Assembly (NCBI GenBank): GCA_946551795.1
Contig: CAMNRF010000001.1
Coordinates: 62,001-126,000 of the forward strand
Direction of reading: 5' to 3'
DNA length: 64,000 nt
Source: an uncultured Oscillibacter sp.
GTDB lineage: Bacteria; Bacillota; Clostridia; Oscillospirales; Oscillospiraceae
The notes beneath the pieces were generated by a model. That model saw only the letters and a list, made by a program, of their open reading frames with translations, was not told the DNA's origin and made no database searches. This document shows, piece by piece, positions 1-64,000 of this stretch (the first letter of the stretch is position 1; every line of letters begins with the position of its first letter). The position numbers and the translations under genes were made by a program.

Positions 1-360
1 CTATGGCTGGACAAGGACATGGAGCAGGTGAAAGTGGATCTGGAGAGGGGCCTTGCGGAGCGGCTTCCGGAGGATGTGACCCTCCAACGGGCGGAGCACC
101 GGAAAGGCGGGTGGATTCTGATTTTCCTGGTGAAAGAGGAGGAGGGAAAGGGCCACCGAAGTCCTATGAGTATGACCTTCTATGACGAGGAGGGGAATGA
201 GTTTTACGCGGCCAGCTCCGGATACTCCACCAATGACGAAACCGGAGTCGCGGAACAGATGCTGCCCCTGCCGGATTTCCACGGGGATATTGTCTGGCTC
301 TGCCCAAATTACAGCCGGTGGACCAGGGAGGCAATTCCTGTGACCATCCCGGTCAAATGA
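1..360 (+). CDS. C-terminal part of an unidentified protein (5' truncated by window edge)
   Basis: The frame is open from the first base, and the first methionine (position 19) has no ribosome-binding site in view, so this is read as the end of a longer gene that starts outside the window. The visible 119 residues are a soluble acidic beta-type segment with FYDEEGNEF and a terminal run of hydrophobic and proline residues. I do not recognise a family with certainty; C-terminal ectodomains of DUF4179-type anti-sigma-like proteins look similar, but that is a guess. A strong hairpin terminator follows directly, so the gene ends its own transcription unit before ruvC. Confidence 0.6.
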   Translation, partial: LWLDKDMEQVKVDLERGLAERLPEDVTLQRAEHRKGGWILIFLVKEEEGKGHRSPMSMTFYDEEGNEFYAASSGYSTNDETGVAEQMLPLPDFHGDIVWLCPNYSRWTREAIPVTIPVK

Positions 361-362
361 CG

Positions 363-392
363 AAAAAGAGCGCCCGCCGGGCGCTCTTTTTT
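363..392 (+). terminator. Rho-independent terminator
   Basis: An 8-bp GC stem (368-375 with 379-386, 3-nt loop) is preceded by an A-run and followed by six T residues. It closes the truncated gene and separates it from ruvC. Confidence 0.9.
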
Positions 393-396
393 ATGG

Positions 397-425
397 TTGC
401 GCTTTTTTCAAAAATTTGCTATACT
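397..425 (+). promoter_or_regulatory. SigA-type promoter for the ruv operon
   Basis: TTGCGC (397-402), 17-bp spacer, TATACT (420-425), about 30 bp before the ruvC start. It directly follows the terminator of the previous unit. Confidence 0.6.
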
Positions 426-456
426 ATTAAAGTATGCAATTTGAAAGGGGAGCGCC

Positions 457-966
457 ATGCGCATCTTAGGCATTGACCCCGGTTTCGCCACCATCGGCTT
501 CGGGCTGATCGAGGCGGAGCGGGCACAAGTCCACATGGTGACCTACGGCGCCATCACCACCCCGGCGGGACTGCCCCTCAGCCGCCGCCTGTACCAGATC
601 AGCTGTGACGCCGAGGAGCTGATCGGCCAGCTGAAACCGGAAGTGATCTCCATCGAGGAGCTGTTCTTCAACACCAACATCACCACCGGCATCGCCGTGG
701 CCCACGGGCGGGGGGTCCTCCTCTGCGCCGCGGAGCGGTGCGGCGTCCCCCTCTATGAGTACACCCCCTCCCAGGTGAAGCTGGCGGTAACGGGCTACGG
801 CAAGGCGGAAAAGCGCCAGGTGATGGATATGACCCGGCGGCTTTTAAAATTGAAGGCGGTCCCCAGGCCGGACGACGCCGCGGACGCCCTGGCGCTGGCC
901 CTTTGCCACGCAAGGAGCTTTACCTCGCGGCTTCCCCAGGAGGGAGCCGTGCGGGAGACCATTTGA
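457..966 (+). CDS. ruvC: Crossover junction endodeoxyribonuclease RuvC
   Basis: Resolves Holliday junctions by symmetric nicking together with RuvAB. The 169-residue protein has the family's normal length and RNase H-like fold signature: LGIDPG at the start (Asp7), ISIEELF (Glu67) and PDDAADAL (Asp140, Asp143) supply the four expected metal-binding acidic residues. The ATG is preceded by AAAGGGG. First gene of a ruvC-ruvA-small gene-ruvB run with short gaps, so co-transcription is likely. Identification is secure. Confidence 0.97.
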   Translation: MRILGIDPGFATIGFGLIEAERAQVHMVTYGAITTPAGLPLSRRLYQISCDAEELIGQLKPEVISIEELFFNTNITTGIAVAHGRGVLLCAAERCGVPLYEYTPSQVKLAVTGYGKAEKRQVMDMTRRLLKLKAVPRPDDAADALALALCHARSFTSRLPQEGAVRETI

Positions 967-976
967 GGAGGTCCCT

Positions 977-1582
977 ATGTTCTACTATCTCGACGGTACT
1001 GTGGCGGAGCTTCTGCCGTACCTCGCGGTCATCGACTGCGGCGGCGTGGGCTACGCCTGCAAGACCACCAACAACACCCTCTCTGCCCTGAAAAAGGGCC
1101 AGCGGGGGAGAGTCTATACCTATCTGAACGTGGGGGAGGACCTGTTCGACCTCTACGGCTTCGCCACCCAGAGCGAGCTCAACAGCTTCAAGCTGCTGAT
1201 CGGCGTCTCCGGCGTGGGGCCCAAGGCGGCCCTGGCGATCTTGTCTGTGGGGACGCCGGAGTCCCTGGCCATGGCCATCGTCACCGGGGACGAGAAGTCC
1301 CTGACCGCCGCCCCGGGGGTGGGGAAGAAGCTGGCCCAGCGCATCATTCTGGAGCTGAAAGACAAGATGGCCCGGGAGAGCGGCGGGAGCCTGGACTTCT
1401 CCAGCGGCCGGGGCGTGCCCGCTCCGGCGGTGTTTGCCAGCAAGGCCGCGGAGGCGGCCCAGGCCCTGGCGGTGCTGGGCTACTCCAGCCAGGAGGTCTC
1501 CGCCGCCCTGAAAGGCGTGGACATGGAGAACCTGCCTCTGGAGGAGATCATCCGCCAGAGCCTGAAAAAGATGCTGCGCTGA
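977..1582 (+). CDS. ruvA: Holliday junction branch migration protein RuvA
   Basis: Tetrameric junction-binding subunit that loads RuvB rings. The 201-residue product has the N-terminal OB-fold (MFYYLDGTVAE, CGGVGYAC), the tandem helix-hairpin-helix motifs (LIGVSGVGPKAALAIL and APGVGKKLAQRIILEL) and the C-terminal RuvB-contacting helical domain after a flexible linker. The start lies 10 bp after the ruvC stop, with GAGGAGG in the gap. The length is typical. It belongs to the ruv operon. Confidence 0.97.
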   Translation: MFYYLDGTVAELLPYLAVIDCGGVGYACKTTNNTLSALKKGQRGRVYTYLNVGEDLFDLYGFATQSELNSFKLLIGVSGVGPKAALAILSVGTPESLAMAIVTGDEKSLTAAPGVGKKLAQRIILELKDKMARESGGSLDFSSGRGVPAPAVFASKAAEAAQALAVLGYSSQEVSAALKGVDMENLPLEEIIRQSLKKMLR

Positions 1583-1622
1583 GGGCGGATCAGTGCCGCC
1601 GCGGCGGAGAGGGGGTCGTCCT

Positions 1623-1838
1623 TTGCGTTTTTCCGATTTGATCGGCTGGTGCTTTGTGGCCAGCATCTTCATGATGTGGCGGTTTTCCAAGTACAGCCGC
1701 ATCCTGATTCACAACAAGAGTCTGGAGCCGGAGGAGCAGGCCCGGTACCGGAAGAAGGCCCAGATGGCGCTGGGGGCGGCGGGGAGCTTCCTGGCCCTGA
1801 GTGTTCTCTGCATCATCCTGGCGGTCCTGTTCCAGTGA
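1623..1838 (+). CDS. Small two-helix membrane protein between ruvA and ruvB
   Basis: About 71 residues. A TTG at 1623 is chosen as start because a GGAGAGGGGG ribosome-binding site lies just upstream; a GTG at 1593 in the same frame would add ten Arg/Pro-rich residues and has no better site. The product has a hydrophobic N-terminal helix (DLIGWCFVASIFMMW), a basic middle (EEQARYRKKAQ) and a second C-terminal helix (GSFLALSVLCIILAVLF). No family is recognised. It sits in frame spacing with the ruv genes, so it is probably co-transcribed, although a membrane protein has no obvious role in branch migration. Confidence 0.7.
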   Translation: MRFSDLIGWCFVASIFMMWRFSKYSRILIHNKSLEPEEQARYRKKAQMALGAAGSFLALSVLCIILAVLFQ

Positions 1839-1863
1839 TCCGCGGTAAAGAGGAGGCGGCGTT

Positions 1864-2925
1864 TTGAGTATCGACTTTGGAAACGACATCTATGAGGAGC
1901 CTATCGTGGCCAAGACCTTCCTCCAGGAGGACGCGCAGGAGGGCTCTCTCCGGCCCAAGCTCCTGCGGGAGTACATCGGTCAGGAGAAGGCCAAGGAGAA
2001 TCTCGCCATTTTCATCGCCGCCGCCCGGAAGCGGGAGGAGGCCCTGGACCACGTTCTGCTCCACGGCCCCCCGGGGCTGGGCAAGACCACGCTGGCGGGC
2101 ATCATCGCCCAGGAGATGGGGGTCAACATCCGCATCACCTCCGGCCCCGCCATTGAGAAGCCCGGGGACCTGGCCGCCCTTCTGACCAACCTCAACGAGG
2201 GGGACATCCTCTTTGTGGACGAGATTCACCGGCTGAACCGCTCTGTGGAGGAGATCCTGTACCCGGCCATGGAGGACTATGCCCTGGACATCATCGTGGG
2301 GAAGGGCCCCAGCGCCAACTCCATCCGGCTGGACCTGCCCAGGTTCACCCTCATCGGCGCCACCACCCGGGCGGGTCAGCTGTCCGCACCGCTGCGGGAC
2401 CGCTTCGGCGTGACGCTGCGGCTGGAGCTGTACACGGCGGAGGAGCTGGCGGAGATCGTCACCCGGAGCGCCGGCATTTTGAATGTGGACATCGTTCCGG
2501 AGGGAGCCTATGAGATCGCCCGCCGCAGCCGGGGAACCCCCCGGATCGCCAACCGGATGCTGCGCCGGGTCCGGGACTTCGCCCAAGTGAAGGCCGACGG
2601 CGTCATCGCGAGGGATGTGGCGGACCAGGCCCTCTGCGCCCTGGAGATCGACTACCTGGGCCTGGACCCCGTGGACCGGCGGATGCTGGGGGCCATCATC
2701 GACCACTACAACGGCGGCCCGGTGGGACTGGAGACCTTGGCCGCCACCATCGGCGAGGAGTCCGTGACCCTGGAGGACGTGTACGAGCCCTATCTCATGC
2801 AGCTGGGATTCCTGACCCGGACCCCCCGGGGCCGGTGTGTCACCCAGAAAGCCTACCAGCACCTCCACAAAGCCATCCCCGGCGGCGCCGCGCCGGAAAA
2901 TCCCATGGAACAGCTGACGCTGTGA
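1864..2925 (+). CDS. ruvB: Holliday junction branch migration ATPase RuvB
   Basis: AAA+ motor that drives branch migration on RuvA-bound junctions. The 353-residue protein carries Walker A GPPGLGKT (about 68-75), Walker [11 protein letters not shown] (Asp-Glu near 119-120), sensor-1 [17 protein letters not shown] and the C-terminal winged-helix region ending in RTPRGR. The start is TTG, preceded by AGGAGG. Fourth gene of the operon; the family's usual length. Confidence 0.97.
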
Positions 2926-2938
2926 GGGGAGAGGCGCC

Positions 2939-3307
2939 ATGGCGGATTTTCTGTTCTGGCTGTTCACACTGGTGACGGCACTGCTGATCCCGGTTTGTAT
3001 GCTGTTTCTTGGCCGGCACTTTCAGAAGAAGCCGCCCAGGGAAATCAACAGCGGCTATGGCTACCGGACCACCCGCTCCATGCGGAGTCAGGAGGCGTGG
3101 GATTTTGCCCAAAGGTACAGCGGACGGTTTTGGGTCCGGGCCGCCCGGCCCACGCTGGCGGTCTCTCTGGTGTGGATGCTCCCGCTCCTCGGACGGGACA
3201 TCGGCACGGCGGGTGCCTCCGCCACAGTATTGATGGGGCTCCAGATGTTTCCATTTTTGGCGGTGATTCCCGCCACGGAGCGAGCCCTGCGGCGAAAATT
3301 CGGCTGA
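2939..3307 (+). CDS. SdpI/YhfL-like membrane protein
   Basis: 122 residues with two or three hydrophobic helices (about 4-26, 67-84 and 90-108) and, after the first helix, the motif GYGYRTTRSMRSQEAWDFAQ, characteristic of the SdpI C-terminal family (immunity-type membrane proteins in Bacillus). Only the SdpI core domain is present, without the extra N-terminal helices of full-length SdpI. It starts 13 bp after ruvB with a GGGGAGAGG site, so it is probably the last gene of the ruv unit. Whether it protects against a toxin cannot be judged, since no sdpABC-like genes are nearby. Confidence 0.75.
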   Translation: MADFLFWLFTLVTALLIPVCMLFLGRHFQKKPPREINSGYGYRTTRSMRSQEAWDFAQRYSGRFWVRAARPTLAVSLVWMLPLLGRDIGTAGASATVLMGLQMFPFLAVIPATERALRRKFG

Positions 3308-3319
3308 TTGGGGAAAAAT

Positions 3320-3348
3320 AACAGCCGGTCCCCTGAAAAGCGGCTGTT
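3320..3348 (+). terminator. Possible weak terminator hairpin after the ruv unit
   Basis: An 8-bp stem (3320-3327 with 3341-3348) with a 13-nt loop and no clear T-run. It could end the ruv unit but is weak. Confidence 0.35.
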
Positions 3349-3406
3349 GAATTCCATAAAATCCCTGATTTTTTCAGAAATTTCCTTGTTAATTTTGATA
3401 ATTCCC

Positions 3407-3436
3407 TTGACATTTCTATCGAGAAACAGGTATAAT
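3407..3436 (+). promoter_or_regulatory. Consensus promoter touching the sigma-factor start
   Basis: TTGACA (3407-3412), 18-bp spacer, TATAAT (3431-3436). The first in-frame ATG of the sigma gene (3442) lies only 6 bp after the -10 box, at or next to the expected transcription start. Confidence 0.8.
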
Positions 3437-3441
3437 ACAAT

Positions 3442-4083
3442 ATGTGTAAATCTTATGAGTACTCACAGCCCTTCATAGAGCGAATGACCGACGAGGACCT
3501 GTGTGGTCTGGCGGCCTCCGGAAACCGTGTGGCGGAGGAGGTCCTGGTCACCCGCTACAACCGCTTGGTCCGCACCTGCGCCCGCCCCTTCTTTCTCTTC
3601 GGCGGCGACAGCGAGGACCTGACCCAGGAGGGTATGGTGGGTCTCATCAAAGCCGTTCGGGAGTATGACGCCTCCAAAGAGGCATCCTTCCGGACATTCG
3701 CGGAAATCTGCATTCGCAGCCGGCTGTATTCCGTTCTCCGCGCCGCGGCGCGGGATAAGCACGTACCGCTCAATCAGTCGGTTCCTCTGGATACGCCCTT
3801 CTTTGACAGTAATTCCTACACCTCTGGTACCAGTAATTTGGCGCAGCGGGACCCTGAAGACGATCTGATCGACAGGGAGCACACGGCAGCCCTCTTATCC
3901 GGTGTCCGGAAACAGTTGTCCGAATTTGAAGCGAAGATTTTGGGGTACTATTTAGACGGTCTTTCATGCAGGGAAATTGCCAAGACGGTTGGCAGGCCCC
4001 CAAAGTCCGTGGACAACGCCGTGCAGCGCATCCGGCGCAAGGTAGCGCGGCAGTTACTTTCCGGCGATGTCAGCGAGAGCTGA
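3442..4083 (+). CDS. sigH: RNA polymerase sigma-70 family factor, SigH-type
   Basis: 213 residues. Region 2 (NRLVRTCARPFFLFGGDSED, DLTQEGMVGLIKAVREYD, SFRTFAEICIRSRLYSVLR) and the HTH of region 4 (LDGLSCREIAKTVGRPPKSVDNAVQRIRRK) match the transition-state/sporulation sigma factor SigH (Spo0H). SigH works upstream of Spo0A-dependent sporulation genes in Bacillus. The ATG at 3442 would give an essentially leaderless mRNA; the in-frame ATG at 3484 (MTDEDL) aligns better with the N-terminus I recall for the family but has only a poor ribosome-binding site. The exact start is therefore uncertain, the family assignment is not. Confidence 0.85.
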   Translation: MCKSYEYSQPFIERMTDEDLCGLAASGNRVAEEVLVTRYNRLVRTCARPFFLFGGDSEDLTQEGMVGLIKAVREYDASKEASFRTFAEICIRSRLYSVLRAAARDKHVPLNQSVPLDTPFFDSNSYTSGTSNLAQRDPEDDLIDREHTAALLSGVRKQLSEFEAKILGYYLDGLSCREIAKTVGRPPKSVDNAVQRIRRKVARQLLSGDVSES

Positions 4084-4121
4084 GCGCAATATTTTTTTCT
4101 TTTCAAAGAGAGGGTAAAATC

Positions 4122-4403
4122 ATGTACGAAGACAAGACTTTAGTGTGCAAAGAGTGCGGCCAGGAGTTCGTGTTCACCGCCGGCGAGCAGGAGTTCTACG
4201 CTGAGCGCGGCTTCCAGAACGAGCCCCAGCGCTGCAAGGCCTGCCGTGACGCCCGCAAGAACGCCGCCCGCGGTCCCCGTGAGTACTTCACCGCCGTGTG
4301 CGCTGCCTGCGGCGGCGAGGCGAAGGTTCCCTTCGAGCCCAAGTCTGACCGGCCCGTCTACTGCAGCGAGTGCTTCGCCAAGATGCGCGAGGAGCAGAGA
4401 TAA
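4122..4403 (+). CDS. Double zinc-ribbon protein
   Basis: 93 residues with two zinc-ribbon modules. The first (CKECGQEFVFTAGEQEFYAE ... RCKACRDARK) is the probable zinc-ribbon family common in Firmicutes; the second is CAACGGEAKVPFEP ... YCSECF near the C-terminus. The ATG at 4122 has AGAGAGGG eight bases upstream. Such proteins are often annotated as CxxC-domain proteins; the molecular role is unknown. It is 38 bp behind the sigma gene, so it may share that transcript, and a strong terminator follows. Confidence 0.8.
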   Translation: MYEDKTLVCKECGQEFVFTAGEQEFYAERGFQNEPQRCKACRDARKNAARGPREYFTAVCAACGGEAKVPFEPKSDRPVYCSECFAKMREEQR

Positions 4404-4432
4404 CGACAATTTCGTTTTGTCTCTTGCGGAAC

Positions 4433-4468
4433 AAAACCGGCGTCCGTGTATACGGACGCCGGTTTTTT
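4433..4468 (+). terminator. Strong rho-independent terminator
   Basis: A 15-bp stem (4433-4447 with 4452-4466), 4-nt loop and a run of six T. Ends the zinc-ribbon gene. Confidence 0.92.
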
Positions 4469-4500
4469 GCGAAAACGCCAAGGTTTTCTTCGGTTTTCTA

Positions 4501-4529
4501 TTGAACTTGCGCAGATAATAGAGTATAAT
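4501..4529 (+). promoter_or_regulatory. SigA-type promoter for the DUF1858 gene
   Basis: TTGAAC (4501-4506), 17-bp spacer, TATAAT (4524-4529). It leaves a 5' leader of about 90 nt. Confidence 0.8.
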
Positions 4530-4546
4530 AGCACACAAGCGGTTTT

Positions 4547-4600
4547 GCGCCGGAAGACCACCGCCTTTTTTCGCTGAAAAAGCGGGTGGAGCTCCGGCGC
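4547..4600 (+). promoter_or_regulatory. Structured 5' leader of the DUF1858 gene
   Basis: GCGCCGGA (4547-4554) pairs with TCCGGCGC (4593-4600), and CCACC (4558-4562) pairs inside it with GGTGG (4585-4589), forming one long interrupted stem in the mRNA leader. The AAAGGAG ribosome-binding site lies 15 nt downstream and is left free. No riboswitch family is recognised. Confidence 0.5.
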
Positions 4601-4628
4601 GAGGATTAAAATCAAAGGAGACATCTCT

Positions 4629-4838
4629 ATGGTTACCATCACAAAAGATACCGTCATCGGCGATATTCTGGACATCGCGCCCCAGACGGCGCCCATCTTC
4701 CTGTCCATCGGCATGCACTGCCTGGGCTGTCCCTCCTCCCGGGGGGAGACGGTGGAGGAGGCCTGCATGGTCCACGGCGTGGACGTGGATAAGCTGCTGG
4801 CCCTGGTGAATGAGGAGGCCAACAAGGCCGCCCAGTAA
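4629..4838 (+). CDS. DUF1858 domain protein (hybrid-cluster-protein-associated redox disulfide type)
   Basis: A 69-residue stand-alone domain: ITKDTVIGDILDIAP, then MHCLGCPSSRGETVEEAC, then a C-terminal helix. The CLGC pair in HCLGCPSS is the conserved redox-type motif of the family, which occurs alone or attached to hybrid cluster proteins and is presumed to handle thiol chemistry. AAAGGAG lies 8 bp before the ATG. It has its own promoter, leader hairpin and terminator, so it is a monocistronic unit. The substrate is unknown. Confidence 0.85.
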   Translation: MVTITKDTVIGDILDIAPQTAPIFLSIGMHCLGCPSSRGETVEEACMVHGVDVDKLLALVNEEANKAAQ

Positions 4839-4850
4839 GACCACTCTTGC

Positions 4851-4882
4851 AAGGACGCATACGGGAACCCGTATGCGTCCTT
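4851..4882 (+). terminator. Hairpin terminator between DUF1858 gene and trmK
   Basis: A nearly perfect 14-15 bp stem (4851-4865 with 4868-4882) and a very short loop, but no T-run, so termination may be partial and allow read-through into trmK. Confidence 0.6.
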
Positions 4883-4909
4883 CCGCGGGATATTTCAAGG
4901 AGGTTTCCC

Positions 4910-5614
4910 ATGAGGCACCTGGAGCTCTCCCCCCGGCTGCGGCTGCTGGCCGGCTGGGTGCGGCCCGGCGCTCGGATCGCTGATGTTGGCACAGATCACG
5001 CCTATCTGCCCGTGTGGCTGGTGCTCCACGGCTGTGTGGCCTCTGCCATTGCCAGCGACCTGCGGGAGGGACCTCTGGCGCGGGCCCGGGAGACCGGACG
5101 GATCTATGGGGCGGCCGGCGTGGACTTCCGCCTGTGCGGCGGCCTCTCGGGGATTCAGCCCGATGAGGCGGACACCGTCATCATCGCCGGCATGGGCGGG
5201 GAGAACATCGCCGCCATTCTGGCCGCCGCGCCCTGGACGGCCGACGGCGGTCATACGCTGCTGCTGCAGCCCCAGTCCAAGGCGGAGGATCTGCGGCGGT
5301 TTCTCTCGGAACACGGCTACCGGATCGTCCGGGAGGCGCTGGTCCGGGACCGGGGGATTCTCTATCCCTGCATGGAGGTCACGGCGGGGCAAGAGGCGCT
5401 GACGCCGGGTCAGATCTACGGCGGAGCAAAACTCCTCCATGACCCTTTGGGAGAACCGTACATCATCGCGAAGATCATTCGCCTGCAGGGCGCCGTGGCG
5501 GGGCTGAACCGGGCCGGTGGCCCGGAAAATCAGAAAAAAGCGGACGGACTGCGGGAGGTTTTGACCGCGCTGCTGTCCATGAGAGAGGAGTGGCGCCATG
5601 CCAACTGTCCGTGA
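4910..5614 (+). CDS. trmK: tRNA (adenine(22)-N(1))-methyltransferase TrmK
   Basis: SAM-dependent methylation of A22 in the D-arm of tRNAs. The 234-residue protein has the Rossmann motif I ADVGTDHAYLP, the motif ASDLREGPLARA and the IIAGMGGENI segment typical of the YqfN/TrmK family. The ATG at 4910 follows AAGGAGG; an upstream in-frame ATG at 4847 would translate through the terminator hairpin and is rejected. Its 3' end overlaps the next gene by 17 bp, and the trmK-yqfO pairing is conserved in Firmicutes. Confidence 0.93.
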   Translation: MRHLELSPRLRLLAGWVRPGARIADVGTDHAYLPVWLVLHGCVASAIASDLREGPLARARETGRIYGAAGVDFRLCGGLSGIQPDEADTVIIAGMGGENIAAILAAAPWTADGGHTLLLQPQSKAEDLRRFLSEHGYRIVREALVRDRGILYPCMEVTAGQEALTPGQIYGGAKLLHDPLGEPYIIAKIIRLQGAVAGLNRAGGPENQKKADGLREVLTALLSMREEWRHANCP

Positions 5615-6386
5615 GGTGGAACAGGCCCTGTTCGACTGGGCGCCAAAGGAGCTGGCCGCCGGCTGGGACAATGTGGGGCATCTCCTGGGGGGGCCTGATG
5701 ACCGGGTCTCCCGTGTCCTGGTGGCGCTGGACATCACGGAGGATGTGGCGGACGAGGCCCTGGCCCTGGGCTGCCAGCTGATCGTATCCCACCATCCGGT
5801 GATGAACTGCAAGTGGCTGCCGGTGCAGAGCGTCCGGGAGGACCGGCCCCAGGGGCATCTGCTGTTGAAGCTCCTGCGAAATCGCATCTCCGCCGTCTGT
5901 ATGCACACCAACCTGGACGCCGCCCAGGGGGGCGTCAACGACCTGCTGGCAAAGGCCCTCCATCTGGCGGACCCCGTCCCGCTCCATGAATCCGGGATCG
6001 GGCGGCACGGCTTTCTGCGGTCGCCCATGGCCCTGCCGGAGTTCGTCCGATTCGTCTGCAAAACCCTGCAATGCAACGGCGTCCGCTACGCCGGGGCCGG
6101 GAGGCCGGTGTCCCATGTGGCGGTGGGCGGCGGCGCCTGCGGGGACTTTGAGGCCGACGCCATCGCCGCCGGGTGCGACACCTTCGTCACCTCCGACCTC
6201 AGCTACCACCAGTTCCTGGACGCGGCGGGGAAGGGGATCACCCTCATTGACGCGGGCCATTTTCCCACGGAAGACTTGGTCTGCGGCGAGATCGTCTCGT
6301 ATCTGTCGGCCCGCTTTCCTGAGCTGGCCGTTACAAAATCCGCTTCCCACCGGGAAGTGATCCAGTACTATATTGAAGGAGAGTAA
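5598..6386 (+). CDS. Nif3-like dinuclear metal centre hexameric protein (YqfO/YbgI type)
   Basis: 262 residues, the short form of the family without the PII-like insertion. Metal-binding motifs are LIVSHHPVMN, MHTNLDAAQGGVND and, near the C-terminus, LIDAGHFPTEDLVC. Often annotated GTP cyclohydrolase I type 2 homologue, although a biochemical role is not firmly established. It overlaps trmK by 17 bp (start GAGTGGCGCCATG), so translation is probably coupled. Confidence 0.92.
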   Translation: MPTVREVEQALFDWAPKELAAGWDNVGHLLGGPDDRVSRVLVALDITEDVADEALALGCQLIVSHHPVMNCKWLPVQSVREDRPQGHLLLKLLRNRISAVCMHTNLDAAQGGVNDLLAKALHLADPVPLHESGIGRHGFLRSPMALPEFVRFVCKTLQCNGVRYAGAGRPVSHVAVGGGACGDFEADAIAAGCDTFVTSDLSYHQFLDAAGKGITLIDAGHFPTEDLVCGEIVSYLSARFPELAVTKSASHREVIQYYIEGE

Positions 6387-6392
6387 TACACT

Positions 6393-7127
6393 ATGTCCGG
6401 ACATTCCAAATGGCATAATATCCAGAAGACCAAGGGCGCGGCCGACGCCAAACGCTCCGCCGCCTTCACCAAGATCGCCCGGGAGATCATCGTGGCGGTG
6501 AAGGAGGGCGGCTCCGGCGACCCCAACAACAACTCCCGCCTGGCCACCGTCATCGCCAAGGCCAAGGCCGTGAATATGCCCAACGACAATATCAAGCGCA
6601 CCATCGACAAGGCCCTGGGCTCCGGAAACACCGACAACTACGAGTCCGTCACCTACGAGGGCTACGGCCCCGGCGGCGTGGCCGTCATCGTGGACGCCCT
6701 GACCGACAACCGCCAGCGCACCGCGCCGGAGGTCCGCCACGCCTTTGACAAGTGCAACGGCAACCTGGGCGCTCAGGGCTGCGTCAGCTGGTCCTTCGAC
6801 AAAAAGGGCGTCATCATCATCGACAATGAGGAGGGCGAGCTGGACGAGGACACCGTCATGATGGACGCCCTGGAAGCCGGCGCGGCGGACTTCGAGGCCG
6901 ACGGCACAGCCCTGGAGATCACCTGCGACCCCGATGCCTTCAACGACGTGGTGAAGGCCCTGGAGGAGAAGGGGTATACCTTCGCCAGCGCCGAGGTGGA
7001 GATGGTCCCACAGAATTACATCCAGCTCTCCGGCGAGGGCGACGTGAAGAACATGGAAAAGCTCATTGATATGCTGGAGGACAACGACGACGTACAGAAC
7101 GTCTGGCACAACTGGGACAACGACTGA
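6393..7127 (+). CDS. YebC/PmpR family (TACO1-like) translation or transcription factor
   Basis: 244 residues starting MSGHSKWHNIQKTKGAADAK, the invariant N-terminus of the YebC family. Members were first described as transcriptional regulators (PmpR); TACO1 and some bacterial homologues promote translation of proline-rich stretches. Which role applies here cannot be read from sequence. It starts 6 bp after the previous stop with AAGGAGA upstream, so it is the last gene of the trmK unit. The length is typical. Confidence 0.93.
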   Translation: MSGHSKWHNIQKTKGAADAKRSAAFTKIAREIIVAVKEGGSGDPNNNSRLATVIAKAKAVNMPNDNIKRTIDKALGSGNTDNYESVTYEGYGPGGVAVIVDALTDNRQRTAPEVRHAFDKCNGNLGAQGCVSWSFDKKGVIIIDNEEGELDEDTVMMDALEAGAADFEADGTALEITCDPDAFNDVVKALEEKGYTFASAEVEMVPQNYIQLSGEGDVKNMEKLIDMLEDNDDVQNVWHNWDND

Positions 7128-7130
7128 GGC

Positions 7131-7162
7131 AGAGGGGCGGCGGGAGCCGCCCCTCTCTTTTT
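7131..7162 (+). terminator. Rho-independent terminator after yebC
   Basis: An 11-bp GC-rich stem (7131-7141 with 7146-7156) and a T-rich tail. Confidence 0.92.
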
Positions 7163-7171
7163 GGCCTATAA

Positions 7172-7200
7172 TTAAACAAAACCTAGTTTTTGTGTATATT
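7172..7200 (+). promoter_or_regulatory. Promoter of the XRE regulator with an inverted repeat in its spacer
   Basis: TTAAAC (7172-7177), 17-bp spacer, TATATT (7195-7200). The spacer holds an imperfect palindrome CAAAACCTAGTTTTTG (7177-7192), a plausible site for autoregulation by the HTH protein encoded 80 bp downstream. Confidence 0.5.
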
Positions 7201-7280
7201 GTGGGGCGTAATAGGACTCTCGACCGCTGGTCGGTTGCTTTTTCCGGCGGGGAGGGGTAGACTGAGGGCGAGGTGATACC

Positions 7281-8297
7281 ATGACAAAAGAACAGCTTGG
7301 CGCGTTTATCGCGAAAAACCGACGGGACCGGGGACTGACCCAGCGGGATCTGGCGGAGCGGCTCCACATCACGGACAAGGCCGTGAGCAAGTGGGAGCGG
7401 GGGTTGAGCTACCCGGACGTGACGCTGCTGGAGCCCCTGGCGGAGGTTTTTGGCCTGGGGGTGGAGGAATTGGTGGCCTGCCGCAGGGCGGAGGAAAAGG
7501 AGGCGGCAGAGCAGCCCATAAAAACCATTCTGGAGATTTCCCGGGAAAATATACAGTCGGATCGCTGGAAGACAATGCTCCGGACGGCACTGTCAGCATT
7601 GGCGATGGTGGGGATCGCCCTGCTGGTGGTCTGGTATTCCGCCACATTCGTCCATGAGGTGCGGGAGGACAGCATTTTCTTGATGGAGACGGTGGGAGAT
7701 GTCCATTATATCTACGTGGAGCATGAGGGGCACCTTCTGCGGCTGAGATGTGGAGACAGCGTGGACTTCCATGCCATTTCCCCCACAAACGAGCGGGGAG
7801 ACGAAATTGTATACCGTTTGGACTGCCGCTGGAACCGGAGGACCTACCAGGGGACTGTCAGCTCCTGTGAGATGACAGATATGTACGTTTTGGGTGGCAT
7901 GATGGATGTTGAGACCACAGCTATGTCACCGGAACATATCAATTTTTTGTTCGGCCATACGCTGGTGCTGTATACCAGGGAAAAGCCCTACCCGGACCCC
8001 TTTGGTGAGCCAAGAGGCCAGGTATGGCTCTGGGACTACCGCTTTTACACCGGCGTGCTGAATGAGAAGACGGGCGTATGGGAGACTGGAGAGGAACTGT
8101 TGGTAATCAAAGACTGCGTGGAAGTGACGGCGGCGGACTTCGACGGCGACGGGGAAAATGAGCTCATCGTCCGGACCCGTTACCCGGAGAAGCCCTACAC
8201 AGTGTACAAAGAGGTGGACGGTGAGATCGTCTCCACCTGGCCGGAGGAGGTGCCGGAGGACATTGGGGAGGCCCTGCGCGGTATATGGGAGGAATGA
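7281..8297 (+). CDS. Membrane-anchored XRE-family regulator with extracytoplasmic domain
   Basis: 338 residues in three parts: an N-terminal HTH_3 domain (about 5-65; RDRGLTQRDLAERLHITDKAVSKWERG), one transmembrane helix (about 98-118; ALSALAMVGIALLVVWY) and a C-terminal outer domain of about 210 residues. The outer part ends with AADFDGDGENELIVRTRYPE, a DxDxDG calcium-binding-like loop as found in FG-GAP repeats. It therefore looks like a one-component transmembrane regulator. The start has GAGGTGAT 5 bp upstream. It stands alone between terminators, and the ligand and target genes are unknown. Confidence 0.8.
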   Translation: MTKEQLGAFIAKNRRDRGLTQRDLAERLHITDKAVSKWERGLSYPDVTLLEPLAEVFGLGVEELVACRRAEEKEAAEQPIKTILEISRENIQSDRWKTMLRTALSALAMVGIALLVVWYSATFVHEVREDSIFLMETVGDVHYIYVEHEGHLLRLRCGDSVDFHAISPTNERGDEIVYRLDCRWNRRTYQGTVSSCEMTDMYVLGGMMDVETTAMSPEHINFLFGHTLVLYTREKPYPDPFGEPRGQVWLWDYRFYTGVLNEKTGVWETGEELLVIKDCVEVTAADFDGDGENELIVRTRYPEKPYTVYKEVDGEIVSTWPEEVPEDIGEALRGIWEE

Positions 8298-8302
8298 TTT
8301 TA

Positions 8303-8343
8303 TAAAAGAAAAGGACACGGCTGCGTATTACGCAGCCGTGTCC
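8303..8343. terminator. Bidirectional terminator between the XRE gene and rnpB
   Basis: A perfect stem of about 14 bp (8313-8326 with 8330-8343). Read on the minus strand it is followed by TTTTCTTTT (8304-8312), so it terminates rnpB; read on the plus strand it closes the XRE gene. Confidence 0.88.
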
Positions 8344-8533
8344 ATACTTTTACGAGCAAAACTGTAAGCCGGGTTCTGTATTTGACAGTCATCTATCTAG
8401 GCGTACCGTTGCCGGCACGCTCAAGCCACCTCCTGAGGACGGCCGGGCCAGCCTGTTGAGTCCTCCCACGGTGTTGCTCCGGATAGAGTTTACAGCGACG
8501 GACAGTTCCCAGCCGTCGGGTGCGCTCTTACCG

Positions 8534-8588
8534 CACCTTTCCACCCTTACCATTACGGCAAAACCGCAATGGTAAGGGTGGAAAGGTG
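8534..8588. repeat. 25-bp inverted repeat inside rnpB
   Basis: Arms 8534-8558 and 8564-8588 with a 5-nt loop; 24 of 25 positions are complementary, and the exception is a G.U pair in the RNA. One arm is the conserved J12/11-P10 segment of RNase P RNA (GGTAAGGGTGGAAAGGTG), the other is its inverted copy. The repeat element at 8590-8667 abuts it. Confidence 0.9.
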
Positions 8589-8589
8589 T

Positions 8590-8667
8590 CCGCCCCCATA
8601 GGGGGCGGTCCGCTGCGGCGGGGTTGATTGAAATCGTGAAAGGCGGGCCTCGCCGGCCCCCTTTCAC
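8590..8667. repeat. Two-hairpin repeat, copy A (inside rnpB)
   Basis: Hairpin 1 is 8590-8597 with 8601-8608; a core follows at 8604-8635; hairpin 2 is 8636-8649 with 8555-type arms at 8655-8667 on the other side. The core matches copy B (19087-19116) at 28 of 32 aligned positions. On the plus strand both copies have the same order: snap-back repeat, hairpin 1, core, hairpin 2. Here it is antisense to rnpB transcription. Confidence 0.8.
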
Positions 8668-8891
8668 ACTATCCCCCGCTTCCCGGCTCCGCTGCGCGAT
8701 TGCCGGGAACGCAGTGATCCATGTTCCTTATCAGCACGGTTTTACCGCAATGGCGGTATATCTCTGTTGCACTTTTCCTGAAGTCGCCTTCGGCGGGCGT
8801 TACCCGTTATCCTTGCCCTGTGGAGCCCGGACTTTCCTCATGGACGGCCTTTCGGCCTGCCCACGCGACCGTCTGTTTTACTCGCCCGTCT

Positions 8892-8920
8892 ATTTTACAG
8901 GAAAGGAGGGGGATTGTCAA
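8892..8920 (-). promoter_or_regulatory. rnpB promoter
   Basis: On the minus strand TTGACA (8915-8920), 17-bp spacer, TAAAAT (8892-8897). The -35 box overlaps the stop codon of the hydrolase gene. The predicted start near 8885 fits the RNase P P1 helix. Confidence 0.85.
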
Positions 8921-9627
8921 CGGATAAAATCCCCGCCTGTCTCCCGCAGCCAGCCGGTCAGGGCGGACAGGTCCGACTGCGTGTGAAACCAGTGCTCCGC
9001 GTGTTCCGCCGTCCGCAGGCGGCAGGAGAACCGCTCCGCGAAAGCGGCCGTCACAGCCCGGTCGCACAGTGTATCCCGTTCGCCCACCAGAATCTCCGTG
9101 GGAATGGGCCAGCGGCGGATAGGGTGGTCCCGCACATAGCAGAAGTAGTCCCAGTAGAGGGTCTGTCCCATGGGGGTGGGGACGGCTCCTTCCCGCTCCA
9201 GCCGCTCCGGGGTCACATCGAACCAGGTCATCATGCTGTGGATCAGCGCGCCCATATCCACCACCGGGGAGAGGAACCAGGCCCGCTCTATCCGGCGGCC
9301 TCCATAGGCAAGCAGGCTGAAATAGGCGCCCATGCTGACGGCGAACAGCCCAACATGCTTCCACCGGTCCTCGGCGTAATCCAGCACGGCTGTGAGATCC
9401 CGGACGCAGGCAGGGGGCTTGCAGAGCGTGGGCTTTCCCTGCCGCGCTCCATGTTCCGGCAGGTCGAAGCTGAGAATCTGACAGCCTCTGAATGTATCCG
9501 CCAGGAGGCGGAAGGGCGTATCCTCCTTGTGGGACTGGGCTCCGTGGACGGCCACCAGCACACGGTCCGACTCCGCGCCCCAGAGGGCGCAGGGGATGGC
9601 CTGGATTTGAAAGAGATGGGGATTCAT
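8917..9627 (-). CDS. Alpha/beta hydrolase
   Basis: 236 residues starting MNPHLFQI at 9627, behind AAGGAAGGACC; upstream in-frame starts have no such site. Alpha/beta-hydrolase signs: the oxyanion stretch VLVAVHGAQSHKEDTPF, nucleophile elbow VGLFAVSMGAYFSLLAYGG (Ser in VSMGA), acid residue in TEILVGERDTLCD and His in HAEHWFH near the end. It resembles cytosolic esterase/peptidase-like members; the substrate is unknown. It lies between its own promoter and rnpB, whose -35 box overlaps its stop codon. Confidence 0.8.
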   Translation of the reverse strand: MNPHLFQIQAIPCALWGAESDRVLVAVHGAQSHKEDTPFRLLADTFRGCQILSFDLPEHGARQGKPTLCKPPACVRDLTAVLDYAEDRWKHVGLFAVSMGAYFSLLAYGGRRIERAWFLSPVVDMGALIHSMMTWFDVTPERLEREGAVPTPMGQTLYWDYFCYVRDHPIRRWPIPTEILVGERDTLCDRAVTAAFAERFSCRLRTAEHAEHWFHTQSDLSALTGWLRETGGDFIR

Positions 9628-9661
9628 AGCGGTCCTTCCTTTTTCAAAGTGTTGCCACATC

Positions 9662-9690
9662 ATCATACCACGGCAGTCCCATCTCCGCAA
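9662..9690 (-). promoter_or_regulatory. Promoter of the alpha/beta hydrolase gene
   Basis: On the minus strand TTGCGG (9685-9690), 17-bp spacer, TATGAT (9662-9667), about 35 bp before the ATG. Confidence 0.6.
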
Positions 9691-9725
9691 GAGGGCGAGG
9701 GGAGGGAGAAAATTTCCGCGCCTCG

Positions 9726-9754
9726 TTGTAATTCGCCGCCGCTTGCGGTATAAT
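9726..9754 (+). promoter_or_regulatory. murD promoter
   Basis: TTGTAA (9726-9731), 17-bp spacer, TATAAT (9749-9754), 40 bp before the murD start and divergent from the hydrolase promoter. Confidence 0.75.
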
Positions 9755-9794
9755 TTCACTGTCTATTTTTCCGAACACGTAAGGAGCGGTTTCC

Positions 9795-11171
9795 ATGACA
9801 TTTGAGGAGTACTTAAAAAGTTTACAGGGCAGGAGCGTGGCCGTCATCGGCATCGGCGTGTCCAACCAGCCGCTGATCCAGCTGCTGCTCTCCCGGGGCA
9901 TCTCCGTCACCGCCTGTGACAAAAAGAGCCGGGAGACCCTGGGCCCCCTGGCGGAGGAGCTGGAGAAGCGCGGCTGCCGCCTGCGCCTGGGAGAGGACTA
10001 TCTCCAGGGCCTGAACCAGGACATCATCTTCCGCACTCCCGGGATGCGCCCGGACCTGCCGGAGCTGACGGCCGCCGTGGAGCGAGGAAGCCTCCTCACC
10101 AGTGAGATGGAGGTCTTTTTCCAGGTCTGTCCCTGCACGAAGATCGCGGTGACCGGCAGCGACGGCAAGACCACCACCACCACCATCATCGCGGAGCTGC
10201 TGCGGGCCGCCGGGAAAACCGTCCACCTGGGGGGAAACATCGGCCATCCTCTGCTGGCGGAGACCGGGGAGATGAAGCCGGAGGACGTGGCGGTGCTGGA
10301 GCTGAGCTCCTTCCAGCTGATGACCATGACCCACAGCCCCCACATCGCCGTCGTCACTAATCTGGCCCCCAACCATCTGGATGTCCACAGAGATTTTGCG
10401 GAGTATATTTCCGCAAAGGAAAATATCTTTACACACCAGTCTGTGGAGGATATTGCCGTCTTTAATGCCGACAATGACATCACCCTTGAGGAGTCGTGCC
10501 GCGTCCCGGGCCGGGCCAGGCTGTTCTCCCGGCGGCGGGAGGTGGAGGACGGCGTGTTCCTGCGGGGAGACGCTGTTATCGCCCGGAGCGGCGGCTCGGA
10601 GCGGGAGGTCCTGAAAGTCTCCGGCATCAAGCTGCCCGGCGTCCACAACGTGGAGAACTACATGGCGGCCATCGCCGCCGTGGACGGCCTGGTCCCTGAC
10701 GAGATCATCCGGAGATTCGCCGCGGAGTTCGGCGGCGTGGAGCACCGCATTGAGCTGGTGCGGGAGCTGGACGGCGTGCGCTGGTACAACGACTCCATCG
10801 CCTCCAGCCCCAGCCGCACCATCGCGGGGCTCCGCTCCTTTGACCGGAAGGTCATCCTCATCGCCGGCGGCAAGGACAAGGGGATTCCCTATGACGCCCT
10901 GGGGCCGGAGGTCAACGACCACGTGAAGCTGCTGATCCTCTGCGGCGCCACGGCGGGCGTGATCCGCCGGGCCGTGGAGGAGGCGGAGAACTACGACGGA
11001 TTGGAGATTGTGGATGTGTCCGACTACCGGGAGGCGGTCTCCCTTGCCCGAAGCCGGGCAGGGGAGGGGGACGTGGTGATGCTCTCCCCGGCCAGCACCT
11101 CCTTTGACCGCTTTGCCAATTTCATGGAGCGGGGCAGGGTGTTCAAGGAGATCGTCAACAGCCTGAAATAG
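9795..11171 (+). CDS. murD: UDP-N-acetylmuramoyl-L-alanine--D-glutamate ligase MurD
   Basis: Adds D-glutamate to UDP-MurNAc-L-Ala in cytoplasmic peptidoglycan precursor synthesis. The 458-residue protein has an N-terminal UDP-binding Rossmann part (VAVIGIGVSNQPLI), the ATP loop VTGSDGKTTTT (121-127 region), NLAPNHLDVHRDF, the central-domain motif GVEHRIELV and NDSIASSPSRT, and the C-terminal GGKDKGIPYD. All Mur ligase landmarks are present and the length is normal. It lies outside the usual dcw cluster, next to yunB. Confidence 0.97.
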   Translation: MTFEEYLKSLQGRSVAVIGIGVSNQPLIQLLLSRGISVTACDKKSRETLGPLAEELEKRGCRLRLGEDYLQGLNQDIIFRTPGMRPDLPELTAAVERGSLLTSEMEVFFQVCPCTKIAVTGSDGKTTTTTIIAELLRAAGKTVHLGGNIGHPLLAETGEMKPEDVAVLELSSFQLMTMTHSPHIAVVTNLAPNHLDVHRDFAEYISAKENIFTHQSVEDIAVFNADNDITLEESCRVPGRARLFSRRREVEDGVFLRGDAVIARSGGSEREVLKVSGIKLPGVHNVENYMAAIAAVDGLVPDEIIRRFAAEFGGVEHRIELVRELDGVRWYNDSIASSPSRTIAGLRSFDRKVILIAGGKDKGIPYDALGPEVNDHVKLLILCGATAGVIRRAVEEAENYDGLEIVDVSDYREAVSLARSRAGEGDVVMLSPASTSFDRFANFMERGRVFKEIVNSLK

Positions 11172-11223
11172 TGAGATAGGGCCAAGCCGCCGCCGCATAG
11201 GATTGCCGGAGGGGGTGGCGCTC

Positions 11224-13910
<2,687 letters not shown>

Positions 13911-13947
13911 CGGTGCAAACCGTGCTGCCGGCAGGGAGGGGAGAGAG

Positions 13948-14157
13948 ATGGATGCTATGGAACACAGGGATGCCGGAGAGGTGCTCCGGCAGATCGACAG
14001 CACCCTTTCGGAGATCGAGCGCACCCTGGACCAGATGCTGGCGCTGGCGGAGCTGTCCGCCAGCGACCTGAACCTAGACCGGGCCGCGCTGCAAAAGACC
14101 CTGGAGCGCCTGGGGCAGAAGATCGACCGTCTGGCGGACGGTCTCCCGTCTCCGTGA
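13948..14157 (+). CDS. Small coiled-coil protein of unknown function
   Basis: 69 residues, almost entirely helical and highly charged, with leucine heptad spacing (VLRQIDSTLSEIERTLDQML, ALQKTLERLGQKIDRLADGL). ATG 13948 is behind GGAGGGGAGAGAG; an upstream in-frame ATG at 13891 overlaps ligA and has no ribosome-binding site. It lies 37 bp after ligA and is probably the last gene of that unit. No family is recognised; it could be an exodeoxyribonuclease VII small subunit-like fold, but the motif match is not convincing. Confidence 0.6.
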   Translation: MDAMEHRDAGEVLRQIDSTLSEIERTLDQMLALAELSASDLNLDRAALQKTLERLGQKIDRLADGLPSP

Positions 14158-14175
14158 GTGCAAAGGCGCTGAAAA

Positions 14176-14207
14176 GAGGGCCGGGACGGCAGTGCCGTCC
14201 CGGCCCT
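14176..14207. terminator. Bidirectional terminator between ligA unit and cotJ
   Basis: A 15-bp GC-rich stem (14177-14191 with 14193-14207). On the minus strand it is followed by TCTTTT (14172-14177), fitting the end of the cotJ transcript. Confidence 0.85.
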
Positions 14208-14243
14208 GATGCTTTCTCCGCGGATTTACAGCGGGGAAAAACC

Positions 14244-14840
14244 TCACTTGTCAAACGCCGGATTCATATAGTAGACGTTTTTCTCGTTCATCTTATCCTT
14301 TGCCAGCCGCAGGCCCTCGCCGAACCGCTGGAAGTGGACCACCTCCCGGGCCCGCAGGAACCGGATGACATCGTTGACATCCGGGTCGTCGCTGAGGCGC
14401 AGGATGTTGTCGTAGGTCACGCGGGCCTTCTGCTCCGCCGCCAGGTCCTCCGTCAGATCGGCGATGACGTCGCCGGTGACCTGCATGGTGGAGGCGGACC
14501 AGGGGTAGCCGGAGGCGAACTGGGGATAGACGCCGGTGGTGTGATCCACAAAGTAGGTGTCAAACCCGGCGGTCCGGATCTGCTCCTCCGTCAGGTTCCG
14601 GGTCAGCTGATGGACAAGGGTGCCCACCATCTCCAGGTGGCCTAGCTCCTCCGTGCCAATATCGGTCAGCAGCCCCTTCAGCTCGGCGTAGGGCATGGAG
14701 TACCGCTGGCTCAGATACCGCAGAGAGGCCCCCAGCTCCCCGTCGGGACCGCCGTACTGGCTGATGATGACCGACGCCAGCTTGGGGTTGCTGTTCTTGA
14801 TTTTCACCGGATACTGCAATTTCTTCTCATAGATAAACAT
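14244..14840 (-). CDS. cotJC: Spore coat protein CotJC (manganese-catalase family)
   Basis: 198 residues: MFIYEKKLQYPVKIK start, then IGTEELGHLEMVGTLVHQL, AEQKARVTYDNIL and AREVVHFQRFGEGL, with ExxH pairs matching the di-manganese ferritin-like site of Mn catalases. In Bacillus it is a coat component made in the mother cell. Its start overlaps the stop of the upstream CotJA-CotJB gene by one base, so expression is coupled. The terminator lies 37 bp downstream. Confidence 0.95.
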   Translation of the reverse strand: MFIYEKKLQYPVKIKNSNPKLASVIISQYGGPDGELGASLRYLSQRYSMPYAELKGLLTDIGTEELGHLEMVGTLVHQLTRNLTEEQIRTAGFDTYFVDHTTGVYPQFASGYPWSASTMQVTGDVIADLTEDLAAEQKARVTYDNILRLSDDPDVNDVIRFLRAREVVHFQRFGEGLRLAKDKMNEKNVYYMNPAFDK

Positions 14841-15301
14841 CAGTCATTCCCTCCAAAATCCCAGGGCCAGGGGTCTTTCAGCCAGGCGTAGCCGTCCTCC
14901 GGGGTCAGATCGGTCTGGAGCAGGGGACCGTGCATCTTCTGGTACTTCTCCTGTCCCTCCTTCAGCAGCTTGACATAGGACCAGTACAGCTGCAGCGCCT
15001 CCTGGTCCTGGGCGTGGGTGGTCAGGTACAGGCCCAGCTCGTCGACGGCGAAGCTCAGAGCCATCAGCTCCACCAGGGCGGTGTTGGCCAGCTTGGTCCT
15101 GGCCTGGATGGCCGCCTTGAAGGGCAGGTTCAGTCCGGGAAAGAGGGTGCCGGTCTCCAGCGCCTCCATCCGGCTGTACCGGGTGGGATTGTTCTCCTGC
15201 ATGGGGATATAGGGAAACGCCAGCTGGGCGCAGCCGGGCAGGGGACCCTGGCCCACGCCGCAGGCGGAATTCTCAGGCCTGTTCTGTTCAGGTTTTTCCA
15301 T
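14840..15301 (-). CDS. CotJA-CotJB fused spore coat protein
   Basis: 153 residues that contain two families in one frame. Residues about 25-65 (LAFPYIPMQENNPTRYSR, ALETGTLFPGLNLPF) are CotJA; about 73-150 (LVELMALSFAVDELGLYLTT, DGYAWLKDPWPWDF) are CotJB. In Bacillus subtilis these are separate genes cotJA and cotJB ahead of cotJC. The first 25 residues are Pro/Asn/Gly-rich with two cysteines. The junction has no stop or frameshift. The start follows AGAAGGAGG; transcription is probably sporulation-controlled. Confidence 0.88.
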   Translation of the reverse strand: MEKPEQNRPENSACGVGQGPLPGCAQLAFPYIPMQENNPTRYSRMEALETGTLFPGLNLPFKAAIQARTKLANTALVELMALSFAVDELGLYLTTHAQDQEALQLYWSYVKLLKEGQEKYQKMHGPLLQTDLTPEDGYAWLKDPWPWDFGGND

Positions 15302-15328
15302 TTGTTATGGACGCCTCCTTCTGAGTGA

Positions 15329-15368
15329 GGCGCGCAAATGAAAACAGCCGCGCTCTGATTTGCGCGCC
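15329..15368. repeat. Inverted repeat in the cotJ leader
   Basis: GGCGCGCAAAT (15329-15339) and its perfect complement ATTTGCGCGCC (15358-15368), 18-nt loop. It would form a hairpin in the 5' leader of the cotJ mRNA. Confidence 0.6.
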
Positions 15369-15418
15369 ACGCGTTGGCACGATCCGCCGGAAAGACGGGA
15401 TGGGCCGCGCCACGCGTT
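15363..15418. repeat. 13-bp direct repeat upstream of cotJ
   Basis: CGCGCCACGCGTT occurs at 15363-15375 and again at 15406-15418, 43 bp apart (four helical turns). Both fall between the proposed cotJ promoter and its start codon. Confidence 0.7.
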
Positions 15419-15423
15419 ACTCC

Positions 15424-15431
15424 ATTGTATG
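15424..15431 (-). promoter_or_regulatory. Possible SigE-type -10 element for cotJ
   Basis: Minus-strand CATACAAT, the SigE -10 consensus of Bacillus, lies about 125 bp upstream of the fused cotJ gene. No good -35 box is seen at the expected distance, so this is tentative. Confidence 0.4.
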
Positions 15432-15470
15432 CCGGGAGGGGGAGAAGGGGAACGCGGTCAAAATTAGCGT

Positions 15471-15499
15471 TTGCTTTCACCGGGCGGAAACGGTATAAT
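15471..15499 (+). promoter_or_regulatory. Promoter of cwlD-radA
   Basis: TTGCTT (15471-15476), 17-bp spacer, TATAAT (15494-15499), about 75 bp before cwlD. It is vegetative in type. Confidence 0.65.
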
Positions 15500-15572
15500 G
15501 GAGATAAGGTGCGGCGCTGTGAAGAATATGGGATAAGCCGTCCGGCATAGCCTCCAGAAGGGGGTGCTGTCT

Positions 15573-16304
15573 GTGATTATTCTGATTCGTAAACGCGTAT
15601 TTCTGCTCTCCGCGTTCTTTTGCTGTTTTCTCGCGGGATTGGCCGCCGTCCTCTTTTTCGGCCATACGCCGGCGGCTCCGGTCTTTGCCGCCCGGGACGG
15701 CGTGCCGGTGACCGTGGTGGTGGACGCCGGGCACGGCGGGGAGGACGGCGGCGCCACATCGCCGGACGGCGTGGAGGAGAGCCGCCTCAACCTGGAGATC
15801 GCCCTGCGGGTGAACGACCTGCTGCGCTTTGCGGGGCAGCGGACGCTGCTGACCCGCAGCGAGGATGTCACCATCGCCGACCCGGACCTGGGCACCGTCC
15901 GCCAGCGGAAGGTCTCCGATCTGAAAAACCGGGTGGCGATGGTGAACGGCACGGAGAACGCCGTACTGCTGAGCGTCCACCAGAACAGCCTGCCCTCCTC
16001 CGTCGTGACCCATGGGGCCCAGGTGTTCTGGAACCGGCAGGAGGGGGCGGAGACGCTGGCGGAGACTGTGCAGGAGGCGCTGAACGAATCCATCAACGCG
16101 GGAAATGAAAAACATCCGAAGCCAATCCCCGCCACCATCTACCTGATGAAAAATATCACGGCTCCGGGAATCATTGTGGAGTGCGGCTTTTTGTCCAACC
16201 CGGAGGAAACCGTCCAACTGCAGCAGCCGGACTATCAACTGAAGCTGGCCGCCGCCATTGCCGCCGGGTATCTGCGGTGCGCGGCGGGGGAGGAAGTGCC
16301 ATGA
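15573..16304 (+). CDS. cwlD: N-acetylmuramoyl-L-alanine amidase CwlD-like
   Basis: About 243 residues: an N-terminal signal/anchor helix (about 8-28; VFLLSAFFCCFLAGLAAVLF) and an Amidase_3 domain with VVVDAGHGGEDGGA, ESRLNLEIA, LLSVHQNS and GIIVECGFLSNPEE, giving the zinc ligands and catalytic Glu. CwlD makes muramic-delta-lactam in spore cortex with PdaA. GTG 15573 fits AGAAGGGGG eight bases upstream; GTG 15564 overlaps that site. It ends in a 4-bp ATGA overlap with radA. Confidence 0.88.
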   Translation: MIILIRKRVFLLSAFFCCFLAGLAAVLFFGHTPAAPVFAARDGVPVTVVVDAGHGGEDGGATSPDGVEESRLNLEIALRVNDLLRFAGQRTLLTRSEDVTIADPDLGTVRQRKVSDLKNRVAMVNGTENAVLLSVHQNSLPSSVVTHGAQVFWNRQEGAETLAETVQEALNESINAGNEKHPKPIPATIYLMKNITAPGIIVECGFLSNPEETVQLQQPDYQLKLAAAIAAGYLRCAAGEEVP

Positions 16305-17677
16305 AACAGAAAACCATGTTCTACTGCACGGAGTGCGGCAACGAGACGGCGAAATGGGCGGGGAAGTGCCCCGCCTGCGGCGCCTGGAATACCATCGTGG
16401 AGCAGCCTGAGACGCCCCGGGCGGCAAAGGGCGGGAAGGCGGCCCGCTCCCCGCTGCCCGGCCGCCGGGCCTGTCCGGTGACGGAGCTGGAGACCGACGA
16501 GGAGATCCGGTTTCCCACCGGCATGGGGGAGCTGGACCGGGTCCTGGGCGGCGGCGCGGTGAAGGGCTCCCTGGTGCTGGTAGGCGGCGCGCCGGGCATC
16601 GGAAAGTCCACGCTGATGCTGCAGATCTGCAGCAAGCTCAGCGAGACCTGCAAGATCCTGTATGTATCCGGTGAGGAGTCGGAGCACCAGCTGAAGCTGC
16701 GGGCCCGGCGGCTCCGTGTGGAGAGCGGAAACCTCTACGTGGTCTCGGAGACCAGCCTGGGTGCTGTTCTGGAGTCCGTGGCGGCGGAACAGCCCGATGT
16801 TCTGATCGTGGACTCCATCCAGACCCTGTACAATGAGTCCCTGGACTCCCCGGCGGGCAGTGTCAGCCAGGTAAAGGACTGTACCATGGCACTGATGCAG
16901 CTGGCGAAAGGACAGGGGGGGACCACGGTCTTCGTCATCGGCCATGTAAACAAAGAGGGCTCCATTGCCGGCCCCAAGGTCCTGGAGCACATGGTGGACT
17001 GTGTACTGTACTTTGAAGGTGACCAGCACACCTCCTACCGCATCCTGCGGGCGGCGAAAAACCGCTTCGGCGCCACCAATGAGATTGGCGTCTTCGAGAT
17101 GCGGGACGAGGGGCTGACGGAGGTGGAGAATCCCTCGGAGATGCTGCTCTCAGGCCGTCCGGAGGACGCGCCGGGCACCTGCGTCACCTGCGTCATGGAG
17201 GGGATGCGCCCGGTGCTGGCGGAGATTCAGGCCCTGGTGGTGACCTCCGCCGGGGGCAATCCCCGGCGCACCAGCAACGGCTTTGACTACAACCGGGCGG
17301 CCATGCTGCTGGCCGTTCTGGAGAAGCGGGGCGGGCTGAAGGTCTCCGCCTGCGACGCCTACCTGAATATCATCGGCGGCCTCTGGCTGGACGAGCCCGC
17401 CGCGGACCTCGCGGCGGTGGTGGCGCTGGCCTCCAGCTATCTGGACAGGCCCGTCCCCAACGACCTGGTGGCCATTGGGGAGGTGGGCCTGACCGGGGAG
17501 CTGCGGACCGTCAACCAGCTGGCCCAGCGGATTTCCGAGGTGCGGCGGCTGGGCTTTCGGAAGTGTGTCATTCCGGCCCACCGGGCCGGGAGCCTGGGGG
17601 CGTTTCCCGGTCTGGAGCTGCTGCCGGCTCGAAATATCGGTGAGGCGATCCGAGCCGCTTTGCGTCCGCGGGAATGA
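16301..17677 (+). CDS. radA: DNA repair protein RadA
   Basis: Branch-migration ATPase that helps RecA-mediated recombination. The 458-residue protein has an N-terminal zinc finger (Cys9, 12, 23, 26), Walker A GGAPGIGKST (95-104), the RadA-specific KNRFG motif in AAKNRFGATNEIG and the C-terminal Lon-protease-like domain (ALASSYLDRPVPNDLVAIGE). The ATG overlaps the cwlD stop by four bases, so translation is coupled. The length is normal. Confidence 0.97.
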   Translation: MKQKTMFYCTECGNETAKWAGKCPACGAWNTIVEQPETPRAAKGGKAARSPLPGRRACPVTELETDEEIRFPTGMGELDRVLGGGAVKGSLVLVGGAPGIGKSTLMLQICSKLSETCKILYVSGEESEHQLKLRARRLRVESGNLYVVSETSLGAVLESVAAEQPDVLIVDSIQTLYNESLDSPAGSVSQVKDCTMALMQLAKGQGGTTVFVIGHVNKEGSIAGPKVLEHMVDCVLYFEGDQHTSYRILRAAKNRFGATNEIGVFEMRDEGLTEVENPSEMLLSGRPEDAPGTCVTCVMEGMRPVLAEIQALVVTSAGGNPRRTSNGFDYNRAAMLLAVLEKRGGLKVSACDAYLNIIGGLWLDEPAADLAAVVALASSYLDRPVPNDLVAIGEVGLTGELRTVNQLAQRISEVRRLGFRKCVIPAHRAGSLGAFPGLELLPARNIGEAIRAALRPRE

Positions 17678-17798
17678 AGTGGACGCAGGCGCCTCCCAGG
17701 GCGGGCACCCCGGCGGCGGCCGCGCTGTCCAGCGTACAGACACCGTCGGACTGATAGACGCAGGAACTGGTGCAGGGAATCAAGCTCATGGCAATCAT
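17568..17798 (-). CDS. Small cysteine-rich protein, 3' end antisense to radA
   Basis: 76 residues; the N-terminal half has the pattern LIPCTSSCVYQSDGVCTLD ... GGACVHF, matching a small family of Clostridia proteins (about 50 residues, C-x3-C-x6-C-x14-15-C) that is often misnamed hydroxymyristoyl-ACP dehydratase. AAGGAG sits 7 bp before the ATG. The last 36 codons overlap the radA 3' end in antisense and are Pro/Arg-rich, so the conserved part is followed by a tail probably fixed by radA coding. A metal-binding role is possible. Confidence 0.6.
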   Translation of the reverse strand: MIAMSLIPCTSSCVYQSDGVCTLDSAAAAGVPALGGACVHFIPADAKRLGSPHRYFEPAAAPDRETPPGSRPGGPE

Positions 17799-17862
17799 CC
17801 ATTCTCCTTGAATTTTTCTTAGCTTGACCCGCCTGACGGAATTTCATGCAGAAGGGGAGACC

Positions 17863-18279
17863 ATGGATATGAAGACGTGGCTCTATTTTCTAACGGCCGG
17901 CTCTGCGGTCTGCCTCGTGGTTTACCTGCTCTATTGCCGGGGGATCGCGGTGACAAAAAGGATCACCGCCGTCTTATTCGTCTTTCGGACGGGAAAAATG
18001 GGGACAGAGCCTCTGAATTCCTGCACCGGCTGGGTACGCCGCGTGGAAAGATTCCGGACTAGCGGGATCTATACATTCACCCTGGATTGTCAGCTGTCAA
18101 AGGGAGATGCGGCAGTATCGCTGCTGGACAAAGACAAGCGGGAACTGCTGCGTCTGGACCGAATCTCAGCCGGCGGAACAGTCGCGCTCTGTCGGGAAAA
18201 CAGGTATTATCTGTGCTGGAGGTTTCACGGCGCCACGGGAACGTGCGGGCTGCACTGGAAAAGTGGTTCCGCGATATGA
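17863..18279 (+). CDS. Hypothetical single-pass membrane protein
   Basis: 138 residues. ATG 17863 follows GAAGGGGAGACC; the alternative start at 17824 lacks a site. One N-terminal hydrophobic helix (about 4-23; TWLYFLTAGSAVCLVVYLLY) is followed by a basic stretch and a beta-rich soluble part with four cysteines. I recognise no family. By eye the base composition is less GC-rich than neighbours, and with the next gene it forms a pair inserted between radA and tRNA-Arg. Confidence 0.65.
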   Translation: MDMKTWLYFLTAGSAVCLVVYLLYCRGIAVTKRITAVLFVFRTGKMGTEPLNSCTGWVRRVERFRTSGIYTFTLDCQLSKGDAAVSLLDKDKRELLRLDRISAGGTVALCRENRYYLCWRFHGATGTCGLHWKSGSAI

Positions 18280-18287
18280 GGTAAAGC

Positions 18288-18872
18288 ATGATTATTTGGA
18301 TAAATGGGGCGTTTGGAGCGGGGAAGACCCAGGCCGCGTATGAACTGCGGCGCAGGAGCGGGAACGCGTATGTATACGACCCCGAAAACGCGGGCTGTTT
18401 TATTCGGAAAAACCTCCCCGCGTCCGCCTGTACCGACGATTTTCAGGACTATCCTATGTGGCGCACCGTCAACCTGGAGATGCTGCGTTATATTATGGAC
18501 CACTATACGGGAGATGTCATCGTTCCCATGACCGTCACCAGCCGGCAGTATTATGACGAGCTGATCGGCGGCCTGTCGGCGAACTATGACGTCAAACATA
18601 TCATCCTGTCCGCGGGGAAAAAGACACTTTTGAAAAGGCTGGCCTCCAGATTGGAGGGCCGCCGGTCCTGGGCCGCGCAGCAGATCGACAGATGTATCAC
18701 GGCCTTTGACAGCACTATCCCCGGGCACCAAATCGACACCGACCACATGGACATCGACCAAGTTGTCGAGGCGGTCGCGGCGGCTGCCGGGATCGCCATA
18801 CCGGCGGATGACCGGAGCGTTCTCCGCCGTTGGTTCGACAGGCGGGCGGTCCAGTGGCAAAACATCCGGTAA
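18288..18872 (+). CDS. TmrB-like P-loop nucleotide-binding protein
   Basis: 194 residues opening with MIIWINGAFGAGKTQ, a Walker A loop (GAFGAGKT, 7-14) followed by VYDPENAGCFIRK, DYPMWR and VIVPMTVTS, the order seen in tunicamycin-resistance protein TmrB and related small kinase-like ATPases. Residues 117-135 (KTLLKRLASRLEGRRSWAA) form an Arg-rich lid. A resistance function is inference from the family. It starts 8 bp after the previous gene, is less GC-rich than neighbours by eye, and ends 70 bp before the tRNA-Arg gene. Confidence 0.8.
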   Translation: MIIWINGAFGAGKTQAAYELRRRSGNAYVYDPENAGCFIRKNLPASACTDDFQDYPMWRTVNLEMLRYIMDHYTGDVIVPMTVTSRQYYDELIGGLSANYDVKHIILSAGKKTLLKRLASRLEGRRSWAAQQIDRCITAFDSTIPGHQIDTDHMDIDQVVEAVAAAAGIAIPADDRSVLRRWFDRRAVQWQNIR

Positions 18873-18889
18873 CCGGGATGACCTTTTGA

Positions 18890-18918
18890 TTGACAGGCCG
18901 TCCAGAACGTGGTAAAAT
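18890..18918 (+). promoter_or_regulatory. tRNA-Arg promoter
   Basis: TTGACA (18890-18895), 17-bp spacer, TAAAAT (18913-18918), 28 bp before the tRNA. Confidence 0.85.
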
Positions 18919-18945
18919 GCCAACAGTCTGCGGATTTTGTATCAC

Positions 18946-19022
18946 GCGTCCGTAGCTCAGCAGGATAGAGCGTCCGCCTCCTAAGCGGAAGGCCAGCGGT
19001 TCGAATCCGCTCGGGCGTACCA
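18946..19022 (+). tRNA. tRNA-Arg, anticodon CCT
   Basis: Folds as a 77-nt cloverleaf with encoded CCA (19020-19022): acceptor GCGTCCG/CGGGCGT with G1.U72 and U4.G69 wobbles, D-arm starting GCTC, anticodon stem CCGC/GCGG around loop CTCCTAA, and T-arm AGCGG-TTCGAAT-CCGCT. Anticodon CCT reads AGG (Arg). Its last nine bases (19014-19022) form the outer part of a 25-bp inverted repeat with downstream DNA. Confidence 0.96.
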
Positions 19023-19066
19023 GAAGAAAGAGACAGCCATCGGCTGTCTCTTTCTTCTGGTACGCC
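19014..19066. repeat. Perfect 25-bp inverted repeat spanning the tRNA 3' end (likely terminator)
   Basis: Arms 19014-19038 and 19042-19066 are perfectly complementary with a 3-nt loop (ATC). The outer nine bases of the left arm are the tRNA 3' end including CCA. The inner 16 bp look like a normal tRNA terminator stem, but no T-run follows; the outer part is unexplained by termination. It joins the repeat copy B directly. Confidence 0.85.
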
Positions 19067-19149
19067 GCCTTTTGCCTTTTGCAAGAGGCGGTCGCTGCGG
19101 CGGGTTGATTTCAATCATGCGGAAAAAACCCGCAAAGGTTTTTCCCGCA
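19065..19149. repeat. Two-hairpin repeat, copy B (downstream of tRNA-Arg)
   Basis: Hairpin 1: CCGCCTTTTGC (19065-19075) with GCAAGAGGCGG (19081-19091). Core 19087-19116, matching rnpB copy A (8604-8635) at 28 of 32 aligned positions. Hairpin 2: 19118-19130 with 19137-19149 (one mismatch). The hairpin sequences differ from copy A but their positions are the same, as expected for a conserved structure. Confidence 0.8.
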
Positions 19150-19216
19150 CACACCCTTTTCCTCGCGTAATCGGGGAGTTTTCTAAAATACCAAAGGTCT
19201 TCGCGGTGTTGGCGGC
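19150..19216. other. Intergenic DNA between the repeat and the xer promoter
   Basis: No gene seen. It starts with CACACCCTTTTCC after hairpin 2 and then becomes ordinary AT-richer spacer. With the flanking repeats and leader it makes up the 361-bp gap between tRNA-Arg and the recombinase. Confidence 0.5.
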
Positions 19217-19245
19217 TGGACTTGTCGGGAAAACCGTGATATAAT
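19217..19245 (+). promoter_or_regulatory. Probable promoter of the Xer-type recombinase
   Basis: TGGACT (19217-19222), 17-bp spacer, TATAAT (19240-19245). A second possible -35 TTGACA lies at 19281-19286 next to the palindrome. Confidence 0.5.
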
Positions 19246-19287
19246 TGCTTTAGAACTCGGGGAGGAGGAATTTGCGGGGATTGACAC

Positions 19288-19317
19288 AATTGAACAAAAT
19301 AAAAATTTTGTTCAATT
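19288..19317. promoter_or_regulatory. Perfect 13-bp palindrome in the recombinase leader
   Basis: AATTGAACAAAAT (19288-19300) and ATTTTGTTCAATT (19305-19317) with a 4-nt A loop. It could be an operator or a binding site for the recombinase itself; it lacks the GC stem of a terminator. A second hairpin (GCTGAAAGCG 19325-19334 with CGCTTTCAGC 19355-19364) follows before the start codon. Confidence 0.6.
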
Positions 19318-19383
19318 CAGGGGAGCTGAAAGCGCCCGGATGCACCTGAGGAGCCGCTTTCAGCCGATCCGCAAAACAGCAAT

Positions 19384-20397
19384 ATGGCCGATTACCGCAC
19401 CGAAGCTCCGCAGATCCTGCGGGACTTTCTCTCGTATCACGAAAACGTCAAGGCCCACTCCAAGCGCACCGTCGACGAATACTTTCTGGACCTTCGGAAT
19501 TTTTTCCGCTATATCAAGCAGATCCGTGATCCGGCTCTGGCCGGCAAACCGCTGGATGAGATCGACATTATGGATGTGGACATTGACCTGATGGCCACTG
19601 TATCCCTGACGGATATTTACGGCTATATGACCTATCTCAGCCGTGAGCGTCCGCAGCACCCCAACAGCCGCCACTCCGACTACGGCCTCAATGCCTCGTC
19701 CCGGGCCAGAAAAATCGCCACCATCCGGTCGTTTTACAATTATCTGACCAACAAGGCCCACCTACTTCGTGAAAATCCTGTCAAAGATATGGATTCTCCC
19801 AAATTGCGGAAATCCCTGCCAAAATACCTGACTCTGGATGAAAGCCTGAATCTTCTGTCCTCCGTAGACGGCAAGAATCAGGAGCGGGACTACTGCATTT
19901 TAACGCTCTTTCTCAACTGCGGCCTTCGGATCTCCGAATTGGTGGGCCTGAATCTCAACGACATCCAGGGCGACGCCCTGCGGGTCCTCGGCAAGGGCAA
20001 CAAGGTCCGCATCATCTACCTGAACGACGCCTGCCAGGACGCCCTCTCCCGGTACCTGGCGGTGCGGCGGAATATCACCGGCCGCCATGCCAACGCCCTG
20101 TTTCTCTCCGCGCAGAATGAGCGGATCAGCCGCTCCACCGTCCACGCCATGGTGAAAAAACGCCTGACGGCGGCGGGGCTGGACAGCACCCAGTACTCCT
20201 CTCATAAGCTGCGCCATACCGCCGCGACTCTGATGCTGCAAAACGGCGTGGACGTCCGGGCCGTGCAGGAGGTCCTGGGACACGACCACCTGAACACCAC
20301 TCAGATCTACACCCATATCGACAACGAATCCTTACGGGTAGCCGCAAAGGCAAATCCCTTGTCACGTGTTAAGAAATCCGGGAAACAGGAGACATAG
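19384..20397 (+). CDS. Tyrosine recombinase, XerC/XerD type
   Basis: 337 residues. N-terminal SAM-like core-binding domain (about 9-125) and C-terminal catalytic domain with the full set Arg182 (CGLRISEL), Lys207, His274 and Arg277 (SSHKLRHTAATL), His300 (VLGHDHL) and nucleophile Tyr309 (TTQIYTHI). It resembles the chromosomal Xer recombinases of this clade rather than phage integrases, so chromosome-dimer resolution is the likely job; no dif-like site was recognised nearby. The ATG has a poor ribosome-binding site and sits behind a long structured leader. Confidence 0.88.
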   Translation: MADYRTEAPQILRDFLSYHENVKAHSKRTVDEYFLDLRNFFRYIKQIRDPALAGKPLDEIDIMDVDIDLMATVSLTDIYGYMTYLSRERPQHPNSRHSDYGLNASSRARKIATIRSFYNYLTNKAHLLRENPVKDMDSPKLRKSLPKYLTLDESLNLLSSVDGKNQERDYCILTLFLNCGLRISELVGLNLNDIQGDALRVLGKGNKVRIIYLNDACQDALSRYLAVRRNITGRHANALFLSAQNERISRSTVHAMVKKRLTAAGLDSTQYSSHKLRHTAATLMLQNGVDVRAVQEVLGHDHLNTTQIYTHIDNESLRVAAKANPLSRVKKSGKQET

Positions 20398-20402
20398 TTG
20401 AG

Positions 20403-20438
20403 AAGCGCCGCCCGTAAAAGGCGGCGCTTTCTCTTTCC
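20403..20438. terminator. Terminator after the recombinase gene
   Basis: A 10-bp stem (20403-20412 with 20420-20429) followed by TCTCTTT. It lies between convergent genes. Confidence 0.88.
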
Positions 20439-20444
20439 TGCCGT

Positions 20445-22088
20445 TCAGCTCACCAGCAGATTCATCCAGTTAAAGCTGGCTCTGGTGGGAACGATTCCAA
20501 GGCGCCAGATGGAGACGTCCGTGATCCCCAGCAGCTTGGCCGCATTCAGCTTTATCTGAACGCTGGTGCTGTCGTCATACCAGGTGAAATACCGCTCACC
20601 GCTCTCCGTCGTGTAGATGGCGTAGCTGGTCTGGTAGCTGTCCGACCAGCCGCGGATGGTATCCGGCTGCTCCAGCCGCTTGTACAGGGTCTCGTTGGAG
20701 GGATACAGCGGCTTGCCGGAGACCAGCCGTTCATTCTCGTCGATCTGCCAGGCGATGTTCTTGCAGCTGAACCCCAGCGCGATCTTCCCGGGGTCCTGGA
20801 CCGCGGCGGTGATGGCCTCCAGGGACATGAACACCTGGTCGATGGGTGCCTGGGCAATATTTTTATAGTACTCCGTCCCCTCGAAGCCGGAGAGGTCCCG
20901 GGCATCATAGTCGTAGGCCATCAGGATCACCTGATCCGCCAGGGCGGCGATGGCGCGGTAGTCGTATCCGTCGTAATAGGGGCCGGAGGACAGCACCGGG
21001 GAGACACAGACATACAGCGTCTTGCCCATTCCGTGGACCTCCCTGCCGAGGTCCGTCAAAAAGGCGGTAAAATCGCCGCGGGAGGCGGCCCGCAGGCCCT
21101 CAAAGTCCACCGTGACGCCGCTGTACGGGTTCCGCCCCAGCTGGCGGTAGGAGATGGTCAGCTCGTTGACGATTTCCGATACGGCCTGCGCGCGCCCCTC
21201 CGGGCTGGCCAGCAGCTCCCTGGGGGCGCCGCCGTCCATATAGACGTTGAGGTGCAGCCGTTTTCTGCCGTCCTCCAGATAGGCGGCCACCTCCTGGTAG
21301 CCGTTGGGAATATAGTATTCGTTGCCGCTGACGCTGGTGGTGGAGAGCCGGGCCCGCTCTCCGTCCCAGGTCATCCGGCTCCAGCCCACGCTGACGGCGT
21401 CCAGGTAATCCGTCAGGGACAGCTGGCCGTATGACCCGCCGGTATAAAAGCCGTGGACCCATCCGTTTTTCTGATGGAGCTTTTCATAGATCCGCACCAG
21501 CATGGCAGCGGCCTGGGCCCGGGTGGCAGTGCTGTCCGGAGAGAATGTATTGGCGGAGGTGCCGTTGGTCATGCCGATGGTATAGGCCACGGCGATGTAT
21601 CCCCGGCGGCTGGTGACGTCGCCGAAGGGCAGGGCGATTCCCTTTTCGGCCAGCGCCGCCGCGCTCTTCAGCCCCAGGGCCCGCACCAGCATCTCCGACA
21701 TCTCCGCCCGCGTGATCCGATCGCCGGGCCGGAAGGGAACACCAGTGTCCACCACATCGTTTTTCACGGCGTAATTGACGGCGTTCCGATAGGTATCAGA
21801 GAGGCCCGCCGGCAGTTCCATGGCGGCGGTGACCCGATTTTCCGCCGGAGAGGCCGCCCAATCCATCATCCGGCCCAGCACGGTGACAAACTGAGCCCGG
21901 GTCATGGGGTCCCCATAGCCGAACCGGGAGGCGCTGTAGCCCTCCATCAGGCCGTATTGCACGGCTTTTTGGACCTCGCCCGACAGAACGCTCCCTGCTG
22001 GAATATCCCCATAGGCGGCTCCCGCCGCCGGAACAGCAAAACTCGCCGCCAGCGCCGCCGCCAGCAGCCACGAAATCACACGTTTCAT
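20445..22088 (-). CDS. Secreted SLH-domain protein with GH18-type glycosidase domain
   Basis: 547 residues: signal peptide (about 1-24; VISWLLAAALAASFAVPAAG), three SLH repeats (about 28-210, with FGYGDPMTRAQFVTVLGRM, FRPGDRITRAEMSEMLVRAL and FSPDSTATRAQAAAMLVRIY) that anchor to cell-wall polymers, then a glycosyl hydrolase 18 barrel with YSGVTVDFEGL as catalytic DxxDxE-like strand, MAYDYDARD and a C-terminal IWRLG. Chitinase-like GH18 proteins of this shape often act on spore or cell-wall peptidoglycan. ATG 22088 follows GAGAGAGGAACCC. It has a long structured leader. Confidence 0.88.
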   Translation of the reverse strand: MKRVISWLLAAALAASFAVPAAGAAYGDIPAGSVLSGEVQKAVQYGLMEGYSASRFGYGDPMTRAQFVTVLGRMMDWAASPAENRVTAAMELPAGLSDTYRNAVNYAVKNDVVDTGVPFRPGDRITRAEMSEMLVRALGLKSAAALAEKGIALPFGDVTSRRGYIAVAYTIGMTNGTSANTFSPDSTATRAQAAAMLVRIYEKLHQKNGWVHGFYTGGSYGQLSLTDYLDAVSVGWSRMTWDGERARLSTTSVSGNEYYIPNGYQEVAAYLEDGRKRLHLNVYMDGGAPRELLASPEGRAQAVSEIVNELTISYRQLGRNPYSGVTVDFEGLRAASRGDFTAFLTDLGREVHGMGKTLYVCVSPVLSSGPYYDGYDYRAIAALADQVILMAYDYDARDLSGFEGTEYYKNIAQAPIDQVFMSLEAITAAVQDPGKIALGFSCKNIAWQIDENERLVSGKPLYPSNETLYKRLEQPDTIRGWSDSYQTSYAIYTTESGERYFTWYDDSTSVQIKLNAAKLLGITDVSIWRLGIVPTRASFNWMNLLVS

Positions 22089-22206
22089 GGGTTCCTCTCT
22101 CTTTCTCAAAGCTCCTGAACATTTTCTCTTCCGTCGACGCAGGCGCGCGAACAGTGATAGTCACCGCGGTTGAAAAGAAGCAACCACTCCTTTTCAATGG
22201 CGCGGC

Positions 22207-22350
22207 AAAAAATGCTGCGGCAGGCCGCAAAGCGGCCTGCCGGTAGACTTCCCAGACAACGCACGGCGCATTTTATGCGCCGCCGGGCTCCGGCCGGCTT
22301 GAAAACCGTTTACCGGTTTTCAAGTGCGTTGACCATACAATAGCCGCATT
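22207..22350 (-). ncRNA. Candidate structured leader RNA with internal terminator upstream of the SLH-GH18 gene
   Basis: Minus-strand transcript of about 144 nt. CAACGCA and TGCGTTG (7 bp, near 22325-22331 and 22257-22263) close a junction holding hairpins 22298-22308/22314-22324 and 22264-22271/22275-22282. A 10-bp GC hairpin (22219-22228 with 22232-22241) then precedes T6 (22207-22212). From there to the start codon (22089-22206) I see no gene and no further strong structure. No known riboswitch motif was recognised. Confidence 0.5.
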
Positions 22351-22384
22351 GCGGCTATTATAGCACAGATAACATCTGTATGGT
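22332..22384. repeat. Nested inverted repeats at the SLH-GH18 promoter
   Basis: ACCATACA (22332-22339) and TGTATGGT (22377-22384) enclose two smaller palindromes (22339-22348/22350-22359 and 22365-22370/22374-22379). They overlap the proposed promoter and may be operator sites. Confidence 0.5.
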
Positions 22385-22386
22385 AA
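22357..22386 (-). promoter_or_regulatory. Promoter of the SLH-GH18 leader RNA
   Basis: On the minus strand TTACCA (22381-22386), 18-bp spacer, TATAAT (22357-22362). It lies about 270 bp before the start codon. Confidence 0.6.
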
Positions 22387-22414
22387 CTCTTTTATAAAAT
22401 TTTTGAAAATAAAT

Positions 22415-22918
22415 TTAGGGCCAGATGATTCCGGTGATGTGCACGAATCGGATGTCCCGGTATTCATAAGTGACCAGCGGCCGGTTATCGGCGTCGTAGC
22501 TGTGGGCGGCAATGAGAATATTCTTCGGATCAGGGTGCTCGCCTACGGACACCACGATGGGCGAATGCTGAAACTCCTCTCCCTTGAAGGAGAGCTGGAT
22601 CAGATCCCCGGGGCGCAGGTCCTCCATGGCGCAGGGCTCCCCCACCGGCCCCACGGAGGGTCCCCGGCGGGTCAGGAAATTGTAGAGATACGGCACGCCC
22701 GTCCAGGCCGGTGCCTTTTGGTTGGCGTCGATGTAATACCATCCGATGTCCGGCGTAAAGTTCATGACGCCGCTTCCGGCGTAGATGCACTGGGAGGCGA
22801 AGTTGGTGCAGTCTCCGCCGAGGGTCTCGTAGTCGTAAAACCGGGGATTCCGCCCATAGGCCCACTTGTGGGCGTACATCACCGCCGCGGCGCGGTTGTA
22901 GTTCTGGATAAAGCGCAT
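22415..22918 (-). CDS. Amidase_6 domain protein
   Basis: 167 residues starting MRFIQNYNRAAAVMYAHKWA behind GGAGGGGGAGACC; a longer in-frame start at 22993 has no site. The motif YNRAAAVMYAHKWA, followed by GGDCTNFASQCIYAGSGVMN and a late His-containing segment (FQHSPIVVSVGEHPD), matches the putative amidase domain family of Firmicutes, whose Cys and His look catalytic. No signal peptide is visible, so it acts in the cytoplasm or the forespore/mother cell. The substrate is unknown, possibly cell-wall peptides. Confidence 0.85.
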   Translation of the reverse strand: MRFIQNYNRAAAVMYAHKWAYGRNPRFYDYETLGGDCTNFASQCIYAGSGVMNFTPDIGWYYIDANQKAPAWTGVPYLYNFLTRRGPSVGPVGEPCAMEDLRPGDLIQLSFKGEEFQHSPIVVSVGEHPDPKNILIAAHSYDADNRPLVTYEYRDIRFVHITGIIWP

Positions 22919-23019
22919 GGTCTCCCCCTCCTCTTCCCCACATCCTATGCGGCGGGGGCCGGGGCGGATACAAAAGGACCGGAGGCATTTCATGCCTCCG
23001 GTCTCTGTAAACTGGCAGC

Positions 23020-23988
23020 TTACGCCTTACCGTTGCAGCCCAGAACGTCCACCAGCTTGTGGCGAACCAGTTCCTTGATGTTGGCGCGGGCAGGCTTGAG
23101 ATACTCGCGGGGATCGAACTTGTCGGGGTGCTCGTTGAAGAACTGCCGGATGGTGCCGGTCATGGCCAGGCGCAGGTCGGAGTCGATGTTGATCTTGCAC
23201 ACGGCGCTGCGGGCGGCCTTGCGGAGCTGCTCCTCGGGGATGCCCACGGCGTCGGGCATCTTGCCGCCGTTGGCGTTGACCATCTTCACATACTCCTGGG
23301 GCACGCTGGAGGAGCCGTGGAGCACGATGGGGAAGCCGGGCAGACGCTTGACGACCTCATCCAGGATGTCGAAGCGCAGCGGGGGCGGAACCAGCTCGCC
23401 TTTCTCGTTGCGGGTGCACTGAGCGGCGGTGAACTTGTAGGCGCCGTGGCTGGTGCCGATGGCGATGGCCAGGGAGTCGCAGCCGGTCTTGGAGACGAAC
23501 TCCTCCACCTCCTCGGGACGGGTGTAGTGGGACTGCTCGGCGGAGACGTTGACCTCGTCCTCCACGCCGGCCAGAGCGCCCAGCTCGGCCTCGACCACCA
23601 CGCCGTGGTCATGGGCGTACTCCACCACCTTCTTGGTGATCTCAATATTCTCGGCAAAGGGCTTGGAGCTGGCGTCGATCATGACGGAGGTAAAGCCGCC
23701 GTCGATGCAGGACTTGCAGGTCTCAAAGCTGTCGCCGTGGTCCAGATGCAGCACGATGGGGATCTCGGGGCACTCGATGACCGCGGACTCCACCAGCTTC
23801 ACAAGATAGGTGTGGTTGGCGTAGGCCCGGGCGCCCTTGGAGACCTGGAGAATCACAGGGGCCTTCTCCTCGCGGCAGGCCTCGGTAATGCCCTGCACGA
23901 TCTCCATGTTGTTGACGTTGAAGGCTCCGATGGCGTAGCCCCCGTTATAGGCCTTCTTGAACATCTCGGTAGAAGTGACCAGTGCCAT
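23020..23988 (-). CDS. fba: Class II fructose-bisphosphate aldolase
   Basis: Cleaves fructose 1,6-bisphosphate to DHAP and glyceraldehyde 3-phosphate in glycolysis. The 322-residue protein has VLHLDHGDSFETCKSCIDGG (zinc His), GFTSVMIDAS, the GxxxGxED-like segment ELGALAGVEDE, TGCDSLAIAIGTSHGAYK and FPIVLHGSSSVP. ATG 23988 is nine bases after AAGGAG; the ATG at 23997 is too close to that site. It is divergent from pfp, the preceding glycolytic step, with both promoters in the shared 245-bp gap. Confidence 0.96.
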   Translation of the reverse strand: MALVTSTEMFKKAYNGGYAIGAFNVNNMEIVQGITEACREEKAPVILQVSKGARAYANHTYLVKLVESAVIECPEIPIVLHLDHGDSFETCKSCIDGGFTSVMIDASSKPFAENIEITKKVVEYAHDHGVVVEAELGALAGVEDEVNVSAEQSHYTRPEEVEEFVSKTGCDSLAIAIGTSHGAYKFTAAQCTRNEKGELVPPPLRFDILDEVVKRLPGFPIVLHGSSSVPQEYVKMVNANGGKMPDAVGIPEEQLRKAARSAVCKINIDSDLRLAMTGTIRQFFNEHPDKFDPREYLKPARANIKELVRHKLVDVLGCNGKA

Positions 23989-24109
23989 AACAATCATCTC
24001 CTTGTTTTATTGCGTCCGCCTCTTCCCCTCCTGTTCCCGCAGGGCGGGCGAATCCCCGCCAAATTGGAAAATTCAGTATTTGAAAAGGCGAAAACGTTTT
24101 TCTCCCTAG

Positions 24110-24137
24110 ATAATATCACAAAAAAATTAAAATGCAA
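24110..24137 (-). promoter_or_regulatory. fba promoter
   Basis: On the minus strand TTGCAT (24132-24137), 16-bp spacer, TATTAT (24110-24115). Confidence 0.5.
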
Positions 24138-24140
24138 GTA

Positions 24141-24177
24141 TTTACAATTCTTTTTTTCAATGATATGATAAATCATA
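24141..24177 (+). promoter_or_regulatory. pfp promoter with overlapping palindrome
   Basis: TTTACA (24141-24146), 17-bp spacer, TATGAT (24164-24169). The -10 box is half of the palindrome TATGATAAATCATA (24164-24177), a likely operator. The leader is about 60 nt and ends in AGGAGG. Confidence 0.6.
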
Positions 24178-24233
24178 CCATTGACCGTCATTATATAATC
24201 AGGGACAACACAAATTTTTAGGAGGTTTTTCCC

Positions 24234-25472
24234 ATGAGTGAATTGAAAGGCGCCTGCATCTTCGGCCAATCCGGAGGTCCCACCTCTGTCATCAACGCCA
24301 GTGCCTACGGCGTGATCAGCACCGCCCTGAAAAATCCCAATATCACCCGGGTGCTGGGCGCGGAGCACGGCATCAAGGGCGTTCTGAACGACCGCCTCTT
24401 CGACATGGGCCAGGAGGACCCCGCCGAGCTGGAGCTGCTGAAGTACACCCCCTCCTCCGCCCTGGGCTCCTGCCGCTACAAGATCGCGGACCCGGACGTG
24501 GACGACACCGACTACAAGCGCATTCTGGAGATCTTCAAGAAGTACGACGTCCGCTATTTCTTCTACAACGGCGGCAACGACTCCATGGACACCTGCAACA
24601 AAATCAGCAAGTATATGCAGAAGGTGGGGTATGACTGCCGCGTGATGGGCGTGCCCAAGACCATCGACAACGACCTCTTCGGCACCGACCACTGCCCCGG
24701 CTTCGCCTCCGCCGCCAAGTATATCGCCACCTCCTGCATGGAGGTCTACCAGGACGCCCGGGTCTATGACACCGGCATGGTCTGCGTCATCGAGATCATG
24801 GGCCGCCACGCCGGCTGGCTGGCCGGCGCCGCCGCCTTGGCCACCGCCTACGGCGCGGGCCCCGACCTGGTGTACCTCCCCGAGGTGGACTTTGACATGG
24901 AGCAGTTCCTCAGCGACGTGGACCGCATCTATAAGGAGAAGGGCAACTGCATGGTGGCCGTCTCCGAGGGCATCCACTATGCCGACGGCTCCTTCGTCTC
25001 CGAGGCCAAGACCAGCGCCACCGACGGCTTCGGCCACGCCCAGCTGGGCGGCCTGGCCGCCACTCTGGCCGAGGCCTGCAAGCAGAAGACCGGCGCCAAG
25101 GTCCGGGGCATCGAGCTGAGCCTGCTCCAACGCTGCGGCGCGCACCTGGCCTCCGAGACCGACATCGAGGAGAGCTTCATGTCCGGCAAGGCCGCCGTGG
25201 AGAACGCCGTGGCCGGCATCACCGACAAGATGGTGGGCTTTGAGCGCAGCTATGAGGGCGGGCAGTACGTCTGCAAGACCAAGCTGCTGGGCCTCACCGA
25301 TGTGGCCAACACCGAGAAGAAGGTGCCTCTGGAGTGGATCAACGAGACCCACAACGGCGTGAAAAAGGAGTTCATCGACTATGCCCTTCCCCTGATCCAG
25401 GGCGAGCCCAAACTGCCCAAGCAGGACTCCCTGCCCCGGTTTGCCAGGCTGAAGAAGGTTCTGGCAAAGTAA
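24234..25472 (+). CDS. pfp: Phosphofructokinase, probably pyrophosphate-dependent
   Basis: 412 residues, PfkA-superfamily fold: FGQSGGPTSVINASAYG, the phosphate loop YNGGNDSMDT and catalytic MGVPKTIDNDL, then EIMGRHAGWLA. The Lys in PKTIDND and Asp in GGND (in place of the ATP-type GGDGS) point to use of PPi rather than ATP as phosphoryl donor; this is inferred from known PPi enzymes. The start follows AGGAGG. It forms a divergent glycolytic pair with fba and ends at a strong terminator. Confidence 0.9.
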   Translation: MSELKGACIFGQSGGPTSVINASAYGVISTALKNPNITRVLGAEHGIKGVLNDRLFDMGQEDPAELELLKYTPSSALGSCRYKIADPDVDDTDYKRILEIFKKYDVRYFFYNGGNDSMDTCNKISKYMQKVGYDCRVMGVPKTIDNDLFGTDHCPGFASAAKYIATSCMEVYQDARVYDTGMVCVIEIMGRHAGWLAGAAALATAYGAGPDLVYLPEVDFDMEQFLSDVDRIYKEKGNCMVAVSEGIHYADGSFVSEAKTSATDGFGHAQLGGLAATLAEACKQKTGAKVRGIELSLLQRCGAHLASETDIEESFMSGKAAVENAVAGITDKMVGFERSYEGGQYVCKTKLLGLTDVANTEKKVPLEWINETHNGVKKEFIDYALPLIQGEPKLPKQDSLPRFARLKKVLAK

Positions 25473-25483
25473 ATCATCCGCTG

Positions 25484-25518
25484 AACAGCCCCTGCCCAAA
25501 TGAGCAGGGGCTGTTTTT
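25484..25518 (+). terminator. Terminator after pfp
   Basis: A 12-bp stem (25484-25495 with 25504-25515) and T-run. It abuts the stop codon of the convergent TIR-like gene. Confidence 0.93.
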
Positions 25519-25519
25519 A

Positions 25520-26422
25520 TCACCGCCAGGCCAGGCAGTAGATCAGGGCGCAGACACAGATGACATCCACAAACGCGTACAGGCAGATGAATATCACAGG
25601 GAGCGACTTCTCGCCGTCTGTAAAAGAAATATAGGGCGTCTTGTTGTATTGATTGCTCATAACTTGCCACTCCGCGTCATACAGAGAGGCCGCCAGGCGC
25701 TTTTCAATCAGGCTGATGATCTTCATTTTGCTGCTGTTGGTGATCCCATAGGCCACCAGTATCTTTTTCCAGGAGTGATTCAGCAGAATTCCGGGAACTG
25801 TCAGCGCCAGCGTGATGAGAATCTTGGAGAGCACATCGCCGTTCAGCGAAAAGGCCGTAGCCGCGATCGTGATCAAGGCGGTATTTGCCGTGATATAAAA
25901 ACTGTTCACGTTCTGCCGCCGGTTGACCAACGCCTCCGAGGTCTCCGTGAAGAGCCTGTACTGTTCAAAAAGCTCCGCCTGCGTCAGCTCCTCTTCCCTG
26001 TCGTTGGCATTGAAGATGTTGATATAGCGGCCCTGCTCGTAGTTCATCACGATGTCCGCCACATGATCGATGCTCTCCACCTCCTCGGCCAGCAGGATCG
26101 GCTCATGGGTAAAGGGGTCCCTGGCCCGCAGGACCGCGTTGAGGCTGTACGCCGGGTCCAGCTTACAGCAGACGATCCCCTTGCCGTATTTCAGCGCCTT
26201 TTTTAATTCCCAATCGATGTTTCGGCTCTTCGCGGAGTTCCGGCCCACAAGATAGAGGATCATCTGGGCCTGACGCATCAGGCGTTTTGCCTCCCTCTTC
26301 CAGAACGGTCTGCGATATTCCAGAAGCAGTACCCTCGCCTTGCCGCATTTCGCGCACAATTCGTCCTTCTTTTGCCGGATGAGCTCCAGATCGTCTCCGG
26401 AGTGTATGATAAAAATGTTCAA
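25520..26422 (-). CDS. TIR-like protein with RipA/8xMP-like membrane module
   Basis: 300 residues. N-terminal MTH538-type TIR-like domain (about 1-90): IFIIHSGDDLELI, QMILYLVGRNSAKSRNIDWE with Trp71-Glu72, then KYGKGIVCCKLD. C-terminal part: YRLFTETSEALVNRRQNVNSFY (about 155-176), helices at about 174-192, 197-215 and 274-297 with SKMKIISLIEKRLAA between, resembling RipA/8xMP octameric membrane proteins. TIR domains often hydrolyse NAD or make nucleotide signals; the membrane module could be a pore. It starts 15 bp after the coaX stop and probably shares its mRNA. A role in phage defence is inference. Confidence 0.7.
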   Translation of the reverse strand: MNIFIIHSGDDLELIRQKKDELCAKCGKARVLLLEYRRPFWKREAKRLMRQAQMILYLVGRNSAKSRNIDWELKKALKYGKGIVCCKLDPAYSLNAVLRARDPFTHEPILLAEEVESIDHVADIVMNYEQGRYINIFNANDREEELTQAELFEQYRLFTETSEALVNRRQNVNSFYITANTALITIAATAFSLNGDVLSKILITLALTVPGILLNHSWKKILVAYGITNSSKMKIISLIEKRLAASLYDAEWQVMSNQYNKTPYISFTDGEKSLPVIFICLYAFVDVICVCALIYCLAWR

Positions 26423-26437
26423 CCCGTCTCCCCCATC

Positions 26438-27208
26438 TCACCGGTTTTTTTGATAGATGGTCCAGAGCCCGTCCATCAGCAGGAATTTGTCATATACGAT
26501 GGGATTCCGGCAGTACCGCACGATCACCGGGGCGTTGCCGCCGGTGGCCACCGCGCTGACCTCCTGCCCCGGGAACTCCTCCCGGATGCGGTCGATGATG
26601 CCGTCCAGCATCCCGGCGGTGCCGTAGACGATGCCGGAGCGCATACAGTCCTCAGTGGTCTTCCCGATCAGCGATTTGGGGTGCTGGAGAGAGATGTCCG
26701 GCAGCTGGGCGGCCCGGCGGCTCAGGGCCTCCAGGGACACATTGACGCCGGGGAGCAGCAGCCCGCCCTCGTAGTTCCGTCCCTGGGAGATGACGCCAAT
26801 GGTGGTGGCGGTGCCCATGTCGATGGTGATGATGGGCGGGGAGAACTTCTCCAGCGCCGCCACGGCGTCCGCCACGATGTCCGCCCCCACCTGTGTCTGG
26901 ACCGTCAGACGGATGTTCAGCCCCGTCCTGACGCCGGGGCCCACCACCATGGGCGGGCGGCCCAGGAGCCGCGTCAGGGCCTTCTCCATCATAAAGTTCA
27001 GGGGCGGCACCACGCTGCACAAGATTGCGCCGCTGACCTGGGTGTAGTCAAAGCGGTACAGGGTGAACAGGTTCATCAGGTCCACGCTGATCTGATCGGC
27101 GGTCTTCCGGCTGTCCGTGTCCAGGGAGGCCAGGAACCGCAGCTTCTTTCCACTGTCAAACAACCCCACCGAGGTGTTGGAATTGCCCACGTCAATGGCC
27201 AGCAGCAT
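26438..27208 (-). CDS. coaX: Type III pantothenate kinase CoaX
   Basis: First step of coenzyme A synthesis. The 256-residue protein has the ASKHA motifs MLLAIDVGNSNTSVGLFD, ITIDMGTATTIGVIS and AVATGGNAPVI of CoaX. ATG 27208 has a GGAAAGGGG site about 8-10 bases upstream; in-frame start 27271 overlaps the promoter. The TIR-like gene follows at 15 bp, so CoA synthesis and that gene probably share a transcript. Confidence 0.93.
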   Translation of the reverse strand: MLLAIDVGNSNTSVGLFDSGKKLRFLASLDTDSRKTADQISVDLMNLFTLYRFDYTQVSGAILCSVVPPLNFMMEKALTRLLGRPPMVVGPGVRTGLNIRLTVQTQVGADIVADAVAALEKFSPPIITIDMGTATTIGVISQGRNYEGGLLLPGVNVSLEALSRRAAQLPDISLQHPKSLIGKTTEDCMRSGIVYGTAGMLDGIIDRIREEFPGQEVSAVATGGNAPVIVRYCRNPIVYDKFLLMDGLWTIYQKNR

Positions 27209-27242
27209 AGAGGTCGCCCCTTTCCAACTCATGTTTTTATAT

Positions 27243-27271
27243 ATAGTATCACGAGTTTGGCCGCCTGGCAA
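27243..27271 (-). promoter_or_regulatory. coaX promoter
   Basis: On the minus strand TTGCCA (27266-27271), 17-bp spacer, TACTAT (27243-27248), about 30 bp before the ATG. Confidence 0.65.
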
Positions 27272-27289
27272 GAGCGGTGAAAAAATGGC

Positions 27290-27318
27290 TTGTATTCGTA
27301 CATCTGTTCTGCTATAAT
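27290..27318 (+). promoter_or_regulatory. ogt promoter
   Basis: TTGTAT (27290-27295), 17-bp spacer, TATAAT (27313-27318). Confidence 0.75.
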
Positions 27319-27350
27319 GGGAATATCAAACGATGAGGAAGGTGCCGCAT

Positions 27351-28157
27351 ATGACGTATCGGACAACACTGGCCTCCCCTGTCGGCCCGCTACTTCTGGC
27401 CTCCGACGGGACAGCCCTCACCGGGCTCTGGCTGGAAGATCAGAAGTACTTTGCCGCCGGGCTGGACCCCGCGGCGCAAAAGGCGCCGGCCCTTCCGGTC
27501 TTCCGGGAGACCGAACGCTGGCTCAGGGATTATTTTGCCGGGAAGCGCCCCCCTGCCCTGCCGCCCCTGGCCCCAACGGGAACCGTCTTCCGGCAGTCCG
27601 TATGGAAGCGGCTGCTGGAGATCCCCTACGGGCAGACCTGTACATACGGGGCTCTGGCGGCGGAGCTGGGTTCCTCTCCCCGGGCGGTGGGAAGCGCGGT
27701 TGGGCACAATCCCATCTCCATTCTCATTCCCTGCCACCGCCTTCTGGGCGCGGACGGCAGTCTGACGGGCTATGCCGGCGGCCTGGAGAAAAAGCGGTTC
27801 CTGCTGGCACTGGAGCAGGCGGGACTGGAGCGGCGAAAAAAGGCAATGATTCTGCCGGAGGCCTCCTCCACGCCTTCCTCTGAGCCCCGGGAACCGGAAC
27901 CGCCCGTCCCGGGAACGTTCCCCTGTCCCTGCTGCGGCTACAGAACCTTCCCCGTTCCCAGAGAGGACGCCATCGCTTTTATCTGCCCGGTCTGCTTCTG
28001 GGAAAACGATGTGTTCGACCCCGGCGAGGATCAGCCCAGCGACGAGAACCGCGGCATGACCCTCCGCCAGGGCCGGGAGGCCTTCCAGCGGCTGGGGGCC
28101 GTCAGAGAGGAATTTTTGCAGCACGTCCGGGAACCTCTCCCGGAGGAAGTTCCATAA
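27351..28157 (+). CDS. ogt: Methylated-DNA--protein-cysteine methyltransferase fused to a CPCC domain
   Basis: 268 residues. Residues 1-160 are an Ogt/MGMT protein that repairs O6-alkylguanine: VFRQSVWKRLLEIPYGQT, GSAVGHNPISILIPCHRLLG with acceptor Cys128. After a Pro/Glu-rich linker (about 165-188) comes a cysteine-rich CPCC-family domain: FPCPCCGYRTF (Cys192, 194, 195) and ICPVCFWENDVFDPGEDQPS (Cys212, 215). CPCC domains usually occur as separate small proteins of unknown function. No stop or frameshift at the junction. ATG 27351 follows AGGAAGG; ATG 27333 has no site. Confidence 0.88.
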   Translation: MTYRTTLASPVGPLLLASDGTALTGLWLEDQKYFAAGLDPAAQKAPALPVFRETERWLRDYFAGKRPPALPPLAPTGTVFRQSVWKRLLEIPYGQTCTYGALAAELGSSPRAVGSAVGHNPISILIPCHRLLGADGSLTGYAGGLEKKRFLLALEQAGLERRKKAMILPEASSTPSSEPREPEPPVPGTFPCPCCGYRTFPVPREDAIAFICPVCFWENDVFDPGEDQPSDENRGMTLRQGREAFQRLGAVREEFLQHVREPLPEEVP

Positions 28158-28160
28158 GGA

Positions 28161-28190
28161 GAGCGGGCATTGGAAAACCAATGCCCGCTC
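28161..28190. terminator. Hairpin between ogt and spoIVA
   Basis: A perfect 13-bp stem (28161-28173 with 28178-28190), loop AAAA. The plus side is followed by CTCTATTTAT, a moderate T-rich tail. Lies between convergent genes. Confidence 0.75.
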
Positions 28191-28206
28191 CTCTATTTAT
28201 AAATAT

Positions 28207-29682
28207 TTATAAAATGATGCAGATCAGCCCGCCGCTGCCCTCGTTGATGATGCGGGTCAAGGTCTCCTGGAGCTTCTTCCGGGCGTCCTCCGGCATCCGT
28301 TTGAGCTTGGCCTGGAGGTCGTCGTTCACCAGCTCGTGGAAGCTGCGGCCAAAGATGTTGGACTGCCAGATCTTGCTGGTGTCCCCCTCGAACTCCTGGA
28401 GCAGGTAGTTCACCATGTCCTCCGACTGCTTCTCGTTGCCCACGATGGGCGAGACGGCGGTCTCGATGTCCGCCCGGATCATGTGGATGCTGGGGGCGCT
28501 GGCCTTCAGCTTCACGCCGTACCGGCCTCCCTGCTTCATGATCTCCGGCTCCTCCAGCTTCAGCTCGCTGATACCGGGGACCACGATGCCGTAACCCGTC
28601 TCCCGCACGTCCCGCAGGGCTCCGGCCACCTTGTCGTACTCCGCCTTCACCGCCGCCAGACGAGTCAGCAGGCTCATGAGGTCGCCGTCGTCCCCCACCT
28701 CAAAGCCGGACTGCTCCGACAAGGTGTGGTAGAACAGCTCCCTGGGCAGGCTCAGCCTGGCCGTGGCCACGCCGGTGCCCAGGTCGATGCCGGTGATCTT
28801 GGCCTCGCTGATATTCTCGCCGCCGCCCAAGGCGCTGATGACGCCCTCGATCTCCCGGATGTGGCGCAGCTCCGCCGTCCCCTGGCGGATGGCGTCGTAC
28901 AGCCCCGCTTTGATGGGATGGTCCGCCGGCAGCGCGTCCACCCAGGGAGGCAGGAACAGGTCCAGCTCCTGCATGGGGAACTCGTAGAGGACGGCCTTGA
29001 GGATATTCGCCACGTCCTCCTCTCCCAAGTCCAGACAGTTCACCGCCGCGCAGTTCACCTCATACCGGGAGGCGATGTCCCTGGCGATGGCCTCCGCCCG
29101 GTCCCCTTTCGGGTCCGCGGAGTTCAGCAGGACGATGAAGGGCTTCCCCAGCTCCTGGAGCTCCCGGATCACCCGCTCCTCCGCCTCCAGGTAGTCCTCC
29201 CGGGGAATGTCGGACACCGTGCCGTCGGTGGTGATGACAATGCCGATGGTGGAGTGCTCCGAGATCACCTTCCGGGTGCCGATCTCCGCCGCCTCGGTCA
29301 TGGGGATCTCGTGGTCGAACCAGGGGGTGGTGACCATGCGGGGGGCGTCGTCCTCAAACTGGCCGATGGCCCCCCGGACCATATAGCCCACGCAGTCGAT
29401 GAGCCGCACGGAGAAGGAAACGCCGCCCTCCAGCTGGATCTGGGCCGCCTCCTCCGGCACGAACTTCGGCTCCGCCGTCATGATGGTGCGGCCGGAGCCG
29501 CTCTGGGGCAGCTCATCCCGGGCCCGCTCCTTGCGGTAGACGTTTTCGATGTTGGGGATCACCTGGGTCTCCATAAAACGCTTGATAAAGGTGGATTTGC
29601 CCGTGCGCACCGGCCCCACCACACCGATGTAAATATCCCCCGCCGTGCGGGTGGCGATATTCTGGTAGATCGTGGTATTCAT
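28207..29682 (-). CDS. spoIVA: Stage IV sporulation protein A SpoIVA
   Basis: Coat morphogenetic ATPase that polymerises on the forespore, anchored by SpoVM. 491 residues: P-loop GVVGPVRTGKSTF, IMTAEPKFVPEEA, IGIVITTDGTVSDIPRE, LLNSADP and the C-terminal FGRSFHELVNDDLQAKL with GGLICIIL end. The family's length is standard. ATG 29682 lies behind AAAAGGACGGG; the longer start at 29769 overlaps the promoter. A SigE-like promoter lies at 29720-29748. Its partner spoVM is 5 kb away (34451-34525). Confidence 0.96.
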   Translation of the reverse strand: MNTTIYQNIATRTAGDIYIGVVGPVRTGKSTFIKRFMETQVIPNIENVYRKERARDELPQSGSGRTIMTAEPKFVPEEAAQIQLEGGVSFSVRLIDCVGYMVRGAIGQFEDDAPRMVTTPWFDHEIPMTEAAEIGTRKVISEHSTIGIVITTDGTVSDIPREDYLEAEERVIRELQELGKPFIVLLNSADPKGDRAEAIARDIASRYEVNCAAVNCLDLGEEDVANILKAVLYEFPMQELDLFLPPWVDALPADHPIKAGLYDAIRQGTAELRHIREIEGVISALGGGENISEAKITGIDLGTGVATARLSLPRELFYHTLSEQSGFEVGDDGDLMSLLTRLAAVKAEYDKVAGALRDVRETGYGIVVPGISELKLEEPEIMKQGGRYGVKLKASAPSIHMIRADIETAVSPIVGNEKQSEDMVNYLLQEFEGDTSKIWQSNIFGRSFHELVNDDLQAKLKRMPEDARKKLQETLTRIINEGSGGLICIIL

Positions 29683-29719
29683 AGCATCCCGTCCTTTTTC
29701 CGCTCCATATTCATGCTTC

Positions 29720-29748
29720 ACTCTATGTCCCAGCAAGAGAAAGTATGA
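29720..29748 (-). promoter_or_regulatory. SigE-like promoter of spoIVA
   Basis: On the minus strand TCATACT (29742-29748), 14-bp spacer, CATAGAGT (29720-29727). Spacing and CATA match the mother-cell SigE consensus known from Bacillus. Confidence 0.6.
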
Positions 29749-29822
29749 CAGCCCGTCTTGTTTTGGCAAAAGCGCACAAAATGAGCCCCGTTTCTTTTTG
29801 CGGTTTCCGGTTGTTTTTTGTA

Positions 29823-29851
29823 TTTACAGGGGCGATTTAGCGTGATAAACT
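29823..29851 (+). promoter_or_regulatory. Promoter of the amino-acid ABC transporter unit
   Basis: TTTACA (29823-29828), 17-bp spacer, TAAACT (29846-29851). A small hairpin (GGACGG 29867-29872 with CCGTCC 29877-29882) lies just before the ribosome-binding site. Confidence 0.55.
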
Positions 29852-29901
29852 GCTAATGTACTAAACGGACGGACAGCCGTCCCAATTTGGAGGATGAAAT
29901 G

Positions 29902-30750
29902 ATGAACAATACAAAGAAGTTTTGGACCCTGCTGCTGGCCCTGGCCATGGTATTGTCCCTGGCCGCCTGCGGCGGCAAAAAGGACGACGCCGTCATCGGC
30001 GGAGCGGACGGCCCCACCGACATTCAGGTGACCGACAGCGACTTGGCCTATGTGAAGGACAAGGGCACTCTGATCGTGGGCATCACCGAGTTTGAGCCCA
30101 TGGACTACCAGAATACCTCCGGCGAGTGGATCGGCTTTGACGCCGACATGGCCAAGGCCTTTGCCGATAGCCTGGGCGTAAAGGCCGAGTTCCAGGTCAT
30201 TGACTGGGACAACAAGGTCTTCGAGCTGGACGGCAAGACCATCGACGTGGTGTGGAACGGCATGACCCTCACCGACGAGGTGAAGAGCGCCATGGAGTGC
30301 TCCAACGCTTACTGCAACAACACCCAGGTGGTGGTGGTTCCCGCTGCGAAGGCCGCGGACATCCAGAGCAGGGAGAGCCTGGCGGGACTGAACTTCGCCG
30401 TGGAGTCCGGCTCCGCCGGTCAGGCCCAGGTGGAGCTGCTGGGTGAGAGCTACACCGAGGTGCTGGACCAGGCCACCGCCCTGCTGGAGGTCAACTCCGG
30501 GACCGCCGACGCCGCCGTCATCGACTCTCTGATGGCCGGCGCTATGGTGGGCGAGGGCACCGGCTACGCCAATTTGACCTACACCGTCTCCCTCAACGAG
30601 GAGGAGGGCGAGCAGTACGGCGTGGGCTTCCGGAAGGGGTCCGACCTGGCCGCCGCGCTGAACGACTTCTTCAAGGCCAGCTACGCCGACGGCTCCATGG
30701 TGGCCTGCGCCGAGACCTACGGCATCCAGGCCGCCCTGATCGAGCAGTAA
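29902..30750 (+). CDS. Amino-acid ABC transporter substrate-binding lipoprotein
   Basis: About 282 residues with a lipoprotein signal (LLLALAMVLSLAACGGK; lipobox Cys) and a SBP_bac_3 fold: LAYVKDKGTLIVGITEFEPMDYQ, WIGFDADMAKAFADSLGVKAEF, SGTADAAVIDSLMAGAMV. Binds an amino acid outside the membrane; the specificity (polar/acidic amino-acid type) is not readable. ATG 29902 is 8 bases after GGAGG; ATG 29899 is an alternative. Permease and ATPase follow, completing the importer. Confidence 0.93.
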   Translation: MNNTKKFWTLLLALAMVLSLAACGGKKDDAVIGGADGPTDIQVTDSDLAYVKDKGTLIVGITEFEPMDYQNTSGEWIGFDADMAKAFADSLGVKAEFQVIDWDNKVFELDGKTIDVVWNGMTLTDEVKSAMECSNAYCNNTQVVVVPAAKAADIQSRESLAGLNFAVESGSAGQAQVELLGESYTEVLDQATALLEVNSGTADAAVIDSLMAGAMVGEGTGYANLTYTVSLNEEEGEQYGVGFRKGSDLAAALNDFFKASYADGSMVACAETYGIQAALIEQ

Positions 30751-30765
30751 AGAAATCAAACCGCA

Positions 30766-30815
30766 GACAGAGAAACGCGGAGGGGAAATCTGCCCCTCTG
30801 CGTTTCCCGTCTGTC
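30766..30815 (+). promoter_or_regulatory. Intercistronic hairpin between binding protein and permease
   Basis: A 13-bp stem (30773-30785 with 30793-30805, one G.U) extended by 5 bp (30766-30770 with 30811-30815). No T-run follows, so it probably stabilises the upstream mRNA or lets only part of transcription continue, giving more binding protein than permease. Confidence 0.6.
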
Positions 30816-30841
30816 AAAATCAACGACGAGGTGGGAGAACC

Positions 30842-31510
30842 GTGTTTGAAACCGTCCTTGGCGCCCTGACCATGGGCTTTCTCCAAACGCTGAAACTGTT
30901 TGCCGTTACCCTGATCGGGGCCATTCCCCTGGGACTGGTGGTCTCTTTCGGCTCCATGAGCCGCTTCACCCCCCTGCGGTGGCTGACCCGGACCGTGGTG
31001 TGGGTGATCCGCGGAACGCCGCTGATGCTCCAGCTGCTGATCATCTTCTTCATCCCCGGCCAATGGATGGGCTCCAGCCCCTGGCCCAGCGGGGAGTCCG
31101 GCCGCTTTCTGGCCGCCGCCATTGCCTTTATCATCAACTACGCCTGCTACTTCTCCGAGATCTACCGGGGGGGCATCCAGAGCGTCCCGGTGGGACAGCA
31201 GGAGGCCGGCCTGGTGCTGGGCATGACCAAACGCCAGATTTTCTTCAAGGTGACGCTGCTGCAGATGATCAAGCGCATCGTCCCCCCCATGTCCAACGAG
31301 ATCATCACCCTGGTGAAGGACACCTCCATCGCCCGCATCATCTCCCTCCAGGAGGTCATCTGGGCGGGGTACGCCTTTTTGAAGGGCTCCCACGGGTACT
31401 CCGGACTGACCTGGCCCCTGTTCTTCACCGGCGTATACTACCTGGTGTTCAACGGCGGGCTGACTCTGCTCTTCGGCTGGGTGGAGAAGAAGCTGGACTA
31501 TTTCAAGTGA
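30842..31510 (+). CDS. Amino-acid ABC transporter permease
   Basis: 222 residues, HisM/GlnP-type permease with an N-terminal helix (LTMGFLQTLKLFAVTLIG), the loop VIRGTPLMLQLLIIFF, the FxxAAIAFIINYACYFSEIYRGG signature and the EAA-like segment QEAGLVLGMTKRQIFFKVTLLQ. Starts with GTG behind GAGGTGGGAG. About five membrane helices. Second gene of the importer unit. Confidence 0.94.
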   Translation: MFETVLGALTMGFLQTLKLFAVTLIGAIPLGLVVSFGSMSRFTPLRWLTRTVVWVIRGTPLMLQLLIIFFIPGQWMGSSPWPSGESGRFLAAAIAFIINYACYFSEIYRGGIQSVPVGQQEAGLVLGMTKRQIFFKVTLLQMIKRIVPPMSNEIITLVKDTSIARIISLQEVIWAGYAFLKGSHGYSGLTWPLFFTGVYYLVFNGGLTLLFGWVEKKLDYFK

Positions 31511-31524
31511 GGGGGCGCGGTTAT

Positions 31525-32292
31525 ATGTCTATTTTGGAAGTACATCACATCGAAAAGCACTTTGGCGCCACCCATGTGCTGGAGGACATCAGCTTTTCCC
31601 TGGAGCAGGGCCAGGCGCTGGCCATCATCGGCTCCTCCGGCAGCGGCAAAACCACCCTTCTGCGGTGCCTGAATTTTCTGGAGGTCCCGGACCAGGGACG
31701 CATCCTGGTGAATGGTGAGACCCTCTTCGACGCCGCGGACCCCGCGACGCAGCTGGAGAGCGAGATCCGGAAAAAGCGCCTCCACTTTGGTCTGGTATTT
31801 CAGAACTTCAACCTCTTCCCTCAGTACACGGCGCTGCAGAATGTCACCCTGGCCCGGGAGCTGCTGGCCAGGGAGCAGGGCGGCGAGAGCCGGGAGCATA
31901 TCCTGGAGGCCGGCAAAGAGCTGCTGGCTCAGATGGGCCTCGCGGACCGTGCCGGCCACTATCCCCACCAGCTCTCCGGCGGACAGCAGCAGCGGGTAGC
32001 TATTGCAAGGGCATTAGCTTTACAGCCGGACATCCTCTGCTTCGACGAGCCCACCTCCGCTCTGGACCCGGAGCTCACCGGCGAGGTCCTGCGGGTCATC
32101 CGAGGACTGGCGGAAAAGAAGACCACGATGATTATTGTCACCCACGAGATGGCCTTTGCCCGAGATGTGGCGGACCAGGTCATCTTCATGGACGGCGGTA
32201 TCATCGTGGAGCAGGGTGACCCCCGTCAGGTCATTGAGCACCCCCGGGAGGAGCGGACCCGGCAGTTCCTGTCCCGGTATGAGGAAGGCTGA
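31525..32292 (+). CDS. Amino-acid ABC transporter ATP-binding protein
   Basis: 255 residues: Walker A GSSGSGKTTLL, Q-loop VFQNFNLFPQ, signature LSGGQQQRVAIARAL, Walker B DILCFDEPTSALD and switch His in IIVTHEMAFA. GlnQ/ArtP-type subunit that powers the importer. Starts 14 bp after the permease with GAGGGGG upstream. Closely linked to the next gene, whose ribosome-binding site overlaps its stop. Confidence 0.95.
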   Translation: MSILEVHHIEKHFGATHVLEDISFSLEQGQALAIIGSSGSGKTTLLRCLNFLEVPDQGRILVNGETLFDAADPATQLESEIRKKRLHFGLVFQNFNLFPQYTALQNVTLARELLAREQGGESREHILEAGKELLAQMGLADRAGHYPHQLSGGQQQRVAIARALALQPDILCFDEPTSALDPELTGEVLRVIRGLAEKKTTMIIVTHEMAFARDVADQVIFMDGGIIVEQGDPRQVIEHPREERTRQFLSRYEEG

Positions 32293-32293
32293 C

Positions 32294-32770
32294 ATGGATG
32301 CGCTGAGGCTCACCAGCCCCGCCTTTGAGGAGGGCTGTCCCATTCCCAAGCGGCACACCGGCTTCGGGGAGGACCTCTCCCCTGCCATGCACTTGTCCGG
32401 TCTCGGCCGGGAAGCCGTCTCCCTGGCCCTGATTCTGGAGGACTTGGATGTCCCCTTTTGCAGGACCTGCTGCCACTGGCTGATCTGGAACCTGCCGCCC
32501 ATGGCGGAGATCCCGGAGGGGATTCCCCACGGCCCGTCGGTCCTGTCTCTGAGAAATGCCGCACAGGGTGTTGGATACGGCCGCCACCGCTACCGCGGGC
32601 CCTGCCCTCCGCCGTTTCTGCGCGGGGCACACCGGTATGTTTTTCGGGCCTATGCCCTGGACTGCAAGCTGGACCTTCCGCCCACTGCCCGCCGGCGGGC
32701 ACTTTTGAAGGCCATGTCCGGACACATTTTACAGGAGGCTTCCCTCGCCGGGACCTTCCAAAGGCCCTAA
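32294..32770 (+). CDS. YbhB/YbcL family PEBP-like protein
   Basis: 158 residues with PEBP (Raf kinase inhibitor-like) landmarks: SLALILEDLDVPFCRTCCHWLIWNLPP (the DPD...H-type ligand pocket with HWLIWNLP) and YRGPCPPPFLRGAHRYVFRAYALD (GPCPP...H.Y). The ligand and function of bacterial members are mostly unknown. ATG 32294 is preceded by GAGGAAGG, which overlaps the ATPase stop, so it belongs to the transporter unit. The terminator follows. Confidence 0.88.
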   Translation: MDALRLTSPAFEEGCPIPKRHTGFGEDLSPAMHLSGLGREAVSLALILEDLDVPFCRTCCHWLIWNLPPMAEIPEGIPHGPSVLSLRNAAQGVGYGRHRYRGPCPPPFLRGAHRYVFRAYALDCKLDLPPTARRRALLKAMSGHILQEASLAGTFQRP

Positions 32771-32776
32771 ATCGAA

Positions 32777-32817
32777 AAAGAGCGTGGAGCGCACCGTGAG
32801 GCGTCTCCACGCTCTTT
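32777..32817. terminator. Bidirectional terminator
   Basis: A 13-bp stem (32777-32789 with 32805-32817). On the minus strand TTTTT follows, ending the SPOCS/LysM gene; on the plus strand it ends the PEBP gene. Confidence 0.85.
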
Positions 32818-32819
32818 GA

Positions 32820-34358
32820 TTATGTCCGCTTTCTGGGAATCAGCAGCAGCTTTTCCCGGGGGATGTCCTGCTCCGTCTCCAGCTGGTTGGCCGACAGGAT
32901 GGTGGGGATGGTAGTGTTGTACTTCTTCGCCAGATCCCAGGCGGTCTCCTGCTTTCCAAGGCACCGCAGCACCAGGGACGGCGCTCCGCTGAGGTCCTTG
33001 GCGGACTCCGTGTCCAGCTTGGCGGAGGAGATGCAGATCTTCTTCACCCTGGCCGTGGCCTCCACCCGGAAATCCACCGGGAAGCGCACCTCGATCCCCC
33101 GGTCGCCCAGAGTGCCCTGCACCTCCTCAGCGCAGACGGCCCGGGCAACGATCCGGCAGTCCTCCGGCAGATCCAGCTGACAGGCCACGTCGATGCACCG
33201 CTCCGCCACCAGCGGCACACCGCCCTCGTCCAGATACAGTGCCTGAACGGAGGCCCCGGTCCGCAGGGTGACCCCCTCTCCCTCCCGGCTGACAGACACC
33301 GGACCGCAGCTGACCGACAGGGACAGAATGGACTCCGCCACCACGCCGATCTCCAGGACCTCCCGGACAGTCTGCCGGCGGACCATGGTCTCACAGAAGC
33401 TGGTCAGGTTCAGCGGGGCGGCCTCATAGGTCATGTCGTAGGCGGTGGAATAGAGGTCGTTCAGCACCGTGACCTCCTCCTCCACCCGCAGAAGGGCCAC
33501 GGCGTGGAAATACAGCGTCACCGCGATCTGGCGGCCCTCGTCATCCGCGCCGTCGATCTGGAAGTCTGTCCCGGTGAGCTGCAGCTGCACGGAGGCCGCG
33601 GCTCCCTCCGACGCGCCCTCCATCTCCATGATCTGGGAGAAGGGCAGCTCCGCAGAGGAGGTACAGCAGCGGCCCTCCGCCGTGCGGTAGAGCAGGGTGA
33701 CGCTGAACATCCCCTTGAAGACCAGCTTGCTGCCCACCACCTTCGCCTCGGTAACCGTGCCGCACACCCGGCTGGTCAGCAGCTCCGCCGCCCCCTCCCG
33801 GCCGGGAGAGAGATTCATCTCCTCTGAAAAGGTATAATCCTTTTCAGCAATGTGGGTCAGCAGAATGGCGTGCTGCTGCTCCTGCCGCTTCTCCACACAC
33901 AGCTCCGGCTCCGCCTCCACATCCGCGCAGAAGTCCAGCGGTGCCCGCTGATAGCCGGTGAGGCGTGTCACCAGCTTGCAGTGGGTGAAGACCTTCCTGG
34001 GATTCAGCATCCGGGTCTCCAGAAACTCCGACTCCGTCTCCGCCGTCAAATATGTACAGCCCGCCAGGAGGCGGTTGTCGCTCTCCACGGTGAAGGGAAT
34101 GGCAAATTCCAGTGTGCGGATACCGCTCTCCCCATCCGGCGTGTACAGCACCGTCACCCGGATGGTGCCGGATACTTCCGCCTTTCCGTCCCGCAGCTCC
34201 CGGCTGTGGAGGAAAACCTTTCCCTCCGTCTCAATGATTCGCGCGATGTCCGGGCAGTAGTCCGGCACAATGGTCTCCGTCGTCTCCTCCTGGGTCAGCG
34301 CCAGCTCCCCGCCCACCTCATAGGCGTCCAGACCGGCTCTTTTCAATTCCAGCTCCAT
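32820..34358 (-). CDS. SPOCS (DUF3794) and LysM domain protein, probable spore-coat component
   Basis: 512 residues, cytoplasmic (no signal peptide). It contains repeated SPOCS/DUF3794 beta modules (TTETIVPDYCPDIARIIETE near residue 30; others around 170-270 and 300-440) and a C-terminal LysM domain (about 457-508; CLGKQETAWDLAKKYNTTIP, ENQLE-like ANQLETEQDIPREKLLLIP). Such proteins (SipL in C. difficile) bind SpoIVA and organise the coat. A SigE-like promoter lies 37-65 bp upstream, which fits mother-cell expression; spoVM is next upstream. Confidence 0.9.
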   Translation of the reverse strand: MELELKRAGLDAYEVGGELALTQEETTETIVPDYCPDIARIIETEGKVFLHSRELRDGKAEVSGTIRVTVLYTPDGESGIRTLEFAIPFTVESDNRLLAGCTYLTAETESEFLETRMLNPRKVFTHCKLVTRLTGYQRAPLDFCADVEAEPELCVEKRQEQQHAILLTHIAEKDYTFSEEMNLSPGREGAAELLTSRVCGTVTEAKVVGSKLVFKGMFSVTLLYRTAEGRCCTSSAELPFSQIMEMEGASEGAAASVQLQLTGTDFQIDGADDEGRQIAVTLYFHAVALLRVEEEVTVLNDLYSTAYDMTYEAAPLNLTSFCETMVRRQTVREVLEIGVVAESILSLSVSCGPVSVSREGEGVTLRTGASVQALYLDEGGVPLVAERCIDVACQLDLPEDCRIVARAVCAEEVQGTLGDRGIEVRFPVDFRVEATARVKKICISSAKLDTESAKDLSGAPSLVLRCLGKQETAWDLAKKYNTTIPTILSANQLETEQDIPREKLLLIPRKRT

Positions 34359-34394
34359 ATTGGCAGTCCTTCCTTTCCCGGCAGTTCATGTCCC

Positions 34395-34423
34395 AGTCTA
34401 TGAGCCGCCGGAATCGTTTATGC
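34395..34423 (-). promoter_or_regulatory. SigE-like promoter of the SPOCS/LysM gene
   Basis: On the minus strand GCATAAA (34417-34423), 14-bp spacer, CATAGACT (34395-34402), close in sequence to the box before spoIVA. Confidence 0.55.
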
Positions 34424-34450
34424 CATCTTTCAAAGGACAGACCGCATCCC

Positions 34451-34525
34451 TCAGTCCTTGATCTTGAACAGCCTGCGCAGGATGCCCCGCAGGGCCTTGG
34501 GGGATTTCCAGACAACAATGTTCAT
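34451..34525 (-). CDS. spoVM: Stage V sporulation protein M, SpoVM (24 residues)
   Basis: A 24-residue peptide beginning MNIVVWKSPKALRGILRRLF. SpoVM of Bacillus (26 residues) is an amphipathic helix that binds the curved forespore membrane and anchors SpoIVA; the pattern here (hydrophobic N-terminus, KxPK, GILR, basic C-terminus) matches. AAGGAG lies 7 bases before ATG 34525; the ATG at 34531 is only one base from it and is unlikely. The gene sits between a small membrane protein and the SipL-like gene, in keeping with joint coat anchoring. Confidence 0.85.
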   Translation of the reverse strand: MNIVVWKSPKALRGILRRLFKIKD

Positions 34526-34539
34526 ATCCATACTCCTTT

Positions 34540-34698
34540 CTACCGCTTGCAGCAGGCAAGGCCGCAGGCGATCAGCACACAGGCCACCAGGAACATCAGC
34601 GCACCCACAGGAAAAATCGCCGCGATCAAAATCCCGGCCCCCAGCGCCACCGCGAAAACGCCGATGAACCAGCCTCCTCCCGGCCCTTGATTGCACAC
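34540..34698 (-). CDS. Small membrane protein upstream of spoVM
   Basis: 52 residues from GTG 34698 (GGAGAGGGGG site 8-12 bases upstream); longer in-frame starts have no site. Gly-rich N-terminus (MCNQGPGGGW) followed by two helices of about 16 residues (FIGVFAVALGAGILIAAIF and MFLVACVLIACGLACC). It ends 14 bp before the spoVM start, so it is probably co-transcribed. Similar small membrane genes next to spoVM occur in Clostridia, but no function is known to me. Confidence 0.6.
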   Translation of the reverse strand: MCNQGPGGGWFIGVFAVALGAGILIAAIFPVGALMFLVACVLIACGLACCKR

Positions 34699-34853
34699 AG
34701 GTCCTGCCCCCTCTCCTGATATGGTCAGCAAATTTGGAAAACACCCAGTTGGTACCTCTCGGTTATCCGCTGTTAAAGAGTTCCTTCTGATACTTTTCAA
34801 ATTTGCTGGCTATCACAGTATATCCATGGAGATTGTCCCAGGTGCGGGAGTAT

Positions 34854-34892
34854 AAAAAAAACCGCCGGAGATTTGATCTTCAGGCGGTTTTT
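34854..34892. terminator. Terminator at the end of the rsgA unit
   Basis: A stem of AAAACCGCC with GGCGGTTTT continued by GGAGAT with ATCTTC (one G.T), 3-nt loop. On the minus strand it ends in a run of eight T (34853-34860). The rest of 34699-34934 holds no gene I can see. Confidence 0.88.
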
Positions 34893-34934
34893 AAAGGTTG
34901 CAATATAATAATTATTTTACTCAATATAATGGAA

Positions 34935-35831
34935 TCACTTTTTTTCCTTCCGCGCCTGCCAATCCTGGAGTGGTTTCAGCTCCTCATAGAGCCGCAGATA
35001 GCTTCTGTGGCGGCTCCTCTGAATCTTTCCCTGCTCCAGGGCCTCCAAAACGGCGCAGCCCTTCTCCCTGGTGTGGCTGCATCCCACAAAGCGGCACTTG
35101 CCGAGGTACGGCCCAAACTCCAAAAAAGTCTCCGGCAGGCGGTCTTTCAGCTCCAGGTTCAGCTCCTCCGTCTCGAAGGAGGAAAAGCCCGGGGAGTCCA
35201 CCACCTCGGCCCCGCAGCTGAGCTTATAGAGCTCCACATGGCGGGTGGTGTGGCGGCCCCGTCCCAGGGCCTGGCTGACCTCCCCCACCTGAATGTGGAA
35301 GGCCGGGTCCAGGGCGTTCAAAATGCTGGATTTTCCCACGCCGGAATTCCCTGTAAAGGCAGAGAGCTTTCCAGCGATCAGAGCCTTCAAATCCTCCAAT
35401 CCCTCCCCGGTCTCCGCGCTGACGCGGAGGGTTGGAAAACCGGCGGCCCGGTAGATCCCGTATAATTCATCCGCCCGGTCCAGATCGCATTTGTTCAGGA
35501 GGACCACCACCCGGCACCCTTTCAGCGCCGCGATGGCCGCCACCCGGTCAATGAGGTACGGGTCCGTCCTGGGAATGGCGGCAGAGGCGATAACCACCAG
35601 CTGGTCGATATTGGCCACGGCGGGCCGGGTAAAGGTGTTCCTTCTGGGGAGGATCTGCTCCACGAATCCCTCCCCATTGCCCAGCTCCCGCACCTCCACC
35701 CGGTCCCCCACCAGGGGGGAGATCCCGTCTCTGCGGAATTTTCCCCTGGCACGGCAGGTGAGGATCTGTTCGCCGGCATCCACATAATAGAAGCCGCTGA
35801 GGGCCTTCTGAATCCGTCCCTCCGTCATCAT
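34935..35831 (-). CDS. rsgA: Small ribosomal subunit biogenesis GTPase RsgA
   Basis: 298 residues. Circularly permuted GTPase: OB-fold, then G4 LLNKCDLD before G1 TGNSGVGKSSIL, then VDSPGFSSFE, and a zinc domain (CRFVGCSHTREKGCAV). Checks maturation of the 30S subunit and responds to (p)ppGpp in other bacteria. ATG 35831 overlaps the prkC stop by four bases. Last gene of the very long minus-strand unit. The prpC-prkC-rsgA order is the Firmicutes standard. Confidence 0.96.
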   Translation of the reverse strand: MMTEGRIQKALSGFYYVDAGEQILTCRARGKFRRDGISPLVGDRVEVRELGNGEGFVEQILPRRNTFTRPAVANIDQLVVIASAAIPRTDPYLIDRVAAIAALKGCRVVVLLNKCDLDRADELYGIYRAAGFPTLRVSAETGEGLEDLKALIAGKLSAFTGNSGVGKSSILNALDPAFHIQVGEVSQALGRGRHTTRHVELYKLSCGAEVVDSPGFSSFETEELNLELKDRLPETFLEFGPYLGKCRFVGCSHTREKGCAVLEALEQGKIQRSRHRSYLRLYEELKPLQDWQARKEKK

Positions 35832-37807
35832 GAGCCGAACGTGATGTCCTCATCCTGCTTGATCTCGCCATCGATATAGACGGTCACATGGTGGACCGCT
35901 CCGATCCCCTCCAGAAGGCGGAAATAGCTGCCGGGACGGCAGTCCACATACTCATTCAGCAGACACTCCTCATCCTGGAAAATCTGGAGCAGGGCGCTGT
36001 CCCGGTCCGTGGGCAGGGACACCGTCAAAGGATAGGTCATGAGGTCGCCCGATCCGTCCTCCGGACCGCTGCTGACCACCACGTTGACCTTGGTGCCTGG
36101 GGCAACTTCGGCCTCGTTGGCGGGGTCCTGGCGGATAATCAGTCCCGCCCGTACCTCCGTGCTGGCCTCGGGTGTGACCTCACCGAGGTCCAGGCCGCAG
36201 GCCTGGAGCAGCGACTTCGCCAGATCCGTTTCAATACCCGTCACGGAGATCACAGAAACCGGTTGAGGTCCCTTGCTGAGAACCACCCGGACCGTATCTC
36301 CGTCCTTCAAAACCGAGCCCTCGGCGGGCTCAAAGGAGATCACATGGCCCTCGGTCACCTCGTCGTTGAACTCCCTCTCCCCTTCCTCGATGGTCAGATT
36401 GAACTCCTCCTTCAGATCCTGCATCATTACCGTGACCTCCGCCATGGAGCGGTCCTTCAGGTTCAGCATGGTTCCGGTCTTCTGGCCGGCGCTGATCCAG
36501 ACACGGATCTCCAGGCTGTCGCCTTTGCGGGTATCTCCCGCCGCCGGCTCCTGTTTGGCGATCTCTCCCGGGGCGTAGTCGTTGGAATAGACGGCCTCGT
36601 CCTGCTTTTTAATGGTAAAAATTCCCTTGACCTCCGGCAGTTCGGCGGCGGTCTCCAGGGTCTCACCCAGCACACTGGGCACGGTATAGTGCTCCGGCGC
36701 CACCGGCTGGAAGGAGCTCAGGATCGAGCGGAACAGCACCCCCGCCAGGGCCAGGGCCAGCACACAGGCCACCACGATCAACGCCACCCGGCCCTTGCTG
36801 ACGCCGGGCTCCGGCGGATCGTAGTCGGCGTAATCCCGCCGGCGCTCCCGCTCCCGGACCGGAGTGGAGCGGTGGGAAACCGCGATGCTGCCGCCGTGGG
36901 ACCCGCCGGTCCGCACTTTCATGGTGGGCTCATCCACCTCCTCGGGCCGCAGGTCCTTCATCTCGAAATCCAGGTTGGTATCGGGGTTCTTGCGGAAGGC
37001 CTCCAAATCCAGAATCATCTCCTCCGCGGAGCTGTACCGGCGGTCGATGTCCGGGGCCATGGCCTTCATGCAGATCAGCTCCAGCTGCTCCGGAATCTCC
37101 GGGTTGACCTCCCGGGGGGCCAGGGGGATGGAGCTCAGGTGCTGAATGGCCACGGACACGGCGGAGTCCCCCTCAAAGGGCAGCCGCCCCGCCAGCATCT
37201 CGTAGAGCACCACGCCGGCGGAATAGATGTCGCTGCGGGCGTCGGTCCGGTCGCCCCGGGCCTGCTCTGGCGAGATATAGTGGACGGAGCCCAGGGCCTC
37301 CTGGGTCAGGGTCTGGGCGGAGTTCTCCAGGCACGCGATGCCGAAGTCGGCCACCTTCACACTGCCGTCCCGCAGGACCATGATGTTCTGGGGCTTGATG
37401 TCCCGGTGGACAATGCCCCGGCTGTGGGCATGGGAGAGGCCCCGCATGATCTGGGTGATGAAGTGCAGAGACTCCCGCCAGTTGAGATGGCCCCGCTTCT
37501 CCATATACTGCTTGAGCGTGATGCCGTCAATCAGCTCCATGACGATATACTCGATGTCGCCGCCCTTGGACACGTCGTAGACGGACACGATATTGGGGTG
37601 GGACAGCTGGGCAACGGCCTGGGACTCCGCGTTGAAGCGGCGGCGGAAATCCGCATCCTGGGCCAGGTCGCTCTTTAAGATCTTGATGGCCACCAGGCGG
37701 TTCAGCCGGTGGCACTTGGCCTTGTAGACCACCGCCATGCCGCCCATGCCGATCCGCTCTAAAATCTCGTAGCGGTTATCCAGCATTCTTCCGATGTACT
37801 GATCCAT
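35828..37807 (-). CDS. prkC: Ser/Thr protein kinase PrkC with three PASTA domains
   Basis: 659 residues. Kinase domain (about 10-270): GMGGMAVVYKA, AIKILK, HRDIKPQN, DFGIACLE, SPEQA. Juxtamembrane linker, one helix (about 345-362; VALIVVACVLALALAGVLF), then three PASTA repeats (about 372-585) that sense muropeptides/lipid II, and an extra C-terminal beta segment (about 588-659) that is not PASTA. Controls cell-wall and germination processes. Overlaps rsgA by four bases; its phosphatase prpC is 15 bp upstream. Confidence 0.96.
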   Translation of the reverse strand: MDQYIGRMLDNRYEILERIGMGGMAVVYKAKCHRLNRLVAIKILKSDLAQDADFRRRFNAESQAVAQLSHPNIVSVYDVSKGGDIEYIVMELIDGITLKQYMEKRGHLNWRESLHFITQIMRGLSHAHSRGIVHRDIKPQNIMVLRDGSVKVADFGIACLENSAQTLTQEALGSVHYISPEQARGDRTDARSDIYSAGVVLYEMLAGRLPFEGDSAVSVAIQHLSSIPLAPREVNPEIPEQLELICMKAMAPDIDRRYSSAEEMILDLEAFRKNPDTNLDFEMKDLRPEEVDEPTMKVRTGGSHGGSIAVSHRSTPVRERERRRDYADYDPPEPGVSKGRVALIVVACVLALALAGVLFRSILSSFQPVAPEHYTVPSVLGETLETAAELPEVKGIFTIKKQDEAVYSNDYAPGEIAKQEPAAGDTRKGDSLEIRVWISAGQKTGTMLNLKDRSMAEVTVMMQDLKEEFNLTIEEGEREFNDEVTEGHVISFEPAEGSVLKDGDTVRVVLSKGPQPVSVISVTGIETDLAKSLLQACGLDLGEVTPEASTEVRAGLIIRQDPANEAEVAPGTKVNVVVSSGPEDGSGDLMTYPLTVSLPTDRDSALLQIFQDEECLLNEYVDCRPGSYFRLLEGIGAVHHVTVYIDGEIKQDEDITFGS

Positions 37808-37822
37808 ACGTCTCCCCCTCTC

Positions 37823-38563
37823 TTACAGCACTTGCAGCAGCACGGCCGTCACGTTGTCCGGCGCGCCGTGCTCCTTGGCGATCTGAAACAGCCGCTCCAG
37901 AGACTGCTCCAGATCCTCGCCCCGGAGGATCTCGGAGAGCATCTCCTGGTCGGTGACGGTGTTGACCAGACCGTCGCTGCAAAGCAGCAGAAATTCCCCC
38001 GCAGCCAGGGGGCAGATGTACCCGTCGCACTCGGCGTCGATGTCCGGGCCCAAGGCCCGGGTGATGAGGTTCCGGTTGGGGTGGCGGCGGGCCTCCTCGG
38101 CGGTGATGTCCCCCCGCTCCACCATGCTCTGCACCAGGGAGTGGTCCCGGGTGACCCGGGTGATCTCCCCGCCGGCGATGTGGTAGGCCCGGCTGTCCCC
38201 CACGTTGGTGATGACCGCCCCGCCCTCATAGACCACGGCGGAGACCAGTGTGGTTCCCATGCCGCTGTACTCCGGCGACTCCCCGGCGGCGGCGCGGATG
38301 GCCTTGTTGGCCAGGGAGACGGCGTAGGACGACGCCTCCCGCAGCTGCTCCGGGTCCATGGAGGCGGAGAGCACCTTCTCCAGCTCCTCCAGATAGGTGG
38401 TGACGGCGATGCGGCTGGCCAGCTTTCCGCCGGCGGCGCCGCCCATGCCGTCACAGACCACGCAGATGGTGTGGCCGGAATCGGTCTCCTGCCTCACCGC
38501 GTAGGCGTCCTGGTTCTCCTTTCGGACCAGGCCCACGTCGGTGATGCCCTGTACTCGAATCAT
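37823..38563 (-). CDS. prpC: PP2C-type Ser/Thr phosphatase PrpC
   Basis: 246 residues: VRKENQDAY, VVCDGMGGAAGGKLAS, VVYEGGAVITNVGDSRAYHI, SDGLVNTVTDQE and APDNVTAVLL give the PP2C metal-binding Asp residues. Dephosphorylates PrkC targets. Its start overlaps rlmN by four bases (ATGA), and prkC follows directly. The length is typical. Confidence 0.96.
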   Translation of the reverse strand: MIRVQGITDVGLVRKENQDAYAVRQETDSGHTICVVCDGMGGAAGGKLASRIAVTTYLEELEKVLSASMDPEQLREASSYAVSLANKAIRAAAGESPEYSGMGTTLVSAVVYEGGAVITNVGDSRAYHIAGGEITRVTRDHSLVQSMVERGDITAEEARRHPNRNLITRALGPDIDAECDGYICPLAAGEFLLLCSDGLVNTVTDQEMLSEILRGEDLEQSLERLFQIAKEHGAPDNVTAVLLQVL

Positions 38564-39603
38564 TGGGAATCCTCCCCTTTCTGTGCTTCTTCCATCGCCT
38601 TCCGGCGGAGCTGTCCGCAGGAGGCGTCTATATCTCCGCCCAGACTCCGCCGCACGGTGGCGGTGAGACCGTGGGATTCCAGACGCTTTTGAAAGGCCGC
38701 CAGATGCCTGGAGGGCCTCCAGGGGCTCTCCGCCACGTCGTTCAGCGGGATCAGGTTCACGTGGCCGGGCATCCCCCGGAGCTTTTGGGCAATGAGGTCC
38801 GCCTGCCAGTCGTAGTCGTTGACGCCGTCGATCATGGCGTACTCAAAGGAGATCCGCCGCCCGGTCTTTCGGAAATAGTCGTGGCAGGCGTCAAACAGCT
38901 CCTCCACGTCATAGGCCCGGTTCACCGGCATGATCCTGGAGCGGGTCTCGCTGTCCGGCGCATGGAGGGAGACCGACAGCGTCAATTGCAGCTCCAGCTC
39001 CGCCAGGCGCCGGATGCCGGGTACCAGCCCGCAGGTGGACAGGGAGATGTGCCGCATCCCGATGTTCAGCCCGTCGGGGTGGTTCACCAGCTCCAGAAAA
39101 CGCAGCACCGCGTCCAGATTGTCCAGCGGCTCGCCGATGCCCATCAGCACGATGTTGGAGACCGTCTCCCCGGAGTCCAGCTGAGTGAAGATCACCTGGT
39201 CCAATATCTCGGCGGGCGTCAGGTCCCGCACCTTTCCCGCGATGGTGGAGGCACAGAAGGCGCAGCCCATCCGGCAGCCCACCTGGGTGGAGACGCACAC
39301 GGTATTGCCGTGGCGGTAGCGCATGAGGACGGACTCCACGCAATTGCCGTCCGCCAGCTCCCAGAGGTATTTGACGGTGCCGTCCAGCCGGGAGACCTGC
39401 TTGCGGGCAACCCTCGGCGCGGCAAGGGGATCGGTCTGGGCCAGCTTCTCCCGGAGGCTCTTGGGGACATTTCCCATCTCCTCATAGGATTGTATCCCCT
39501 TATGCAGCCAGGTAAACACCTGCTTTCCCCGAAAGGCGGGCTCCCCCATGGATTGCAGAGCCGCCGTCAGCTCCTGGAGGGTCATTGATTTCAGCTCGTT
39601 CAT
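38560..39603 (-). CDS. rlmN: 23S rRNA/tRNA (adenine-2-C2)-methyltransferase RlmN
   Basis: 347 residues, radical-SAM enzyme: the iron-sulfur motif GCRMGCAFCASTIAG (CxxxCxxC), NIVLMGIGEPLDN, and the acceptor Cys region near the C-terminus (GGDIDASCGQLR). Methylates A2503 of 23S rRNA and A37 of tRNAs. ATG 39603 overlaps the rsmB stop by four bases; longer in-frame starts lie inside rsmB. The length is typical. Confidence 0.96.
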   Translation of the reverse strand: MNELKSMTLQELTAALQSMGEPAFRGKQVFTWLHKGIQSYEEMGNVPKSLREKLAQTDPLAAPRVARKQVSRLDGTVKYLWELADGNCVESVLMRYRHGNTVCVSTQVGCRMGCAFCASTIAGKVRDLTPAEILDQVIFTQLDSGETVSNIVLMGIGEPLDNLDAVLRFLELVNHPDGLNIGMRHISLSTCGLVPGIRRLAELELQLTLSVSLHAPDSETRSRIMPVNRAYDVEELFDACHDYFRKTGRRISFEYAMIDGVNDYDWQADLIAQKLRGMPGHVNLIPLNDVAESPWRPSRHLAAFQKRLESHGLTATVRRSLGGDIDASCGQLRRKAMEEAQKGEDSQ

Positions 39604-40928
39604 GGCTCCCTCGCTTGACGCCGCATGCGGCAGATGTAAAAGCCGTCGGTCCCGTGGCGCTGGGGCCACAGGGTGATCTCCCCCGGGACCTGGCCCAGGG
39701 ACGGCAGAGAGAAAATCTCCCGGGAGAAGTCCGGGTGCTCCGCCAAAAAGGTATCCGCCGTCTGGCCGTTCTCCTCCGGCAGAACCGTACAGGTGGAATA
39801 CACCAGCAGGCCGCCGGGACGGACACAGGCGGACGCGCTGTCCAGAATGTCGTGCTGCACCAGCGGCAGGGAGAAGAGGTCATCCGCCTTCTTATAGCGG
39901 ACGTCCGGCTTTTTCCGGATGATGCCCAGGCCGGAACAGGGGGCGTCCACCAGCACCGCGTCAAACTGTCCCGCCCACTCCGGCGGGCATCTCCTTCCGT
40001 CGGCGGCGGCGGTCTCAAGGCAGGTGAGGCCCAGCCGCGCCGCGCCGTCCCGGATGCGCTTGAGCTTTTTTTCGTGGAGGTCACAGGCCAGCACACGGCC
40101 CTGATCCCCCATGGCGATGGCGGCGGCAAAGGACTTTCCCCCAGGCGCGGCGCACACGTCCAGCACCCGGTCCCCGGGCTTTAGATCCATGGCCATGACC
40201 ACGAGGCGCGCCGCGGGGTCCTGAATGTAGAACATCCCCTTACGAAAAGCGTCCAGGCGCTCCAGATCCCCGGTCCCGGACAGGAGCAGGCAGTCCGGGA
40301 GCCAGGGGTGGAATTCCGCCTCCACGCCCTCCGCCTCCAGGGCCTCCCGGAGCTCCGCCGCCGGTCCCCGCAGGGGATTCACCTGGGCCGCCGCGGGCGG
40401 CTGGCTGTTGCCGGCGGCCAGGAACCGCTCCGCCTCCTCCCTGCCCAGCAGGGACAAGAGGCGCTTTACCAGCCACCTGGGATGGCTGTATCGAATGGAG
40501 AGGTACTTCGCCTCATCCCGCTCCGGGATGGGCGGCAGATTGTCCTTGTTCTGAGAGAGCTTTCGCAGAACGGCATTTACCAGTCCGGCGGCCTGTCCCC
40601 GTCCCGCCGTCTTCGCCAGCTCCACGGAGGTATTCACCGCGGCACTGTCGGGCACCTTGTCCAGAAACAGGATCTGATACGCGCCGATGCGGAGGATGTC
40701 CAGCAGCGGCGGCTGGAGGTGGTCCGGCTTCTGGGAGCAATAGGCGGTGAGGTAGAAATCCAGCAGCAGCCGGTTCTGGGTCACGCCGTAGACGATCCTG
40801 CTGCAAAGCGCCGCCTCGGGTCCGGACAGGCCGTCCCGGCCCAGCTGGGCTCTCAGGGCGGCGTCCGCCCAGGCGCCGCCGGTGCGGCAGCTGCACAGCA
40901 CCCGCAGGGCCGTCTCCCGGGCGCTCAC
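39600..40928 (-). CDS. rsmB: 16S rRNA (cytosine(967)-C5)-methyltransferase RsmB
   Basis: 442 residues: N-terminal NusB-like domain (ETALRVLCSCRTGGAWADAAL, RIVYGVTQNRLLLDFYL) and a C-terminal Rossmann methyltransferase with DVCAAPGGKSFAAA, DAPCSGLGIIRKKPDVR and catalytic cysteine motif YSTCTVLPEEN. Four-base overlaps on both sides (with the protease gene and rlmN) show tight coupling. The length is typical. Confidence 0.96.
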   Translation of the reverse strand: MSARETALRVLCSCRTGGAWADAALRAQLGRDGLSGPEAALCSRIVYGVTQNRLLLDFYLTAYCSQKPDHLQPPLLDILRIGAYQILFLDKVPDSAAVNTSVELAKTAGRGQAAGLVNAVLRKLSQNKDNLPPIPERDEAKYLSIRYSHPRWLVKRLLSLLGREEAERFLAAGNSQPPAAAQVNPLRGPAAELREALEAEGVEAEFHPWLPDCLLLSGTGDLERLDAFRKGMFYIQDPAARLVVMAMDLKPGDRVLDVCAAPGGKSFAAAIAMGDQGRVLACDLHEKKLKRIRDGAARLGLTCLETAAADGRRCPPEWAGQFDAVLVDAPCSGLGIIRKKPDVRYKKADDLFSLPLVQHDILDSASACVRPGGLLVYSTCTVLPEENGQTADTFLAEHPDFSREIFSLPSLGQVPGEITLWPQRHGTDGFYICRMRRQAREP

Positions 40929-41659
40929 CGCCTGCCTCCCCTGCGTCCGTTATCGCTCCGGCCCAGGAAGATCAGCACGAACCGCAGCAGCTGCAGAGCG
41001 GACATCAGAAGCGCCGCCACATAGGTCATGGCCGCCGCCCGCAGGACCTTCTTCGCCCCGCCGACCTCGTCGCCCTCCAGCAGACCCTGGTCCTCAATGG
41101 CGGCGACGGCCCGGGCGGAGGCGTTGAACTCCACCGGCAGCGTCACCAGCTGGAAAAGTGTTGTCAGGGAGAACAGCAGAATGCCCGCCAGAAACAGCGT
41201 CTGGCTGTACAGCACCATGCCGATGATCAGCAGAATAAAGGAGAACTTGGAGCCGATCTGGGTGGCGGGGATGATGGCGCCCCGCAGCCGCACGGGGCCG
41301 TAGTTCTCTGCGTACTGGACGGCGTGGCCCGCCTCATGGGCCGCCACGCCCACCGCCGCGATGGTGGGGGCATTGTAGACGGAGTCCGAGAGATAGATGG
41401 TGTTGTCCCTGGGATCGTAGTGGTCCGTCAAATTTCCCCGGCAGGGGCGGATGGGCACATCGTACACGCCGTGGGCGTGGAGGACCGCCTCCGCCGCCTG
41501 GGCGCCGGTGAGACGCCTGCGGTTGTTGACGGCGCTGTACCGCCGGAAGTTTCCGCTGACCTGGACCTGGGCCCAGAGGGAGAGAATCATCACCGGGATC
41601 AGCAGAATACAGTAGAGGTTGTTGGCAAGAAAATCTCCGTAGTTGTAGTAGTAAGGCAT
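40925..41659 (-). CDS. Membrane zinc metallopeptidase (YugP-like)
   Basis: 244 residues with an N-terminal anchor helix (LANNLYCILLIPVMILSLW), catalytic HEAGH in AAVGVAAHEAGHAVQYAEN and two or three C-terminal helices (FSFILLIIGMVLYSQTLF, LAGILLFSLTTLFQLV). This is the neutral zinc metallopeptidase family often next to fmt-def in Clostridia. The substrate is unknown. It follows fmt by 13 bp. Confidence 0.92.
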   Translation of the reverse strand: MPYYYNYGDFLANNLYCILLIPVMILSLWAQVQVSGNFRRYSAVNNRRRLTGAQAAEAVLHAHGVYDVPIRPCRGNLTDHYDPRDNTIYLSDSVYNAPTIAAVGVAAHEAGHAVQYAENYGPVRLRGAIIPATQIGSKFSFILLIIGMVLYSQTLFLAGILLFSLTTLFQLVTLPVEFNASARAVAAIEDQGLLEGDEVGGAKKVLRAAAMTYVAALLMSALQLLRFVLIFLGRSDNGRRGGRR

Positions 41660-41672
41660 AAAAATCCTCGAT

Positions 41673-42593
41673 TCAGCATTGGATTGGGTGCCCCAGCAGG
41701 TAGGCCGCCGCGGTCATCCGCTTTCCCCCCCGGGCCTGGAGCTCCAGAATCCGCAGGAGCCTGCCGTCTCCACAGGCGACGTCGATCCCCTGCTTTCCCG
41801 CCGCCGTAACGGTTCCGGGCCGGGCCGCGGTCTCCTCCCCAAGCTCCCGCACGGAGTAGAGCTTCATGGGCTCCCCGCCGATGACATCCGTAGAGGCGCA
41901 GGGCCAGGGAATCAGCCCCCGCACCTGGCAGGCGATCCCGTGGGCGGAGCGGGTCCAGTCCACGGGGGACATCTCCCTGCTGAGCATGGAGGCATAGGTC
42001 TGCCGGCTCCCGTCCTGGGGCGTCCGGCCGGCAGTTCCGTCCGCCAGGGACGCCACCGCCTCAGAGAGCGCCTCCGCCCCCAGCTCCGCCAGACGGGCCG
42101 TCAGAGACTGGGCGTCCTCCTCCGCCCCGATGGGCGTGGACTTCTGCAAAATCACGTCCCCGGCATCCAGCTCCTTCGCTATATGCATGATGGAGACGCC
42201 GGTCTCCGTCTCGCCGTTCAAAATCGCCCAGTTGATGGGAGCCGCGCCCCGGTACTTGGGCAGAAGGGACGAGTGGACGTTGATGGAGCCATAGGGCGGA
42301 ATATGCAGGATGTCCTCCGGCAGAATCTTCCCATAGGCCGCCACCACGATCAGCTCCGGCGACAGCTCCCGCACCAGGTTCAGCACCCCGCCGTCCCGCA
42401 TGGTGAGAGGCTGGTAAACCGGGATTTCTTTTATCAAGGCATATTCCTTTACTGGCGAGAAGGCCAGCTTATGCCCCCGGTTTTTCGGCTTGTCCGGCTG
42501 AGTGAGCACCCCGCAGACCATGTGGCCGTCCTCCACCATGCGGCGCAGCGACGACACGGCGAACTCCGGCGTCCCCATGAAGAGAATTCGCAT
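41673..42593 (-). CDS. fmt: Methionyl-tRNA formyltransferase
   Basis: 306 residues: MRILFMGTPEFAVSSLRRM, AAYGKILPEDIL, the catalytic stretch NVHSSLLPKYRGAAPINWAILNGE with SIMHIAKELDAGD, and the C-terminal tRNA-binding OB domain. Formylates Met-tRNAi for initiation. It follows def by four bases; together they start and finish N-terminal formyl handling. Length normal. Confidence 0.97.
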   Translation of the reverse strand: MRILFMGTPEFAVSSLRRMVEDGHMVCGVLTQPDKPKNRGHKLAFSPVKEYALIKEIPVYQPLTMRDGGVLNLVRELSPELIVVAAYGKILPEDILHIPPYGSINVHSSLLPKYRGAAPINWAILNGETETGVSIMHIAKELDAGDVILQKSTPIGAEEDAQSLTARLAELGAEALSEAVASLADGTAGRTPQDGSRQTYASMLSREMSPVDWTRSAHGIACQVRGLIPWPCASTDVIGGEPMKLYSVRELGEETAARPGTVTAAGKQGIDVACGDGRLLRILELQARGGKRMTAAAYLLGHPIQC

Positions 42594-42597
42594 GGGC

Positions 42598-43092
42598 TTA
42601 CTCCTCCTCCTCGTCCAGATACTCCTGCAGCTCCTCCTCCGTGAGGAAGTGGTCGATGTGCTCGGTGTACATATGGCCGTCCAGATGCTCGATCTCGTGG
42701 CAGAAGGCCCGGGCCGTCAGGCCCTCGCCCTCGGCCTCAAACCAGTTTCCATCCCGGTCCTGGGCCCTGATCCGCACCACATTGGGCCGGGTGACGATAC
42801 CCCATTTGCCGGGGACGCTGAGACAGCCCTCCAGCCCCGTCTGCTCGCCGCTCTGGGCGATGATCTCGGGATTGATCAGCTCCAGATACTCCTCCGAGTC
42901 CTCGTCCAGCACCAGGCAGACCCGGCGCAGCACCCCCACCTGGGGCGCCGCGAGCCCCGCGCCGCTGGCCTCCTCCAGCGTCTCCGCCATGTCGTCCAGC
43001 AACTGGTGCAGACGGGCGTTGAAGTCCGTCACGGGGCGGCAGACCTTGGTCAGGCAGTCCGCCCCCTGTTCCACAATTTTACGCAATGCCAT
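42598..43092 (-). CDS. def: Peptide deformylase
   Basis: 164 residues: GAGLAAPQVG, EGCLSVPGKWG and HEIEHLDGHMYTEHID, the three PDF motifs that bind the metal (Cys and two His) and provide the catalytic Glu. Removes the formyl group from nascent proteins. ATG 43092 follows GGAGG by 8 bases; upstream in-frame sequence overlaps priA and is not coding. The acidic tail EEELQEYLDEEEE is slightly longer than usual. Confidence 0.96.
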   Translation of the reverse strand: MALRKIVEQGADCLTKVCRPVTDFNARLHQLLDDMAETLEEASGAGLAAPQVGVLRRVCLVLDEDSEEYLELINPEIIAQSGEQTGLEGCLSVPGKWGIVTRPNVVRIRAQDRDGNWFEAEGEGLTARAFCHEIEHLDGHMYTEHIDHFLTEEELQEYLDEEEE

Positions 43093-43133
43093 ACGTTTTA
43101 TCCTCCCCAATGGTCCGGACCCTTGTTTTGGAC

Positions 43134-45590
43134 TCACTCCAGTCCGTTGCAGTCCGCAAAAATATGAAGTCCGCGGTTTTCGCGGCTGTTGGCAAATTCC
43201 TTGATGACCCAGCTCACCACTTCCCTGGTGGGCCGGTCGTTCTTCCCCACCAGCAGCACCCGGTAGCGGTAGCGGTTGTTCAGCTTCACCACCGGCGCCG
43301 GTGCGGGGCCCAGAACCTCCGGCTGGCTGGCCGCCACCTGATCCGCCGCGCACAGAACCCGCAGCCGCTCCCGCAGGGCCGCGGCCGCCCGCAGGACGCG
43401 CCCTTCCTCCGCTCCGGAGACCGTGAAGGTGAAGAGGTCCGCGAAGGGCGGGCAGCGCCGCAGACGCCGCAGACGGATCTCCTGTTCATAAAACCCCTCG
43501 TAGTCCTGCCGGGCGGCACAGCGGATCACGTCGTTTTGCGGCGTATAGGTCTGGATCACCGCGCGGCCTGTCCGCTCTCCCCGGCCCGCACGGCCCACCA
43601 CCTGGGTCAGCAGGCTGAAGGTCCGCTCCGCGGAGCGGTAGTTGTCCACATACAGCGAAAGGTCGGCGCAAAGAACCCCCACCAGCGTCACATTCTCAAA
43701 ATCCAGTCCCTTGGCCACCATCTGGGTGCCCAGGAGGATGGGAATCTTTTCCCTTTCAAACTGAGACAAAATCTCCTCATGGCGGCCGGAGGCCGTGTCC
43801 GCGTCCATGCGCAGAATCCCCGCCTCCGGAAACAGGTCCCGCAGCTCCTCCTCCACCCGCTGGGTGCCGGTTCCCACGTGCTTCATCAGGCCGCCGCACA
43901 CGGGGCAGGTCTCGCTCACCCGCTGGGAGTGGCCGCAGTAGTGGCACATCAGCCGCCCGTTGGCGGAGTGGTAGGTCAGCGCCGTGCTGCACCGGGGACA
44001 CTCCGGCACATGTCCGCACTCCCCGCACAGCAGCATGCGGCTGCTGCCCCGGCGGTTCAAAAACAGAATGCTCTGCTCCCCCCGGGAGAGAGTTTTCTCC
44101 AGCTCCCGCCGCAGAACGGCGCCGATCAATCCGGGATTCCCCCCGCGGATCTCCTCCCGCAGGTCCGCCACCAGCACCTCCGGCAGGCTCCGGCGGTTGT
44201 AACGCTGCCGCAGCACCGCCCTGTGGTAAATTCCGCTCTCCGCGGCCCACGCGGTCTCCACCGCCGGCGTGGCGGAGCCCAGCACCAGCGTGGCCTTGCT
44301 GCGGCCGCAGAGGTATTTTGCCACGTCCCGGGTGTGATACCGGGGCGGGTTCTCCGACTGGTAGCTGGCCTCCTGCTCCTCGTCCAAAATAATCAGCCCC
44401 AGGTTCCGCAGCGGGGCGAAGATGGCGGAGCGGGTGCCCAGCACCACCTGGACCTCTCCCCGCCGGATGCGCTTCCACTGGTCGTAACGCTCCGTCATGC
44501 GCAGTCCGCTGTGGAGCATGGCGGCCCGGTCCCCAAAATAGGAGGAGAACTTCCGCATCATCTGGGGCGTCAGCGCGATCTCCGGCACCAGCACCATGGC
44601 GTCCCTGCCCCGGGCCAGCATCTCCTGCACCAGGCGCAAATAGACCTGGGTCTTTCCGCTGCCGGTGACGCCCTGGAGCAGCACCGCCTGGGCGGCGGGC
44701 TCCTCCGTCAGGGAGAGAATCTGGTCAAAGGCGGCCTGCTGCTCCCCGCTCAGCACGATGGCCGGCCCCGGTTCCACCTGCTCCGGAGGGGCGAGCCGCA
44801 GGGACTCCTCCTCGGAAAAGGTCACCAGGCCGCTCTTCTCCAGAGCCCGCAGCGTCCTCATGGACGCGCCGGTGAAATAGCACACGTCGGCGGCGGAAGT
44901 CCGTCCGGCGGAGGCCAGAAGACGCACCGCCTCGTACCGCTGGGGCGCGGAGCGCCGTTTCGGCTCCACCGCGGCCAGGGCCTCCTCCGCGGGAAGGGCC
45001 AGCTCCGCCATCCGGCGGGACCGGTCCACCACCTTCCGCCTGGCGGCGGTCTCACAGGTCACCAGGCCCGCCTTCTGGAGCTTCCACAGCACCGTGTCTG
45101 TCTGACCACCGCAGCTGGACCGCAGCGTCTCCGCATCCGCGCTGCCGCCGCCCGCGTACAGCACGTCCAAAATCGGAATGGCCTGCTTGACAGAGGCGGC
45201 CATACCGTCAGCCGTCAGCCGGTCCATCTGGGGGTCCGCCAGCTTCCAGACCTCCCGGAGCTGGTACCACAGTCCGGTGGGCAGGATGGCCTTCACCGCC
45301 TCAAAGAGCGTGCAGAAGTACCGCTGCCGCATCCACAGCGCCAGCTCGATCTCCGCCCGGTCCAGCACCGGCTCCCGGTCCAGCACCGCGGTCAGGGGCT
45401 TGAGACGCTTCGTCCGCTCCCCCGTTCCCCGGGCCAGGACCACCCCCTCAGAGCTGCGGTTTCCCCGTCCGAAGGGAACCATCACCCGGACGCCGGGGAC
45501 AGCGGTCTCCAGCATAGCCTCCGGCACCAGATAGTCGTAGGGCTTATCGATGGCATAGGGCGCGGCACTGACCGCGACCTTGCAAATCAC
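43134..45590 (-). CDS. priA: Primosomal protein N' (replication restart helicase PriA)
   Basis: About 818 residues: N-terminal 3'-DNA-end-binding domain (YDYLVPEAMLETAVPGVRVM), helicase core with GVTGSGKTQVYLRL, LVPEIALTPQM, LIILDEEQEASYQSE and LNRRGSS, the eight-cysteine zinc region (CGECGHVPECPRCSTALTYH, CHYCGHSQRVSETCPVCGG) and C-terminal domain. GTG 45590 has GGAGG five bases upstream and is preferred; TTG 45602 in the same frame is the alternative. Located between rpoZ and def as in many Firmicutes. Confidence 0.96.
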   Translation of the reverse strand: MICKVAVSAAPYAIDKPYDYLVPEAMLETAVPGVRVMVPFGRGNRSSEGVVLARGTGERTKRLKPLTAVLDREPVLDRAEIELALWMRQRYFCTLFEAVKAILPTGLWYQLREVWKLADPQMDRLTADGMAASVKQAIPILDVLYAGGGSADAETLRSSCGGQTDTVLWKLQKAGLVTCETAARRKVVDRSRRMAELALPAEEALAAVEPKRRSAPQRYEAVRLLASAGRTSAADVCYFTGASMRTLRALEKSGLVTFSEEESLRLAPPEQVEPGPAIVLSGEQQAAFDQILSLTEEPAAQAVLLQGVTGSGKTQVYLRLVQEMLARGRDAMVLVPEIALTPQMMRKFSSYFGDRAAMLHSGLRMTERYDQWKRIRRGEVQVVLGTRSAIFAPLRNLGLIILDEEQEASYQSENPPRYHTRDVAKYLCGRSKATLVLGSATPAVETAWAAESGIYHRAVLRQRYNRRSLPEVLVADLREEIRGGNPGLIGAVLRRELEKTLSRGEQSILFLNRRGSSRMLLCGECGHVPECPRCSTALTYHSANGRLMCHYCGHSQRVSETCPVCGGLMKHVGTGTQRVEEELRDLFPEAGILRMDADTASGRHEEILSQFEREKIPILLGTQMVAKGLDFENVTLVGVLCADLSLYVDNYRSAERTFSLLTQVVGRAGRGERTGRAVIQTYTPQNDVIRCAARQDYEGFYEQEIRLRRLRRCPPFADLFTFTVSGAEEGRVLRAAAALRERLRVLCAADQVAASQPEVLGPAPAPVVKLNNRYRYRVLLVGKNDRPTREVVSWVIKEFANSRENRGLHIFADCNGLE

Positions 45591-45623
45591 AGCGGCCTCC
45601 AATGCCCCGCCCCCTCTCGCCTG

Positions 45624-45848
45624 TTACTCCTGCTCTTCTTCCGCCCTCATGAGGTCCGTACTGCCGGCGTCCAGGCGGCCCTCCGCCACCTCGTTGATGG
45701 CCAGGGTCACCGGCTTTTCCTCCAGCGGCTCCCCGATCTCCTCGGCGGCCTCAGCGATCTGGCGGGCCCGGCGGGCCACCACATTCACCAGCATATAGCG
45801 GTTGGGAACATAGCTTGTCAATTTGTCCATTGCGGGATACAGCATCAT
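45624..45848 (-). CDS. rpoZ: DNA-directed RNA polymerase omega subunit
   Basis: 74 residues: MDKLTSYVPNRYMLVNVVARRARQIAE and KPVTLAINEVAEGRL, the conserved omega motif. Assists polymerase assembly. It lies between gmk (72 bp away) and priA, the standard Firmicutes order. Acidic C-terminal tail. Short for the family but complete. Confidence 0.94.
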   Translation of the reverse strand: MMLYPAMDKLTSYVPNRYMLVNVVARRARQIAEAAEEIGEPLEEKPVTLAINEVAEGRLDAGSTDLMRAEEEQE

Positions 45849-45920
45849 AGTACTCTACTTCCATTCTGCCAAATCAGGCGTAAAATTTTTGCCGGAAACC
45901 GCCGCCGTTGAAAAACAGCC

Positions 45921-46517
45921 TCAATCTCCGCTGATGATCTCCATGCGCTCCTTGGGCTTGCAGTGCTCCGCGGTCATGATGGCGTCCAGCTCCCGCACCG
46001 CGCTCTCCACATTGTCGTTGATGACAAAGTAGTCATAGGTGTGGGCCGTCTGGAACTCCACCTTGGCCCGCAGCAGCCGCTTCTGGACCTTTTCGGGGCT
46101 GTCGGTGCCCCGCTCGGTGAGACGGCGCTCCAGCTCGGCCCAGCTGGGCGGGGCGATGAAGATGCTCACCGTCTCCGGCCGCTTGCTCTTCACCTGGATG
46201 GCCCCCTGGATCTCGATGTCCAGGATCACGTCCTCTCCCCGGTCCATGGCCTCGTCCACATACCGCTTGGGGGTGCCGTAGAAATTGCCTACATACTCCG
46301 CGTACTCCAAAAAGTCCCCCCTGGCGATCCACTGCCGGAAGGTATCCACCTCCAGGAAGTGATAGTGCACGCCGTTCTCCTCGCCGGGCCGAATCTCCCG
46401 GGTGGTGGCGGATACGGAGAAATACACGTTCTTTCTCCGTTCCAGCAGCGATTTGAGCACGGTGCTCTTGCCGACCCCCGACGGGCCGGAGACAATAAAG
46501 GTCTTTCCCCTCTTCAT
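45921..46517 (-). CDS. gmk: Guanylate kinase
   Basis: 198 residues: P-loop [15 protein letters not shown], the GMP-binding [21 protein letters not shown] and [20 protein letters not shown], and [13 protein letters not shown]. Makes GDP from GMP. Overlaps remA by four bases, so translation is coupled. Length normal. Confidence 0.97.
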
Positions 46518-46768
46518 ATGCGCTCACTCTCCTCCGTATTCTCCGCTCTGCCGCCAAACCGCTCCGGCGGCAGGGCCGACAGGATCACATGGCCGCTGTC
46601 CGCCACAAAGACGGAGGCGGTCTTGCGTCCATAGGTGGCGTCGATCAGCAGCCCCCGCTCCCGGGTCTCCTGAATCATGCGCTTCACCGGGGCGGAGTCC
46701 GGGCTGATGACGGCCACCAGCCGCTCCTCCGACACCAGGTTTCCAAATCCGATATTGATCAGCTTCAT
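46514..46768 (-). CDS. remA: RemA-like (DUF370) extracellular matrix regulator
   Basis: 84 residues: [30 protein letters not shown] and [24 protein letters not shown], the signature of RemA/DUF370. In Bacillus it is a DNA-binding ring that activates matrix genes. The yicC-remA-gmk-rpoZ order is conserved in Firmicutes. It begins 3 bp after yicC. Confidence 0.95.
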
Positions 46769-46771
46769 GGC

Positions 46772-47653
46772 TCACTCCACATTCTGGACCTGCTCGCGCA
46801 TCTTCTCCACCTCGGCCTTGAGGCCCACCACCACCTGGGCAATCTCCACATCGCTGCACTTGGAGCCGATGGTATTGGACTCCCGGTTGACCTCCTGGAT
46901 CAGAAAGTCCATCTTCCGGCCCATGGGGTCATCGGACTCCAGCATGGTCCGCAGCTGGCTCACGTGGCTCCGCAGACGGACGGTCTCCTCGTCCACCGCC
47001 ACCTTGTCGGCGTAGATGGCCGCCTCGGTGAGGATGCGCTGCTCGTCCACCGCGGCGCTCTGGAGCACCTCCTGCATCCTGGCGGTGAGCTTCCGGCGGT
47101 ATTCCGCCACCGTCTCCGGGGAGCGGGCCTCCACCTGGGCGGTGTAGGACAGGATGTTGTCCAGGCGGTTCCCGATGTCCTCCGCCAGCCTGGCGCCCTC
47201 CGTGGCCCGCATGGCGTTGAAGGCCGTCAGGGCCTCCTCCAGCACGGCGCACAGGTCGCCGCTGACCGTCTCCAGGTCCTCGTCCGCCTTGGTGACGGTG
47301 AGGACGTCCGGAAAGCGGGCCAGCTGGTCGGGCGTGACTTTATAGGCCGTGGGACCGCAGACCTCCGCCAAGGTGTTCAGCGCAGCGGCGTACTGGGCCG
47401 CCAGCTCCCGGTTGACCGTGACCTTTGCCACGTCGGCGGCGGAGGCGTCCACGGCGATGAACACATCCACCTTTCCCCGGGAGACGGTCTTCTGCACGCT
47501 GCTCTTCACCGCGTCCTCGGCAAAGGTGTACATCCGGGGCATCTTCACCGTACAGTCCAGATAGCGGTTGTTGACGGAGCGCACCTCCACAGTGATGTCC
47601 CGCTTGTGCAGCTCCCGCCTCGCCCGGCCGTAGCCGGTCATACTCTTGATCAA
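46772..47653 (-). CDS. yicC: YicC family endoribonuclease-like protein
   Basis: 293 residues beginning with the family's (M)IKSMTGYGRA from TTG 47653 behind GGGAGGG; ATG 47641 lacks the first four conserved residues. Other motifs: VEVRSVNNRYLD, LRSHVSQLRTML and the C-terminal GRKMDFLIQEVNRESNTIGSK. YicC has been described as an endoribonuclease in E. coli. Length normal. Confidence 0.94.
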   Translation of the reverse strand: MIKSMTGYGRARRELHKRDITVEVRSVNNRYLDCTVKMPRMYTFAEDAVKSSVQKTVSRGKVDVFIAVDASAADVAKVTVNRELAAQYAAALNTLAEVCGPTAYKVTPDQLARFPDVLTVTKADEDLETVSGDLCAVLEEALTAFNAMRATEGARLAEDIGNRLDNILSYTAQVEARSPETVAEYRRKLTARMQEVLQSAAVDEQRILTEAAIYADKVAVDEETVRLRSHVSQLRTMLESDDPMGRKMDFLIQEVNRESNTIGSKCSDVEIAQVVVGLKAEVEKMREQVQNVE

Positions 47654-47675
47654 ATCTGTTCCCTCCCTAGACTCT

Positions 47676-48299
47676 TCAGCAGCAGAAGAAGTACCCGCCG
47701 CCGTTGCAGAGCGTATAGATACAGCACAGCTCCAGGCACAGATTGCCCGGGCAGACCTCCGTTCCAAAGGGGCCGCCGCCGGGCCGGTAGGCGCCCCGGG
47801 GTCCGCCCGCCATAAAGTTCAGCGCCTGGCGGTACTCCGGATTGCCGGGGTCCATCTGGCAGGCGGTCTCATAGTACCGCTTTGCCTCGTCCATCCAGCC
47901 CCGGCGGTAGCAGATCACGCCCTTGAGAAAATTCCACTCGGCGTTGTGGTCGCTGTAATTGGCCAGCAGCGCCTCGGCCCGGCTCAGATCGCCGGAGTTG
48001 ACCGCCATGCGGGCCTGCTGGAGCACGGAGGAGGAGCCGGAGGACCGGTACTGCTGCCCGCCTCCGTAGCTGTAGCCGCCATAGCTGCTTCCCGGCCGCC
48101 CGCCGCCTCCGCTGCGCTCCTTGGTGATCTGCTCGTAGGCGGCGTTGATCTCCTTCATCCGCTCCTGGGCCAGATCCGCCAGAGGATTGTCGTGGTAGTT
48201 GTCCGGGTGGTACTTCCGGGCCAGGTCCCGGTAGGCCTTTTTGATCTCTTCATCCGTCGCGCTCTCGGAGACGCCTAAAACCTGATAGGGATCGTTCAT
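47676..48299 (-). CDS. J-domain and TPR-like protein
   Basis: 207 residues. N-terminal J-domain (1-65; YQVLGVSESATDEEIKKAYR with the HPD motif in KYHPDNYHDN), a Gly/Ser/Tyr-rich linker (about 68-90), TPR-type helices (SRAEALLANYSDHNAEWNFL, DEAKRYYETACQMDPGNPEY) and an unusual Cys-rich tail (VCPGNLCLELCCIYTLCNGG). It likely recruits a DnaK. Four-base overlap with the preceding DUF5685 gene. Confidence 0.9.
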   Translation of the reverse strand: MNDPYQVLGVSESATDEEIKKAYRDLARKYHPDNYHDNPLADLAQERMKEINAAYEQITKERSGGGGRPGSSYGGYSYGGGQQYRSSGSSSVLQQARMAVNSGDLSRAEALLANYSDHNAEWNFLKGVICYRRGWMDEAKRYYETACQMDPGNPEYRQALNFMAGGPRGAYRPGGGPFGTEVCPGNLCLELCCIYTLCNGGGYFFCC

Positions 48300-49201
48300 G
48301 TGGTTTCCTCTTCATTCTTGTGATTCTTTCTGATCCTGCCCCGCCGGACCGCCTGGAACGTGCCGTCCAGCACGGCCCTTCCCACCTGGAAGAGGCCGGT
48401 GTACAGGGTGCTCTCCAAAACCGGCGTCCATACGCCGAAGTCCCACAGCTCAAAGGCCGTCGCCATCATGTGGATCGAGTGGTCCAGCGTCACGGCGAAT
48501 TCCCGCCGCGCCTCCGCCGTCCAGACGCCGCCCTCCAGGCCGAAGCGCAGCGCCACGGGGTTGTAGTTCCCGGAGGCGGCGTCCTTTTTCAGATCGTCCG
48601 CCGCGTCCACCAGGTAGACCCACCGCCCCAGGTGGTACAGCAGCTGCCCCAGCACCCGCCGCCGGACAGGGTCCTCCACCTCTCCGGCGGCCGCGCCCAG
48701 CAGCGCCGCGAAGGCGTCCGCCGCCCGGTCGATGGAGGGACACCGCTCCTCCTCCAGACGCCCCAGCAGCTCCAGCTGGCGGCGGGCCGCCTTGTCAAAC
48801 CCGGGCCGGAGAGACGCCGCCCTGCGATAGGCGGGCTCCAGAACTCCGGCGACGCCTCGATATTTCAGCCCGTGGAGCCAATCGTGGTCCGCCACGCCGT
48901 CCCGCAGCTGCCAGTAGGCCAGAATGACGCTCTCATCCGCCGCCAGCTCCAGAGCGGCGCTGGGCGGCTGAAAGCTCCTCCGCCGGAGAGGGCTGACGAG
49001 GCATCTGGCCTTATCAGGCCCCTCCTCCACAGGGGCGGACAGGAGAATGGCCAAAAAGGTGAAATCGTAATTGAGGATAAACCGGGCCGCCGGCCCATAC
49101 CGCCGGCCCAGCGTGTGGCACAGTCCGCAGTAGACGCGGCGGAACCGCTCTGTCTCCTCCTCCGGCAGTGTCCCAAGGGGCGGCCTGACATAGCCGTACA
49201 T
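48296..49201 (-). CDS. DUF5685 family protein
   Basis: 301 residues starting MYGYVRPPLGTLPEEETERF, then YCGLCHTLGRRYGPAARFILNYDFTFLA, and further on GRWVYLVDAADDLKKDAASGNYNP. The helical layout with a DxxxD-like acidic cluster (DAADDLKKD) resembles prenyl-synthase folds (phytoene/squalene synthase type), but the first aspartate motif is not clear. Known as an uncharacterised Clostridia family, commonly beside a J-domain gene as here. Confidence 0.8.
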   Translation of the reverse strand: MYGYVRPPLGTLPEEETERFRRVYCGLCHTLGRRYGPAARFILNYDFTFLAILLSAPVEEGPDKARCLVSPLRRRSFQPPSAALELAADESVILAYWQLRDGVADHDWLHGLKYRGVAGVLEPAYRRAASLRPGFDKAARRQLELLGRLEEERCPSIDRAADAFAALLGAAAGEVEDPVRRRVLGQLLYHLGRWVYLVDAADDLKKDAASGNYNPVALRFGLEGGVWTAEARREFAVTLDHSIHMMATAFELWDFGVWTPVLESTLYTGLFQVGRAVLDGTFQAVRRGRIRKNHKNEEETT

Positions 49202-49611
49202 CAGAACAGCCGGACGATCTGAAACGAGAGGCCGCCCTGCCGCCGCAGGCGGCGGTCATAGAGAACCGCCAGCAGAATCCCCGCCGCGAAGCCGACGCCG
49301 GCGGTCAGATATTGGACGGCCGTGCTGGGTGTCACCGCCATGGCGGCGAAATACCCGATCAGAAACAGCAGCACCGGTGTGAGATACACCAGGGCGATGA
49401 TCCGCAGCATCTTGCCGGTATCGCTCTGCACCACCACCTTCTGCCCGGGCCGGGCGCCGATGGGGTTCAGGGCCCTGGCGTGAACCGCCGCGCCGGTGAC
49501 GCCGCAGCCGGCGCACTCCTCGCAGTCGTGCCCGCAGGCGGACTTCCGCGGCACGGAGATCTCGGCGTGGCTGGCGTCGATGATCCGCTCCACAGTGGCG
49601 ATCTGGGTCAT
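49201..49611 (-). CDS. RseC/MucC-like positive regulator of redox/envelope system
   Basis: 136 residues: N-terminal Cys cluster SACGHDCEECAGCGVTGAAV (SoxR-reducing system family), a beta segment (PIGARPGQKVVVQSDTG) and two helices (IIALVYLTPVLLFLIGYFAA, LTAGVGFAAGILLAVLY). Family RseC couples to Rnf or SoxR reduction in other bacteria; the role here is inferred. Overlaps the YbbR gene by four bases. Confidence 0.9.
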   Translation of the reverse strand: MTQIATVERIIDASHAEISVPRKSACGHDCEECAGCGVTGAAVHARALNPIGARPGQKVVVQSDTGKMLRIIALVYLTPVLLFLIGYFAAMAVTPSTAVQYLTAGVGFAAGILLAVLYDRRLRRQGGLSFQIVRLF

Positions 49612-50930
49612 GGCTCCTCACCTTCCTCTCCGCCCTCCTCCGGGTTCATGGCGGGAATCTGGCCGTCCTCCGGAGGCTCCGGCTCGTCTCCGGCCTCCCG
49701 GATGGTCACCTGTACCTCGTACTCCCCGGTGACGCCGATGTCGCCGCCGGAGTCGATCCGTACCACGGCGGGAATCGTGTAGCTGCCCAGGGCGGAACCG
49801 AAATCGCTCAGGTCCGCCACCAGGGTGAGGTTCTCCCCGTTGACGGCCGACACCTCCGCCTCGCTGCCAAAGATAGAGACCGTCACCTGAGGCGTCAGCA
49901 CATCCAGATTCTTCCCCTCCGGCTTATTTTCAAACTGGATGCGGTCCGTGAGCACCGCGGCCGTCGTCCTGTCCGGGTAGGAGATGGTCAGCGTGGACCG
50001 GGTGACGCCGCTGAGGTTCGTACATCCATCCGGCACCGTGATGCCGTAGGTGTGGGTGCTCTCCGCGTTCTCAACAGTCAGCAGATCGAAGTCCCCCAGG
50101 ATGATGGTCTCCCGGTCCCGCAGCACCTCCGCCGGTCCCGAGACCATAATGGTGGCAGGGTCCAGCTTAGCCTGCATATTCCGGAACCTGGCGCCGGGGG
50201 CGTCGATATAGTTCATGGTGAGCCGCAGCTCCTTGGTGACAAACACCGGCAGGGACACCTGGATCTTCTCCACCGTTGTGCGGATGCCGGCGCTCTCCAG
50301 CATCTGACCGTCCTCCGTGCAGTACTGCACGTCCAGCGTCTCTGAGACGCTGCCCGTGGCGTTGCCGATGTCCAGCTTCACCTTGGCGTAGGCGACCTGG
50401 TCGATGATCTCCTGCTGGCCCCATATATCAATTTTGCTGTGGGAGATCTGGAGCTGTCCGGCGTTGTAGCCCTCCGCCACGTTGCCCACCAGCTCGCACT
50501 TGACCTCCACCTGCTTGCTGTACAGCTCGCTGATGTTCACCGTGGCCATGGAGATGCTCTTCTTCGTCACCTGCACGAGGTCATCAAATTTTGAGACCAC
50601 CGACAGCTGGTAGGGCACTCGCTGCTCTCCCGGGGAGGTGACATTTTTCAGCTCCACAATCACGCGGATGCTGCTGCTGTCCATCTGGGAGACATCCCAG
50701 CGTTTTCCCTTGACGGTGACGTCCATGAGGCCGTCCGTGTTCTCCTCCAGCAGCATCAATCCGCGGTCCGCCAAAACGGTGTCCTCGTCCGTGTAGACGA
50801 TGGGGATGTCCGTGATCTCCCGCTCCACCTGCTTGTCGTTGGTGGTGTCCACAAAAAACCAGAGGATCGCCGCCACACAGAAGGCCAGCAGAAGGTACAG
50901 CACCTTGCGCGTTCCCATGCTATTCTCCAT
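49608..50930 (-). CDS. cdaR: YbbR-domain protein, c-di-AMP cyclase regulator CdaR-like
   Basis: 440 residues: N-terminal anchor helix (VLYLLLAFCVAAILWFFV), then four YbbR-type beta domains (ITDIPIVYTDEDTVLA, FVTKELRLTMNYIDAPGARF, and further IPDG and TRSTLTISYP repeats) and an acidic tail (PEEGGEEGEEP). CdaR regulates the diadenylate cyclase. Its start overlaps the cdaA stop by 11 bp, typical of the cdaA-cdaR pair. ATG 50918 is a possible alternative start. Confidence 0.94.
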   Translation of the reverse strand: MENSMGTRKVLYLLLAFCVAAILWFFVDTTNDKQVEREITDIPIVYTDEDTVLADRGLMLLEENTDGLMDVTVKGKRWDVSQMDSSSIRVIVELKNVTSPGEQRVPYQLSVVSKFDDLVQVTKKSISMATVNISELYSKQVEVKCELVGNVAEGYNAGQLQISHSKIDIWGQQEIIDQVAYAKVKLDIGNATGSVSETLDVQYCTEDGQMLESAGIRTTVEKIQVSLPVFVTKELRLTMNYIDAPGARFRNMQAKLDPATIMVSGPAEVLRDRETIILGDFDLLTVENAESTHTYGITVPDGCTNLSGVTRSTLTISYPDRTTAAVLTDRIQFENKPEGKNLDVLTPQVTVSIFGSEAEVSAVNGENLTLVADLSDFGSALGSYTIPAVVRIDSGGDIGVTGEYEVQVTIREAGDEPEPPEDGQIPAMNPEEGGEEGEEP

Positions 50931-51804
50931 CGTCAGAACCTCCGTCCTTCCTGCTCCGCAGCAGACGCAGCAGGTTGAACTTCTGCTTCACGCCGTCCGC
51001 GTCCTCCTGCGGCAGCAGCTCGTTCCGCAGCAGATTTTCCAGGGTCTCCGGCTTCAGGTGCCGTTTGAGCATCCCTCCAATGGTCACAGAGATGGACCCC
51101 GTCTCCTCCGAGACGATGACCACCACCGCGTCGGAGTTCTCGCTCATGCCGATGCCGGCCCTGTGGCGCATCCCCAGGTCCCGGCTCAGGTTCATATTCT
51201 TGCTCAGGGGGAGCATGCATCCGGCGCCTAAGATCCGCCCGTGGCGGACGATCACCGCCCCGTCGTGCATGGGGGCCTTTACAAAAAAGATGTTTTTCAG
51301 CAGCTCGCTGGAGACCGACGCGTCCAGCACCGTGCCGCTGCGGACCAGGTCGTCCAGCATGATCTCCCGCTCAAAGACAATCAGCGCCCCGGTGCGGCTC
51401 TGGGACATCTCCGTACAGGCCAGCACCGTCTGGCCGATGGTCTGCTCCATCACGTTCCCCGCCTCGCTGTGGCTGAAAAACGCCACAATGCGGCGGCTAC
51501 CCACCTGCTCCAGAATCCGGCGGATCTCCGGCTGAAACAGGATGATCAGGGCCAGGACGCCCCACTCCATCAGTTTATTCAGGATGTAGTAGATTCCGTT
51601 GAGCTGAAAGGCATAGGACAGGGCCAGCACGGCGAAAAAGACCAGCAGTCCCTTCAGCAGACTGGCGGCCTTTGTGCTGCGCACCAGCGTCAGCAGCTTG
51701 TACAGCAAAAACGCGATGATGAGAATATCCAGCACATCGGTGATTTGGAGCGTCAGCAGATACCTGCCGGCAAACGCCGGAATCTGCGAGAACTTCAGTT
51801 CCAT
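50920..51804 (-). CDS. cdaA: Diadenylate cyclase CdaA
   Basis: 294 residues. Three N-terminal transmembrane helices (LDILIIAFLLYKLLTLV, LLVFFAVLALSYAFQL, LMEWGVLALIILFQ) and a DAC domain with MHDGAVIVRHGRI and LGMRHRAGIGMSE, the DGA and RHR motifs that make c-di-AMP from two ATP. First gene of the long minus-strand unit with a promoter of its own. c-di-AMP controls potassium, osmotic stress and wall homeostasis in Firmicutes. Confidence 0.96.
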   Translation of the reverse strand: MELKFSQIPAFAGRYLLTLQITDVLDILIIAFLLYKLLTLVRSTKAASLLKGLLVFFAVLALSYAFQLNGIYYILNKLMEWGVLALIILFQPEIRRILEQVGSRRIVAFFSHSEAGNVMEQTIGQTVLACTEMSQSRTGALIVFEREIMLDDLVRSGTVLDASVSSELLKNIFFVKAPMHDGAVIVRHGRILGAGCMLPLSKNMNLSRDLGMRHRAGIGMSENSDAVVVIVSEETGSISVTIGGMLKRHLKPETLENLLRNELLPQEDADGVKQKFNLLRLLRSRKDGGSDDGE

Positions 51805-51842
51805 AATTGGGTCATCATCCCTTTCAGGCCATGAATATTTTG

Positions 51843-51871
51843 ATTATATAAAATATACCGGTAGATTGCAA
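51843..51871 (-). promoter_or_regulatory. cdaA operon promoter
   Basis: On the minus strand TTGCAA (51866-51871), 17-bp spacer, TATAAT (51843-51848), about 38 bp before cdaA. Likely drives the 17-kb gene run that ends at 34935. Confidence 0.75.
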
Positions 51872-51950
51872 GGCAAACCGGGGAAAAATTCACGGACTGT
51901 TCAGAAAATCCCAGCGTTTTCAGGCGAGGCGGCCGCAGGAAGGGATTGGA

Positions 51951-51982
51951 AAATAAAAACCGCCTTCCGGCGGTTTTTATTT
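51951..51982. terminator. Bidirectional terminator
   Basis: A perfect 14-bp stem (51951-51964 with 51969-51982), loop TTCC, with A-run and T-run on both sides. It closes the cysteine desulfurase unit (minus) before the cdaA promoter. Confidence 0.92.
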
Positions 51983-52001
51983 CGAAGCCGTTTTTCCCGC
52001 C

Positions 52002-53126
52002 TCAGGAGAGAATCTCCCCCACGGCGGACACCAGACAGGACACCTCTTCCGACGTGTTGAAGTCGGAGAAGCTGAGGCGGACGGTGCCGCTGTCCAGGGT
52101 CCCGGCGGTGCGGTGGGCCAGCGGCGCGCAGTGGAGCCCGGACCGCACGGCGATCCCCCGGTCCGCCAGGGCCTGCCCCAGGGCCTCCACCTCCCGGCCC
52201 TCCGCGGTGAAGGACAGCACGCCCGCCTGGGCGTGGAGGTCCGGCCGGGCGTACACCGTCACGCCGGGCAGAGCCCGCAGCTCCTCCGCCGCCATCTGGG
52301 CCAGCTGGCGCTCCCGCCGGCAGACGGCCTCCAGGCCCCGCCGGCGGACGTACCGGACGCCGGCCAGCAGTCCGGCGATGCCGGGCATATTGTGGGTGCC
52401 CGCCTCCAGGCGGTCCGGCAAAAAGTCCGGCATCTCCTGCTGGATAGAGAGGCTCCCGGTGCCGCCCTCCAGAAGCGTATGGGGGGTAATCCCCTCCCCG
52501 CACAGCAGCACGCCGGTCCCCTGGGGGCCATAGAGCCCCTTGTGCCCCGGCATGGCAATGAACGCCGCCCCCAGCTCCGCCAGATTCAGGGGCAGCACTC
52601 CGGCGGCTTGGGAGTCGTCTATGATCAGCGGCACGCCACGGGTCCGGCAGAGCGCCGCCACGGCCTCCACGGGCTGGATAAACCCGAAGACGTTGGAGAC
52701 ATGGCTGCAGATCACCGCGTCCACGCTCCCGTCCACCAGAGCGGCAAAGGACTCCGAGACTGCCTCCGGTTGGAACAGCGGCGCCTCCGCAATCCGCACA
52801 TCCGCCCCCAGGGCCGACAGGGGCCGGGTGACGGCATTGTGCTCGTAGCCGGAGATGACCGCCCGTCCGCCGGGGGGCACCAGGGTCTTGACGGCGATAT
52901 TCAGCGCATGGGTGGCGTTCAGCGTGAACACCACCCGCTCTGGGCTGTCCAGGCCGTAGAGCTCCGCCAGCTCGCTCCGGCAGTCGAATGCGGCGTCGGC
53001 CGCCGCAGCCGCGGCGGGATACCCCCCCCGCCCCGGGGAGCTCATGGTGTGCAGAGCCTCCACCATGGCCGCCTCTACGGCGGGGGGCTTCTGGAAGGTG
53101 GTGGCGGCGCTGTCGAGATAGATCAT
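52002..53126 (-). CDS. Cysteine desulfurase family PLP enzyme
   Basis: 374 residues, class V aminotransferase fold: MIYLDSAATTFQKPPAVEAA, TLNATHALNIAVKTLVPPGG, CSHVSNVFGFIQPVEAVAAL, LIIDDSQAAGVLPLNLAELG, and PGHKGLYGPQGTGVLLCGEG with the PLP Lys in GHKG. This subgroup of small SufS/NifS-like proteins often sits beside DUF3343 and selenium genes and is thought to move S or Se. It overlaps the DUF3343 gene by four bases. Confidence 0.9.
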   Translation of the reverse strand: MIYLDSAATTFQKPPAVEAAMVEALHTMSSPGRGGYPAAAAAADAAFDCRSELAELYGLDSPERVVFTLNATHALNIAVKTLVPPGGRAVISGYEHNAVTRPLSALGADVRIAEAPLFQPEAVSESFAALVDGSVDAVICSHVSNVFGFIQPVEAVAALCRTRGVPLIIDDSQAAGVLPLNLAELGAAFIAMPGHKGLYGPQGTGVLLCGEGITPHTLLEGGTGSLSIQQEMPDFLPDRLEAGTHNMPGIAGLLAGVRYVRRRGLEAVCRRERQLAQMAAEELRALPGVTVYARPDLHAQAGVLSFTAEGREVEALGQALADRGIAVRSGLHCAPLAHRTAGTLDSGTVRLSFSDFNTSEEVSCLVSAVGEILS

Positions 53127-53374
53127 TTCCCCACCTCCCGGTACAGTCCTCTTTGGTACAAAAATATCTGAACAGGGTCCAGCGATTCCCTGTGAAGGGC
53201 AGTCAGCGCACCGGTCAGGTCGCCGGACGCCACGCGCACGGCGTAGGCGCAGCCCAGCTCCGTCAGATCCCGGGGGGCGCGGAAAATCTGGCAGCGGACG
53301 CCCGCCCGTGCCAGCGCCCGCTGCATCCGCTGCGCGTAGGTGACGGACCGTGCGATAATCAGATAGTGGTCCAC
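53123..53374 (-). CDS. DUF3343 protein, putative Se/S carrier-like
   Basis: 83 residues: MDHYLIIARSVTYAQRMQRALARAGVRCQ, then GCAYAVRV and FLYQRGLYREVG, the DUF3343 pattern with the conserved Gly-Cys. GTG 53374 is 7 bases after GGAGG; GTG 53380 is only one base from it. Overlaps the cysteine desulfurase by four bases, so the pair forms a likely chalcogen-transfer unit. No selenophosphate synthetase gene is in the window. Confidence 0.85.
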   Translation of the reverse strand: MDHYLIIARSVTYAQRMQRALARAGVRCQIFRAPRDLTELGCAYAVRVASGDLTGALTALHRESLDPVQIFLYQRGLYREVGK

Positions 53375-53418
53375 AGGCACTCCTCCTCTCTACCCATTCT
53401 ATGGACAGAGCGGAGAAA

Positions 53419-53456
53419 GGTGAGAGAAAGAACTCGTCGGAGCTCTTTCTCTCACC
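53419..53456. terminator. Hairpin after ispF
   Basis: A 13-bp stem (53419-53431 with 53444-53456), further paired inside. No clear T-run on the minus side, so termination strength is uncertain. Confidence 0.5.
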
Positions 53457-53509
53457 TCGCGCGTATCAATCTTCTCTCCGGGCCGCCTCTCAAGAAGACG
53501 GCTGGTTTC

Positions 53510-53995
53510 TTACTCCAGCAGCTCCAGCAGCGCCGCGGCGTGGGCCGCCATGCCGGAGCCGTCCCCGGTGAAGCCCAGGCCCTCCTCCGTGGTGGCCTTG
53601 ACGTTGACCTGTTCCGGACTGATCCCCAGCGCCGCGGCGATGTTCTCCGCCATCCGCTCTTTATAAGGGGCGATCTTCGGCGCCTGGGCCAGGAGCACGG
53701 CGTCGATGTTCACCACGGCGAAGCCCCGCTCCGCCAGCAGCCGCCCCACCTCCGCCAGTAATTTCAGGCTGGAGATTCCGGCATAGGCCGGGTCCGTGTC
53801 CGGGAACAGCTTCCCGATGTCCCCCAGGCGGGCCGCCCCGGTCAGGGCGTCCATGACGGCGTGGACCAGCACGTCGGCGTCGGAGTGGCCCAGGAGCCCC
53901 CGCTCCCAGGGAATCTCCACCCCGCCCAGAATCAGCTTTCGTCCCGCCGCCAGCCGGTGGACGTCATACCCGTGTCCGATACGGAGATTCGTCAT
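53510..53995 (-). CDS. ispF: 2-C-methyl-D-erythritol 2,4-cyclodiphosphate synthase IspF
   Basis: 161 residues: [61 protein letters not shown] carries the zinc His/Asp residues (DVH, HSDAD.LVHA) of the MEP pathway enzyme; the C-terminus has [21 protein letters not shown]. Overlaps ispD by four bases. Fifth enzyme of the MEP route to isopentenyl diphosphate. Confidence 0.97.
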
Positions 53996-54723
53996 CGCCC
54001 TTCCTCCCGGGCCTGTAAGATGGCCTCCGCCAAAATCAGATCCACCGGGGTGGTGATCTTCAGGTTCTCCTCCTCGCCCTCCACCAGGAACACCACCTTG
54101 CCCAGCCGTTCCACGGCGGAGCAGTCGTCGGTGACAGGCACACCGCTCTCCAGCGCCGACTGGAGCGCCACCTTCAAGAGGCTGGCCTCAAACACCTGGG
54201 GCGTCTGGACAGCCCGCAGGACGTCCCGGTCCAGCGTCTCCGCTACGGCGCCGTCCTCCCGGACGGCCTTGACCGTGTCCTTCACCGCCACCGCGGGGGC
54301 CGCGGCGCCGCAGCGGGCGGCGGCGCTGACCACACGGCCGATCAGCTCCGGCGTCACCAAAGGGCGCGCGCCGTCCTGCACCGCCAGCAGATCCGACTCC
54401 GGCGAGGCCTCCAGGGCCGCCAGCAGCACGGAGTGTGCGCGGCTCTCGCCGCCCCGGACCACCTTGGCGCACTTGGTGATGCCATATGTATGGCACAGGC
54501 GGGAGATCTCCACCAGGTCCTCCTCCCGGGCGGCCACCACGATCTCATCCACCTCCTCGGCCAGCTGGAACGAGACCAGCGTCCGCACCAGCACGGGGAC
54601 CCCATCCAGGGGCTCCAGCAGCTTGTTCACGCCCCCCATGCGGCTGGAAGCGCCCGCGGCGGCCACCAGAGCGGCACAGCGCGGGCGGTTTGCGTCTTTG
54701 ATTCTGCGCAGAAAAGAAAACAT
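53992..54723 (-). CDS. ispD: 2-C-methyl-D-erythritol 4-phosphate cytidylyltransferase IspD
   Basis: About 243 residues: nucleotide-binding [59 protein letters not shown] and [22 protein letters not shown]. Cytidylates MEP in the MEP pathway. ATG 54723 has GGAGG five bases upstream; ATG 54735 and 54756 in frame are alternatives. It follows carD by 57 bp, an order common in Clostridia. Confidence 0.96.
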
Positions 54724-54780
54724 ATCGGCCTCCATGCGCCTCTCCGGCGCTCTCATAGAACGAAACCGGCCGCCCGCCGG

Positions 54781-55272
54781 TCAGACCGCGGCCTCCTGGG
54801 TCATGGCGCGGTCGACACGGGTTTCCACGGCCTCGTAATCCGCCTGCTCCGTCAAGACGATCTCGGAGATCAATATCCGCTTCGCCGTCTGGAGCATCTT
54901 CCGCTCTCCGGTGGACAGCCCGCGTCTGGCGTCCCGGGTCATCAGCCCCTTGACCACCCGGGATACCTCCCGCAGGTCCCCGCTCTTTAACCTCTGCAAA
55001 TTCTCCTGATACCGCTTGTTCCAATTGGCGCTGCTCTCCACCTCAAGGGAGGGGATCGCCGCCATCAGCGACTCCGCCTCCTCCGGCGTGATGATGGCGC
55101 GAAGGCCGATGGTCTCGCTGTTGGCCACCGGGATCTTCAACAGCAGCCCGCCCACAGGCATCTTGAACACGTAGTACTCCTGCATACTTCCAGCGACCTT
55201 CTCCTGCGTGATGGCGTCTATGACGCCAGCCCCGTGCATTGGGTGCGCGACGAGATCTCCGATCCTGAACAT
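54781..55272 (-). CDS. carD: CarD family transcriptional regulator
   Basis: 163 residues: RNA-polymerase-interacting Tudor-like domain at the N-terminus (MFRIGDLVAHPMHGAGVIDAITQEK, EYYVFKMPVGGLLLKIPV) and a helical DNA-binding part (NWNKRYQENLQRLKSGDLREVSRVVKGL, LSTGERKMLQTAKRILISEIVL). Stabilises open complexes at promoters, notably of rRNA. It leads the carD-ispD-ispF unit behind a good promoter. Confidence 0.94.
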   Translation of the reverse strand: MFRIGDLVAHPMHGAGVIDAITQEKVAGSMQEYYVFKMPVGGLLLKIPVANSETIGLRAIITPEEAESLMAAIPSLEVESSANWNKRYQENLQRLKSGDLREVSRVVKGLMTRDARRGLSTGERKMLQTAKRILISEIVLTEQADYEAVETRVDRAMTQEAAV

Positions 55273-55370
55273 GGCAAACCCCTCCCCTTTTTCATCGGTT
55301 CATTGTGGTGCCTGGTATTCGCTGGTACATCATTTTCCTGTTTGCTATATTTTTCCTATATAATATCTTT

Positions 55371-55399
55371 ATTATATCCTGCTTTCTCCATATTTACAA
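55371..55399 (-). promoter_or_regulatory. carD promoter
   Basis: On the minus strand TTGTAA (55394-55399), 17-bp spacer, TATAAT (55371-55376). Leader about 90 nt, AT-rich. Confidence 0.8.
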
Positions 55400-55443
55400 G
55401 CACTTTTTCAAAAAAATTACAGATAATTTTCCGGGAATGATGC

Positions 55444-55480
55444 AAAAAATGGCGGACAGCCTATGGCTGTCCGCCATTTT
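55444..55480. terminator. Terminator of the CoA-transferase gene
   Basis: A 15-bp stem (55446-55460 with 55466-55480); on the minus strand a run of T (55444-55449) follows. Confidence 0.9.
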
Positions 55481-55491
55481 CAGATGCCTGC

Positions 55492-56838
55492 TTACCGCTT
55501 GTTGGAGCGGCGCCAGATGTGCATCCTCTCCGCCGCGGCGATGAGCTCCTCCCGGAACTGGGGATGGGCAATGCCGATAATTCCCTCTGCCCGCTCCCAG
55601 GTGGACTTGCCCTTGACGTTGAACATGCCGTACTCGGTCACCAGGTAGTGGAGGTTCGCCCGGGTGGCGGTGACGATGGAGCCCTCCAACAGCGTGGGCC
55701 GGATGCGGGATTTCAGCTGGCCGCTCTTCTTGTCCATATAGGATGAGGAGCAGCAGATGAAGCTCTTGCCGCCCTTGGCCAGGTACGCGCCCATGACAAA
55801 GTCCTGCTGGCCGCCGGCGCCGGAGATATGGCGGGTGCCGGAGGACTCAGAGGACACCTGGCCGAAGAGGTCGATGTCCACCGCGCTGTTGATGGACATA
55901 AAGTTTTCGATCTGGGACACCCGGGTAATGTCGTTGACGTAGTTGACAGGAGCGATCATGCACTCGGGGTTGTTGTCCAGGAAGTCATACAGCTTCTGAG
56001 AGCCCGCGGCGAAGGCATAGGTCTGGCGGCCCCGGTCAAAGGGCTTGCGCATGCCGGTGATGCGGCCCGCCTCGGACATATCCACAAAGGCGTCCACGTA
56101 CATCTCCGTATGTATGCCCAGATCCTTGAGATCGGACTCGGCGATCATCTTGCCGATGGCGTTTGGCATGGCGCCGATTCCCAGCTGGAGGCAGGCGCCG
56201 TTTGGAATCTCCCCCACCACCAGACGGGCCACGGCCAGGTCCACCTCGGAGGCGGCTCCGCCGCCGCCCAGGACGTCCATAGGGGGATTCTCCCCCTCCA
56301 CGATCATATCCACGTCGCTGATGTGAATACAGTTGTCATAGCCGCCCAGGCACACGGGCATATTCCGGTTGACCTCCACGATGATGGTCTTGGCACACTC
56401 GCAGACCGCCTTCAGATGGTCGCCGACGGGGCCGAAATTGAACCAGCCTTTCTGATCCATGGGTGCCACCTGGAACATGGCCACGTCCAAGGTCTTGATC
56501 ACATTGGTGTAAAAACCGGGCAGCTCGGAATAGCGCATGGGGATGTAGTAGCAAAATCCCTGATCCACAGCCTTGCGCTCCACGCCGCCCATGTGCCAGG
56601 AGTTCCAGGTGAAGTGGCTGGCGGCGTCGGGCACGTCAAAAATCGCGGGCTTGTGGGTGAGGATGCCGCCCCGGATCTTCACGTCCGTCAGCTCCCCCAT
56701 CCGCTGGGCCAGCGCCTTGTCCAGCGCGATGGGAGAACAGAGACTCCAGCCGTAATCCAGCCACTGGCCGGATTCCACCACCTTGACCGCCTCGCCGGCG
56801 GAGGTCAGCTTCTGTTGATATTCGTCCTGATAGCTCAT
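55492..56838 (-). CDS. Acetyl-CoA hydrolase/transferase family: butyryl-CoA or 4-hydroxybutyrate CoA-transferase
   Basis: 448 residues: [83 protein letters not shown] (with the probable catalytic Glu) and the C-terminal [21 protein letters not shown]. Such enzymes swap CoA between butyryl-CoA or 4-hydroxybutyryl-CoA and acetate in butyrate-forming gut Clostridia. The substrate cannot be decided here. ATG 56838 follows GGAGGAACG; the upstream in-frame extension has no site. Alone between its promoter and terminator. Confidence 0.9.
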
Positions 56839-57001
56839 TTTCGTTCCTCCTGTATTCCCTTTTATGGCTAAGCGGACACAAACCCGCTGCGGCGCGGCCT
56901 CCTGGTCAAATCGTCCGGAGAGCCCTTTCCCCATTGCGGCCCCCGGCCGGGCGCCCCTCAAAATGGGCCGGCCGGGATTGTCACACTTTTCACAAGACGG
57001 C

Positions 57002-57030
57002 ATTATACCATACCGGTTTCACGATTGCAA
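57002..57030 (-). promoter_or_regulatory. CoA-transferase promoter
   Basis: On the minus strand TTGCAA (57025-57030), 17-bp spacer, TATAAT (57002-57007). The leader is about 155 nt and has no clear structure. Confidence 0.75.
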
Positions 57031-57106
57031 CGAAAATGTCAAAAAAATCACAAATTTTTTCAAAAAGAGAGGCGGCCCAAAGGCCCGCCTCTCTTCGCGC
57101 GTGCGC

Positions 57107-59077
57107 TTATTCCTCGGTCTCCACGGCCTCGGCGTCCTCCTCCGGCTCAGCGGCGGGGGTCAGCAGGGCGCGGATGGACAGGGAGATCTTCTGCTTCTCC
57201 TCGTCGATGGCAGTGATCTTCACATCCACGGTCTGGTTCTCAGACAGCACGTCCTCCGGCTTGTCGATGCGGCGGTCGGCGATCTGAGAGATGTGGATCA
57301 GGCCGTCCACGCCGGGGACCACCTCGGCAAAGGCGCCGAAGGTCATCAGCTTGACAATGCGGACGGTGGCCACATCGCCCACGGCGTACTTGTCCATGAA
57401 CACCTGCCAGGGATTGACGTTGTGGTCCTTGACGCCCAGGGAGATCTTCCGCTTCTCGGGGTCGAAGGAGATGACATACACCTCCATGGGGTCGCCCACC
57501 TTGCACACCTCGGCGGGGGTCTTGATGCGGCTCCAGCTCAGCTCGGAGATATGTACCATACCGTCCACGCCGCCGATGTCCACGAACACGCCGTAGCTGG
57601 TCATGGACTTCACAACGCCGGAGTAACGCTTGCCCACCTCGATGTTGGCCCAGACCTCCTCCTGCGCGGCTTTGCGGGCCTCGTCGGTGACGGCCCGGAT
57701 GGAGCCCACCACCCGGCGGCGGGCGCGGTTGACCTCGGTGACGCGCAGCTGCACCTTCTGCTTGACCATGGCGCTCAGATCCGCGCCGCGGGGCTGGCCG
57801 CTCTGGGAGGCGGGGACGAACACCCGCACGCCCTTGACGGACACCACGATGCCGCCCTTGTTCTCCTCGGTGACGGTGCCCTCCAGCACCGTCTTCTCCT
57901 CCACGGCGGTCTCGATGTTCTCCCACACCTTGACGGCGTCCAGGCGCTTTTTGGAGAGCTCGGCGTAGCCCTCCACGTCGTTGACGCGGACGATGTAGGT
58001 CTCGATCTCGTCGCCCACCTTGACGATGTCCTCGGGCTTGGCGTTGGGGTCGTCGCTCAGCTCACTGAATTTGATGTAGGCGGCCTGCTTGGCGCCCACA
58101 TCCACCTGCACCTCGGTCGGCGTGATGGCCGTGACGATGCCGGTTACTTTCTCTCCTGTATTTAAAGTTTTGAAAGACTGATTCAGTAATTCCTCGAAGG
58201 ACTCCTCTTTGCCCTCGGCCGCTTTGATTTCTTCGCTCATCGTTGCATATACCTCCTTAATAATGCCCGCTGGCGTGGAGGCTCCGGCCGTAAGGCCCGC
58301 AACAGAACAACCATCGAAAAAATCCGGCGAGAGCTCGTCCGCCCCCTCGATCTGGAGGACGCGGGGACATCTCTCCTTGCAAATTTCTGTCAAATGTTTG
58401 GTGTTGGCGCTCTTACGGTCTCCCACCACGACCATCACGTCCGCCCGGGCGGCGATTTCCACCGCCTCGGACTGGCGCTTGTGCGTAGCATTGCATATTG
58501 TATCAAATATTTTCGCGTTTGTACACTCTTTTTTTATGATTTTCCAAGAAGTTTCAAAAAGTTCACGAATACAGGTGGTCTGGGCCACCACCGTCAGGGG
58601 GATCTCCCGGTTCGCCGGGGCGCTGTCCAGCCAGCGGCGGACGGCCTCCGGCCCGTCGAATACCAGCGGGTCCCGGCACCAGCTGGCCACTCCCGCCACC
58701 TCCGGGTGGCCGGGGTCGCCGATGATCACCGCCCGGCGGCCCTCCGCCTCGGCCTGGGCCACCAGACGCTGGATGCGCACCACGTTGGGGCAGGTGGCGT
58801 TGACACAGCGCACTCCCCGGGCCTCCAGCTCCTCCAGCACACTTTTCCGCTCCCCATGGGATCGGATCACCACCGTGTCCCCGGGGCCCAGGGACGACGG
58901 GTCCGCCGTCCTCCGGACGCCCCTCTGGGCCAGCTCCTCCACCACGTGGGCGTTGTGGATCAGATCTCCCAGCATCCGGCAGCCGCCGTTCTCCGCGGCG
59001 GTGCGCTCCGCCAGCTCCACGGCCCGGCGCACGCCGTAGCAGAATCCGGCGCTCCGCGCCAGCAGAATCTCCCTCAC
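57107..59077 (-). CDS. ispH: IspH-S1 fusion: HMBPP reductase with four S1 RNA-binding domains
   Basis: 656 residues. Residues 1-278 are IspH (LytB): Cys13 (AGFCYG), His41, His74, Cys96 (NATCPNV), His124 and Cys195 (TICNATHKRQ) bind the 4Fe-4S cluster that reduces HMBPP to IPP/DMAPP. Residues about 300-640 hold four S1 domains (EKVTGIVTAITPTEVQV, VKGVRVFVPASQSG, YGVFVDIGGVDGMVHISEL, FGAFAEVVPGVDGLIHISQI) as in ribosomal protein S1. GTG 59077 overlaps the plsC stop; longer frames are not coding. Such a fusion is known in Clostridia. Confidence 0.95.
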   Translation of the reverse strand: MREILLARSAGFCYGVRRAVELAERTAAENGGCRMLGDLIHNAHVVEELAQRGVRRTADPSSLGPGDTVVIRSHGERKSVLEELEARGVRCVNATCPNVVRIQRLVAQAEAEGRRAVIIGDPGHPEVAGVASWCRDPLVFDGPEAVRRWLDSAPANREIPLTVVAQTTCIRELFETSWKIIKKECTNAKIFDTICNATHKRQSEAVEIAARADVMVVVGDRKSANTKHLTEICKERCPRVLQIEGADELSPDFFDGCSVAGLTAGASTPAGIIKEVYATMSEEIKAAEGKEESFEELLNQSFKTLNTGEKVTGIVTAITPTEVQVDVGAKQAAYIKFSELSDDPNAKPEDIVKVGDEIETYIVRVNDVEGYAELSKKRLDAVKVWENIETAVEEKTVLEGTVTEENKGGIVVSVKGVRVFVPASQSGQPRGADLSAMVKQKVQLRVTEVNRARRRVVGSIRAVTDEARKAAQEEVWANIEVGKRYSGVVKSMTSYGVFVDIGGVDGMVHISELSWSRIKTPAEVCKVGDPMEVYVISFDPEKRKISLGVKDHNVNPWQVFMDKYAVGDVATVRIVKLMTFGAFAEVVPGVDGLIHISQIADRRIDKPEDVLSENQTVDVKITAIDEEKQKISLSIRALLTPAAEPEEDAEAVETEE

Positions 59078-59709
59078 AGCGGCTTCCCCCCTACGGCCTG
59101 GCCGCCCAGGGCGTAGGCCGCCGCCAGGACCTCGTCCGCGATCTTCTGCATCTCCTCCGACGTGCCCCGGCGTCCGGTATAGCGGGGCTCGTAGGGCTCG
59201 CCGAAGATGATGCGAGTACGGTGGAACAGCTTCTTCTCCCCGTCTACAAAGACCGGCACCAGCGCGGCTCCGGTGCGCACGCCGATCATGGCCACCCCGG
59301 CCTTGGCGTGGGCCGGCAGGCCGTCTATGTACCCCACGCCGTTGCGGACCACCGTCCCCTCCGGGAAGATCAGCAGATTGTCCCCGTCCTTGATGGCCTG
59401 CATGGCGGTGCGCACGGTGTTGATGTCGTTGTTCCCCCGGCTGACCGGGAAGGCCCCCACCTTCCGCAGCAGCCAGCCCAGCAGAGGATTTTTGAACAGC
59501 TCTTCCTTGGCCATGATGTGGAGGCGGTAGTTCTTGGGCAGCTTCAGCGCCACCAGGATGGGGTCCCAGTTGCTGGCGTGGTTGGGGCACAGCAGAACGC
59601 CGCTTTTGGGCAGGCGCTCCAGCCCCTCCACGGAGACCGGGTGCAGGATGTCCGCCACCAGGCCCACTACATAGTAAATAAAGACAAACAGACGATTGAA
59701 TGGCCTCAT
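59074..59709 (-). CDS. plsC: 1-acyl-sn-glycerol-3-phosphate acyltransferase PlsC-like
   Basis: 211 residues: N-terminal helix (RLFVFIYYVVGLVADI), catalytic NHASNWDP (HxxxxD), PFFPEGT-like LLIFPEGTVVRNGVG and VPVFVDGEKKLF. Makes phosphatidic acid at the membrane. Overlaps cmk by four bases and ispH by four (GTGA). Length typical. Confidence 0.93.
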   Translation of the reverse strand: MRPFNRLFVFIYYVVGLVADILHPVSVEGLERLPKSGVLLCPNHASNWDPILVALKLPKNYRLHIMAKEELFKNPLLGWLLRKVGAFPVSRGNNDINTVRTAMQAIKDGDNLLIFPEGTVVRNGVGYIDGLPAHAKAGVAMIGVRTGAALVPVFVDGEKKLFHRTRIIFGEPYEPRYTGRRGTSEEMQKIADEVLAAAYALGGQAVGGKPL

Positions 59710-60386
59710 GCGCCGCCCGTCCTTTCCGCGATGATGGCCAGCAGCGCCGCCTCGCTCTCCTGGAAACCCAGGTCCGTGGTGTCCAGCAGCACGGCGTCCT
59801 CCGCCTGGCGCAGGGGCGCGGTATCCCGGTGGGTGTCGTTCCAGTCCCGCTCCTGGATCTCCCGCAGGACCTCCTCATAGGGCTGAGGCGTCCCCCGTCC
59901 CTCCAGCTCCAGGCAGCGGCGGCGGGCCCGGGCCTCGGTCGAGGCGGTGAGGAAGATCTTCACCTCCGCGTCCGGCAGCACCACGGTGCCGATGTCCCGC
60001 CCGTCCATAATGACATCATGTTCCCGAGCCAGCTTCCGCTGCATCTCCAGAAGGAAGGCCCGCACAGCGGGGTGGGCGGAGACGGCGGAGGCGCACAGGG
60101 AGATCTCCGGCAGGCGGATGGCCGCCGTCACATCCTCCCCGTTCAGCAGCATATGCTGCAATCCGTCCTCTCCGTAGGCCATCTCCACGGTGATCCCCGG
60201 CAGAGCGGCGGAAACGGCAGCCCCGTCCTTCGGGTCCAGACCATGGGTGTGGGCATAGTAGCCGACGGTGCGGTAGATGGCCCCGGTGTCCACATACAGA
60301 TAGCCGAGCCTCCCGGCCACCGCTCTGGCCAGGGTGCTCTTTCCGGCGCCGGAGGGTCCGTCAATGGCAACGCGGATGGTTTTCAT
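59706..60386 (-). CDS. cmk: Cytidylate kinase
   Basis: 226 residues: P-loop VAIDGPSGAGKSTLARAVA, YVDTGAIYRTV, VIMDGRDIGTVVLPDAEVKIFLTAS. Phosphorylates CMP/dCMP. The cmk-plsC-ispH order is the usual one in Clostridia. It starts 19 bp after the yhiN gene. Length normal. Confidence 0.96.
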   Translation of the reverse strand: MKTIRVAIDGPSGAGKSTLARAVAGRLGYLYVDTGAIYRTVGYYAHTHGLDPKDGAAVSAALPGITVEMAYGEDGLQHMLLNGEDVTAAIRLPEISLCASAVSAHPAVRAFLLEMQRKLAREHDVIMDGRDIGTVVLPDAEVKIFLTASTEARARRRCLELEGRGTPQPYEEVLREIQERDWNDTHRDTAPLRQAEDAVLLDTTDLGFQESEAALLAIIAERTGGA

Positions 60387-60405
60387 ATCTCTTCTCTCCT
60401 GTCAG

Positions 60406-61644
60406 TCATCGTAATTCGCCGCTCTCCGCCGCCGCGAATCCGGCGGCACGGCCCGTGGCCCAGGCGATCTGCAGATTGAATCCGCCGGTATAGGCGTCCA
60501 CATCGATCAGCTCACCCGCAAAGTATAATCCCTTTACAATTTTTGACTCCATGGTGTTTGGGTTGATCTCCCCCACCTTGACGCCGCCGGAGGTGACGAT
60601 GGCGTCCGTCACCGGGCAGGGACCGGCGATCACCACGGGAAAGTGCTTCAGAACCGTCAGCAGGCCCCGCCGCTGCTCCCGGGTGATGTCGTGTACCTTC
60701 CGGCGGGGCTCGATCCCGGAGAGGCGGACGATCACCGGGATCAGCTTTTGGGGCAGCAGGTCGTCCAGGGCGTTGCAGAAATCGTGGTTGGCGTACTTTT
60801 CAAAATCCGACAGCAGCCGCCGGTCCAGCGTCTGCTCATCCAGCGCGGGTTTCAGGTCGATCTCCAGGTGGTAGGCCCGCTGGCCGAACCGCCGCATATG
60901 GGCGGAGGCCGACAGGACCAGCGGCCCGCTGACGCCGAAGTGGGTAAAGACCAGCTCGCCAAAATCCGTGTAGATTTTCTTATTGTTCTCGTAGACCGTC
61001 AGTCCCACGTTCCGCAGGCTCAGGCCCTGCAGCTCCCGGCCCACGCCGAAATCCCGCAGGGGCACCAGAGAGCCCCGGAGGGGCGTCACCGTGTGCCCCG
61101 CCTCCGCCGCCATGCGGTGGCCCTCCCCGGTGGAGCCGGTGGCGGGATAGGAGACCCCTCCCGTGGCCAGGATCACCGCCTCCGCCGGATAGCGGCGGCG
61201 CTCTCCCCTCACAGCTTGAACCACGCCGTCTTCGGTCTCCAGGGCCAGGGCCCGGTCCCGGACCAGGGAAACCCCCAGGGCCTTCAGCCGCCGCTCCAGG
61301 GCGGCGCTGATGTCAAAGGCCCGGTCGCTGACCGGAAAGACCCGGTTTCCCCGCTCGGTTTTCAGCGGCACGCCCAGTCCCTCAAAAAATGCCATGGCAT
61401 CCCGTCCATCAAAGCGGGAAAAGGCGCTGTAAAGGAATTTTCCATTCCTGGGAACATTGGCCAGCAGCTCCTCTGTCCCCGCGTTGCTGGTGACGTTGCA
61501 GCGGCCCTTTCCGGTGATGTTAAGCTTCTTCCCCAGCCGCTCGTTGGGCTCCAGCAGAGTGACGGAGCCCCCCCGCTCCGCGGCGGAGACGGCCGCCATC
61601 ATCCCGGCGGCGCCGCCGCCGACCACAACGATCCGTCTACTCAT
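60406..61644 (-). CDS. YhiN/HI0933-like FAD-dependent oxidoreductase
   Basis: 412 residues: Rossmann VVVGGGAAGMMAAVSAAERG, LNITGKGRCNVTS, VILATGGVSYPATGSTGEGH, and the C-terminal GLYFAGELIDVDAYTGGFNLQIAWATGR. Flavoprotein of unclear substrate, usually next to cmk in Firmicutes. ATG 61644 (MSRRIVV) overlaps the end of the upstream murR-like gene by 8 bp; a longer in-frame start at 61659 is less likely. Confidence 0.93.
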   Translation of the reverse strand: MSRRIVVVGGGAAGMMAAVSAAERGGSVTLLEPNERLGKKLNITGKGRCNVTSNAGTEELLANVPRNGKFLYSAFSRFDGRDAMAFFEGLGVPLKTERGNRVFPVSDRAFDISAALERRLKALGVSLVRDRALALETEDGVVQAVRGERRRYPAEAVILATGGVSYPATGSTGEGHRMAAEAGHTVTPLRGSLVPLRDFGVGRELQGLSLRNVGLTVYENNKKIYTDFGELVFTHFGVSGPLVLSASAHMRRFGQRAYHLEIDLKPALDEQTLDRRLLSDFEKYANHDFCNALDDLLPQKLIPVIVRLSGIEPRRKVHDITREQRRGLLTVLKHFPVVIAGPCPVTDAIVTSGGVKVGEINPNTMESKIVKGLYFAGELIDVDAYTGGFNLQIAWATGRAAGFAAAESGELR

Positions 61645-62503
61645 CGTCCGTCTTCCCAAATATGCCGTAGGCGTTCCAGATATTCTCCAGCTCCGCGAAG
61701 GTCTTGGCCGCGTCGGTCCCCAGGCGGACGCCGATGGAGATCAGCAGGGCGTTGATCAGGGACAGCGGCGCCACCATGGAGTCCACAAAGGAGATCATCT
61801 CACAGGGGGCCAGCAGCGCCGCGTCCGCCATCTGGTAGAGCGGGGACAGCTCGTTGTCGGTGATGGCTACGATGGACGCCCCCCGGTCCTGGGCGAATTT
61901 CACGGTGTTCAGCGTCACCCGGGAGTACCGGGGGAAGCTGATGGCCACCATCACGTCCTCGGGCCCGATGCGCAGCAGCTGCTCGAAGATCTCCCCGGCG
62001 GCGTTGGACTGCACCAGCGTCACGTTCTCCGTCAGCAGGTGCATATAGAAATTCAGATAGCCCGCCACAAAGGAGGAGGAGCGAACCCCCAGGATATAGA
62101 TGTGGCGGCAGCTGAGAAGCTGGTCCACCACCCGGTCAAACTCGCTCTGGTTGGCCTCGCTGGCCATCAGCCGGAGCTTTTCGATGTCCGACTGCACCAC
62201 CGCCGGCAGGATGGACCGCCGGTCAAACAGGTCCCCCGCCGCCTGAATGCGCTGGGTGGAGGTCAGGCGGCTGCGAATCATCTCCTGCAGGGCACGCTGC
62301 ATACTGGGGTAGCCGTCGTACCCCAGCTCCGAGGCAAAGCGCACCACTGTGGACTCGCTGACCTCCGCCAGCTTTCCCAGCTTGCTGGCAGTCAGAAAGG
62401 CCGCCTTGTCGTAATTTTCCAGAATATAGTTGGCGATCCGCTTCTGTCCTTTGGAAAAGCTCGCCATATTGGTCTCAATTGTATGTAAAATACTCTTTGT
62501 CAC
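61637..62503 (-). CDS. MurR/RpiR family regulator
   Basis: 288 residues: N-terminal HTH_6 domain (FSKGQKRIANYILEN, LGKLAEVSESTVVRFASELGYDG) and C-terminal SIS sugar-phosphate-binding domain (HIYILGVRSSSFVAGYL, DVMVAISFPRYSRVTL). Binds sugar phosphates and represses catabolic or wall-recycling genes. GTG 62503 has GGAGG 7 bases upstream. It heads the yhiN-cmk-plsC-ispH unit, and a palindrome overlaps its promoter, so autoregulation is likely. Confidence 0.92.
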   Translation of the reverse strand: MTKSILHTIETNMASFSKGQKRIANYILENYDKAAFLTASKLGKLAEVSESTVVRFASELGYDGYPSMQRALQEMIRSRLTSTQRIQAAGDLFDRRSILPAVVQSDIEKLRLMASEANQSEFDRVVDQLLSCRHIYILGVRSSSFVAGYLNFYMHLLTENVTLVQSNAAGEIFEQLLRIGPEDVMVAISFPRYSRVTLNTVKFAQDRGASIVAITDNELSPLYQMADAALLAPCEMISFVDSMVAPLSLINALLISIGVRLGTDAAKTFAELENIWNAYGIFGKTDDE

Positions 62504-62538
62504 GGCAGTTCCTCCAGCCCGCTCCAGGCGACGGATTC

Positions 62539-62569
62539 GCGGTTTCCGGCTTTCTGAACGGGAAACCGC
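62539..62569. repeat. Inverted repeat upstream of the murR-like gene
   Basis: GCGGTTTCC (62539-62547) and GGAAACCGC (62561-62569), 13-nt spacer. It lies in the leader of the regulator mRNA; role unknown. Confidence 0.5.
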
Positions 62570-62573
62570 ATCC

Positions 62574-62607
62574 TGTGGTATTGTACCACAAATTCCGCAG
62601 GATTCAA
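62574..62607 (-). promoter_or_regulatory. murR-like promoter with overlapping operator palindrome
   Basis: On the minus strand TTGAAT (62602-62607), 16-bp spacer, TACAAT (62580-62585). The palindrome TGTGGTA-TTG-TACCACA (62574-62590) covers the -10 box. Confidence 0.6.
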
Positions 62608-62721
62608 CCGTTTCTTTGGAGGATTTTTTCCACGTCCTGCAAAACGGAGGCCATGTTCCACCCCTTCTCCGCCGCGCCGGTAAAAAAGGCCGTTATTTTC
62701 CAAATTATTTTGAAAAATAGT

Positions 62722-62750
62722 TTGACAACGGGACCGCAATCCCTTATAAT
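62722..62750 (+). promoter_or_regulatory. Consensus promoter of yceD-rpmF
   Basis: TTGACA (62722-62727), 17-bp spacer, TATAAT (62745-62750): a full consensus match, as expected for ribosomal protein genes. Confidence 0.92.
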
Positions 62751-62777
62751 ACTATTCGTGTCATTGCGAGGTAGCTT

Positions 62778-63275
62778 ATGCTTTTAGATGTAAAACCGAT
62801 TCTGCACACCCCGGGCGGCTGCCTGGATTTCCAGTTTACCCTGGACCTCTCTGACGTGGAGTTCTCCGGCCGGTATCCGGTCTCCCGTCCCGTCTCCGTC
62901 TCCGGCGAGGTGCGGAACGCCGCCGACGTGCTCTACCTGGACCTGACGGCCCGGACCACGCTGGACGCCGTCTGTGACCGGTGCGGCAAAGAGTTTCCTC
63001 TGGACAGGGAGATCTCCTACCACTGCATGCTGGCGGAATCCCTGGAGAACGGAGAGAGCGACGAGATCGAGCTGCTGGAGGACGGCAGGGCGGATCTCGG
63101 CGAGCTGGCTCGCATCGCGTTCATCCTCGGGATGGACACCAAAATTCTGTGTTCTGAAGATTGCAAGGGACTGTGCTCCCGCTGCGGCGCCGACCTGAAC
63201 CTCGGCCCCTGCTCCTGCAAAAAGGAGATCGATCCGCGGCTGGCGGCCCTTGCCAAGCTTTTGGAGAACAAATAA
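62778..63275 (+). CDS. yceD: YceD/DUF177 family protein
   Basis: 165 residues: beta-rich N-terminus, CDRCGKEF zinc pair, acidic LLEDGRADLGELARIAFILG and the C-terminal CSEDCKGLCSRCGADLNLGPCSC. Proteins of this family lie upstream of rpmF and in plants and bacteria are linked to 23S rRNA accumulation. The start has a GAGGTAGC site. rpmF follows at 60 bp in the same unit. Confidence 0.93.
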   Translation: MLLDVKPILHTPGGCLDFQFTLDLSDVEFSGRYPVSRPVSVSGEVRNAADVLYLDLTARTTLDAVCDRCGKEFPLDREISYHCMLAESLENGESDEIELLEDGRADLGELARIAFILGMDTKILCSEDCKGLCSRCGADLNLGPCSCKKEIDPRLAALAKLLENK

Positions 63276-63335
63276 GAGAAATGAGATAAGGACAGGCCCC
63301 CGCCTGTGCCTTTGAACGATCAAGGAGGTGTCACA

Positions 63336-63530
63336 ATGGCAGTACCCAAGGGAAAAGTATCCAAAGCAAGACGCGACAAGCGCCGCAGCTCCACCTGGAA
63401 GCTGACGTCCCCCGCTCTCGTCGTTTGCCCGAAGTGCGGTGCGCAGCACCTGCCTCACAGAATGTGTCAGGAGTGCGGTACGTACAACGGCCGCGAGGTC
63501 AAGGTCGTCAAGTCCGTCGTCGCGAAATAA
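63336..63530 (+). CDS. rpmF: Large ribosomal subunit protein bL32
   Basis: 64 residues: MAVPKGKVSKARRDKRRSST, then CPKCGAQHLPHRMCQECGTYNG with the four zinc cysteines (CxxC form). ATG 63336 follows AAGGAGGTG; the upstream in-frame ATG at 63306 is not used. Standard yceD-rpmF pairing. Length normal. Confidence 0.97.
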   Translation: MAVPKGKVSKARRDKRRSSTWKLTSPALVVCPKCGAQHLPHRMCQECGTYNGREVKVVKSVVAK

Positions 63531-63550
63531 GGGATTTTGCACGCCTGCTT

Positions 63551-63585
63551 AGGAGGGAAGATCGGTCTTCCCTCCTTGCTTTTTG
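63551..63585 (+). terminator. Terminator after rpmF
   Basis: An 11-bp stem (63551-63561 with 63566-63576), loop TCGG, then TGCTTTTTG. Confidence 0.92.
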
Positions 63586-63587
63586 TC

Positions 63588-63616
63588 TTGCTATCCGGAC
63601 TGCAGACGGGTATAAT
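63588..63616 (+). promoter_or_regulatory. der promoter
   Basis: TTGCTA (63588-63593), 17-bp spacer, TATAAT (63611-63616), 48 bp before der. Confidence 0.7.
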
Positions 63617-63663
63617 AATCTATATCAGCCATGATCTTACAGACAGAAAGGAAGTGAGGGCCT

Positions 63664-64000
63664 ATGAAACCCATCGTCGCCATCGTGGGGCGGCCCAACG
63701 TGGGCAAGTCCCAGCTGTTCAACAAACTGATTGGCCGGCGGGTCTCCATCGTGGAGGACACCCCCGGCGTCACCCGGGACCGCATCTACGGAGAGACCGA
63801 CTGGAATGGGCGGCAGTTCACCCTCATCGATACCGGCGGCATCGAGCCCCGCACCGACAACCTGATCCTGGAATTCATGCGGGACCAGGCCCAGACCGCT
63901 ATTGAGACCGCCACGGTCATCATCTTCTTGACGGACATCCGCACCGGCCTCACCGCCTCCGACCACGAGGTGGCCAACATGCTGCTGCGCAGCGGCAAGC
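63664..64000 (+). CDS. der: Ribosome biogenesis GTPase Der (EngA), 5' part only
   Basis: 112 residues are visible before the right edge cuts the gene (full family length about 440). First G domain: G1 [17 protein letters not shown]2 [10 protein letters not shown]3 DTGG in [12 protein letters not shown]. The G1 loop has Gln after GKS where Thr is common (GKSTLFN); the Lys-Ser that bind GTP are intact. Der has two tandem G domains and assists 50S assembly. The start has AAAGGAAGTGAGGG upstream. Confidence 0.95.

Follow-up and report, generated by a model that had tools for sequence, protein, structure and literature searches.

The window, that is, the whole stretch of 64,000 nucleotides of DNA from an uncultured Oscillibacter sp. 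analyzed here, carries an RNase P RNA gene and a tRNA-Arg gene, and two copies of a structured repeat are found in the P12 region of the former (8590-8678) and after the latter (19065-19159). These sites agree with those given in an earlier note on this DNA, and rest on Rfam for the first gene and on ARAGORN and Rfam for the second. The cores of the two copies were also located there as we find them (8604-8635 and 19087-19116), with 28 identities over 32 aligned positions and two gaps of 1 nt, and folding confirmed that each lies between two real hairpins, H1 and H2. Copy 1 and the RNase P RNA gene are on opposite strands. Two features were absent from the earlier note: a long perfect palindrome precedes each core and carries the host sequence on backwards (from 8534 to 8588 in the first copy), and there are two P12 hairpins, one on each side of the RNase P copy (Table 1). 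No left terminal repeat was recognizable in either window copy, and no right-hand duplicate of the terminator was seen for the tRNA-Arg copy.

Table 1. Features of the two window copies and their host genes, and positions of a second structured motif in other sequences.
Feature	Position	Strand	Evidence or remarks
RNase P RNA gene, class A, holding copy 1 in P12	8349..8884	-	Rfam RF00010, 256.7 bits, E 1.7e-82
P12 hairpin (target), left copy of the duplicate	8544..8572	+	29 nt; 21/29 identical to 8725-8753; single in element-free relatives
Inverted (putative fold-back) copy of host 8534-8549, lengthening the P12 hairpin into RNase P	8573..8588	+	Palindrome by sequence and fold; absent from empty sites
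H1, copy 1	8590..8608	+	Fold; covariation across copies
Mini-hairpin Hc, CCGC-TGCG-GCGG, copy 1	8610..8621	+	Sequence; variants in relatives CCGCC-TGCG-GGCGG and CCCGGCGC-TTTGC-GCGCCGGG
Conserved linker GGTTGATTGAAATC, copy 1	8622..8635	+	TGATT part kept in most copies
H2, copy 1	8636..8667	+	Fold; covariation
Tail ACTATCCCCCGC..., copy 1	8668..8724	+	Matches the tail of relatives, CACACTATCCTCC
P12 hairpin, right copy of the duplicate	8725..8753	+	Same arrangement in L052, L179, L184, L190, L194, L195
tRNA-Arg(CCT), host gene of copy 2	18946..19022	+	ARAGORN and Rfam
Terminator palindrome; 3' arm ends TTCTGGTACGCC, the inverted tRNA 3' end (19014-19021)	19014..19066	+	Fold -48.6 kcal/mol; absent in element-free control tRNAs
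H1, copy 2	19065..19091	+	Fold; start of covariance model
Mini-hairpin and linker TCGCTGCGGCGGGTTGATTTCAATCA, copy 2	19092..19117	+	Sequence; copies elsewhere
H2, copy 2	19118..19149	+	Fold; covariation
Tail CACACCCTTTTCCTCGCG...TTTTCTAAAATACC, copy 2; right end uncertain	19150..19225	+	By-eye alignment with the tails of L025, L070, L091, L097
Second structured motif	L014 1360-1415; L078 110-175; L102 1717-1770; L120 1470-1520		

Structure and distribution of the family

Pattern and DNA searches retrieved more copies from the same genome and its relatives, and so did a covariance model, a check that the earlier note had proposed. The model, built from nine copies, gave 13 matches in the genome of the window (E<1e-4) and matches in 44 of 300 genomes of the family, distributed in 25 of 106 genera (E<=1e-6). 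At E<=0.1 it matched 59 of 86 genomes of the genus, with 0 to 45 matches per genome, and as it rests mainly on two hairpins the weak matches alone prove little; the TGATT linker and the CACAC/CTATCCTCC tail are common to most matches inspected. A scan of named genomes found copies in Oscillibacter valericigenes An860 and in several assemblies of uncultured Oscillospiraceae and Clostridia. Exact cores in other phyla (L041, L048, L055, L058, L064, L066) were discarded as chance matches, lacking the hairpins.

The unit consists of hairpin H1, mini-hairpin Hc, the TGATT linker, hairpin H2 and a tail, in this order. In an alignment of 70 copies fitted to the model, with which a MAFFT alignment of nine sequences agrees, 92.5% of the pair cells are paired, against 37-54% when the partners are slid by 1-3 columns, and the covariation score is 0.670 against 0.09-0.19 in the slid controls. 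At each of the 24 pairs both partners have changed, and the sequences of the stems are nearly free. The stems keep their pairing and not their sequence, the hairpin chain being held by compensatory change, as the earlier note had supposed from the two window copies. Given this pairing, the number of matches in the same genome and the up to 45 in that of a relative, the resemblance between the two copies is far above chance, and a chance similarity is excluded.

Complete copies and their target

The terminal inverted repeat CAGNNTGTC[GA]AAAA was found at both ends of 28 complete relatives, with 120-232 bp between the ends. In these copies, an inverted copy of the left end comes immediately after it, forming a hairpin (H0), and next are the unit from H1 to the tail and, finally, the inverted end sequence. 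Matches to the ends reach about 190 in one genome, G259. The complete copies directly adjoin an intrinsic terminator: a hairpin stands at the left end in 26 of the 28, the left flanks folding below all 100 shuffles, and in 24 of the 28 the right end has the whole left hairpin again, with a match exceeding that in all 200 shuffles. The duplicated hairpins measure, for example, 31, 29, 31, 23 and 40 bp, and exact repeats extend up to 40 bp. Both ends and the hairpin duplication are present in L015, which has the exact core of the window, and in L075, a copy from the same genome whose right end has diverged. The terminator hairpins flanking L271 differ by an inverted loop and those flanking L260 by a different inner stem, as if hairpins were inverted or rewritten.

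The family shows the features of a MITE: its members are short and non-coding, with many interspersed copies, terminal inverted repeats, a target-site duplication and an empty orthologous site. The small interspersed element described in the earlier note is confirmed by these copies and by filled and empty sites, and on element and structure that note was right. It was too narrow on the target, as it saw an element that targets, or is tolerated in, stable RNA genes: most copies outside the tRNA and RNase P group are located at terminators of protein genes. As a hairpin is common to all sites, the target is the hairpin and not the stable RNA gene.

Relation to IS1182 transposons

Transposases of the IS1182 family (NF033551, E 1e-63 to 1e-102) are encoded in two genomes of the same genus, G246 and G270. 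The DNA ends of IS1182 in the genus are CAGCCTGTC[GA]AAAA (in one case CCGCCTGTCAAAAA) and lie against hairpins. The IS1182 copies with these ends (L273, L274, L279, L280, L282, L283) match the element ends over a short length, the common terminal repeat being about 14 bp only; in L280 and L282 the hairpins at the two ends are different and do not form a duplication. Neither the genome of the window (G000) nor G259 gave a match to the IS1182 transposase (PF13751), both assemblies being incomplete, and thus mobilization in trans is what we infer. In G228, pairs of end repeats 2.7-3 kb apart were considered as autonomous elements and rejected, as they enclose ordinary genes, encoding an EF-G-like protein in one case and a tyrosine recombinase with a zinc-ribbon-like protein in another.

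IS1272, a member of the IS1182 family, inserts at stem-loops or terminators and removes them (PMC5678879, PMC4923244), and duplication of the whole stem-loop has been drawn as an alternative outcome (PMC5678879). The elements resemble IS1272 and the staphylococcal TnSha1 in having a stem-loop as target, often a terminator, with no sequence consensus (PMC5678879, PMC4923244), and they share the ends CAGNCTGTC[GA]AAAA with the IS1182 copies of the genus. However, at 120-232 bp they have no transposase gene, they duplicate the hairpin that known IS1272 insertions delete, and they contain a covarying hairpin chain and, in the tRNA and RNase P copies, a putative fold-back copy of host sequence. The earlier note knew of no described family that matches; indeed, Rfam gave no match over the element in either gathering or E-value searches, but the ends and target preference of the complete copies are shared with IS1182-family transposons. 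No literature on IS1182 MITEs, or on such elements in Oscillibacter, was found.

The family is real, widespread and directed to hairpins, and it probably depends on IS1182. On balance, we consider it likely that this is an Oscillospiraceae family of short, non-autonomous, MITE-like elements moved in trans by IS1182-family DDE transposases, through attack on a cruciform and, in some copies, fold-back synthesis. The transposase would recognize the terminal repeats together with a stem-loop of DNA, usually an intrinsic terminator; the extruded stem-loop would be joined at its opposite feet, and gap filling would then result in the element being flanked by two full hairpin copies.

tRNA sites

The copies at tRNA genes lack the left end repeat, and the terminator palindrome runs on into an inverted copy of the tRNA 3' end. 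By an automatic criterion (at least 6 tRNA bases mirrored), such a copy is present at 22 of 25 element-bearing tRNAs and at none of 40 tRNAs without an element (Fisher 1.9e-14). The other three show the mirror by eye, with one indel or a few mismatches. The set of 25 was completed by hand with L106, L210, L215, L222 and L226, which are matches to the model but had escaped the regular expression for the core. Five further cases from other genera (L290, L300, L303, L304, L311) agree by eye. The mirrored bases are located past the T-tract, at which transcription would be expected to end, and they therefore point to a process at the DNA level. The tRNA-type footprint also occurs in several copies away from tRNA genes, such as L036 (...TTTTGGTGCCC) and L023 (...TTTTCTGGTGCGCGAGG), which suggests that these copies came from a tRNA site.

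At tRNA and RNase P sites, repair synthesis that crosses the target hairpin may fold back, copy 6-16 nt of the host strand and then join the element. The resulting scheme, in which stem-loop-targeting transposition duplicates the whole hairpin while in a second class (tRNA and RNase P) a target-primed fold-back writes an inverted gene end, is possible but somewhat doubtful in this detailed form. Inverted host copies are exactly what snap-back, i.e. template-switching replication at hairpins, would produce, and such errors could have picked up structured sequence at tRNA and RNase P genes with no transposase, which would fit the missing left terminal repeat. We consider this origin unlikely: the extension is absent from the 40 element-free tRNA terminators, so that it is not a general replication error, and the family includes complete copies with fixed ends and duplicated targets.

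The RNase P site

In element-free relatives, P12 is a single short hairpin (e.g. L134). The comparison with relatives that the earlier note had called for showed that the site is filled in the genome of the window and in at least 12 others (at least 13 species); many genomes of the genus have an empty site. Where it is filled, P12 stands on both sides of the element, and in most cases TAAGGGTGG... lengthens the left copy backwards, an extension that has decayed in a derived group (L180, L181, L183, L185, L192). The Rfam alignment still permits the long-range P12; when the insert is folded alone (8538-8764, minus strand), a perfect local hairpin of 21 bp is predicted to take up the conserved GGUAAGGGUGG of the ribozyme. 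P12 has been described as sometimes dispensable, as in cyanobacteria (PMC2858038). In other species of the genus (L191, L193, L186, L189, L196) quite different long inserts are found in P12, which is thus an insertion hot spot.

An insertion common to so many species, together with the strongly conserved pairing and the frequent position after terminators and tRNAs, might indicate a functional cis element, such as an extended terminator or a regulatory RNA, selected at gene 3' ends and vertically inherited. Yet orthologous sites are empty in relatives, the copy number varies between 0 and 45 within one genus, and the target is duplicated both at unrelated genes and within RNase P, where the element lies on the opposite strand; such a role is therefore quite improbable as an explanation of the family.

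Comparison with other repeats

STRR repeats occupy P12 of the RNase P RNA in cyanobacteria, and these, like the Rickettsia palindromic elements, are examples of repeats that genes for RNase P RNA or other structural RNAs tolerate within them. The elements described here differ from them in their unrelated sequence and in the duplication of the whole P12 hairpin around the insert. An essential ribozyme with a mobile element in P12 is thus found in many species, and by the predicted fold a new hairpin of 21 bp would compete with a conserved part of the RNA.

A palindromic repeat of the REP/RAYT type, moved by a Y1 (HUH) transposase, would also be short, palindromic, intergenic and present in high copy, but REP stems are conserved in sequence and have a GTAG-type foot, whereas here the stems vary at nearly every pair, no such foot was seen, and the terminal inverted repeats and long target duplications are not made by Y1 transposases, so that this origin is extremely improbable.

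Bacterial MITEs, for example MITEAba12 (PMC6382973), are likewise short, non-coding and present in many copies, with terminal inverted repeats and a target duplication. Compared with them, the present family is distinct in that the duplicated target is a whole palindrome of variable length, about 17-40 bp, and the inner stems keep pairing and not sequence. The family provides a natural data set for structure-directed transposition, since duplication of the whole stem-loop, just a possible side path for IS1272 (PMC5678879), is the rule here. Moreover, the inverted copies of tRNA ends would be footprints of strand synthesis, and thus the mechanism could be read from the sequence and tested.

Other sequences adjoin or interrupt some copies. 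A repeat of roughly 500 bp in G086 (L016, L019, L021, about 1385-1890), with 81-85% identity between repeats, adjoins some of them; it contains a number of additional inverted repeats, and Rfam gave no match to it. Two copies have another structured motif, GAGCCGC..GCGGCGA..AAGTGCCCTTGGGGTGCG, within the mini-hairpin, and this motif is found at other places too (Table 1). A long-core variant (L014, L078) was considered as a possible full-length form and rejected, as just 2 of 86 genomes have its motif, which in addition occurs away from the element. Finally, in O. valericigenes An860 (L007, 1520-1650) another palindrome-rich insert breaks H2 of a copy.
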